Assembly (NCBI GenBank): GCA_026387895.1
Contig: JAPLKT010000022.1
Span: forward strand, 1 to 33,668
Length of the DNA stretch: 33,668 nucleotides
Direction: 5' to 3'
Origin: Gemmatimonadota bacterium
GTDB lineage: Bacteria; Gemmatimonadota; Gemmatimonadetes; Gemmatimonadales; Gemmatimonadaceae
Shown here: in pieces, positions 1 through 33,668 of the stretch
Layout of the letters: every line of letters starts with the position of its first letter
Numbering within the stretch: the first letter of the stretch is position 1
Notes under the pieces: model-generated
Database searches by the model: none
The model's input: the letters and a program-made list of their open reading frames with translations, nothing else
What the model was told of the DNA's origin: nothing
Program-made: the position numbers and the translations under genes

Positions 1-844
1 CGGCTGTGGGATTGGCGATCCCCTTTCCGGCAATGTCCGGAGCCGTTCCATGCACCGCTTCGAAGATTGCCGCGTTCTTGCCGATGTTGGCGCCCGGCGT
101 CAGCCCAAGGCCACCCACCAGCCCGCTGGTGAGATCGCTCAGAATGTCTCCAAACAGATTCGTCGTCACAATCACATCGAAACGCTCCGGACGCATCACG
201 AGCTCCATGGCGCAGGCGTCGACGATCTTCTCTTCGACCTCAATCTGCCCCGCGTACTCCTTGGCAATCTCGCGCCCCACTTCAAGAAACAAACCCTGCG
301 AATACTTGAGGATATTCGCTTTGTGCACGAGCGACACCTTTTTGCGGCCATGCTGCACGGCAAATTCGAATGCGTACCGATGAATACGCTCGGCGCCAAA
401 TCGCGTGACCACTGCGGTGGACTGCGCCGCAGCATGCTCGTCGTCGCCGATCTTTACATAGTTCTCAATCCCGATGTAGAGCCCTTCGGTGTTCTCGCGC
501 ACCAACACGATATCGACGTCGGTAAAGCGCAGCCCCGGCAACACCGAGCGCGCGGGACGGACATTCGCGTAGAGGTCGAACGTCTTCCGAAGCGCCACGT
601 TGATCGAGCGGAATCCCTTCCCCACTGGGGTCTCCAGCGGTCCCTTGAGTGCGAGCTTGGTCTTTCGAATGGACGCGAGCGTCTGATCGGGAATAGGATC
701 GTTGTACGCCGTGACCGCTGCCATACCAGCCAGCTGGCGGTCCCACACGATATCTGCACCTGCGGCGTCGAGCAGGCGAACGGTGGCCTCGGTGATGCTG
801 GGGCCGATGCCGTCGCCAGGAATTAGCGTTGCGTGAATTGACAT
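1..844 (-). CDS. icd: NAD-dependent isocitrate dehydrogenase (partial, C-terminus beyond window)
   Basis: Translating the minus strand from the ATG at 844-842 gives about 281 residues that remain open at base 1, so the C-terminus is missing. The N-terminus carries the family signature IPGDGIGPSI. A GPLETPVGKGFRS-INVALRK segment and FDLYANVRPARS form the substrate-binding region, followed by RENTEGLYIGIENY, a Lys-containing VHKANILKYS segment, and near the edge TNLFGDILSDL and AVHGTAPDIAGKG (metal and NAD binding). The enzyme oxidatively decarboxylates isocitrate to 2-oxoglutarate in the cytoplasm (TCA cycle). The NVALRK/NVRPARS wording fits NAD-type isocitrate dehydrogenase better than 3-isopropylmalate dehydrogenase, but the two families are homologous and part of the protein is missing. 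It lies 43 bases downstream of the small secreted-protein gene on the same strand. Confidence 0.9.
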   Translation of the reverse strand, partial: MSIHATLIPGDGIGPSITEATVRLLDAAGADIVWDRQLAGMAAVTAYNDPIPDQTLASIRKTKLALKGPLETPVGKGFRSINVALRKTFDLYANVRPARSVLPGLRFTDVDIVLVRENTEGLYIGIENYVKIGDDEHAAAQSTAVVTRFGAERIHRYAFEFAVQHGRKKVSLVHKANILKYSQGLFLEVGREIAKEYAGQIEVEEKIVDACAMELVMRPERFDVIVTTNLFGDILSDLTSGLVGGLGLTPGANIGKNAAIFEAVHGTAPDIAGKGIANPTA

Positions 845-863
845 GTCTTTGAGTATCGGTTGT

Positions 864-882
864 ACCCCGGAATGCCCGGGGT
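864..882. other. Perfect 7-bp hairpin between the secreted-protein gene and icd
   Basis: ACCCCGG (864-870) is followed by a 5-base loop and CCGGGGT (876-882). It sits in the 43-base gap between the stop at 888 and the icd start at 844. No T-run follows on either strand, so it is not a standard intrinsic terminator. It could be an mRNA-processing or attenuation hairpin ahead of icd. Confidence 0.35.
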
Positions 883-887
883 GACAG

Positions 888-1440
888 TCATCGTGGGGCC
901 GCCAATGCAGCCACCTGCGTGACCAACGAACTGAACAACAGGGGGTCGCTCCCACTGGCAACCGCGTCGCCGAACACTTCCCCCACCCATAGCACCGTGG
1001 ATCCACGGCCGTCCACCAACACAAGTCGCAGTCGTGCGCGCTGACGTGCGCCCTGCCGCTCCACCGTCAACTGCACCGGTAGCAACGCGAGGCGTGTATC
1101 ACCCAGCGCAATCAGCGGACGGAGGTTTGATGCCACGATCTCTGGGAGTTGATCCCCGCCCTTCAGCGTCACACTCGACAACGACTTCGTGCCGAGTGCG
1201 TATGGGTCTCCGGTATACATCACATTGCGTTTGGCGGATCGGACAACATCCGCGGCATAGCCCCAGCCCTTCCCAATCCCAGTCGCCGCAATCGCCGCGC
1301 CGAGCGAGTCGTCGAGCGCTCGCCGCATGCCGTCCCACATGCCCACCAGCCGAAACTGGAGCGCCCCCACGCACCTGCGCCATCCCCACCCCAGAGAGGG
1401 CAAACAGTAAAGCGAGCACTCGGGGAAAAATTCGGCGCAC
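888..1440 (-). CDS. Small secreted protein of unknown function, apparently frameshifted after the signal peptide
   Basis: I do not recognise the family. The minus strand from a GTG at 1440 encodes a good signal peptide: RRIF, a hydrophobic core of about 12 residues (VLALLFALSGVG), then M-A-Q. That frame soon turns into low-quality sequence. The neighbouring frame picks up a plausible domain of about 150 residues (from LVGMWDGMRRALDD to VAALAAPR, stop TGA at 888-890). The two frames join if one base is removed from the five-C run at 1364-1368 (plus strand). The span 888-1440 is 553 bases, one more than a multiple of three, as expected for a single extra base. The domain frame alone is open from an ATG at 1499, but its first 50 residues look neither signal-like nor conserved. 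It could be a real frameshift, a sequencing error, or a shorter cytoplasmic protein. Confidence 0.5.
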
Positions 1441-1545
1441 AGGAGACTTGATTGGGGGATGATTGAAAGATAACGACCGCCAAACTCCGAAAACACCATC
1501 TACCCGGTTGCGGACCCCCCCTCCTATCCTGCATCTTCTCCCCCC

Positions 1546-3609
1546 ATGCGCACACTCAAAGCCATCGCCTGGGCCCTCGTCTCGCTGACCGGCGCCGGTG
1601 CCTTCGCCTTCCTCGCCCTCCGCAGCGGTGAATCTGTCTCCGCCGGTTGGCTCCTGACCGCGGCCATCTGCACCTACTTGGTGGCCTATCGGTTCTACAG
1701 CAAAATCATCTCGGCGAAGATTTTCGCCCTCGACGCCACGCGCGCCACGCCAGCCGAGCGATTGGCCGACGGGCGCGATTTCGTCCCGACCAATAAGTGG
1801 ATTGTCTTCGGACACCACTTCGCGGCCATCGCGGGCCCGGGTCCGCTCGTCGGCCCAACCCTCGCGGCGCAGTTCGGCTTCCTGCCAGGGTTCATCTGGA
1901 TCGTGGTCGGTGTCGCGCTCGGTGGCGCGGTGCAGGACTGCGTGATCCTCTGCGCCTCTATCCGACGCGACGGCAAATCGCTCGGCCAAATGGCAAAGGA
2001 TGAAATCGGACCCGTCGCCGGTATGACGGCACTCGTCGCGATTCTGGGCATCATGGTCGTGCTCATCGCCGTGCTGGCGTTGGTCGTGGTCAACGCGCTT
2101 AAGTCGAGCCCCTGGGGCACGGTGACGATCGCACTGACGATCCCGATCGCCATGCTGATGGGCATCTACCTCCGCTATCTGCGTCCGGGCAAGGTGCTTG
2201 AGACGACCGCGATGGGGCTCATCCTCCTCGGTTTCTCGCTCTTCGCGGGCCGCTGGGTCGCTGAGAATCCGTCGCTGGCGCCGATGTTCACGCTCACCGG
2301 TACCACGCTCGCCTTGGCGATCATGGTGTACGGTTTCTTTGCCTCGGTGCTGCCGGTCTGGTTGCTGCTGGCGCCGCGCGACTACCTCTCGGCGTTCGTG
2401 AAGATCGGTGTGGTACTCGCACTCGCCGTCGGCATTCTCGTCACCCTGCCGCCGCTCCAGATGCCCGCCTTCACGCGGTTTATCGATGGCAGCGGTCCGG
2501 TGTTCGCCGGGAAAATCTTCCCCTTCGTCTTTATCACGATTGCCTGCGGCGCGATTTCTGGATTCCACTCGCTGATTGCGAGCGGTACCACGCCCAAGCT
2601 GCTGGAGAACGAGGCCGACGCACGATTCATTGGCTATGGCGCGATGCTCACCGAGTCGCTCGTCGCCACTATGGCGCTGATTGCGGCCTGCGTGCTGACC
2701 CCGGGCACCTACTTCGCAATCAACGCACCGGCCGGCATCATCGGCACCACGGTGGAAAGCGCGTCACAGGTCGTGAGCAACTGGGGTTTCGCTATTACGC
2801 CCGCCGAGTTGACGACGCTGGCGCAGCAGGTGCAGGAGAGTTCGTTGCTCTCGCGTACGGGCGGCGCTCCGTCGCTCGCCGTGGGTATGGCGCACATCTT
2901 CGCGAACATTCTGGGCGGCGGTGGCGCGATGGCGATGTGGTACCACTTCGCCATCATGTTCGAAGCGTTGTTTATCCTCACGACGCTTGACGCCGGCACG
3001 CGTGTCGGACGTTTCATGCTGCAGGACTTGGGCAAGCATGTGTGGGAGCCGTTTGGTCGGGTGTCGTGGTACCCAGCCGTGGTGACCGCCAGCGCGATGT
3101 TCGTGGGGATGTGGGGCTATTTCCTCTATCAGGGAGTCACCGATCCGCTCGGCGGAATCAATTCGCTCTGGCCGCTGTTTGGGATTAGCAACCAGCTGCT
3201 CGCCGCCGTTGCGCTCTGCGTCGGAACAACCATCATCATCCGGATGGGGAAGAAGAAGTACGCCTTCGTCACGCTGATCCCGCTGAGCTGGCTGGTCACC
3301 GTCACGCTTACGGCCGGCTACATCAAGATTTTCTCGGATGACCCCAAGCTGGGCTTCCTCTCGCACGCCGCGCTGGTGGCGCAGAAGGTCGCCGCCGGAA
3401 CACTCCCCGCCGGTGCTAAGACTGCGGCCGACGCAGCGCGCATGATCTTCAATGACCGCCTTGATGCGGGCGTCGCCGCGTTCTTTATGGTGTCGGTGCT
3501 CGTGGTGCTCGGCGCTTCGATGATGAAGTGGTACGGTGTGCTCAGTGGCGCGATCCCCGTCGGGAGCACCGAAGTCCCGTACTCGCCGCGCCAAGCCAAG
3601 GCCGCGTGA
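1546..3609 (+). CDS. cstA: Carbon starvation protein A, peptide/pyruvate transporter
   Basis: This 687-residue inner-membrane protein has about 16-18 hydrophobic segments and the usual length for the family. Family hallmarks are present: RFYSK near residue 50, the GHHFAAIAGPGPLVGPTLA block near residues 85-105, a GGAVQD segment, GFHSLIASGTTPKL near residue 340, and the C-terminal domain (TLDAGTRVGRFMLQDL, then LWPLFGISNQLLA). CstA proteins import peptides, and related BtsT-type members import pyruvate, usually during carbon limitation; substrate choice cannot be read here. The ATG at 1546 directly precedes the first membrane helix, and the preceding bases are C-rich without a clear Shine-Dalgarno. 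A small YbdD/YjiX gene follows 25 bases after the stop, the standard partner arrangement. Confidence 0.95.
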   Translation: MRTLKAIAWALVSLTGAGAFAFLALRSGESVSAGWLLTAAICTYLVAYRFYSKIISAKIFALDATRATPAERLADGRDFVPTNKWIVFGHHFAAIAGPGPLVGPTLAAQFGFLPGFIWIVVGVALGGAVQDCVILCASIRRDGKSLGQMAKDEIGPVAGMTALVAILGIMVVLIAVLALVVVNALKSSPWGTVTIALTIPIAMLMGIYLRYLRPGKVLETTAMGLILLGFSLFAGRWVAENPSLAPMFTLTGTTLALAIMVYGFFASVLPVWLLLAPRDYLSAFVKIGVVLALAVGILVTLPPLQMPAFTRFIDGSGPVFAGKIFPFVFITIACGAISGFHSLIASGTTPKLLENEADARFIGYGAMLTESLVATMALIAACVLTPGTYFAINAPAGIIGTTVESASQVVSNWGFAITPAELTTLAQQVQESSLLSRTGGAPSLAVGMAHIFANILGGGGAMAMWYHFAIMFEALFILTTLDAGTRVGRFMLQDLGKHVWEPFGRVSWYPAVVTASAMFVGMWGYFLYQGVTDPLGGINSLWPLFGISNQLLAAVALCVGTTIIIRMGKKKYAFVTLIPLSWLVTVTLTAGYIKIFSDDPKLGFLSHAALVAQKVAAGTLPAGAKTAADAARMIFNDRLDAGVAAFFMVSVLVVLGASMMKWYGVLSGAIPVGSTEVPYSPRQAKAA

Positions 3610-3634
3610 TTCATTTGAAGATGCAGGTGCGCCC

Positions 3635-3838
3635 GTGAGTGTTTCAACCGTGCTGCAGTGGCCGAGCTTCCCCGCGATCGTGCGCATGTGCCGCGCGATT
3701 GTTGGCGCGCCAGACTATGCCGGATACGTGCAGCACCTGCGGGAGCATCACCCCGAGATCGCCCCGCTGAGCGAGCCGGAGTTCCAGAAGGAGCGATGGG
3801 ACGCAAAATATTCGCGGCCAGGCAGTCGCTGCTGCTAA
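3635..3838 (+). CDS. YbdD/YjiX family small protein, CstA partner
   Basis: A 67-residue protein starting at GTG 3635 with AGGTG eight bases upstream. The sequence has the family pattern: an aromatic/basic N-terminus, IVRMCRAIVGAPDYAGYVQHL, a HHPE segment, then a PEFQKERWDAKYSRPGSRCC tail. YbdD/YjiX proteins (DUF466) are 60-70 residues and nearly always encoded right after cstA or btsT, where they are thought to support transporter activity. The in-frame region upstream of the GTG overlaps the end of cstA and is not typical of the family, which decides the start. It is probably cotranscribed with cstA, and the hairpin at 3851-3888 ends the unit. Confidence 0.85.
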   Translation: MSVSTVLQWPSFPAIVRMCRAIVGAPDYAGYVQHLREHHPEIAPLSEPEFQKERWDAKYSRPGSRCC

Positions 3839-3850
3839 CAGAGTATATAC

Positions 3851-3888
3851 GAAACGCGGCGTCCCAGAGTTCTAGGACGCCGCGTTTC
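3851..3888. terminator. Strong hairpin between convergent ybdD and namZ
   Basis: GAAACGCGGCGTCC (3851-3864) pairs perfectly with GGACGCCGCGTTTC (3875-3888) across a 10-base loop. It lies between the end of the plus-strand ybdD gene (3838) and the end of the minus-strand namZ gene (3906). Position and stem strength support a bidirectional terminator, although neither side has a long uninterrupted T-run. Confidence 0.7.
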
Positions 3889-3905
3889 GGTTGTAGGTAG
3901 CTCAA

Positions 3906-5141
3906 TCAGCGATAGATCACATACGGCGCGATCTTCGTCCGGAACGATGCAGACTCGGCGTTCCAGCTCGCGAGTAGGGCATCCACCGTTCCCTGCTCCA
4001 CGGCCGCACGCAGTTGATCCGTGCCGGCCAACCGGTCAATTGACGACGCTCGCCAGGTGAAATCCTTCGGGTGACGCGCATAGATGGCGCGCAGCATCCG
4101 CACACCCATCTCTACCGGCTTCACGGCGTTGCGATCGGTCACGCGCACCTTGAGCATCGGAATCGTCTGCCCGGCGAACTTGTAGCCCGCCTCAATCGTT
4201 CGCGCGGTGGAATCAAAGCGCACGCCGGGGATCTTCATCACGTTGAGTTCGGCTGCAATCGCGCCCGCATCAGACATCCACGACGCACCAATCAACGTGA
4301 ACGGATCCTCGGTGCCGCGCCCCTCCGTGACACTCGTTCCCTCAAAGAACACCGTGCCCGGGTACAGGAGTTCGGATTCCGACGTGCGAAGATTCGGCGA
4401 CGGGTTCACGCGCGGAATCCCTGTTTCGTCAAACCACATCGAGCGCCGGTAGCCCTGCATCGGTACGACTTTGATGTCCGCCTTGATGAAGCCAGACCCC
4501 ACGATGTAGCGCATCAACTCACCCGCGGTGAGTCCATACCGCAGGGCAACCGGGTGTCGGCCCACGAGCGACGAAAACTTCGGATCCAGGATATTTCCCT
4601 CGACGCGATCCGCGCGAATCGGATTCGGACGGTCAAGCACGATCACCGTCTTTCCAGCGGCCGCCGCCATATCGGCAAGGGTCCACTCAAAGGTGTAGAC
4701 GCGCGCACCCACGTCCTGGATGTCATACAAGAGGACATCGACGTCCTTCAACATCGCCGGCGTCGGAACCGCGACATCACCAAACAACGAATAGATCGGC
4801 ACGCCCGTCGCAGAGTCTACCGCCGACGCGACCTTCTCTCCCGCCTTCGCCACGCCGCGCAATCCGTGCTCAGGCCCAAAGAGCGCCGTCAACTTGACCC
4901 CCGGCGCCTTAAACAGCAGGTCGATCGTACTGGTCCCCTTGCGGTCGCGTCCGGAATGGTTGGTCAGCAGCCCAACCCGCTTCCCGCGGATGAGATGCAT
5001 CGAGTCGGTCAGCAGCACCTCGATTCCGGGGCGCACGTTCCCCGCAACGAGTGGCGCGGTGCCTTGTGCGTGCAACGGCGCCGATGGCGTGAGCTGACTG
5101 AGGGCGCCAACGAGGGCGAAAACGAGCGAGCGTGACATCAT
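3906..5141 (-). CDS. namZ: Secreted exo-beta-N-acetylmuramidase (NamZ, DUF1343)
   Basis: A 411-residue protein with an N-terminal signal peptide (hydrophobic residues 6-20, likely cleavage after L-H-A-Q near residue 26). The DUF1343 blocks appear in order: VGLLTNHSGRD (near 55), ALFGPEHGLRG (near 85), LLYDIQDVGARVYTFEWTL (near 140), VIVLDRPNPI (near 170), YGLTAGELM, NPSPNLRTSE and YPGTVFFEGT followed by EGRGTEDPF. Characterised NamZ enzymes remove terminal MurNAc from the non-reducing end of peptidoglycan fragments (CAZy GH171). The protein is probably exported and acts in cell-wall turnover or scavenging. It is transcribed alone, divergently from the 830-residue secreted protein; the 173-base gap between them must hold both promoters. 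A TTGACG on the minus strand (5190-5185) is a possible -35 element, but I see no convincing -10. Confidence 0.9.
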   Translation of the reverse strand: MMSRSLVFALVGALSQLTPSAPLHAQGTAPLVAGNVRPGIEVLLTDSMHLIRGKRVGLLTNHSGRDRKGTSTIDLLFKAPGVKLTALFGPEHGLRGVAKAGEKVASAVDSATGVPIYSLFGDVAVPTPAMLKDVDVLLYDIQDVGARVYTFEWTLADMAAAAGKTVIVLDRPNPIRADRVEGNILDPKFSSLVGRHPVALRYGLTAGELMRYIVGSGFIKADIKVVPMQGYRRSMWFDETGIPRVNPSPNLRTSESELLYPGTVFFEGTSVTEGRGTEDPFTLIGASWMSDAGAIAAELNVMKIPGVRFDSTARTIEAGYKFAGQTIPMLKVRVTDRNAVKPVEMGVRMLRAIYARHPKDFTWRASSIDRLAGTDQLRAAVEQGTVDALLASWNAESASFRTKIAPYVIYR

Positions 5142-5314
5142 CGTCGGAGGGGTGACGAGAAGCGGACGGTAGCTAAAGTCAGAACGTCAACTCCCTGAAA
5201 ATGCATCGAATCTCGCGAGTGCAACAGCCCGGCGCTTCCCCAACCCCCGCTGGATCCGCCGTACGACGCTCCGTTCGAGTAGCGGGAGCCCCGTAGCGAC
5301 GATAGCTTCGACGC

Positions 5315-7807
5315 ATGATCGGCCACTGGCGCATCGCTCGACTCGGGACGCTCGCGGCGCTGCTGTTCGGCGTCGTCTGCGTGGCTGCTGCGTCCTCGAG
5401 CCCCCTCGGTGCACAGCAACTCCGCGGTACCGTGCTCATGCCGGACAGCGCCACCAAAGCCCCCGGGGTGATTATCGAGCTCCTGGCGAGCTCCGGCGCC
5501 TTAGTCGAGCGCACCCTCACGAATGCCCGCGGTGACTTTTCCCTCACCGCCCCGGGGCCCGGCCGCTACAGCGCGCGTGCGCTCCGCGTTGGCTTTCGTC
5601 CAACCCTCGTCGCTGCATTCGACCTTGCGACACCGTCGAGTACCGCGACAATCACCATCGTCCTCAACACTCGCCCCGTCGCCCTCGACGCCATCAGTGT
5701 TGTCACCAACGATCAGTGCCACCTGCGACCGGATTCTGGCCAGATGGTCTACGCGGTCTGGAACGAAGCGAGCAAAGCCTTGCTCTCCTCTCGGCTTTCT
5801 GCCGCTGGCGCTCCACTCGTCGCGGAGTGGATCACCTATTCGCGCGTCACCGACCCGCTCGAACTCCGCGTTGCGGAGCAGACGGTTCGGAGCACCAAGA
5901 GCATGACGACGACAGTCTTTCGCAGCTGGGACGCCGAAAGCCTCGCGGTGAATGGCTACCTGGTAGACCGGGGCGACAGCACCGTTTTCCACGCGCCCGA
6001 TGCACAGGTGCTCTTGAGCGACGTCTTCGCAAGCGGACACTGTCTGCGCCTGCAACGCGCCAGCGCCGACAGCGCGACGTTGATTGGGGTGCGCTTTGAA
6101 CCGACAACGCGTCGCGACAACATCTACGATATCGCCGGCACCTTCTGGGTCGACCGAGCCACCGCCGAACTGCGCGCACTCGACTTCAGCTACATCGGAC
6201 TCCCCAAGGCCGCCAACGATGCCCGCCCCGGGGGACATGTCGAGTTCACCCATCTCACGAGCGGTAACTGGATCGTCAACCGCTGGTTCCTCCGCCTCCC
6301 ACAACTGGGATCGCAACTGCGCGACCAACGCGCGGGGAACTTCCGTACGACCTCAACCGCCACCGTTTTGCGCGCGCTCCGGATTGCTGGCGGCGAAGTG
6401 GTCTCCATCACGCGGGACGGCACACAACTCTTCCGCGGCGTACTCCCAGAGGTGCGCGTGACCGTCGCAAGCCGCGATCCGCAGCACCCCGCGCGCGACG
6501 CCACCGTTACCCTTGAGGGCACCGACTACGAGGCTCACGCCGACAGCACCGGCACCGTTGTAATCCCACAAGTTCTCCCGGGCACCTATCGGGCATTGGG
6601 CCAAACCCCGACAATGGTCCTCGCCCTCGTCCCGCCATCAACACGCGACCTCGCGGTCGGCACTGCGGCCCGCGCGCGCGCGCGCTCCGGTGCGCGAACT
6701 GACTCGCTGCCGCTCCCCAGTCTGCGCGACGTCATGCACGCGGCCTGCACCGGCGACGACGACACCGCCGCGAACGCCATGCTCGTCGGCTTCGTGCGCG
6801 ACTCACTCGGCGTGGGTCGCCCCGACGTCGCCGTCAGCGCGAGCTGGCTCGACACGCGCAACCTGAGCGGTGGCCTGCTCACCACCTCCGCCGACGGCGT
6901 CGCCATTCGCACCGGCGATATCGGCCAGTACCGCCTCTGTGGCGTCCCGCGGCGCGAACGGATTACGCTACGCAGTGAGTCCGACAGTCTCCGCGGCGCA
7001 CAGACCTTTGTGATTGCCGATAGCGAATCGGTACGCGCCGCCGACATCGAACTGCGCACCGCCCGCCTCGACTCCCCCGACGCCCTCCCCGCGCTCCTCG
7101 AGCTCGTCGTCACCGCCCCAGGCGGCGCCGCACTGGGCGATGTGGTGCTCGACGTCACCAGCGGCACATTCAGCAAGCGGATCCGCACCTCCGACAAAGG
7201 ACTCGCGCTGATCGCCAACGTCCCTCCAGGACTCGTCACGGTCCGCACGCGACGCGTGGGATTCCTCGCGGGTGAACTCGCACTCCTCGCACGCCCAGGG
7301 CGCAACACGGTGCCGATTCACCTCGCCGTGAACCTCCCCCCGCAACTCGACACCGTGCGGATCATGGGAAGCCGTCGCGTCTCGGGACGCCTCGACGAGT
7401 TCGAAACACGTCGCCTCCGGCACGAGGCGAGTGCGAGCATCACCGCCTCCGATATCGCCAAGCGAAACCCCGTGAGCACTTGGCAGATGCTCACGACGGT
7501 GCCTGCGGTGACCGTTGCCGAGCGGATGGGCGTAGTCGTCGCGCAGTCATCCCGCGGTCGGCTTCCGTCACTGATGGGACCGATGGCCCCCTGCCCCTAC
7601 AACATCATGGTCGACGGCGTCCAAATGCAGAGCATCGTGGGCGACGACGGACAACCGCACATCGACCTCAAGCTCCTTCCCTCGCCGAGCGAGGTGCATG
7701 GGATTGAGGTGTTCGGCGGGCCATCGAGCATCCCGTTGAAGTACGGCGGCACGGGGAACAACCAGTGGTGCGGCCTTATCGCGATCTGGACGAAAGACGG
7801 CCGATAG
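5315..7807 (+). CDS. Secreted protein with carboxypeptidase-regulatory-like repeats and a C-terminal TonB plug-like domain, no barrel
   Basis: This 830-residue protein has a signal peptide (hydrophobic residues 12-28, cleavage after L-G-A-Q near 34). Regulatory-like beta-sandwich modules follow: LRGTVLMPDS...PGVIIELL (35-125), a second near residues 390-440 (VTVASRDPQHPARDATVTLEG), a third near 490-570 (MLVGFVRDSLGVGRPDVAVSA) and a fourth near 600-680 (LELVVTAPGGAALGDVVLDV). Residues 125-370 form an unassigned region rich in D and T. The last 140 residues resemble a TonB-receptor plug: RLDEFETRR, ITASDIAKRNPVSTWQMLTTVPAV, YNIMVDGVQMQ, and VHGIEVFGGPSSIPLKYGG. The protein stops there, where a TonB-dependent receptor would continue into a barrel of roughly 500 residues or more. 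Barrel-less proteins of this type are common in Gemmatimonadota, and their function is unknown. The last 32 bases overlap the convergent MFS gene. Confidence 0.8.
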   Translation: MIGHWRIARLGTLAALLFGVVCVAAASSSPLGAQQLRGTVLMPDSATKAPGVIIELLASSGALVERTLTNARGDFSLTAPGPGRYSARALRVGFRPTLVAAFDLATPSSTATITIVLNTRPVALDAISVVTNDQCHLRPDSGQMVYAVWNEASKALLSSRLSAAGAPLVAEWITYSRVTDPLELRVAEQTVRSTKSMTTTVFRSWDAESLAVNGYLVDRGDSTVFHAPDAQVLLSDVFASGHCLRLQRASADSATLIGVRFEPTTRRDNIYDIAGTFWVDRATAELRALDFSYIGLPKAANDARPGGHVEFTHLTSGNWIVNRWFLRLPQLGSQLRDQRAGNFRTTSTATVLRALRIAGGEVVSITRDGTQLFRGVLPEVRVTVASRDPQHPARDATVTLEGTDYEAHADSTGTVVIPQVLPGTYRALGQTPTMVLALVPPSTRDLAVGTAARARARSGARTDSLPLPSLRDVMHAACTGDDDTAANAMLVGFVRDSLGVGRPDVAVSASWLDTRNLSGGLLTTSADGVAIRTGDIGQYRLCGVPRRERITLRSESDSLRGAQTFVIADSESVRAADIELRTARLDSPDALPALLELVVTAPGGAALGDVVLDVTSGTFSKRIRTSDKGLALIANVPPGLVTVRTRRVGFLAGELALLARPGRNTVPIHLAVNLPPQLDTVRIMGSRRVSGRLDEFETRRLRHEASASITASDIAKRNPVSTWQMLTTVPAVTVAERMGVVVAQSSRGRLPSLMGPMAPCPYNIMVDGVQMQSIVGDDGQPHIDLKLLPSPSEVHGIEVFGGPSSIPLKYGGTGNNQWCGLIAIWTKDGR

Positions 7808-9014
7808 GACGGGCGTTCGGCTCGCGCACCACGAGGAGCATCGCCACCGCAGCCAGGGCGGCGATCACGGCGCCCATTTGGAACGCGGCTGCCGCCCCCC
7901 ACCGCTCCCACACCACGCCGAACAGCACCGACGCGGGAAGCGCCCCGAGTCCCACGGTGAAGTTGTACCATCCATACGCCGCGCCACGACGCTCCGCCGG
8001 CACGAGATCGGCGACCATCGCCTTCTCCACGCCTTCGGTCAGCCCGAAGTACACCCCGTACACCGCAAACAGGGCCCAGAGCTGCCAGGCGGCGTTCGCC
8101 GTGGCCAATAAAATGTATACAATACTGTATACAATCCACCCTCCCACAATCAACGGCTTGCGCCCCACGCGATCACTGAGCGTTCCCCCGGGAATACTCG
8201 ACGCGGACTTCACCACACTGAGGCACGCCCACAACACCGGAATCAGCGCCACTGGCACGCCTAGCTGCGTGGCGCGCAACAATAAAAACGCATCCGACGA
8301 GTTGCTGAGCGTGAACAGGAACAGCACGGCTAGGTACCGCCAGAACTCCCCGCTGATCGTCGCAGGCGGCGCCAACACCGGCTTGGCAGCCGCGCGCATC
8401 GGCGGCACCGAGGACCGGGCGGCGCTCCGCGCCCCCTCCCGCACCCACACGGCAATCACCACCACCGCGAGCGCGCCCGGCACCGCCGCCCACCACATCA
8501 CGCTTCGCACAGACATCGAGTACCGCTGCAACAGTGCCCACGCAATCAATGGCCCGAGCACGGCGCCGGCGTTGTCCGCCGCGCGATGCACCCCAAACGC
8601 CCGCCCACGCTGCGAGGGCTCCACCACATCGGCAATCAACGCGTCACGCGGCGAACTGCGCACCCCCTTCCCCACGCGATCCGCCATCCGCACCGCGAGC
8701 ACCTGCCCCGCGCTCCCCGCCATCGCCATGAGCGGCCGCGCAACGGCGGCCAGCCCATAGCCGAACAACACCAGCGGCTTTCGCCGCACGCGATCGCTCC
8801 ACCAGCCACTCGCGAGCTTGAGCAGTGCCGCCGTGCTCTCGGCGATCCCTTCAATGGTCCCCACCGCCCCCGCGCCGGCACCAAGCACGGTCGTCAGAAA
8901 CACGGGAAGCAGCGGATAAATCATTTCACTAGAGACGTCGGTGAGGAAACTCACCGCCGCCAACGCCTTTACATTCCGCGGAAGGGGCGGACGCGCATCG
9001 CCCGCCGGCGTCAT
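7776..9014 (-). CDS. Major facilitator superfamily transporter
   Basis: A 412-residue protein with about 12 hydrophobic segments in two halves. The MFS loop motif appears in both: DRVRRKPLVLFGYG near residue 75 and LSDRVGRKPLIVGG near residue 290. The cytoplasmic central loop (GARSAARSSVPPMRAAAKP) lies near residue 215. The N-terminal FLTDVSSEMIYPLLPVFL pattern is typical of MFS proteins annotated as drug or sugar-phosphate exporters, and the substrate is unknown. The ATG overlaps the TGA of the kinase gene by 4 bases (9011-9014), so the two are probably translationally coupled and the transporter belongs to the sugar operon as its last gene. Its 3' end overlaps the convergent plug-domain gene by 32 bases. 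Confidence 0.9.
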   Translation of the reverse strand: MTPAGDARPPLPRNVKALAAVSFLTDVSSEMIYPLLPVFLTTVLGAGAGAVGTIEGIAESTAALLKLASGWWSDRVRRKPLVLFGYGLAAVARPLMAMAGSAGQVLAVRMADRVGKGVRSSPRDALIADVVEPSQRGRAFGVHRAADNAGAVLGPLIAWALLQRYSMSVRSVMWWAAVPGALAVVVIAVWVREGARSAARSSVPPMRAAAKPVLAPPATISGEFWRYLAVLFLFTLSNSSDAFLLLRATQLGVPVALIPVLWACLSVVKSASSIPGGTLSDRVGRKPLIVGGWIVYSIVYILLATANAAWQLWALFAVYGVYFGLTEGVEKAMVADLVPAERRGAAYGWYNFTVGLGALPASVLFGVVWERWGAAAAFQMGAVIAALAAVAMLLVVREPNARPIGRLSSRSR

Positions 9015-10312
9015 CCCTCGTGCACCTCGCGCCCGTCTAAGCGCCCGTCTAAGCGCCCGTCTAAGCGCCCGTCTAAGCGCCCGTCCTGGCCCTCCTGTGC
9101 TTCTCGCGCCGATCCAGCAGGCTCCGTTAGCACGACTTTCGCGAACGCGGCGTGCTCAGGAAACGCTGCCACATAGTCCTCACGCCACGACTCCGCAAAC
9201 GCAGCAGCCTCATCGCGCGGAATCATCGCCCACACCGCGCCCCCAAAGCCAGCGCCAAACGCCGAGGCCGCCACCGCGCCCTGCTCGCGGGCCATCCGCT
9301 GCAGCGCAATCGTTTCCGGCACTTGATTCCCCAACGCATCCTCAGCTAAGCGCTGCGAGCGATCCACAATCGCTCCAAACTGCTCAAGCTCTCTCGCAAG
9401 CAGCGCATCCGCCGCCCCCGGCACAATCTCATCAACCTCGGCGCGGAACTGCGCCAATCGGGGCACGAGATACGCGCCGCCTATTCCTTCAGCACCACGC
9501 TCGGCCAGCACCGCAATCTCCGCAGCAGCTGCTGCACCGCTCGCGAGCGCGTCGGCAAGCGTTGCATCGGATCGACCGCTCTTCGCGTTCCACGCGCGCA
9601 CCAACGCGCGCATGGCGTCCGACGCGCGGTTGTATGCTCCCCGCGCGTTGCCCGTCTTGGTGGCGCGCACGCCGCTCACGCCAACCGCAAGCACATGATC
9701 CGACGGCCATGGCACACGCCGCTCGAGTGCCGCAGGGAGATACGAAAAAACCCCGCAATGCCCCGCCGCAGCACAAACGATCGCCACATGATCCTGCGCA
9801 CCACCGCGCACCCCAACCCCAGAATTCCCGGCAAAGCCACCAAACGGCGCCCCGGTTTCCATAGCCGCAAAGTATTCCGCGCGCGCAATGTCACTCGGGA
9901 TCACCTCCTGCCAGCGCGGATTGTCCTGCATATGGTTCGCATCCGCCAACGCGGTAGCAATCGCCACCACGAGCGCGCTCGAGCTACTCAGCCCAGCCGA
10001 CGCGGGGAGTCGACTCGTCAACTGGATATCAACGCCCACACGGGAATCCGGAAAATCCCGGGCAAACCGCCGCGCCACCGCCGCCACATAGGTACTCCAC
10101 ATCGCACCGTGACGCGTAGCAGCCGCACTGAGCGGCACTACCACAAGGCCGCGGCGCTGGGAGTCACGCACGCGAACCACGGGCTCTGGCATCGACGTCG
10201 CGCGCACTGCAATCGTGAGATCCACCGCACAGGTCATCGAGCGGCCACCAGCATAGTCCACATGCTTGCCCACCAGCTCCACACGCCCAGGAATGAGGTA
10301 GTGCTTTCTCAT
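9011..10312 (-). CDS. Galactokinase-like GHMP sugar kinase
   Basis: A 433-residue cytoplasmic kinase with the three GHMP motifs. Motif 1 is PGRVELVGKHVDYAGG (residues 8-23), containing Arg10 and Asp19. Motif 2 is LPASAGLSSSSALVVA (102-117), the ATP-phosphate loop. Motif 3 is AFGAGFGGAV (351-360). Asp174 in GGAQDH matches the catalytic Asp. Galactokinases usually read G-E-H-T-D-Y in motif 1; here Lys16 replaces the Glu, a residue that contacts the sugar in galactokinase structures, so galactose may not be the substrate. The family phosphorylates sugars at C1 with ATP. The C-terminus has an L-D-G-R tandem repeat (residues 410-428), which looks like an appended disordered tail. The start (ATG 10312) overlaps the stop of the upstream nucleotidyltransferase by 4 bases, suggesting the two act in sequence: kinase, then nucleotidyl transfer. 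Confidence 0.85.
   Translation of the reverse strand: MRKHYLIPGRVELVGKHVDYAGGRSMTCAVDLTIAVRATSMPEPVVRVRDSQRRGLVVVPLSAAATRHGAMWSTYVAAVARRFARDFPDSRVGVDIQLTSRLPASAGLSSSSALVVAIATALADANHMQDNPRWQEVIPSDIARAEYFAAMETGAPFGGFAGNSGVGVRGGAQDHVAIVCAAAGHCGVFSYLPAALERRVPWPSDHVLAVGVSGVRATKTGNARGAYNRASDAMRALVRAWNAKSGRSDATLADALASGAAAAAEIAVLAERGAEGIGGAYLVPRLAQFRAEVDEIVPGAADALLARELEQFGAIVDRSQRLAEDALGNQVPETIALQRMAREQGAVAASAFGAGFGGAVWAMIPRDEAAAFAESWREDYVAAFPEHAAFAKVVLTEPAGSAREAQEGQDGRLDGRLDGRLDGRLDGREVHEG
9029..9085. repeat. 12-bp tandem repeat in the 3' end of the kinase gene
   Basis: The unit GCGCCCGTCTAA occurs four times in perfect tandem (9029-9040, 9041-9052, 9053-9064, 9065-9076), followed by nine matching bases to 9085. 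On the minus strand it encodes a run of L-D-G-R units close to the C-terminus of the GHMP kinase. The unit length is a multiple of three, so copy-number change would keep the frame. Confidence 0.95.
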
Positions 10313-11145
10313 GGACGCGGATCCATCGCCGCCAACTGACTCCCTACAAATTCCACGTCAGCGCGGCACGACAAATCGAGCACACCCGCACGCGTCTGCA
10401 CCACGCGGAACGGTTCCCTGAGCTCTCGGATCGCTGTCATCACGGCATCCTGTAGCTCCAACTCGCCGCGAGGCGAGGGCCGTACCCGAGCACACGCGTC
10501 AAAGATCACCGGCGTGAACGACCAGAGATTCATAGACACCCAACGCTCGGCTCTCAGCGCGAGCGGGTCGTCAGCCGACGGCTTTTCACGAATCGTGCGC
10601 ATGAGTCCCGCCGCATCCGCATCAATCAGCGCGAACTTCAGCACGCGCTCCGCCTCGATGCCACCAAGCGCTACGAGCGCCTCTGCCTCGAACGCTACGA
10701 GTCCGCATCCCCCAATGGCTGCGGCAGCACGGCACGCCTCGGCGGGATACAGATTATCGGAGTTCAGCACGAGAAATGGTGCATCACGCACGGCGTCTTG
10801 CGCTGCCAGCACAGCATCTGCTGTTCCGCGCGGTTCGGCCTGAACGGCAAATCGAAGCGTCACTCGACGCCCAGCCGCGGTCTCCTCGAAGTAGCGTCGC
10901 ATCTCCTGATGCTCCGGCCCGATCACGAGCACCGCCTCGCGAATCCCGGCATCGGCCAACACCGAGAGCGAATAATCCAGAAATGGACGAGCGAAGGGCA
11001 TCATCCCCTTCGCCCCGATAGATGCGGCCGCGTCCTGAGCCGCATCGAGTCCCTGCGCGGACATGTCGCCGCTCGCACGCCGCATTCGCGTGCCGAGCCC
11101 GCGAGCCAGGATGACTGCCTGAGTCGCGGGCCCTGCTGTGGTCAT
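10309..11145 (-). CDS. Sugar-1-phosphate nucleotidyltransferase (short, single domain)
   Basis: A 278-residue NTP-transferase with the N-terminal nucleotide loop ILARGLGTRMRR (residues 12-23; most relatives read L-A-A-G). An insertion of about 20 residues rich in A, D and Q follows, then GAKGMMPFARPFLDYSLSVLA, the uridine/base-binding region. Further on are QAEPRGTADAVLAAQ, the VLNSDNLYP metal-binding segment and the REKP segment. It lacks a C-terminal beta-helix, so it resembles MurU/RmlA-type enzymes in size rather than GlmU. It would join a sugar-1-phosphate to a nucleotide and release pyrophosphate. Four-base overlaps tie it to the symporter upstream (11142-11145) and the GHMP kinase downstream (10309-10312). 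The likely substrate is the kinase product, by inference from context. Confidence 0.85.
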   Translation of the reverse strand: MTTAGPATQAVILARGLGTRMRRASGDMSAQGLDAAQDAAASIGAKGMMPFARPFLDYSLSVLADAGIREAVLVIGPEHQEMRRYFEETAAGRRVTLRFAVQAEPRGTADAVLAAQDAVRDAPFLVLNSDNLYPAEACRAAAAIGGCGLVAFEAEALVALGGIEAERVLKFALIDADAAGLMRTIREKPSADDPLALRAERWVSMNLWSFTPVIFDACARVRPSPRGELELQDAVMTAIRELREPFRVVQTRAGVLDLSCRADVEFVGSQLAAMDPRP

Positions 11146-12977
11146 CCTTCGCTCTGCGCCCAGAAGCCCGACAGCACACGCTGCATGAAGAAGCCACTGA
11201 TGACAAAGACGGCGAGGCAGGCGTAGAACTGCGGCATCCGTCCGTACAGGTAACTGCCGGTTCCAAAGAGCGCCGAGTAGACGAACGAGCAGCCGAGCAC
11301 CCAGCCCAACATAGCCTGTGGGAGTGCGTTGGCCGCGGGTTGCACCGAGGACTTGGCACGGATCGGGCCCCAGCCCGGGCCGCCCGGACGCACGAGGGTA
11401 AAGAACTTGAGCAGCGTCTCTTCATCGGCCGGTGCGGCAACGAGGGTGGTCACAAACCACACCACAGTAGTAACGCCGACCGTTACGAGCAACGAGATAT
11501 GTTCGGCTACGACAAGACCGTTCTTGCGCGCAATGAAAAATCCAAGCGCCACAACAAACGACGACGCCATCGCCGAGATCTCACTCCAGGCACTCACGCG
11601 CCACCAGAACCAGCGCAGGAGGTACAGCAAGCCCGTGCCGGCGCCAATCGAGAGGATCAGGTCAAAGGCTTCCTTGGCCGTGCCAAGCGCGTAGGTCATG
11701 AGCGCGGCGCACACCATGAGCGCCGCCGTCACGAGACGGCCCACGAGCACATAGTGTTTTTCGGTGAGCCCAGGACGCAGGAAGCGGCGGTAGAAGTCGT
11801 GCACGAGGTACGACGTCCCCCAGTTCAGATGCGTTTCGATCGTCGACCGATACGCCGCCAATGTCCCTGCGACCACGAGTCCGAGGAATCCCGCGGGGAG
11901 GAACCGCATCATCGCCGGATACGCGATGTCGTCGCCAATGAGCTTGGGGTCGACGTGCGGGAAGGTCGTCGCAATGTCGCTCAGCTGCGGGTAGATGATG
12001 GTCGAGGCCAACGCGACAATAATCCACGGCCAGGGACGCAACGCGTAATGCATCACGTTGAACAGCAGAGTGCCGATCACCGCGTCCTTTTCTGTTTTGG
12101 ACGCGAGCATCCGCTGCGCGATATACGAACCACCGCCGGGCTCAGCCCCTGGGTACCAGACGCTCCACCATTGAATGGTGAGCGGAATAATGAACACCGT
12201 GGCCGCCACGCTCCAGTTCCCAAAATCGGGAAGCATGGCCAGCTTGCTCGCTGGCACCTTCGCAAAGAGTCCCGCGAGTCCACCAACTTCGGGCTGCTGC
12301 AGCGCGTAGTACGCCACGGCAAAGGTGCCGGTCATGGTGATGCCGAACTGGATCGTATCGGTGACAAGCACGCCCCACAGTCCGGAGACCGAGGCAAAGA
12401 AAATTGTCATCACCGCGCACACGAGCAGCGTGCGCTCCATCGGCCACCCCAACACCACGTTGCCAATCTTCGCGGCGGCGAGGTTCACCGTGGCCATAAT
12501 TACGCAGTTGAAGAAGAGCCCCAGATACACCGCGCGAAAGCCGCGCAGGATGCGCGAGGCCTTCCCCGAGTACCGGATCTCGTAGAACTCCAGATCCGTG
12601 AGCACTCCCGAGCGGCGCCAGAGCCGCGCGTAGAAAAACACCGTCATCATGCCGGTGAGCAGGAAGCTCCACCAGAGCCAGTTCTCCGCCACGCCACTCT
12701 GTCGCACCATGTTGGTGACGAGGTTCGGCGTATCGGTGCTGAAGGTGGTCGCCACCATCGAAATACCGACGAGCCACCAGGGCGCCGCGCGCCCCGAGGT
12801 GAAGAACTCACTGGTGCTCTCGCTCGCGCGGCGCCAAAAGAACAGCGCAGGAATGAAGCTCACGACGATCGACGTGGCGATGATCACCCAGTCGATCGTG
12901 GCGAAATGGAACGCGGTCGCCACCGCAGCGGGTGCTGCCTGCATCAAAGGGAATGTCACGAGCGTTTCTTGCTCCAT
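11142..12977 (-). CDS. Sodium:solute symporter family (SSS) transporter
   Basis: A 611-residue membrane protein with about 14 hydrophobic helices and the SSS core: FFTSGRAAPWWLVGISMVAT (residues 58-77), FSTDTPNLV, DLEFYEIRYSGKASRILRG (near 130), VLVTDTIQFGI (near 205) and a long extramembrane loop near residue 265 (PGAEPGGGSYIAQRML). The family couples solute uptake to the sodium gradient; members carry sugars, including sialic acid and other glycosides, as well as amino acids. The start at 12977 overlaps the 3' end of the GH109-like gene by 22 bases; a second ATG at 12944 would remove the overlap, and neither can be excluded. The stop overlaps the next ATG by 4 bases. The position between an exported glycosidase and a kinase/nucleotidyltransferase pair suggests it imports the released sugar. 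Confidence 0.9.
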   Translation of the reverse strand: MEQETLVTFPLMQAAPAAVATAFHFATIDWVIIATSIVVSFIPALFFWRRASESTSEFFTSGRAAPWWLVGISMVATTFSTDTPNLVTNMVRQSGVAENWLWWSFLLTGMMTVFFYARLWRRSGVLTDLEFYEIRYSGKASRILRGFRAVYLGLFFNCVIMATVNLAAAKIGNVVLGWPMERTLLVCAVMTIFFASVSGLWGVLVTDTIQFGITMTGTFAVAYYALQQPEVGGLAGLFAKVPASKLAMLPDFGNWSVAATVFIIPLTIQWWSVWYPGAEPGGGSYIAQRMLASKTEKDAVIGTLLFNVMHYALRPWPWIIVALASTIIYPQLSDIATTFPHVDPKLIGDDIAYPAMMRFLPAGFLGLVVAGTLAAYRSTIETHLNWGTSYLVHDFYRRFLRPGLTEKHYVLVGRLVTAALMVCAALMTYALGTAKEAFDLILSIGAGTGLLYLLRWFWWRVSAWSEISAMASSFVVALGFFIARKNGLVVAEHISLLVTVGVTTVVWFVTTLVAAPADEETLLKFFTLVRPGGPGWGPIRAKSSVQPAANALPQAMLGWVLGCSFVYSALFGTGSYLYGRMPQFYACLAVFVISGFFMQRVLSGFWAQSEG

Positions 12978-14329
12978 TCGCCACGGGTGAAGTCAGGGAA
13001 CTTCATGGGCTGGCCACTCTTGGCCACGCTCATCTGCGACAGCGGGAACGGTGCACTCCATGTTGCGGCATCGTACACGTCATAATCTGGCACGAGTCCC
13101 TCGTGCATGCACTCGATCAACCGGAAGGCCATCACGTAGTCCATACCACCGTGGCCACCGCTCCGTGCCTTGTCGCCGACGCGCGTCCAGAGCGGATGCT
13201 CGAAATCTTTCTTCCAGTCGTCAATCGGGTAGAACTGCTCCTTTGCCGACTTGCCTTCGACATAAATCCGCGGAGGATAGTCCTCGAACGTTCCCTTGGT
13301 TCCCAACACACGATTGTGGCGCGTGTACGGACGTGCATTGCTCACGTCGTGCTGCAACATCACGGTTTTCCCCTTCACCGTCTTGAGGATCGACGTGTTC
13401 ATGTCGCCTGTGATGTACTGCTCGTTCCACTTGGGATCGGTCTTGTCCTTGACGGTCTCTTCGCGGTACATCGACAACCCACGCTCCGGCCCACTGACGC
13501 TCACCATATAGTCGTAGCGGTCGCCGCTGTGGATGTCCAAGTACCAGCTCACCGGCCCAAGTCCGTGCGTGGGATACAGGTTCGCGTTCGCCCGCGTGTG
13601 CCACGCGCGGCGCCACAGCCCCTCGTCCCGCCCTTCATTCAAAATGCCGCGCAGATCGTGCAGATACGCGGCCTCGGCGTGCAACACTTCGCCGAACACC
13701 CCTTCATGCACCATCCGGTTCACCATCATCTCGTTGTAACCGTAGTTGCAGTTCTCGAGATGCAGGCAATGCTTGCGCGCCTTCTCACTCGCGTCGACCA
13801 ACGCCCACAGATCCTTGAGCGTCGTGCCAAAGGGACACTCGCTCGCCGTATGGTGCCCGTGCGCCAGCGCCGCGAGCATCACCGGTACGTGGTACTCCCA
13901 CGGGGTCGCGGTGTACACGATGTCCAAATCGGTGCGTGCCACCAACTGCTCAAAAGCATGATCGCCTCCGGTGTACGTCGCCGGCGCCGCATGCCCCTTG
14001 TCAGTGATCATCTTGGTGGCGCGCGCCAACTTATCGGGCACGGTATCGCAGATCGCGACAATCGTTACCCCGTCAATACCAAGCAGTTCGTTGAGCACCG
14101 AGCGGCCACGAAGCCCCGTGCCGACAATCCCCACGCGCACGTTCGCCATGCGCTCAAAGGGAACACCCTTCATTGTTTTACGCGCCTTGGGAGCCGCGGG
14201 CTGCTGATCCGGATGTGCGATCGCCGAAATATCCTCGGCGATTCCGCGCGTAAATGCGCCACTTGCGGCTAATCCTGCACCCGCGAGCGCCGCCCCCTTC
14301 AACAATCCCCGCCGACTCAGTTCGCTCAT
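12956..14329 (-). CDS. Tat-exported Gfo/Idh/MocA-fold protein, GH109-like NAD-dependent glycosidase
   Basis: A 457-residue protein with a twin-arginine signal (S-R-R-G-L-L-K-G, residues 5-12, then an Ala/Gly-rich core to about 28). The NAD-binding Rossmann motif GIVGTGLRG is at 67-75. The C-terminal half carries the wording of CAZy family GH109: LENCNYGYNEMM (191-202, Glu192), AYLHDLR (221-227, Tyr222/His224) and YPTHGLGPVSWY (252-263, Tyr252/His255). GH109 enzymes use tightly bound NAD to cleave alpha-N-acetylgalactosaminides by transient oxidation, with no classic acid/base pair. The Tat signal fits export of a folded, NAD-loaded enzyme. The ATG at 14329 overlaps the upstream stop by 4 bases, and the stop lies inside the 5' end of the symporter gene. 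Many Gfo/Idh proteins are labelled GH109 without biochemical proof, so the exact linkage and sugar are inferred. Confidence 0.8.
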   Translation of the reverse strand: MSELSRRGLLKGAALAGAGLAASGAFTRGIAEDISAIAHPDQQPAAPKARKTMKGVPFERMANVRVGIVGTGLRGRSVLNELLGIDGVTIVAICDTVPDKLARATKMITDKGHAAPATYTGGDHAFEQLVARTDLDIVYTATPWEYHVPVMLAALAHGHHTASECPFGTTLKDLWALVDASEKARKHCLHLENCNYGYNEMMVNRMVHEGVFGEVLHAEAAYLHDLRGILNEGRDEGLWRRAWHTRANANLYPTHGLGPVSWYLDIHSGDRYDYMVSVSGPERGLSMYREETVKDKTDPKWNEQYITGDMNTSILKTVKGKTVMLQHDVSNARPYTRHNRVLGTKGTFEDYPPRIYVEGKSAKEQFYPIDDWKKDFEHPLWTRVGDKARSGGHGGMDYVMAFRLIECMHEGLVPDYDVYDAATWSAPFPLSQMSVAKSGQPMKFPDFTRGEWSKKRS

Positions 14330-15318
14330 CGTTCGCCTCGGACCTCGGAGTTATCGCCGACCGTCGTGGACCCATGGACCCGCTCCAAAAGCACAGCATC
14401 ACCAATCAGAGAATCATGCAACACACAGTCAATCAGGCGCGACTTCGCGCCGATCACGGCGTCACGCACCGTGGTTCCGGTGATCGTGCTCCCCGCGCTG
14501 ATGCTCACATTCGGCCCGATCGTCGACCCCGTGAGCGTGCACCCGTCCTCGATGTACACGGGCTCAATAATCGTCGCCCCCTGCACATCCGCCGGACGAC
14601 GCGCACGCCCCTTCTCGAGCATCACGCGATTCGTGTCGAGCAAGGTGTCGAGCTTCCCCGCATCGTACCACCCGGCGACATCCTCCACCTTGAGCTTGGC
14701 GCCATGGTCGATCATGTACTGGAAGGCATCTGTCAGGTAGAACTCGCCATTGTTCGCCGGCTGCGCCAGCGTGTGCGCGATCCCTTCAAAGAGAAGCGCT
14801 GAATTTCTGATGTAGTAGAGCCCAATATTCGCCCGCTTGCTGATCGGCGTCTTCGGCTTCTCCACGATCTTGGTCATGTGGCCCGCCGCGTCGGTCACCA
14901 CCACGCCAAAGCGCTGGTAGTCCTCGACTTCTTTAGTCCAGATGATTCCGTCGTCCGTACTGGTGGGAATAATCGACAAATCGGCATCGAAAATCGTGTC
15001 GACAAAAATGATCAACACCGGCTCGCCCTTCACGCGCGACTTCGCGAGCTCAACCGCCCCCGCGGTTCCGTCCTGCACCTTCTGTTCAATGAAGGTCGCA
15101 GGAAGATCCGCGTAGACCGTCCGTGCGTGCGCCTCGACCGTCTCCTTGAGGTGCCCGGTGATATACACCACCTCGCTCACATCGCCGAGCTTCCGGACGT
15201 CGTCGAGCACATAGTCCATCACTGGCTTTCCCGCCACGCGCAGCATGGGCTTTGGCACGGTGTGCGTGTGTGGGCGGAGGCGCGTTCCCTTGCCTGCCAA
15301 CGGAATGATCACCTTCAT
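14326..15318 (-). CDS. Sugar-phosphate nucleotidyltransferase with left-handed beta-helix tail
   Basis: A 330-residue protein. Residues 1-235 are an NTP-transferase domain: MKVIIPLAGKGTRLRPHTHT (nucleotide loop), VPKPMLRVAGKPVMDYVL, EQKVQDGTAGAVELAK, an FVDTIFDAD metal-binding segment and VEKPKTP. Residues 240-325 carry hexapeptide-like repeats (GATIIEPVYIEDGCTLTG, STIGPNVSISAG, then TITGTTVRDAVIG), forming a left-handed beta-helix. This architecture is shared with glucose-1-phosphate thymidylyltransferases, mannose-1-phosphate guanylyltransferases and GlmU-type uridylyltransferases, and the base and sugar are not decidable from sequence. The helix could hold an acyl/acetyltransferase site or serve only for oligomerisation. 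It is coupled by 4-base overlaps to the cupin gene upstream and the GH109-like gene downstream. Confidence 0.85.
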   Translation of the reverse strand: MKVIIPLAGKGTRLRPHTHTVPKPMLRVAGKPVMDYVLDDVRKLGDVSEVVYITGHLKETVEAHARTVYADLPATFIEQKVQDGTAGAVELAKSRVKGEPVLIIFVDTIFDADLSIIPTSTDDGIIWTKEVEDYQRFGVVVTDAAGHMTKIVEKPKTPISKRANIGLYYIRNSALLFEGIAHTLAQPANNGEFYLTDAFQYMIDHGAKLKVEDVAGWYDAGKLDTLLDTNRVMLEKGRARRPADVQGATIIEPVYIEDGCTLTGSTIGPNVSISAGSTITGTTVRDAVIGAKSRLIDCVLHDSLIGDAVLLERVHGSTTVGDNSEVRGER

Positions 15319-15692
15319 GGCGCGCTCGTGCCTTCGCGGCCGTACTTGTCCGTCAAGCGTACCACATCGTCCAAGTGCGGCGTGCTCGCCTCGAGCAGAT
15401 CACAGTCGGTCACGGCCTGCATCTGGTGCACATGCCCGGGCTCGTTGCGGTAGCTCTCCCCTTCGGTGAGCCGCACTTCGCGCAGCGGCGACCCCGCGGC
15501 ATCGGCCACGCGGTAAATCATCTCGCCCTTCAACACGTGAATGACTTCGTCCTTCACATTGTGGTACTGCAACGACAACGATTCCCCCGCCTTGATATGC
15601 AGCACCTTCCCCACGTAGTGCTCCGTGTGCGCCCAGATCGTTTCGTGCCCCCAGGGCTTCTGCACTACTTGCACCGGTGTCTTTCCACTCAT
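15315..15692 (-). CDS. Cupin protein of the mannose-6-phosphate isomerase type II kind
   Basis: A 125-residue single-domain cupin. The start QKPWGHETIWAHTEHYVGK matches the opening of type II phosphomannose isomerase cupins. The metal-binding motifs follow: LQYHNVKDEVIHVLKGE (residues 42-58, with His and Glu ligands) and RNEPGHVHQM (near 82-91). A C-terminal ASTPHLDDVVRLTDKYGREG segment is typical of the family. It may isomerise a sugar phosphate or bind a nucleotide-sugar precursor; standalone versions are often uncharacterised. It overlaps the ferredoxin gene upstream (15689-15692) and the nucleotidyltransferase downstream (15315-15318) by 4 bases each. Its placement next to a sugar nucleotidyltransferase mirrors the natural fusion of the two activities in bifunctional ManC/AlgA enzymes. 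Confidence 0.85.
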   Translation of the reverse strand: MSGKTPVQVVQKPWGHETIWAHTEHYVGKVLHIKAGESLSLQYHNVKDEVIHVLKGEMIYRVADAAGSPLREVRLTEGESYRNEPGHVHQMQAVTDCDLLEASTPHLDDVVRLTDKYGREGTSAP

Positions 15693-16261
15693 CGCATGCT
15701 CTCCAATGGTCGTGCCGTAATTGAACTTGGGCTCGTGACGCAGCCATTAATGCAGGTCCCGCATCCCGTACACGCAGCGCCCACTACAGGGCGCCCCTTC
15801 GCATCAAGACGCAACGCCTCCTCTCCCACAGGGCAGACACGTACGCACACCCCGCACTCCACATCGCGGTGGGCAATACACAGCTCGGTATCGATGCTAA
15901 TCAACGACATCTTCACGCTGCGCCAGAGGTCGAACGGCACCTCAAGCGCGGCCGTCGGACAGGCTACCGCACAGGGCATATCCGAACACATCACACAGGC
16001 CTGACTGGCCACCTGCAACGCGGGCGTTCCGGCCGCTAACCCCGCGCTGGTCGGCAACGCACGGATCGCGCGCACCGGACACGCCGGCTCACACGCCCCG
16101 CACCGCGTACAGGCAGCCAAAAACGCGGCCTCAGGCAACGCCCCCGGCGGCCGAATGTGAATCCCACCGCCCATTTTGGCCGATACGGCGTCCACCGCTT
16201 TCCCCAGGACCTTTCGGAACCCCTGGGTAAAAAAAGCCCGACGGTCGACTGAATCGGCCAT
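15689..16261 (-). CDS. Four-cluster 4Fe-4S ferredoxin-type protein (NapF/NapG-like)
   Basis: About 190 residues from ATG 16261; the frame is open to another ATG at 16288, but the sequence before DSVDRRAFFTQGFRKVLG is not conserved-looking. Four iron-sulfur motifs are visible. The first is CTRCGACEPACP (Cys51, 54, 57, 61). The second is CVMCSDMPCAVACP, with an extra two residues before its third Cys. The third is split, with a lone Cys before CGVCVRVCP. The fourth is CTGCGTCINGC, lacking the final Pro. This layout is that of NapG/NapF-type electron carriers. The RRAFF near the N-terminus resembles a Tat motif, but no hydrophobic stretch follows, so a cytoplasmic or maturation-type role is more likely. 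No reductase gene adjoins it. It is the first gene of the 4-base-overlap chain running down to the MFS gene. Confidence 0.8.
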   Translation of the reverse strand: MADSVDRRAFFTQGFRKVLGKAVDAVSAKMGGGIHIRPPGALPEAAFLAACTRCGACEPACPVRAIRALPTSAGLAAGTPALQVASQACVMCSDMPCAVACPTAALEVPFDLWRSVKMSLISIDTELCIAHRDVECGVCVRVCPVGEEALRLDAKGRPVVGAACTGCGTCINGCVTSPSSITARPLESMR

Positions 16262-16286
16262 CGGGATAATCTGCGATACGGAGCAC

Positions 16287-16354
16287 AAAAAAATAAGGCG
16301 TCAGGGCGGGCTCCTTCGGGTCACCACAGCGACCGCCCACCCCGCGGTGTGGCG
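16287..16354 (-). terminator. Possible terminator region between atpH and the ferredoxin gene
   Basis: On the minus strand after the atpH stop (16364) there is a hairpin, CGCC-A-CACC loop GGTG-GGCG (16354-16334, one bulged base). A run of seven T (16293-16287) follows about 40 bases later. A second GC-rich stem (GGGCGG with CCGCCC) can form between them. The spacing is looser than in a standard intrinsic terminator, so termination may be partial. This is the only gap (about 100 bases) between the ATP synthase genes and the ferredoxin-led operon. Confidence 0.4.
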
Positions 16355-16363
16355 AACCGGTGC

Positions 16364-16903
16364 TTACCGGCTCACCATCCGCGCCTTCAAGCGCTCCAAA
16401 CGACGGCGCACCGACCCGTCCATCACCGTGTCGCCGTACTTCACAATCACGCCACCCAGGATCCGGCTATCCACCGCCACATGCGGTACCACAACCTTCC
16501 CGATCGACCGGCTCAGCGACGCCGCAATGGCCTGCACATCGGCCTCCGAGGTCTCACGCGCCACAGTAACGCGGGCATGCAAACGCCCTTCGGCCGCATC
16601 CAGCAAATCACCATACGCCACGGCAATCTCAGGGATCAGCGTCTGCCGACGGTTCGTCACGAGCTTCTGCAAAAACTTCACAAAAGTGCTCGGCGCCTTC
16701 TCGCCGAGTGCCTTGCCGAGCATCGCAATTTTGTGCGCTTCCGTGACCTGCGGAGCAGCCAGATACCGCTGGAGCGTCACATCCTGCTCCACTGCGCCGG
16801 CCACGCCATTGATCAGCGCCGCCCACTCGGTGCGCGCGTTGGCCTTGGTGGCCAACTCGAGCAACGCTTCGGCGTAGTTCTTGGCGATCGACTCGTTGTT
16901 CAT
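16364..16903 (-). CDS. atpH: ATP synthase F1 subunit delta
   Basis: A 179-residue protein of the delta/OSCP family and of normal length. The N-terminal helical domain begins NNESIAKNYAEALLELA, with the typical A-x-x-Y-A-x-A-L pattern. The C-terminal domain carries RVTVARETSEADVQAIAASL and the signature VDSRILGGVIVKYGDTVMDGS (around residues 142-163). It links the F1 head to the b-subunit stalk. The start codon lies directly against the atpF stop (16904), so the genes are coupled. In many bacteria atpA follows atpH; here the next gene on this strand is a ferredoxin. Confidence 0.93.
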   Translation of the reverse strand: MNNESIAKNYAEALLELATKANARTEWAALINGVAGAVEQDVTLQRYLAAPQVTEAHKIAMLGKALGEKAPSTFVKFLQKLVTNRRQTLIPEIAVAYGDLLDAAEGRLHARVTVARETSEADVQAIAASLSRSIGKVVVPHVAVDSRILGGVIVKYGDTVMDGSVRRRLERLKARMVSR

Positions 16904-17482
16904 TTATCGCGTGCCAATCGAGGCGAGGTAGCTCTCCACGAGCTTCCGGTTCTGCGCGTCGTCAAGATTCTTTTCGATCACCTTGCTCGCGCCGGCCAGC
17001 GCCAGATCAATCGCCTCGCGGCGGATCTCGTCAATCGCCTTGCCCTTCTCGGCGTCGATGTCGCGCCGGGCGCGCTCCAGCATCTCGTCCTGCTGCTTCT
17101 TGGTGCTCTCCAGCAGCTCAGCGCGCATCGACTCCGCCGTCGCGCGCCCCTCGGAGATGAACTTCTGCGCCTCGCCCTTGGCCGCTTCAATCAGCGCCTT
17201 GTGCTGCGCGAGCAGTGCAGCCGCCGCGTCCTGGTCAGCCTTGGCCGACGCAATGGCAGCTTCGAGCGCGGCCTCGCGGTCACGCACCGCGGCCGTAATC
17301 GGGCCGAAGGCGAACTTGGCGAGCACCACAAAGACAATCGCGAAAATGATCAGCGTCCATGCCATCAGCCCGGTGCTGGGCGAGAGCAGGTTCACGGAGC
17401 CGCCGGCCGCCTCGCCTTCCTGAGCCAGGAGGGGAGTAGCGATCAGCGACAGAGCAACGACGCGCGAGAGCAGGGAACGCAT
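16904..17482 (-). CDS. atpF: ATP synthase F0 subunit b with N-terminal signal peptide
   Basis: From ATG 17482 the protein has 192 residues. It begins with a signal-like segment (R-S-L-L-S-R, hydrophobic VVALSLIATPLLA, then Q-E), followed by a spacer. The expected single membrane helix is TGLMAWTLIIFAIVFVVLAKF (about residues 37-57, including its ends), then FGPITAAVRDRE and a long charged, Ala-rich coiled coil (60-180). Subunit b forms the peripheral stalk. The extra hydrophobic segment is unusual because the b subunit normally needs only its one anchor. The frame is open upstream to an ATG at 17557, but residues before MRSLLSR are not b-like. It abuts atpH, and an 86-base gap separates it from atpE. 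Confidence 0.92.
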   Translation of the reverse strand: MRSLLSRVVALSLIATPLLAQEGEAAGGSVNLLSPSTGLMAWTLIIFAIVFVVLAKFAFGPITAAVRDREAALEAAIASAKADQDAAAALLAQHKALIEAAKGEAQKFISEGRATAESMRAELLESTKKQQDEMLERARRDIDAEKGKAIDEIRREAIDLALAGASKVIEKNLDDAQNRKLVESYLASIGTR

Positions 17483-17568
17483 AGGATATCCGAATATGAA
17501 AAGTTGGGGTGCTCGGGGCCGCCCCGTCGTGTGAAGGAGCGGCCGCGAGCGTAACAACCGAGCGCTGC

Positions 17569-17853
17569 TTAGAACTTGCCCTGGATCTGGAACGCGACGA
17601 CGACGGCGAACAGCGCGGCGCCTTCGATGAACGCGGCAAAGATCAGCGCGGCGGTCTGGATCTGACCGGCGATCTCGGGCTGACGAGCCATGCCCTCAAC
17701 AGCCTGGCCACCGACGCGGCCGATGCCGAGTCCGGCGCCAATGATGGCGAGACCGGCACCAATGCCAGCGCCCATCATCGCCCACGCACCCATGTAGCTC
17801 TTGTTGTAGCCGGCCACTTCTGCGGCGGCCTGGAACAGCGGATACATCGTCAT
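17569..17853 (-). CDS. atpE: ATP synthase F0 subunit c
   Basis: A 94-residue proteolipid starting at ATG 17853, with AGGAG eight bases upstream on the minus strand. The first helix holds the glycine repeat GAGIGAGLAIIGAGLGIG (28-45). The polar loop is ARQPE (residues 56-60). The second helix contains the ion-carrying Glu77 in FAAFIEGAALFA. The residue after Glu77 is Gly and the sodium-type Gln/Ser set is not evident, so proton coupling is more likely. The strong Shine-Dalgarno and a hairpin upstream (17969-17985) fit the high expression needed for the c-ring. Confidence 0.94.
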   Translation of the reverse strand: MTMYPLFQAAAEVAGYNKSYMGAWAMMGAGIGAGLAIIGAGLGIGRVGGQAVEGMARQPEIAGQIQTAALIFAAFIEGAALFAVVVAFQIQGKF

Positions 17854-17968
17854 TGAAAAACTCCTGAAAACCGTGGTCCTGCAGTCTCGCCTGCGTATGG
17901 GTTGCCCCAGTCCTACACCGCCATCCGTCACCGATGCTCGCCACACGCACGAGCCTCAACGGACCTCA

Positions 17969-17985
17969 CCGAACAAGAGGTTCGG
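17969..17985. other. Intercistronic hairpin between atpB and atpE
   Basis: CCGAAC (17969-17974), a 5-base loop and GTTCGG (17980-17985) form a perfect 6-bp stem in the 179-base gap upstream of atpE. No T-run follows on the minus strand. It may stabilise or set a processing site for the atpE mRNA, which has to be translated in excess. The rest of the gap shows no gene. Confidence 0.4.
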
Positions 17986-18032
17986 CTACCGCACGAGCGC
18001 TCCGGCGTGGAGTGCCCGCGTCCCACACAACG

Positions 18033-18953
18033 CTAGTGATGCGACTCGCGCACCAACCCAATGAACACACTCGACAGCAGCGTAAAGATGAACGCCTGCA
18101 AGAACGCTACCATCAGCTCGAGGAACATGATCGCCACCGCCATCGCGAGCGGCAACGGGGCAAGCACATACGAGCCGAACGAGAAGATCAAACCAATGAG
18201 CGCCAGCACCACAATGTGACCGGCCGTCATGTTGGCAAACAAACGAATGGCCAACGCAAAGGGCTTGGTGAACTTTCCGATCAGTTCCACCGGGCTCAGA
18301 ATAATCGACATGGGAATGCGCATGCCAAGCGGCATGTCGCGCGGCCAGAAGATGATCGTATTGATATAGCCCGCCCCGAGCGCCTTCATGCCGGCAATCT
18401 CGATCACCAAGAAGGTGACGATCGCCAGCGTTGCGGTGACGGCAATGTTGCCGGTCGCGGTGCTGCCGTAGGGAATAAGACCGAGCAGGTTACAGGTCAG
18501 AATGAAGAAAAACAGCGTGAGCCCAAAGGGCACAAACGCCTCGCCATGATGGCCGACGTTCGGAAGGATCACTTCATTGCGGATATACAGCACCATGGCT
18601 TCCATAGCGCCGCTGAACCCCGTGGGCGGCCGTCCCGTAGCGGCCCGCTTGGCCACGCCGCGCGCCGCCGAGGTGAGAGCCACGATCACGAGCGTAGCGG
18701 CGAGCAGGAGCATGACGACGTGCTTGGTCGGCGACATATCCAGCTCAAGCGAGCCGATATGGAGTGGCGCCCAGTGCGGCAGCTCAATCTCCTGCACCAG
18801 CCCGTGCCCGAATCCCGCTGGGATATCGAGCGCGTGCGCGTCGGTGATATGCGGAGTGATGATATCCACCTTCTTCGGCGCGGCGTCCTGCGCAGCAATG
18901 CGCGCAGGAGCGGCGGCCAACACGAGGGCGGTAAATAGTGCAGCGAATCTCAT
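18033..18953 (-). CDS. atpB: ATP synthase F0 subunit a with N-terminal signal peptide
   Basis: From ATG 18953 the protein has 306 residues. A signal peptide (RFAALFTALVLAAAP, cleavage near A-A-Q, residue 23) precedes an extracytoplasmic segment of about 60 residues. The subunit a core follows: five to six helices, PNVGHHGEAFVPFGLTLFFF, NLLGLIPYG, an SPVELIGKFTKPFALAIRLF block containing the essential Arg237, NMTAGHIV, and a final helix with ELMVAFLQAFIFTLLSSVF. It forms the proton half-channels against the c-ring. The start overlaps the atpI stop by 4 bases (18950-18953), which decides the start over the longer open frame to 19193. The 179-base gap to atpE is unusually long for this operon. 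Confidence 0.93.
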   Translation of the reverse strand: MRFAALFTALVLAAAPARIAAQDAAPKKVDIITPHITDAHALDIPAGFGHGLVQEIELPHWAPLHIGSLELDMSPTKHVVMLLLAATLVIVALTSAARGVAKRAATGRPPTGFSGAMEAMVLYIRNEVILPNVGHHGEAFVPFGLTLFFFILTCNLLGLIPYGSTATGNIAVTATLAIVTFLVIEIAGMKALGAGYINTIIFWPRDMPLGMRIPMSIILSPVELIGKFTKPFALAIRLFANMTAGHIVVLALIGLIFSFGSYVLAPLPLAMAVAIMFLELMVAFLQAFIFTLLSSVFIGLVRESHH

Positions 18954-19297
18954 GGCTTGAGCAGTAGTGGTTCGAAGAGCGTGGTCACGAAGAAGAACGC
19001 GACCAAGCTGATCAACGCGGGTGCCGACTGAAGTCCCAACACTTTGATAAAAATCATTCCGTACAATCCCACCGTGAGTAGCCGCAGCAACATCCCGGCC
19101 CCCCACCCAGCCATCACATTCACCTTGCGCAGGTAGAACGCAAAGCCGAATCCAATCCCCTGCACCACGACCGAAATCGCCGCACTGGTCCACACCGCCC
19201 GCGCCCCCTCGGCGCCAGGATACAACGCCGTGAAGGCAAAGCCGCCCCCCACAGTCACCAAGCCCAGCAACACCGCGAAAATGCCAATCTGTTTCAC
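18950..19297 (-). CDS. atpI: AtpI-like membrane protein of the ATP synthase operon
   Basis: About 115 residues from GTG 19297, chosen because it overlaps the preceding stop in GTGA (19294-19297) and has AAAGG just upstream; the frame is open to an ATG at 19414, but that stretch lies inside the atpZ gene. Four hydrophobic segments are visible (IGIFAVLLGLVTVGGGFAFT, AVWTSAAISVVVQGIGFGFA, GMLLRLLTVGLYGMIFI, LISLVAFFFVTTLFE). This is the pattern of AtpI and related small F0-associated proteins implicated in c-ring assembly or Mg handling. Identification rests on topology and on its place between atpZ and atpB, because sequence conservation in this family is low. Confidence 0.75.
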   Translation of the reverse strand: MKQIGIFAVLLGLVTVGGGFAFTALYPGAEGARAVWTSAAISVVVQGIGFGFAFYLRKVNVMAGWGAGMLLRLLTVGLYGMIFIKVLGLQSAPALISLVAFFFVTTLFEPLLLKP

Positions 19298-19656
19298 GAC
19301 CCTTTCCCGTGTGTCCGCTGTTCGTCCGTACGCGCTTTTTCGTCCTTCACCGCGCGCAACATCAGGTACAACCCACTCGCAAAGCCCACGCACAGACCGC
19401 CCAACACCCCCCACGGTCCGCTGCCGAACTTGTGATCAGCCCAGTTGCCCAGATAGAGGAAGAGCAGGATCGCAACCGCAAACTGCACCCCCAGCCCGCC
19501 TAACCGCGCGGCACTCCCGGTGTCGCCCTTCGTCCGCTCCCCCCGCGCCGCCGCCAGCAACGCATCACGCCGCCGTGCAATGGCTTTGGCACGCTCCCGT
19601 GACTCCGGCGACTCCGTCTCGCCAGCTGGTCCCGCAGGAGGCTCGGAAAATCCCAT
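19294..19656 (-). CDS. atpZ: AtpZ-like F0F1 ATPase accessory subunit
   Basis: A 120-residue protein: a hydrophilic, charged N-terminal 48 residues, then two membrane helices (GGLGVQFAVAILLFLYLGNW near 53-72, and GVLGGLCVGFASGLYLMLRAV near 83-103) around the segment ADHKFGSGPW. The L-G-x-W-x-D-x-x-F/x-G-S-x-P-W pattern between the helices is the hallmark of AtpZ/AtpI-type putative F0F1 subunits. It is the first gene of the ATP synthase operon. AAGG lies seven bases before ATG 19656. The palindrome at 19667-19707 lies immediately upstream. Confidence 0.85.
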   Translation of the reverse strand: MGFSEPPAGPAGETESPESRERAKAIARRRDALLAAARGERTKGDTGSAARLGGLGVQFAVAILLFLYLGNWADHKFGSGPWGVLGGLCVGFASGLYLMLRAVKDEKARTDEQRTHGKGS

Positions 19657-19666
19657 GTTCAGCCTT

Positions 19667-19707
19667 GAAAGTTAGGAGCTTGTGAAATATTTCGCAAGCG
19701 AACTTTC
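19667..19707 (-). promoter_or_regulatory. Palindromic element and possible promoter upstream of the ATP synthase operon
   Basis: A 22-bp near-perfect palindrome (GCTTG-T-GAAATATTTC-G-CAAGC, 19678-19699; one non-matching pair) is flanked by GAAAGTT (19667-19673) and AACTTTC (19701-19707). On the minus strand TTGCGA (19697-19692) and TAACTT (19674-19669) are 17 bases apart, a possible -35/-10 pair interleaved with the palindrome. That promoter would start transcription only a few bases before ATG 19656 and would lose the AAGG ribosome site, so the promoter part is weak. The palindrome itself is certain. Confidence 0.45.
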
Positions 19708-19926
19708 CGCTCTGAAAATAGGGGGTCATGATCCCCGTGGCGCCCCCACATTTTTCGCGCGCCTTTCACGACAGGGCGTTATCCACACCGAATAGACACC
19801 GAAATAGTGCAAAACCGCCATCAATCGGCCATCGCCAGAGTAACCGCCAACCATACAACCCCGCCCCCCACTTCTACTTACGCGTGACCCCCGATTTGAC
19901 GAATCGTCTCCTTGTTGATAACTTCC

Positions 19927-19970
19927 GCACTCGGAAAATAACGGTCCTATATTTGTAACATTCCGAGTGC
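19927..19970 (+). promoter_or_regulatory. 10-bp inverted repeat around a TATATTTG box
   Basis: GCACTCGGAA (19927-19936) and TTCCGAGTGC (19961-19970) are perfect inverted repeats 24 bases apart. Between them is TATATTTG (19948-19955), which matches the TAnnTTTG -7 box known from Bacteroidetes. No TTG lies at the expected -33 distance. The element ends 22 bases before the lipoprotein ATG. It could be an operator enclosing the promoter, or a leader hairpin. Confidence 0.45.
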
Positions 19971-19992
19971 CCCTTCACGCCGCTGCCCACGG

Positions 19993-20451
19993 ATGAACGG
20001 AAAAATCACCTTCGCATTGCTCAGCATCGGCGTCCTCGCATTTGCATGCGGACGTCCACGTGCGGCTGAGACATTGTCGAAGGGTCGCACAACAAAATCA
20101 CATGGCCCGGCACTCACGCCATCGCTCGCGGTGAACGCGCGCGGTGCGAACGACGCGGTGCACTTCGATTTCGTCGTCAGCAACACGGGCAACAAGAAAC
20201 TCGAAGTGAGTTTTCCCTCTGGGCAAACCCACGACATGATCGTGCTCGACTCACTCGGCCGCGAAGTCTGGCGCTGGAGCACCAAGCGCATGTTCACCTC
20301 GGCGCTGCAGAACAAAGTGTTGCGCGAGCACGACACGCTCACGTTCAATGATGAGTGGAGCAACGCCGCGCCTGGCCGGTACACGGCGGTCGCGCGGCTC
20401 GCGTCGGTGAACTATCCTATGGAACAGCGCGCCGAATTTGTGGTGAAGTAG
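19993..20451 (+). CDS. BsuPI-domain lipoprotein
   Basis: A 152-residue protein with a lipoprotein signal: M-N-G-K, hydrophobic ITFALLSIGVLAFA, then Cys19 in a L-A-F-A-C lipobox. The mature part (residues 45-152) is a BsuPI-type immunoglobulin-like domain: VHFDFVVSNTGNKKLEVSFPSG, then QTHDMIVLDSLGREVWRWS, FTSALQNKVL, and PGRYTAVARL. BsuPI was named for an intracellular proteinase inhibitor of Bacillus, but most secreted homologues have no tested function. This one should be membrane-anchored on the periplasmic side. It appears monocistronic, with an inverted-repeat promoter region upstream and an intrinsic terminator at 20509-20540. Confidence 0.85.
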   Translation: MNGKITFALLSIGVLAFACGRPRAAETLSKGRTTKSHGPALTPSLAVNARGANDAVHFDFVVSNTGNKKLEVSFPSGQTHDMIVLDSLGREVWRWSTKRMFTSALQNKVLREHDTLTFNDEWSNAAPGRYTAVARLASVNYPMEQRAEFVVK

Positions 20452-20508
20452 CTGGCCACTGAGTGGGCAGCAGGCCAAGGCAGGTGATCCGTTCAGCGTT
20501 TTGTTGCC

Positions 20509-20540
20509 GGGCGCCGTTCACGAACGGCGCCCTTTTCGTT
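20509..20540 (+). terminator. Intrinsic terminator after the BsuPI lipoprotein gene
   Basis: GGGCGCCGTTC (20509-20519) and GAACGGCGCCC (20522-20532) form a perfect 11-bp stem with a 2-base spacer (the real loop is slightly larger). TTTTCGTT follows directly. This is a textbook Rho-independent terminator on the plus strand, upstream of moxR. Confidence 0.9.
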
Positions 20541-20620
20541 ACCTTAGGCGAGGTATTTGTCCCCGCCCTTGGCGGCCCGCCCGCTGGCGGGTTTTTCATC
20601 TTGTGCACGGAGCAGCAGTA

Positions 20621-21610
20621 GTGGCCACTCCTCAGTCGGCAGCAGACGAACGCGATCTGGCACTTCTTGCCACGCTCGCTGTAGCGCGCAAGGACATTGC
20701 GGCGCAGATCGGGCGAAAGATCGTGGGGCAGCACGAGATTGTGGATTCCCTTGTTGCGGCGATCCTTGCCGGCGGCCATGTGCTGCTGGTGGGTGTCCCC
20801 GGACTCGCGAAGACCCTTTTGATTCAGACGCTCGCGGAGACGCTCGACTTGGATTTCGGTCGCGTGCAGTTCACGCCGGATCTGATGCCGAGCGACATTA
20901 CGGGCACGGAGTTGCTTGAGGAGGACCACGGCACCGGCAAGCGGAGCTTTGTGTTCCAGAAGGGGCCGATTTTTGCGAACATTGTGCTGGCCGACGAGAT
21001 CAACCGCGCGCCCCCAAAGACTCAGGCGGCGCTGCTCGAGGCCATGCAGGAGCACCGTGTGACTGCCGCGGGCAAGACGTACACGCTTAAGGAGCCGTTC
21101 TTCGTGCTCGCTACGCAGAACCCCATTGAGCACGACGGTACGTATTCGCTGCCGGAAGCGCAGCTTGATCGGTTTATGTATCAGCTCAACCTTGGCTATC
21201 CGAGCAAGGAGGAGGAGGAGCGGATTGTGAACACGACCACGGGCAGCAAGACGAATGTGATTGAGCCGGTGTTGCGTGGTGCGCAGATTATTGAGATGCA
21301 GCAGTTGGTGCGCCGGTTGCCGGTACCGCCGAGTGTGGTGAGTTATGCGGTGGGTTTGGCGCGTGCGACGCGTCCGGGTGAGCCGGGGGCGAGTGCGGCG
21401 GTGCAGAAGTATGTGAGTTATGGTGCGGGTCCGCGTGCGTCGCAGTATTTGGTGCTTGGCGCGAAGGCGCGGGCGGCGATGGACGGGCGGAGCGTGCCGG
21501 ACCTTGATGATGTGAAGGCGGTGGCGACGAATGTGCTCGGGCACCGTGTGGTGTTGAACTTCCAGGCTGAGGCCGAGGGAGTGGGGGTGAAGCAGTTGGT
21601 GCAGTTGTAG
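20621..21610 (+). CDS. MoxR family AAA+ ATPase
   Basis: From GTG 20621 (GGAG nine bases upstream) the protein has 329 residues. The open frame extends back to 20501, but that stretch runs through the upstream terminator and is not MoxR-like. The AAA+ motifs are Walker A GVPGLAKT (residues 58-65), Walker B IVLADEINRAPPKTQ (Asp125/Glu126) and sensor 1 ATQNPIEHDGTYSLPEAQLDRF split across residues 165-186. A helical lid with SRASQYLVLG-like wording (PRASQYLVLGAKARA) follows near residue 280. MoxR proteins are chaperone-like ATPases that usually act with DUF58 and von Willebrand factor A proteins. Those partners are not next to it here; a strong terminator follows at 21638. Confidence 0.92.
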   Translation: MATPQSAADERDLALLATLAVARKDIAAQIGRKIVGQHEIVDSLVAAILAGGHVLLVGVPGLAKTLLIQTLAETLDLDFGRVQFTPDLMPSDITGTELLEEDHGTGKRSFVFQKGPIFANIVLADEINRAPPKTQAALLEAMQEHRVTAAGKTYTLKEPFFVLATQNPIEHDGTYSLPEAQLDRFMYQLNLGYPSKEEEERIVNTTTGSKTNVIEPVLRGAQIIEMQQLVRRLPVPPSVVSYAVGLARATRPGEPGASAAVQKYVSYGAGPRASQYLVLGAKARAAMDGRSVPDLDDVKAVATNVLGHRVVLNFQAEAEGVGVKQLVQL

Positions 21611-21637
21611 GCTTTGCTCTTGGGATGGATGTGAGCG

Positions 21638-21674
21638 GGGGGCGGTGCGCGGTGCGCACTGCCCCCTGTTTGTT
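21638..21674 (+). terminator. Intrinsic terminator after moxR
   Basis: GGGGGCGGTGCGC (21638-21650), a 3-base loop and GCGCACTGCCCCC (21654-21666) form a 13-bp stem with one G-U pair. TGTTTGTT follows. It closes the moxR transcript 28 bases after the stop codon. Confidence 0.85.
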
Positions 21675-22050
21675 AGCGGACTGGTGCCAACCCCAGCGAA
21701 CGCAGCATCGGGTGCTAGGTCGCAGTCCAATCGACCGCTCAGCGCTCGTTGGGGGTGAGGTCGGGCTGGCAAAGGACGCGCGGAAGGACTTCCGCGCCGG
21801 AAAAGTTAGATGAAAGCTTGTGATGTTACGCGTGGGCCGCAAACCTCAGTGCCAATACGTGGCTCCAGGATATTGACATACCTAGGAACGACCGTCGACT
21901 CACTAACCGGATGTAACACGCCGGCCGCCAATCAATGCTTGGGGCACCGCAATGCAATGGTACGCCTTCGGCGTCGATTCCCCTTGCCTGCAAAACGGAT
22001 GCTGGCCAAGTTTACGCGGTCGTGCGCTACCACCCATCGATGCCCACCGG
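21675..22050. other. Intergenic region upstream of the SARP-type regulator
   Basis: About 375 bases without a convincing gene. A perfect TTGACA is at 21873-21878, but the bases 17 downstream (21896-21901, CGACTC) do not resemble a -10 box. The regulator's frame is open from an ATG at 21952, so its true start may lie at either end of 21952-22051. No repeats or RNA genes were seen. Confidence 0.6.
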
Positions 22051-25000
22051 ATGGAACACTCAGCACACTCTTCTGCCACTCAGGAAAAGACGATATCGGA
22101 TGTGCGCGTTATCGGTCTTGGGGCTGCCGAAATATGGCTCGGCAGCCGTGTTGTTACGCCAACCACCGATGTGCTCTATGCCGTACTGTTGTTTTTAGCG
22201 GTACAGCACCCGAGACCAGTTGCAGCCAACGCGTTGCTTCAAATGATTTGGCCAAACATCGATGAGCCGCGACGGCGTCACTCGCTTCGCCAACTCGTCT
22301 ATCGAATTCGCCGTTTCGGCTGCTCGGTTTCAACAAATAACGGTGCACTGAAGTTGGACGTGGACTCGGTGTCGGCAGACTTTGATCGCACGGTCTCCGC
22401 TGAATGGGTTGCGCAAGCATCACTCGCGGAAGTCCGAGACGCCACCACGCTGTTTGCCGAGTTTTCTCCGAGCTTCTCGCAACCATTCGCCGAGTGGCTC
22501 GACAGATTACGCGCCGATGTGGGGACTCGGGCTCGCGACGCGTGTCTCGAGCGAATCCGAGTAACTAAGTCCCACGGTCGATGGTCTGACGTCGACGAAT
22601 GGGCACGTCTTTGCCTGCAATCTGACTCATTAAATGAAGAGGCGACTTTAGCGCGAGCCGAAGCGATGGCGATGCGCGGTTCCAAGTTAGAAGCCCAATC
22701 GCTTCTCACTGAGTATGTATTGGAACTGGGGGACTCGGCATCGACGGTCGGGCTTCCTGCGCGCGTGCTTCGCAGGAGAATTTCCGAACTCGCTGAGACT
22801 CGGCGATTTTTCGTTCCCGACGGCTCATTCGGTAGAGAGCGCGAGTTTGCGCTTCTCACGGACTCCGCATCCATAGCTAGGCAAGGACGATCAATAGCCA
22901 CATTTGTACACGGCCCGGCCGGCACAGGGAAAACACTACTACTAGATCAATTCGCCACTTTTTGCGAAACGCAGGGCTTTTCTCTGATTCGCGTGCAAGT
23001 TGTTCGCGATTTACATGGAACTTCGGGCTCGCTCCTCACAGACGTGCTGCGAGCGGCACTCCAACTACCTGGGGCACTAGCATGCTCCCCAGAACACCTG
23101 GCCTTTCTACGCGAGTTCGCGGAAAACTCGACAACCGCGCCCCTGTTTTGGCCCAGCAAAGCAACATCCCAGAACATCGACTCGATCGGTACAGCCGTCA
23201 GCTCTCTCTTCCGTGAACTCGAGGTCGAAAAGCCCCTAGCACTCTTTCTGGATGACTATCTAGCCTCGGACACAACGTCGCTAACAATATTGAGTTGCGC
23301 GACAGCTGCGATGAAGGGATGCCGTTTGTTGCTTGTGGTCTCAGCGCGGGAGCATCCGCCACAGTCTCCCTTGGTCAGTGCAGCTCAAGAGATTCGAGAT
23401 TTGCACTTAGGAACCCTCTCGCGAGACGCCACAATGCGCTTCGCTGTATCTGCTGCCGCAATCGGTGGAACAAGCCTAAGCGAGGAGGACCTCGAGAACA
23501 TATATACAGCAACAGGAGGACATCCTCTATTTGTTCGCGAAATCGCCACGTCTCGTTCTAACACATATAACACCTACAGCCTTCCTCAAAACCTCGAGGC
23601 CATCATCTGGGCCAGCGTTCGCGATCTAAGTTCCTCAGCCCAGCGCCTCCTCAGCTTGCTTTCGATACTCCATGGCAGCGAGGGCAGTGAAGACTCGCTG
23701 TCGCTTACTGACCTGCAAGAACTGGACTGCGAAATCATCTTGATAGAGCTGACCACGGCAGGTCTCCTCCCGACGGTGGGTTCTTCGCGCTTAAAACCCT
23801 GTCTCGCCGTCAGCTTGGCTGTGCGAGCTCGACTCTCGCCGACGATTTTATCCTCTCTTCACTTTCGTGCTGGATGCGTCCTCGAACGAAAGGCTATTCT
23901 ATCTGACAGCGCGGCATATGCTCGGGAGGCGGCACGCCACCTAGGCCTCGCTCGAGAGGGGGAAAGAGCAGCACGGTTGCTTAGTGAGGCTGCTGCACGT
24001 CAAATCGCACTGGGAAATAGCTCTGAGGCAGCTGATCTGCTGCAGGTCGCTGCGCGCGCGGCTAATAGTGAGTTGACACGACTTCAGTGCAAGCTGGCTG
24101 AACTGGGCGCAAGAAGGCTTACGGGTGATTGGGAGGGCGTAGCAGCTCTTTGCTCTGAACTTTCGCGCAACACTCGCAAACGAGTTTTAAAATCGACGGA
24201 TCTTCTGGATGTATACCTTACGTCACTCGAGGCCGACATGCATCGAGGCAGCAGTCCCCGGTTGACTATGGCGCGCAGTGCCGCTGTGATGACCGAGAAA
24301 CAGTATCCGCATGACCGCAGGGAGCGTGCAGCAAATCTTACCGCCACGCTCGCTTCCAATCTGGGGGACTGCCAGCACTTGTCTGCTGCCTTAGATGCGC
24401 TCCCGCTCGAGAGCGCCACCGAAAGTCGAGACTCCTTCGACCGGCAACTTGTACACATCATCGCCGAACACGACCTCGGAAGCCTCGAAAACGCGAAGAC
24501 ACAAGCACAGCGACTGGTGTCGCGAGCGAGAATCACAGGATCTGTTGAGGTCCTAGTACGGGCGCTGTTGGCGGCCAGCGTTCCAGAGAGATCGAGCGGT
24601 GACCTCGATACGACTGTCGCTTTGTTGAGGGAAGCACACGCTGAATGTGAATCGCATCAACTCTGGTCTTTGGCTACGCGGTGTGCCGATACTCTCAGCG
24701 GCGTGCTGTTCGATTCTGAGGACTTGGAGCAAGCGCAGAAATGGCAGGAGGTTGCTGACTCCACCTGCAGGTCGGTGTTTTCGCACTGGACGAATCGCAC
24801 AGTTGTTCACCAGCGGCTTCGCCTGAGCGCCCACAGCCAAGCACATGCCACATTCGACCACGCCTTCCTGAGCGACTACACGCAAGTTGTGTTCAGAGAC
24901 GAACTCGCGGTGCGGCGGAATCACGACCTTGCCGCACTAGCCATGCTTGCGCTGCGCCACCAAGATACCGCGGCTCTTAAGCCGATAGTTGATGAGCTGC

Positions 25001-25251
25001 TAGCTGGCATCGTTCAGTGTCGCGGTCAGCGACGGGTCGACTACATCCTAGCAGCGGCCATTGCTGGTGCAAGGGCTCTAGGGCAAGAGTTTAAATCGCG
25101 CCGAGCAGCCGTCGCCTTTTGTGATGAATATCGAAACTCTCCGTTTCCACCGCTTTGGTACCTAGAAGCAACTCTTTCGGAGGACAGTCAGCGCCTCTTT
25201 GGTTTCTCTCAATCGCCTCCCGCGTGCCAAAAAGTGCGGTCCACACCCTAA
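22051..25251 (+). CDS. Large SARP-type transcriptional regulator with ATPase and helical-repeat domains
   Basis: About 1066 residues from ATG 22051. An ATG at 21952 is possible, but the extra 33 residues are Cys-rich and unlike the domain. Residues 15-95 form a winged-helix DNA-binding domain (VRVIGLGAAEIWLGSRVV, LLQMIWPNIDEPRRRHSLRQ, LVYRIRRFG), as in AfsR/SARP proteins. Residues 110-240 fit the bacterial activation domain. An ATPase domain follows, with Walker A HGPAGTGKT (near 287-295) and Walker B PLALFLDDYLAS (near 400). The remaining 550 residues are helical and Ala/Leu-rich, suggesting TPR-like repeats. Such proteins sense an unknown signal and activate nearby or distant genes. By eye this gene uses more TTA, ATA, AGA and A/T-ending codons than its neighbours, so it may have been acquired. 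It is transcribed alone. Confidence 0.8.
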   Translation: MEHSAHSSATQEKTISDVRVIGLGAAEIWLGSRVVTPTTDVLYAVLLFLAVQHPRPVAANALLQMIWPNIDEPRRRHSLRQLVYRIRRFGCSVSTNNGALKLDVDSVSADFDRTVSAEWVAQASLAEVRDATTLFAEFSPSFSQPFAEWLDRLRADVGTRARDACLERIRVTKSHGRWSDVDEWARLCLQSDSLNEEATLARAEAMAMRGSKLEAQSLLTEYVLELGDSASTVGLPARVLRRRISELAETRRFFVPDGSFGREREFALLTDSASIARQGRSIATFVHGPAGTGKTLLLDQFATFCETQGFSLIRVQVVRDLHGTSGSLLTDVLRAALQLPGALACSPEHLAFLREFAENSTTAPLFWPSKATSQNIDSIGTAVSSLFRELEVEKPLALFLDDYLASDTTSLTILSCATAAMKGCRLLLVVSAREHPPQSPLVSAAQEIRDLHLGTLSRDATMRFAVSAAAIGGTSLSEEDLENIYTATGGHPLFVREIATSRSNTYNTYSLPQNLEAIIWASVRDLSSSAQRLLSLLSILHGSEGSEDSLSLTDLQELDCEIILIELTTAGLLPTVGSSRLKPCLAVSLAVRARLSPTILSSLHFRAGCVLERKAILSDSAAYAREAARHLGLAREGERAARLLSEAAARQIALGNSSEAADLLQVAARAANSELTRLQCKLAELGARRLTGDWEGVAALCSELSRNTRKRVLKSTDLLDVYLTSLEADMHRGSSPRLTMARSAAVMTEKQYPHDRRERAANLTATLASNLGDCQHLSAALDALPLESATESRDSFDRQLVHIIAEHDLGSLENAKTQAQRLVSRARITGSVEVLVRALLAASVPERSSGDLDTTVALLREAHAECESHQLWSLATRCADTLSGVLFDSEDLEQAQKWQEVADSTCRSVFSHWTNRTVVHQRLRLSAHSQAHATFDHAFLSDYTQVVFRDELAVRRNHDLAALAMLALRHQDTAALKPIVDELLAGIVQCRGQRRVDYILAAAIAGARALGQEFKSRRAAVAFCDEYRNSPFPPLWYLEATLSEDSQRLFGFSQSPPACQKVRSTP

Positions 25252-25359
25252 CCTGGGCGCATCTACTACCCTAGCCGGCATGTGGACAGTTGGCGGAGCT
25301 TGGCCGCCCTCCGTCGCTCCCAAATGCTCCTCGCCCGGATGCTAGGGCGGTTCGAACAA

Positions 25360-26943
25360 CTATTGGGAAGTCGTGTCGTTGCCCGAGTGACCCATCGGCA
25401 AATGGTACTCCTTCAGCTTGCGGTACAACGTCCGCTCACCAATCGCCAATACCTCGGCCGCCTTACGACGATTCCCGCGACTCTCCCGCAACGCGGCCTC
25501 AATCGCCGCTCGCTCAATCTCGGCCATGGTCATCCCCGGCGTAATGGTCACGGTATTCGCCGACCCCGCCGGAGCGGCCAGTTCAACACCGCCGAGTACC
25601 GGGAACCCTGGGTACATCGTAGAGGCTGGGGCGATCCCCGTGGCGGCAATCGTGGAGAAATGCGCGCGGTCGTCGTCCACCCGCCGGCGCAGCTCCTCCA
25701 CCTGCAACTTGAGCTCCAACAAGCTCCGCACAATAAACTCCAACTCGCGCCCCTCGGCGCGCTCCCCCTCGCGGATCATGGGGCCCACGTGCACCGGCAA
25801 GAACCGGTCGCTCCCCGCACCGCGCAACTGCGACGGAATGTCCTGCACGCCAATCTCGCGCCCCGTGGCCAGCACCACCATCGACTCCACCAAGTTGCGC
25901 AGCTCGCGCACATTGCCCGGCCAGGGGTAGTCCACTAACGCCTGAAGAGCTTCAGGCGAAATCCCACGGAACTCGCGCTCGTGCGTCTGCGTGAACTCCT
26001 GCACAAAGCGGCGCAGTAGCATCACAATGTCGTCGCGACGCTCGCGCAGCGGCGGCAGGTAAATGCGCAGCACATTCAGGCGGTAGTACAGATCGCTGCG
26101 AAAGGTGCCGCGCTCCACCGCGTCGCGCAGGGCGCGGTTGGTGGCGGCCACCACACGCACATCCACCTTGATCGGTGTGGTGCCACCCACGCGGGTCACT
26201 TCGCGCTCTTCCAATACGCGTAAGAGCTTTACTTGGGTGGATTGCGGGATCTCGCCGATCTCGTCTAGAAAGAGCGTACCCCCGTCGGCGAGTTCAAAGC
26301 GGCCAATGCGCCGTTCGGCGGCGCCGGTAAAGGCGCCCTTCTCGTGGCCAAAGAGTTCGCTCTCGAGCAGCGTTTCGGGGAGCGCGCCCACATTCACCGC
26401 AATGAAGGGCTTGGCACGCCGAGGACTCAGGCGGTGGATCGCGCGCGCGACCAGTTCTTTGCCGGTGCCCGATTCCCCTTCGATTAGCACCGTGCTCGAG
26501 ACCGGCGCAATCTGCTCGACTTTCACCAGCACTTCGCGCACCGCTTCGGAGTCGCCGTAGAGCCCAGTTTGTTCGGCCAAGCGGCGGCGCTCGAGCAGTG
26601 CTTTGACGTGCGTGGCGAGTTCGTCGGCACTCACCGGTTTGGTGAGCACGTCGTTGAAGCCTACGCCTTTGAGTCGGGCTTCGAGTTGCGGGTCGCCGAT
26701 GTCGGCCAGCCCCAGGACGGCGGCGCCACTCCAGAGTTGGGCGCGGACTAGGGCGAGCGTTTGTGGGTCGAGCAGGTTCCCCGTGAAGACAATGACATCG
26801 GGGCGGTCGCGGCGGGCTGCGGCACCGATGTCGTCCATTGGGGAGCACATGACCGTACTGATACCGGCCGCCTCAAGCAGTGCGTTGAGGCGGACGGCGG
26901 GTTCGACGTCGGTGAGCGTGATGAGGACGGTCATGTCCGCCAT
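25360..26943 (-). CDS. Sigma-54-dependent transcriptional activator with a degenerate receiver domain
   Basis: From ATG 26943 the protein has 527 residues; the longer open frame back to 27129 lies inside gcvT. Residues 1-120 have a receiver fold, but the phosphoacceptor position after strand 3 reads DVIVFTGN (Thr instead of Asp) and the acidic pair after strand 1 is not kept; the conserved Lys remains in VLTKPVSADEL. The AAA+ domain has GESGTGKE (Walker A), GHEKGAFTGAAERR (the GAFTGA loop that contacts sigma-54), GGTLFLDEIGEIP (Walker B) and YPWPGNVRELRN. A linker with a short coiled coil (ELKLQVEELRRRVDDD) leads to a C-terminal Fis-type helix-turn-helix (AEIERAAIEAALRESRGNRR). It lies 10 bases after gcvT on the same strand, so it is probably cotranscribed with it. 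Confidence 0.9.
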   Translation of the reverse strand: MADMTVLITLTDVEPAVRLNALLEAAGISTVMCSPMDDIGAAARRDRPDVIVFTGNLLDPQTLALVRAQLWSGAAVLGLADIGDPQLEARLKGVGFNDVLTKPVSADELATHVKALLERRRLAEQTGLYGDSEAVREVLVKVEQIAPVSSTVLIEGESGTGKELVARAIHRLSPRRAKPFIAVNVGALPETLLESELFGHEKGAFTGAAERRIGRFELADGGTLFLDEIGEIPQSTQVKLLRVLEEREVTRVGGTTPIKVDVRVVAATNRALRDAVERGTFRSDLYYRLNVLRIYLPPLRERRDDIVMLLRRFVQEFTQTHEREFRGISPEALQALVDYPWPGNVRELRNLVESMVVLATGREIGVQDIPSQLRGAGSDRFLPVHVGPMIREGERAEGRELEFIVRSLLELKLQVEELRRRVDDDRAHFSTIAATGIAPASTMYPGFPVLGGVELAAPAGSANTVTITPGMTMAEIERAAIEAALRESRGNRRKAAEVLAIGERTLYRKLKEYHLPMGHSGNDTTSQ

Positions 26944-26953
26944 CTCGGTGCCT

Positions 26954-28072
26954 TTAGCGATGGGACGCGTTCTTGTAGAACGGGAGTTCGACGATCGTGC
27001 CCGTGAAGCGCTTGCCGCGGATATCGACTTCGAGTGTGTTGCCGGGCTTGGCGTGATCGGTGGGCACATAGCAGGTGCCAATGGCGATCCCGCAACTCGG
27101 CGAGCTCGTGCCACTGCGCACTTCGCCACTCGGGAGTCCGTTCACGAACACCGGATAGCCGTGCCGTGGGAAGGCGCGATCGGCGATCGTGAAGCCCACG
27201 AGTTTCTGCGGGATTCCGGCGGCTTTTTGTGCTTCGAGTGCCGGCTTCCCGACACAGTCACCCTTCTTCATTTTCACGAGCCACTGGAGGTTCGCTTCCA
27301 GCGGGGTGACGGTGTCGTCGATGTCGTTGCCGTAGAGCGCCATCCCCATTTCTAGGCGCAGCGAGTCGCGGCAGCCGAGCCCGGTGGGGGTGACGTTGCC
27401 GTGCTGCATGAGGGCGTTCCAGATGTGCGCGGCGTCGGCGACATCGAAGTAGAGCTCAAAGCCATCTTCGCCCGTGTAGCCTGTGCGCGAGACGACCATG
27501 GGGCCTTTGCCGGCGACCATGCCGTGCTCGAAGTGGTAGTACTTGATCGCGTCGAGGTTGACGTCGGTGAGTGCTTGGAGAATCTCTTGCGCCTTCGGGC
27601 CTTGGAGGGCGAGGAGGGCAATGCGATCGGAGATGTCTTCGAGCGTGGCGTCGAACTTGGCGAGGTGCTGCGAGATGTGGGCGAAGTCTTTGTCTTTGTT
27701 GGACGCGTTGACGACCATCATGAGGTGGTCGGCGGCGCGGTAGACGAGGCAGTCATCTTCGAAAGTGCCGCGGTCGTTGAGGAGTCCGGAGTAGTGCACC
27801 TGTCCGATGGCGAGCGCGGCGACGTTGTTGGTGGTGACGTAGTTGACGAACTCCAGTGCTTGCGGGCCGGTGACGAGGAACTCGCCCATGTGGCTCACGT
27901 CGAACAGGCCGCAGCTGGTGCGCACGGCGTTGTGTTCGGCGGTGATACCGGCGGGGTACTGGACCGGCATTTCGTAGCCGGCGAAGGGGACGATCTTGGC
28001 ACCCAGGGCAACGTGGATGTCGTGGAACGGGGTGCGCTTGAGCGGAGCGGCTGCGGAAACGACGTCGGCCAT
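26954..28072 (-). CDS. gcvT: Glycine cleavage system T protein (aminomethyltransferase)
   Basis: A 372-residue protein of usual length. Family blocks in order are [20 protein letters not shown] (residues 20-39), [20 protein letters not shown] (46-65), [15 protein letters not shown] (near 98-112), [27 protein letters not shown] (near 194-208), [19 protein letters not shown] and FPRHGYPVF. GcvT moves the methylene group from aminomethylated lipoyl-GcvH to tetrahydrofolate and releases ammonia. GcvH and GcvP are not next to it. The upstream gap (28073-28205) is shared with a divergent methyltransferase-like gene and contains a G-rich run. I saw no glycine riboswitch core. Confidence 0.95.
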
Positions 28073-28136
28073 TGGGGCGGGCTCGCTTGTTTTGTGTTTG
28101 GGAGAGCAGGTACCCCCTAAATATGCCAGAGTGGCA

Positions 28137-28163
28137 GGGGTGGGGGTAGGCGGGGGACGGGGG
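28137..28163 (+). other. G-quadruplex-type G-tract cluster between divergent genes
   Basis: Four runs of four to five G (28137-28140, 28142-28146, 28152-28156, 28159-28163) are separated by loops of one, five and two bases. This satisfies the standard intramolecular G-quadruplex pattern on the plus strand. It lies in the 133-base gap between gcvT and the methyltransferase-like gene. Confidence 0.6.
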
Positions 28164-28205
28164 CGGTGTGCATTTCACCCCCTGCGCTGACGGTAGATTC
28201 CCCTT

Positions 28206-28796
28206 ATGCCCCTCCCCGCCCTCGACACCCCCCTGCTCGCCCGACTCGACGCCCTCTGCGAGGCGGGCTGGGACATTTTCGAGCGCTTTGAACTCGAGGT
28301 GCGCGACCACCGCTTTCACCCCTTTGTCGCCGCAGACTACGCGCGCGTGCAACAGGCGCTGATCACCCACCGCGCACCGGGTCTCCGATTCCTCGAATGG
28401 GGCTCCGCGAGCGGCGTTATCACCATCATGGCCGACCTCCTGGGCTACGAGTCGTACGGGATTGAGCTCGACGGCGCCCTAGTCGACACGGCCCGCACCC
28501 TCGCCCAACGCTTCGACTCCGCTGCGACCTTCGTGGAAGGGAGCTTCCTCCCCACGGGCTTCGCCTTCACCCCACAAAAGCACGAGCCCTGGACCTCCAC
28601 CACCGGGAGCGGCGCGTCGGGGTATCTGCAGCTCGGGAAAGCCCTCGACGACTTTGACGTGGTGTTCGGCTACCCCTGGGGCGGCGAACACCAGATGATG
28701 CGCGACCTCATGCGCCGCTACGGCAACCCCGACGCCCTACTCCTGCTGCATGACGTCGACGACGGCGTGCGCGCCTTCCGCGATCGACGCCGTTAG
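28206..28796 (+). CDS. Class I SAM-dependent methyltransferase-like protein
   Basis: A 196-residue protein. Residues 58-72 (LRFLEWGSASGVITI) match the glycine-containing SAM-binding motif I, and YGIELDGALVDTA (near 80-92) supplies the acidic residue after strand 2 expected of Rossmann-fold methyltransferases. Further on, DFDVVFGYPWGGEHQMM (near 146-162) corresponds to the strand-4 region, and DALLLLHDVDDG closes the fold. The substrate is unknown. The ATG at 28206 has no clear Shine-Dalgarno. The radical SAM gene follows about 80 bases later on the same strand, so the two may act together. Confidence 0.7.
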   Translation: MPLPALDTPLLARLDALCEAGWDIFERFELEVRDHRFHPFVAADYARVQQALITHRAPGLRFLEWGSASGVITIMADLLGYESYGIELDGALVDTARTLAQRFDSAATFVEGSFLPTGFAFTPQKHEPWTSTTGSGASGYLQLGKALDDFDVVFGYPWGGEHQMMRDLMRRYGNPDALLLLHDVDDGVRAFRDRRR

Positions 28797-28876
28797 GGGT
28801 CGGAACAGGGACTTCGCTCGGTATCGGTCGAGCTCGGCGTTTGCTGTCCCATCCGCCGGGCCGTACCTTCTCGCTC

Positions 28877-30433
28877 ATGACCCCCACTCGGACGATTCCA
28901 CTCAAACGCGTCCTCATCGTTAACTGCTACGCCGATGAGACCCGTCGTGCCGTCGCGCGGAGGGGGAAAGTCCCCCAGACCCTCGGGCCGATTTTCCTCG
29001 CCGGTGGGTTCCACGCCGCCCATTGGGACATCAAGATTCACAACGAGCACTCCGACGGGCCGCTCGAAGATCCCGAGCTACTCGCTTGGCCCGACCTGCT
29101 GGTGCTCACCGGGCTGATGACCGCGCTCGATCGAATGCGCCACGTCACGGCCTATGCTCGGACGCGGAATCCTAAGGTGTTGGTAGTGGGCGGCGGTCAC
29201 GTGGCGAGGGCGTTGCCAAAACTTTGCGCCAGCTTCATGGACGTGGTATGCCTCGGCGACGTCGAAGAAATCCGGGACGTCGTTTCCACATTGTTCGGTT
29301 CTGCCTACGCCAGCGAGGACATGACCCCTCGCTTCGACCTAGGCTATTACATCGGGCGATTGGTCGGATACGCCGAATCAACCCGGTACTGCAACTTCAA
29401 GTGTTCGTTTTGCACCTTGAGTGCCGAACGGCGAAAGTACGATGTCCAGCCGATTGACTCGCTCCAAAGGCAACTGCGCGCCATCGGTCGAAAACGCATA
29501 CTGAATTTCAACGACAACAACTTTTTCGGCAGCAATCGCGCCAGTTTTCACGAGCGTGTCGCTTGCGCGCGCCAGAGTTGTGAGGCCGGTCAGTTCGGCT
29601 CTTGGGCCGCGCTGCTGACCGGAGATTGCTTTGCCGACCCCAGCAATCTCCCGCTGGTCAAGGCAGCCGGCTGCAGCGCCCTCTTTTCCGGCGTCGAGTC
29701 ATTCGACGTCAACTGGACCGCCAGCCAGAACAAGAAACAGAACGGCCTGCGCGACCAGGTCGGCATGATTCGGGAGTGCCTCGAGAGCGGAGTCGTCTTC
29801 CTCTACGGCTTGATGGTCGACCTGAACACCCGGAGTATCGCCGAGGCGCGGAGGGAACTCGACATGGTCGTCTCCTGCTCCGACATCACCTTGCCATCCT
29901 ACGTCTCCCTGACCATTCCCTTTCCGGGCACCCCCTTCTTCTACGAGAAGCTCGACGAAGGAAGCATCCTTCCCGGCACCCGGATTCGCGACCTCGACTC
30001 TACCACGATTTCGTTGCGTCCCGTCGACTCGCTCTCCGAGGCCGCCGCGTTCGCCAGAGACCTGCAGTCTATGCGAGGATATCGTCGCCGAATCCTCAAA
30101 CACTCGGCCCGCTTCGCCTGGAAGTATCGCCGTCACCTGAACGCGGATCAGATGGTCTTGTCGCTGCTCAACGGGCTCTTTCTCGCGGCGCCGCTCTCGG
30201 GAACCCTTCCCGCTCGCGTCGGCGCCAGAGCGGCGCCCAGAACCCACGTGAGTACCACCGAGCCGCTCGACCTAGTCTACCGCCCAGCGTTTACCGTCGC
30301 CTCCAAGTATCAGCACCTCTTCGAACCGATCTTCCTGACCGACCCGTCCGGTCGGCTGGCCGATGACGTCGCCGAGGATGTTGACGATGCCAGAAAGGCC
30401 CCAGTCAAGATCACTGTCGCACCGAAGCAATAG
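28877..30433 (+). CDS. B12-binding-domain radical SAM protein
   Basis: About 518 residues from ATG 28877; an earlier ATG at 28841 adds 12 residues (LSHPPGRTFSL) that look untypical. The N-terminal 130 residues form a Rossmann-like cobalamin-binding domain (RVLIVNCYADE, LAGGFHAAHWDIKIHN, DLLVLTGLMTALDR, PKVLVVGGGHVA). The radical SAM cluster motif is CNFKCSFC (Cys172, 176, 179), preceded by AESTRYCNF. The barrel continues with FNDNNFFGS, LFSGVESF, and TIPFPGTPFFYEKL. The C-terminus (about 400-518) is an additional helical region. Enzymes of this class perform methylations, ring closures or rearrangements in lipid, tetrapyrrole and natural-product pathways. The substrate is unassigned. A conserved His in the B12 domain (D-x-H-x-x-G) is not evident, so cobalamin may bind base-off without a His ligand, or not at all. 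Confidence 0.85.
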   Translation: MTPTRTIPLKRVLIVNCYADETRRAVARRGKVPQTLGPIFLAGGFHAAHWDIKIHNEHSDGPLEDPELLAWPDLLVLTGLMTALDRMRHVTAYARTRNPKVLVVGGGHVARALPKLCASFMDVVCLGDVEEIRDVVSTLFGSAYASEDMTPRFDLGYYIGRLVGYAESTRYCNFKCSFCTLSAERRKYDVQPIDSLQRQLRAIGRKRILNFNDNNFFGSNRASFHERVACARQSCEAGQFGSWAALLTGDCFADPSNLPLVKAAGCSALFSGVESFDVNWTASQNKKQNGLRDQVGMIRECLESGVVFLYGLMVDLNTRSIAEARRELDMVVSCSDITLPSYVSLTIPFPGTPFFYEKLDEGSILPGTRIRDLDSTTISLRPVDSLSEAAAFARDLQSMRGYRRRILKHSARFAWKYRRHLNADQMVLSLLNGLFLAAPLSGTLPARVGARAAPRTHVSTTEPLDLVYRPAFTVASKYQHLFEPIFLTDPSGRLADDVAEDVDDARKAPVKITVAPKQ

Positions 30434-30489
30434 GCACGCGAGGTCACCGCGCGCTAAATCCCCCCGCGCGCGCTGGTTAGCTTTCACTC

Positions 30490-31887
30490 GTGTTCCGCAC
30501 CCTCCAAATCCTCCTCGCGCTCGCGCCGCTCGTCGTCTCGGTCTTCCGTGATCGACGCCGCTGGCTGTTCTGGGGCCTGCCGCTCAAACGCTCCCCTGAG
30601 TTTCATCGCGTGCGTGCGCGACGCATCGTCTCGCGCATCAGCGCACTGGGCCCGACCTTCGTCAAACTCGCGCAGGTCTTTGCCTCACGCGCGGACCTGA
30701 TCCCCGAACCGTACATCGGCGAACTCGGCACCCTCGTAGACGCGGTGCCCCCGGTCGACGTGCGGCAGATCGAAGCGGTCATCAATCGCTCGTACGACAT
30801 CGCATCGCCCGACGCACTCTTCGAGCAGTTCGATCGCGTGCCGGTCGCCGCAGCCTCGCTCGGACAAGTGCATCGCGCCCGCTACAAAGGACGCGACGTC
30901 GCCGTCAAAGTGCTGCGCCCGGGCATCGAACGCGTCGTCGAACGCGACCTCATCGCCGCACGCCGCATCCTCGGCTGGCTCACAAAGAAGTGGAACAACA
31001 GCCACCTCACCGGGCTCATTGCGGTGGTGGAGGAGTTTCAAGCGCGGATTGGCGAGGAGATGGATTTTCGACTCGAAGCAGAGTTCGCCAAGGAGATCCG
31101 CGGGAACTTCAGCACCAATCGGGATGTGCTCATTCCTGAAGTGGTGCACGAACTCACGCGCCAGCGTGTGATGGTGATGGATTTCATTGTGGGCACACGC
31201 ATCGACAAGCTCGACCCGGGCGTGGCCAACGTGAATCGCTTGGTGGCGACGCTGGTGGAGGTCTACGTGCAGATGATGCTCGTGGACGGTCTCTTCCATG
31301 CCGATCCACACCCCGGCAACCTGATGCTCGCCCCCGACGGCCGACTGGTGCTGCTCGACTTCGGCATGGTGGTGCGCGTGCCGGTGGAGACGCGCCGTAA
31401 ACTCACGCGCACGGTGCTCGCGGCCATCCTGAAGGATCCCGTGGGGACCGCCGAGGGGTTCCGCGAGCTGGGGATTGTGTTGGCCACGACCGGCGACGAT
31501 GTGGCGTTGCGACTCGCTGAGCTGCTGATTGAGAATGCGTTTGGAAAGACCACGGCGCTCGACAGGATTGATGCATTGCTCGCCGACCGGGTCATGAAGA
31601 CGCTGTATGATTTCCCGATTTCATTGCCGCGCGATCTCGTGTACTTCGCGCGGACCGCGGCGCTGATTGAGGGCGTCGGGACCAAGTACGACCCGTATTT
31701 CCAGGCCATTCCGATTGCGAGTCCCGTGGTGCTGCGGATGCGCACCAAGATTCTCCGCTCGGTGGGCGTGGCCGCGCAGCCTACGGTGGAGGAGCTTGCC
31801 GCCGTTGCGGGCTACGCGCTGGGCAAGGCAGCGCGCTGGGTGGTGGACCGGTTTCGCGCCGGACCGATGGCGGGTATCGGGACCTGA
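30490..31887 (+). CDS. UbiB/ABC1 family atypical kinase-like protein
   Basis: A 465-residue protein from GTG 30490. Motifs in order are LGPTFVKLAQVFASRADLIP (53-72), the family signature usually written K-x-G-Q but here K59-L-A-Q62; the Ala-rich loop VAAASLGQVHRA (119-130); Lys140 in VAVKVLRPG; GEEMDFRLEAE (187-197); HADPHPGNL (268-276); and LLDFG (286-290). ABC1/UbiB proteins bind ATP and are needed for quinone and isoprenoid-lipid metabolism; the Ala-rich loop replaces the Gly-rich loop of normal kinases. Hydrophobic residues 5-18 could contact the membrane. It begins about 56 bases after the radical SAM gene, and an imperfect GCGCGC inverted repeat lies between them (30449-30471). Confidence 0.9.
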   Translation: MFRTLQILLALAPLVVSVFRDRRRWLFWGLPLKRSPEFHRVRARRIVSRISALGPTFVKLAQVFASRADLIPEPYIGELGTLVDAVPPVDVRQIEAVINRSYDIASPDALFEQFDRVPVAAASLGQVHRARYKGRDVAVKVLRPGIERVVERDLIAARRILGWLTKKWNNSHLTGLIAVVEEFQARIGEEMDFRLEAEFAKEIRGNFSTNRDVLIPEVVHELTRQRVMVMDFIVGTRIDKLDPGVANVNRLVATLVEVYVQMMLVDGLFHADPHPGNLMLAPDGRLVLLDFGMVVRVPVETRRKLTRTVLAAILKDPVGTAEGFRELGIVLATTGDDVALRLAELLIENAFGKTTALDRIDALLADRVMKTLYDFPISLPRDLVYFARTAALIEGVGTKYDPYFQAIPIASPVVLRMRTKILRSVGVAAQPTVEELAAVAGYALGKAARWVVDRFRAGPMAGIGT

Positions 31888-31939
31888 GCGTATCGTTGAG
31901 GGATCGTTAGGCTCTTACTTCTCTCACGCCGACCTCCTG

Positions 31940-32611
31940 ATGCGCTTTTCGTCCATTCGTCCGTTTGCCGTTGCGCTTGTTGCGCTTGTTGCGCTTGTTG
32001 CGCTGCTGCTCCCCGTTCTTGCACAGGCGCAGGCGACCGCTGCCGCGCCAGCGACCGCGCCCACGGTGATTCCGCCGGCCGCCGAGCAGATTGCGGCCGC
32101 TGTGCTCCCATTGTCGGCTGAGCTCCGTGACGGGGCCACCGTGATGGGCTACAAGACCAAGGACAAGCTCGAGGTCTTGCGCGAGGGGAAGAACGGCATG
32201 ATCTGCTTGGCGCTGTATGTGACGCGCCCTGATTTCCACGTGGCCTGCTACCACAAGGGACTCGAGCCGTTCATGGCGCGCGGTCGTGAGTTGCGTGCGC
32301 AGGGCGTTACCGCGCTCGAGAAGGTCGACTCGGCGCGTTTTGCGGAGATCAAGAGCGGCCAGTTGAAGATGCCAGCGCAGGGCGCGCTGTTCTCGATGAC
32401 CGGCAAGAAGGAGCAGTACGATGCCAAGACCAACAAGGTCACCGGTATCGCGCCGCTTGGCGTGGTGTACGTGCCGTTCGCGACGCCGGAGTCGATCGGC
32501 ATTACTGCGACCCCCGCGATGAGCGGCCCGTTCTTGATGTTCCCCGGGACACCGAAGGCGCACATCATGATCATGGGCAAGACGTCAATGTTGGTGATGT
32601 CACGTTGGTGA
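31940..32611 (+). CDS. Secreted protein of unknown function
   Basis: About 223 residues from ATG 31940; the frame is open further upstream but that part lies inside the UbiB-like gene. The signal peptide is MRFSSIRPFA, a (VAL)n core made by a 9-bp DNA repeat, then LPVLAQAQ. The mature part contains A-rich low-complexity sequence (residues 30-50), then a predicted alpha/beta domain with LPLSAELRDGATVMGYK, LEVLREGKNGMICLALYVT, FHVACYHKGLEPFMARGREL and TPAMSGPFLMFPGTPKAHIM. Two Cys residues (in ICLAL and VACYH) could pair. I do not recognise the family. A strong terminator follows at 32637-32674. Confidence 0.75.
   Translation: MRFSSIRPFAVALVALVALVALLLPVLAQAQATAAAPATAPTVIPPAAEQIAAAVLPLSAELRDGATVMGYKTKDKLEVLREGKNGMICLALYVTRPDFHVACYHKGLEPFMARGRELRAQGVTALEKVDSARFAEIKSGQLKMPAQGALFSMTGKKEQYDAKTNKVTGIAPLGVVYVPFATPESIGITATPAMSGPFLMFPGTPKAHIMIMGKTSMLVMSRW
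31970..32005 (+). repeat. 9-bp tandem repeat inside a signal peptide
   Basis: GTTGCGCTT occurs three times in perfect tandem (31970-31978, 31979-31987, 31988-31996), followed by GTTGCGCTG (31997-32005). It encodes V-A-L four times and makes up the hydrophobic core of the secreted protein's signal peptide. Gain or loss of a unit would lengthen or shorten the core without changing frame. Confidence 0.95.
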
Positions 32612-32627
32612 TGTCACGTTGGTGATG
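32590..32627 (+). repeat. 14-bp direct repeat at the stop codon of the secreted-protein gene
   Basis: GTTGGTGATGTCAC occurs at 32590-32603 and 32604-32617, followed by ten matching bases (32618-32627). The TGA stop (32609-32611) lies in the second copy. Deleting one 14-bp unit would still give the same final residues (L-V-M-S-R-W), so the repeat is neutral for the protein. Confidence 0.9.
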
Positions 32628-32636
32628 AATGCAGAG

Positions 32637-32674
32637 CGGGCGCGACTCTTTGGGAGTCGCGCCCGTTTCTTTTT
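32637..32674 (+). terminator. Intrinsic terminator after the secreted-protein gene
   Basis: CGGGCGCGACTC (32637-32648) pairs with GAGTCGCGCCCG (32654-32665) over a 5-base loop, and TTTCTTTTT follows. It ends the plus-strand transcript just before the convergent bcp gene (stop at 32684). Confidence 0.92.
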
Positions 32675-32683
32675 CGCCGGTGT

Positions 32684-33151
32684 TTAGAGCGACTTGATTG
32701 CGGCTTCGACTTCGGCGGCGTGTCCTTCCGGCGTGACCTTGGAGAAGATCCATTTGATCTTGCCGTCGGCACCGATCACGTAGGTGGTGCGCTCGACGCC
32801 AAAGTACTTACGCCCCCAGAAGAGTTTCTCGACCCAGACTCCGTACTGCTCGGCCACACGATGATCTTTGTCGGCGAGGAGTGTGAAGGGGAGATCGTAC
32901 TTCTTTTTGAAGTTGGCGTGCTTGCGCGCGGTGTCGGGGGAGATGCCGAGGATGACGGCTTTGCTCTTTTTGAAGCGCGGGAAGGCGTCGCGAAACTCGC
33001 AGGCTTCGGTGGTGCAGCCCGGGGTGTCGTCTTTGGGGTAGAAGTACAGGACGACATTCTGACCGCGGAGCGACGTGAGCGAGAGCCGTTCGCCAGTGTC
33101 GGTTTCGAGGTCGAACTCGGGGGCCAAGCGGCCAGGCTTGAGGGGAGTCAT
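32684..33151 (-). CDS. bcp: Thioredoxin-dependent peroxiredoxin, Bcp/PrxQ type
   Basis: A 155-residue protein of normal length for Bcp. The N-terminus GRLAPEFDLETDTGERLSL leads to VVLYFYPKDDTPGCTTEACEFRD, written here as YPKDDTPGCTTEACEF (residues 38-53), with peroxidatic Cys46 and resolving Cys51 five residues apart, as in PrxQ-type enzymes. The conserved helix and strand blocks follow: VILGISPD, KHANFKKKYDLPFTLLADKD, YGVWVEKLFWGRKYFGVERT, then TYVIGADGKI. The enzyme reduces hydrogen peroxide and organic hydroperoxides with thioredoxin in the cytoplasm. It stands alone between two terminators. Confidence 0.95.
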   Translation of the reverse strand: MTPLKPGRLAPEFDLETDTGERLSLTSLRGQNVVLYFYPKDDTPGCTTEACEFRDAFPRFKKSKAVILGISPDTARKHANFKKKYDLPFTLLADKDHRVAEQYGVWVEKLFWGRKYFGVERTTYVIGADGKIKWIFSKVTPEGHAAEVEAAIKSL

Positions 33152-33228
33152 GTGGGAAAGTTAACAAAGTGCCGTGGGCCGTCACTAGGTGCCGATGTTC
33201 AGCAGGGCATCAGATCCGGAGATAGCAG

Positions 33229-33259
33229 AAGCGCCTCACCCGTGCGGGGTGAGGCGCTT
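33229..33259 (-). terminator. Terminator between the partial secreted-protein gene and bcp
   Basis: AAGCGCCTCACCC (33229-33241) and GGGTGAGGCGCTT (33247-33259) form a perfect 13-bp stem with a 5-base loop. On the minus strand the stem ends in CTT and is followed by CTGCTATCTCC, so the T-run is poor but the stem is strong. It lies between the stop of the downstream-edge gene (33272) and the bcp start (33151). Confidence 0.7.
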
Positions 33260-33271
33260 GTGCTGTCTTGG

Positions 33272-33668
33272 CTACTTCTTATCGTAGACGTGTACCGACT
33301 TGGTGGGTTTCCCCGCAGCATCAGTGTCCGTGCACGTGTTTGTCAGAGTCTTGCCACCAGCCGAAACCACTCGCGTGCAGATATTCCCATTTTTCCTATC
33401 TTTCCCATTCCAGTTCTGCGCCTTCGTCGTATTGGCATCAACGCGCGTCGCCTTCGCTGAGTCACCGTTGGCGCTACCTGCGTGGAATTTGCCATCGTAC
33501 AAAACCGTGCCGCTGCTTGCGTGGGCATTCCCATCGGCATCGATCCACGCCCGCGCCATGGTGTACCCATTCGGTACCGCTGAAAAGATGCGGGTCTCGC
33601 TCTTACCCACCTTGCCCGCCGAGCTTGAGGACTTGGCCACGTTCAGCTCCCATGTGCCAAACATCCCG
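33272..33668 (-). CDS. Probable secreted lipocalin-like small protein (partial, 5' end beyond window)
   Basis: At least 130 residues on the minus strand, still open at the window edge. An ATG at 33664 exists, but the sequence MFGTWELNVAKSS looks like the start of a mature domain that normally follows a signal peptide, so the true start probably lies outside. The pattern F-G-T-W-E-L-N-V-A-K-S is common at the beginning of small bacterial proteins with a lipocalin-like or beta-barrel fold. Residues 25-120 are beta-rich (RIFSAVPNGYTMARAWI, TVLYDGKFHAG, VVSAGGKTLTNTC) with two Cys that could pair. Function is unknown. Confidence 0.6.
   Translation of the reverse strand, partial: GMFGTWELNVAKSSSSAGKVGKSETRIFSAVPNGYTMARAWIDADGNAHASSGTVLYDGKFHAGSANGDSAKATRVDANTTKAQNWNGKDRKNGNICTRVVSAGGKTLTNTCTDTDAAGKPTKSVHVYDKK

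Follow-up and report, generated by a model that had tools for sequence, protein, structure and literature searches.

The DNA analyzed here (the window) is a 33,668-nucleotide stretch of DNA from a Gemmatimonadota bacterium, and the locus of interest comprises a short methyltransferase-like gene, a gene for a radical SAM enzyme with a B12-type N-terminal domain, and a gene of the ABC1/UbiB type (Table 1). Both open reading frames named in the original prediction are present on the forward strand. The radical SAM frame extends from 28841 to 30433 if it begins at a TTG codon or from 28877 to 30433 if it begins at an ATG, and the ATG is the likelier start because family members lack a common extension upstream of it. 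With full-length homologues that are 39 to 48% identical in many lineages, this frame lies far beyond what chance would produce.

Table 1. Features of the radical SAM locus, in window coordinates
Feature	Position	Strand	Remarks
Rossmann methyltransferase-like gene	28206-28796	+	196 aa; last codons replaced by the insertion
17-bp sequence at left junction	28776-28792	+	Near-identical copy at 30544-30560 in the UbiB-like gene, with one C/T difference
Inserted segment, 1,652 bp	28783-30434		No counterpart at the same position in sister genome G015
Radical SAM enzyme, B12-type N-terminal domain	28877-30433	+	518 aa from the ATG; alternative TTG start at 28841
CNFKCSFC, the CxxxCxxC radical SAM cluster motif	29390-29413	+	Residues 172-179; conserved in 34/34
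Displaced 3' end of the methyltransferase gene (remnant)	30435-30457	+	Behind the radical SAM gene
ABC1/UbiB-like kinase-fold gene	30490-31887	+	Adjoins the methyltransferase gene in G015 too; outside the radical SAM module

The methyltransferase-like protein (196 aa) has no Pfam match and only weakly resembles the NCBIfam L11 methyltransferase model NF001790 (32.8 bits, against a cut-off of 269). The downstream gene belongs to the general ABC1/UbiB kinase-like group, with a Pfam ABC1 match at 1.9e-63, but falls below the cut-off of the UbiB equivalog TIGR01982 (290.1 of 487.55 bits).

How the radical SAM gene came to lie between these two genes is evident from the genome of a sister species, G015. 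From position 25374 to 33167, the two genomes are 94 to 97% identical at the DNA level, the sole exception being the inserted segment, which consists of essentially the radical SAM gene only; in G015, the UbiB-like gene directly follows the methyltransferase gene, with nothing in between. The methyltransferase-like proteins of the two genomes are 97% identical, ending in FRDRRR in the window and in FRGTREVTAR in G015, and the stretch that encoded the former tail now sits behind the radical SAM gene. Ten aligned methyltransferase homologues from other genomes (G015 among them, and two of the ten identical in the compared stretch) have Y-R-G or F-R-G at the junction in eight cases and Y-R-D or Y-Q-G in the rest, so that the tail in the window looks derived, which favors acquisition by the window lineage over loss from G015. 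The split tail is a stronger argument for gain than this homologue comparison. The radical SAM gene is a horizontally gained single-gene copy; it and the methyltransferase gene are not a true pair, and their adjacency is an accident of insertion. The 17-bp sequence at the left junction and its near-identical direct repeat in the UbiB-like gene (2 matches, versus 0.07 expected) may represent microhomology at the insertion. A repeated mobile element was discounted, as the genome contains a single copy of the insert's left edge, and a phage or defense origin was likewise rejected for the radical SAM protein, with no PHROGs match, no PADLOC match, and no relative in IMG/VR.

These observations bear directly on the original prediction that the methyltransferase, the radical SAM enzyme, and the UbiB-like protein form one pathway for the modification of a quinone or lipid. 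The shared strand and short spacing of the three genes in the window fit such a pathway, but the radical SAM gene is missing at the same place in G015, its insertion changes the end of the methyltransferase gene, and none of 38 further loci of the radical SAM family gave a phmmer match to either of the other two proteins. The neighbors are therefore not conserved, the quinone link has no support from either the G015 synteny or the family neighborhoods, and a common pathway is very improbable. The case illustrates that a tidy three-gene "operon" can arise by chance from a single insertion.

Elsewhere in the window, a gene for a 1,099-aa AAA_16 regulator-like protein (21952-25251) has a G+C content of 0.564 (0.559 at third positions), markedly below that of its surroundings, and homology to G015 ends beside it, at 25374. 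Together, these features suggest that it may be another acquired stretch.

The characterization of the inserted gene's product as a radical SAM protein with a cobalamin-like N-terminal domain holds up. Its Pfam scores fall just under the gathering thresholds for both domains (B12-binding, 31.5 bits against 32.1; Radical_SAM, 26.1 bits against 29.5), and CxxxCxxC, the defining motif of the superfamily, is present in all 34 aligned family members. An AlphaFold2 model based on 28 sequences (pLDDT 86, pTM 0.87) has the predicted radical SAM barrel, in that radical SAM structures occupy the top ranks of a structural search. The nearest fold is that of AprD4 (PDB accession number 6fd2; Z 22.1, rmsd 3.6, 381 aligned, 17% identity), and other matches include CysS (Z 18.9, rmsd 4.8, 394 aligned), MgmA (Z 18.9, rmsd 3.9, 354 aligned), OxsB (Z 18.6, rmsd 4.8, 395 aligned), TsrM (Z 18.2, rmsd 3.9, 390 aligned), and MiaB (Z 17.7). 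The alignments with OxsB, TsrM, and CysS begin no more than 9 residues into the protein and cross its N-terminal domain, as expected for a B12-binding-like domain. The best fold matches of the model are mostly B12-type radical SAM enzymes, which share its architecture but do not name the reaction, and cobalamin binding and methyl transfer by the window protein are putative.

D-x-H-x-x-G, the cobalamin lower-ligand motif, is not found in every class B radical SAM member, and its reported absence from the window protein extends to the whole alignment (0 of 34 members, the window protein included). Only five cysteines (125, 172, 176, 179, and 266) are invariant among the 34, two of them outside CxxxCxxC. 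Conservation spans the full length of the protein, including the C-terminal region, where a helix at about residues 422 to 440 is hydrophobic in many members, though not all.

The homologues constitute a coherent, full-length radical SAM family for which we found no name: membership in a named family was rejected because no NCBIfam model comes near its cut-off, and the parts of the literature available to us contained no description of a radical SAM gene set with a desaturase or patatin. Searching genome contigs with the window protein alone returned no match, and a search with the family alignment recovered 30 loci in named genomes, from Blastocatellia and other Acidobacteriota, Rhizobiales, Roseovarius, Lysobacterales, Desulfocapsa, Leptospirales, a deltaproteobacterial MAG, and a Binataceae MAG. 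Three further genomes of the window's order also carry the family, and ten plasmids of Ensifer, Sinorhizobium, and Microvirga bear homologues with 39 to 44% identity over 93 to 95% of the protein. At E values up to 1e-60, the radical SAM family is present in one genome among the 18 of the genus, three among 179 of the taxonomic family, four among 288 of the order, and four among 395 sampled across the phylum, each count including the window's own genome.

Phylogenetic analysis, with two other B12-type radical SAM frames of locus L034 as the outgroup, places the window protein alone on a long branch, apart from the three proteins of its order, which fits separate acquisitions; the backbone of this tree is poorly resolved. 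Three incomplete or irregular sequences were handled individually: the fused frame of L034 was used in alignment A2 and left out of alignment A3 and the tree, the partial L054 was left out of the alignments and the tree, and the partial L050 was left out of A2 and A3 and kept in the tree. L046, from a contig labeled Binataceae, falls inside a Methylobacteriaceae-like clade and has an alphaproteobacterial neighborhood, reflecting either recent transfer or misbinning.

The window copy could also be a passenger without function in its host, gained by illegitimate recombination and on its way to being lost. In favor of this view, the gene is present in a single one of the 18 genomes of its genus, it arrived with no partner gene, and no promoter-like site was found for it; against this, its frame is intact and it retains every residue that is invariant in the family, and we regard a functionless passenger as improbable.

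Clues to function come from the neighborhoods of other family members, for which we assembled 38 loci (L022-L056 and L061-L063). Desaturases and patatins were sought by phmmer against all 38 and the window, a search that can miss distant members, and Pfam annotation was applied to chosen neighboring genes only. An acyl desaturase gene directly adjoins the radical SAM gene in five loci from three distant lineages, namely, three genomes from the window's order, two of them also in its family (G121, G122, and G283), and the MAGs L032 (Blastocatellia) and L037 (Leptospirales), and in several of these, the start and stop codons touch. Because the five genomes hold only 1, 2, 4, 2, and 9 desaturases, respectively, direct adjacency in three lineages is unlikely to arise by chance; a rough estimate, in which each lineage is represented by a single genome, gene density is set at about one per kilobase, and independence is assumed, is approximately 1e-8. 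Patatin-like phospholipases are encoded at 13 of the 38 loci, close by in six (L028, L032, L034 [in its fused frame], L037, L061, and L062) and 1 to 8 kb away in seven Ensifer and Sinorhizobium loci, which share recent ancestry and therefore count as about one observation. In L031, the radical SAM gene is preceded by a phosphatidylglycerol-lysyltransferase-like gene and followed by one that resembles diacylglycerol kinase. An acyl-CoA ligase and a crotonase adjoin the radical SAM gene in several Blastocatellia loci, although these two families are common and count for little. The fused frame of L034 (226-2109) is a single open frame that encodes most of a radical SAM protein together with a patatin domain, and it may be a real fusion or an assembly chimera.

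No desaturase was detected by phmmer near the other 33 of the 38 loci, among them every locus from Rhizobiales, and the genome of the Desulfocapsa locus (L036) contains no desaturase at all. The window copy has no lipid gene alongside, and a co-acquired desaturase was sought in its genome and not found: the single FA_desaturase gene there belongs to another subfamily and is not matched by phmmer with the linked desaturases. G015 likewise carries one FA_desaturase gene.

Other recurrent neighbors suggest a different kind of role. In 19 of 38 loci (e.g., L022 7874-11989 and L023 7884-11984), the gene immediately before the radical SAM gene, which it often overlaps, encodes a large co-directional AAA/TPR protein; the two such proteins that were checked combine cyclase, AAA_16, and TPR domains, and one resembles a TOMM kinase/cyclase fusion. 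Cyclase/AAA/TPR signaling proteins of this sort are the usual neighbor in Rhizobiales. In 17 of the 38 loci, an Amidohydro_2 protein is also encoded nearby. The enzyme could make a non-lipid small molecule or modify a peptide or signal, with the Rhizobiales copy controlled by the cyclase/AAA/TPR protein and the lipid neighbors being accidental or later recruits, but the cyclase protein is not adjacent in most other lineages and the association with a desaturase appears in three widely separated parts of the tree, and we consider this alternative unlikely, although not negligibly so.

With regard to the Amidohydro_2 genes themselves, the one in Desulfocapsa (L036 6926-8113) adjoins the radical SAM gene, that of a Rhizobiales locus (L022 6017-7702) is near it, and the Rhizobiales proteins are about 560 to 640 aa long, with an N-terminal half of no recognized kind. 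A 375-aa frame downstream of the Ensifer gene in L022 was dismissed as spurious, the family-matching frame at that position being a GH25 gene.

Among characterized radical SAM enzymes, none coincides with the window family. AprD4 is the best fold match, sharing the B12-type N-terminal fold and the radical SAM barrel (barrel sequence match, E 0.0038), but the window protein reaches only 18.7 bits against the AprD4 family model NF033070, whose cut-off is 500. That this nearest fold is a dehydratase, a radical SAM diol dehydratase that acts on aminoglycosides according to the portion of the source available to us (PMC5461906), counts against an acyl-chain substrate. The same two-domain fold is shared with OxsB (the best PDB sequence match, E 2.5e-7), TsrM, TokK, CysS, and MgmA; identities in the structural alignments with these enzymes are, however, 11 to 16%, their substrates are different, and cobalamin binding by the window protein is putative. 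PhpK is the best NCBIfam match and has the same general architecture, but the score of 30.7 bits is far from the TIGR04479 cut-off of 600 for this P-methyltransferase, and the B12 radical SAM hopanoid methylase HpnR, again similar in general architecture, gives 10.8 bits against a TIGR04367 cut-off of 650. Other radical SAM enzymes act on lipid chains. GrsA, one of the archaeal GDGT ring synthases (GrsA/GrsB), acts on a lipid hydrocarbon chain and, as described in the part of the source that we could consult, combines one radical SAM cluster with an N-terminal domain and C-terminal hydrophobic helices (PMC11186832); the window protein would be similar in these respects, which makes GrsA a useful analogue, but the Grs substrate is an archaeal isoprenoid. 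The tetraether synthase Tes and the GMGT synthase Gms are also radical SAM enzymes on lipid chains, but Gms has two auxiliary clusters, according to the same partial source (PMC11186832), and the window family does not have the makings of auxiliary [4Fe-4S] clusters, its two invariant cysteines outside the motif being too few for two further ones.

Taken together, a role in lipids is the best reading for the radical SAM family, since acyl desaturase and patatin-like phospholipase genes adjoin the gene in other lineages. Lipid modification, part of the original prediction, is thus still likely, but by way of these neighbors elsewhere and not through the methyltransferase and UbiB-like genes of the window. 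For 28877-30433 itself, we judge the chances to be about even that this acquired copy belongs to a B12-type radical SAM family that modifies fatty acyl lipids along their hydrocarbon chain; the most likely reaction, if so, would be methylation or C-C bond formation on the acyl chain.

Such a reaction would begin with the cleavage of SAM at the [4Fe-4S] cluster of the CxxxCxxC motif, and the resulting 5'-deoxyadenosyl radical would abstract hydrogen from a carbon of the acyl chain, probably one that is part of a double bond or next to it. The chain would then receive a methyl group from base-off cobalamin or close a C-C bond. The desaturase would supply the double bond beside which the acyl radical forms, and the patatin may trim or recycle the acyl chain; in the window genome, a general desaturase whose gene lies away from this locus would provide the substrate. 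Rhizobiales make unsaturated chains during chain synthesis and would need no desaturase. The B12-type domain allows two possibilities. TsrM, OxsB, and TokK bind cobalamin without a protein ligand, and the window protein may do the same and methylate; alternatively, cobalamin may have been lost, as it has been in AprD4, and the reaction would then more likely be a C-C closure or a redox change. The window genome encodes a B12-dependent methionine synthase, which indicates that the host uses B12.

A broader proposal, which we put forward tentatively and hold to be somewhat doubtful, is that this horizontally roaming family without the B12 lower-ligand motif works with an acyl desaturase and a patatin to build a new membrane lipid whose acyl chain is methyl-branched, ring-bearing, or cross-linked. 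The producers would be Acidobacteriota, members of the window's order, Leptospirales, and possibly Rhizobiales. Bacterial enzymes known to act on the unreactive carbons of membrane lipid chains are few, and there are unexplained soil lipids without genes. The family is a real lead to lipid modification, and the plasmid-borne radical SAM gene in Rhizobiales isolates makes the reading testable; if it is true, a small operon of radical SAM enzyme, desaturase, and patatin would be a direct route to one such lipid.
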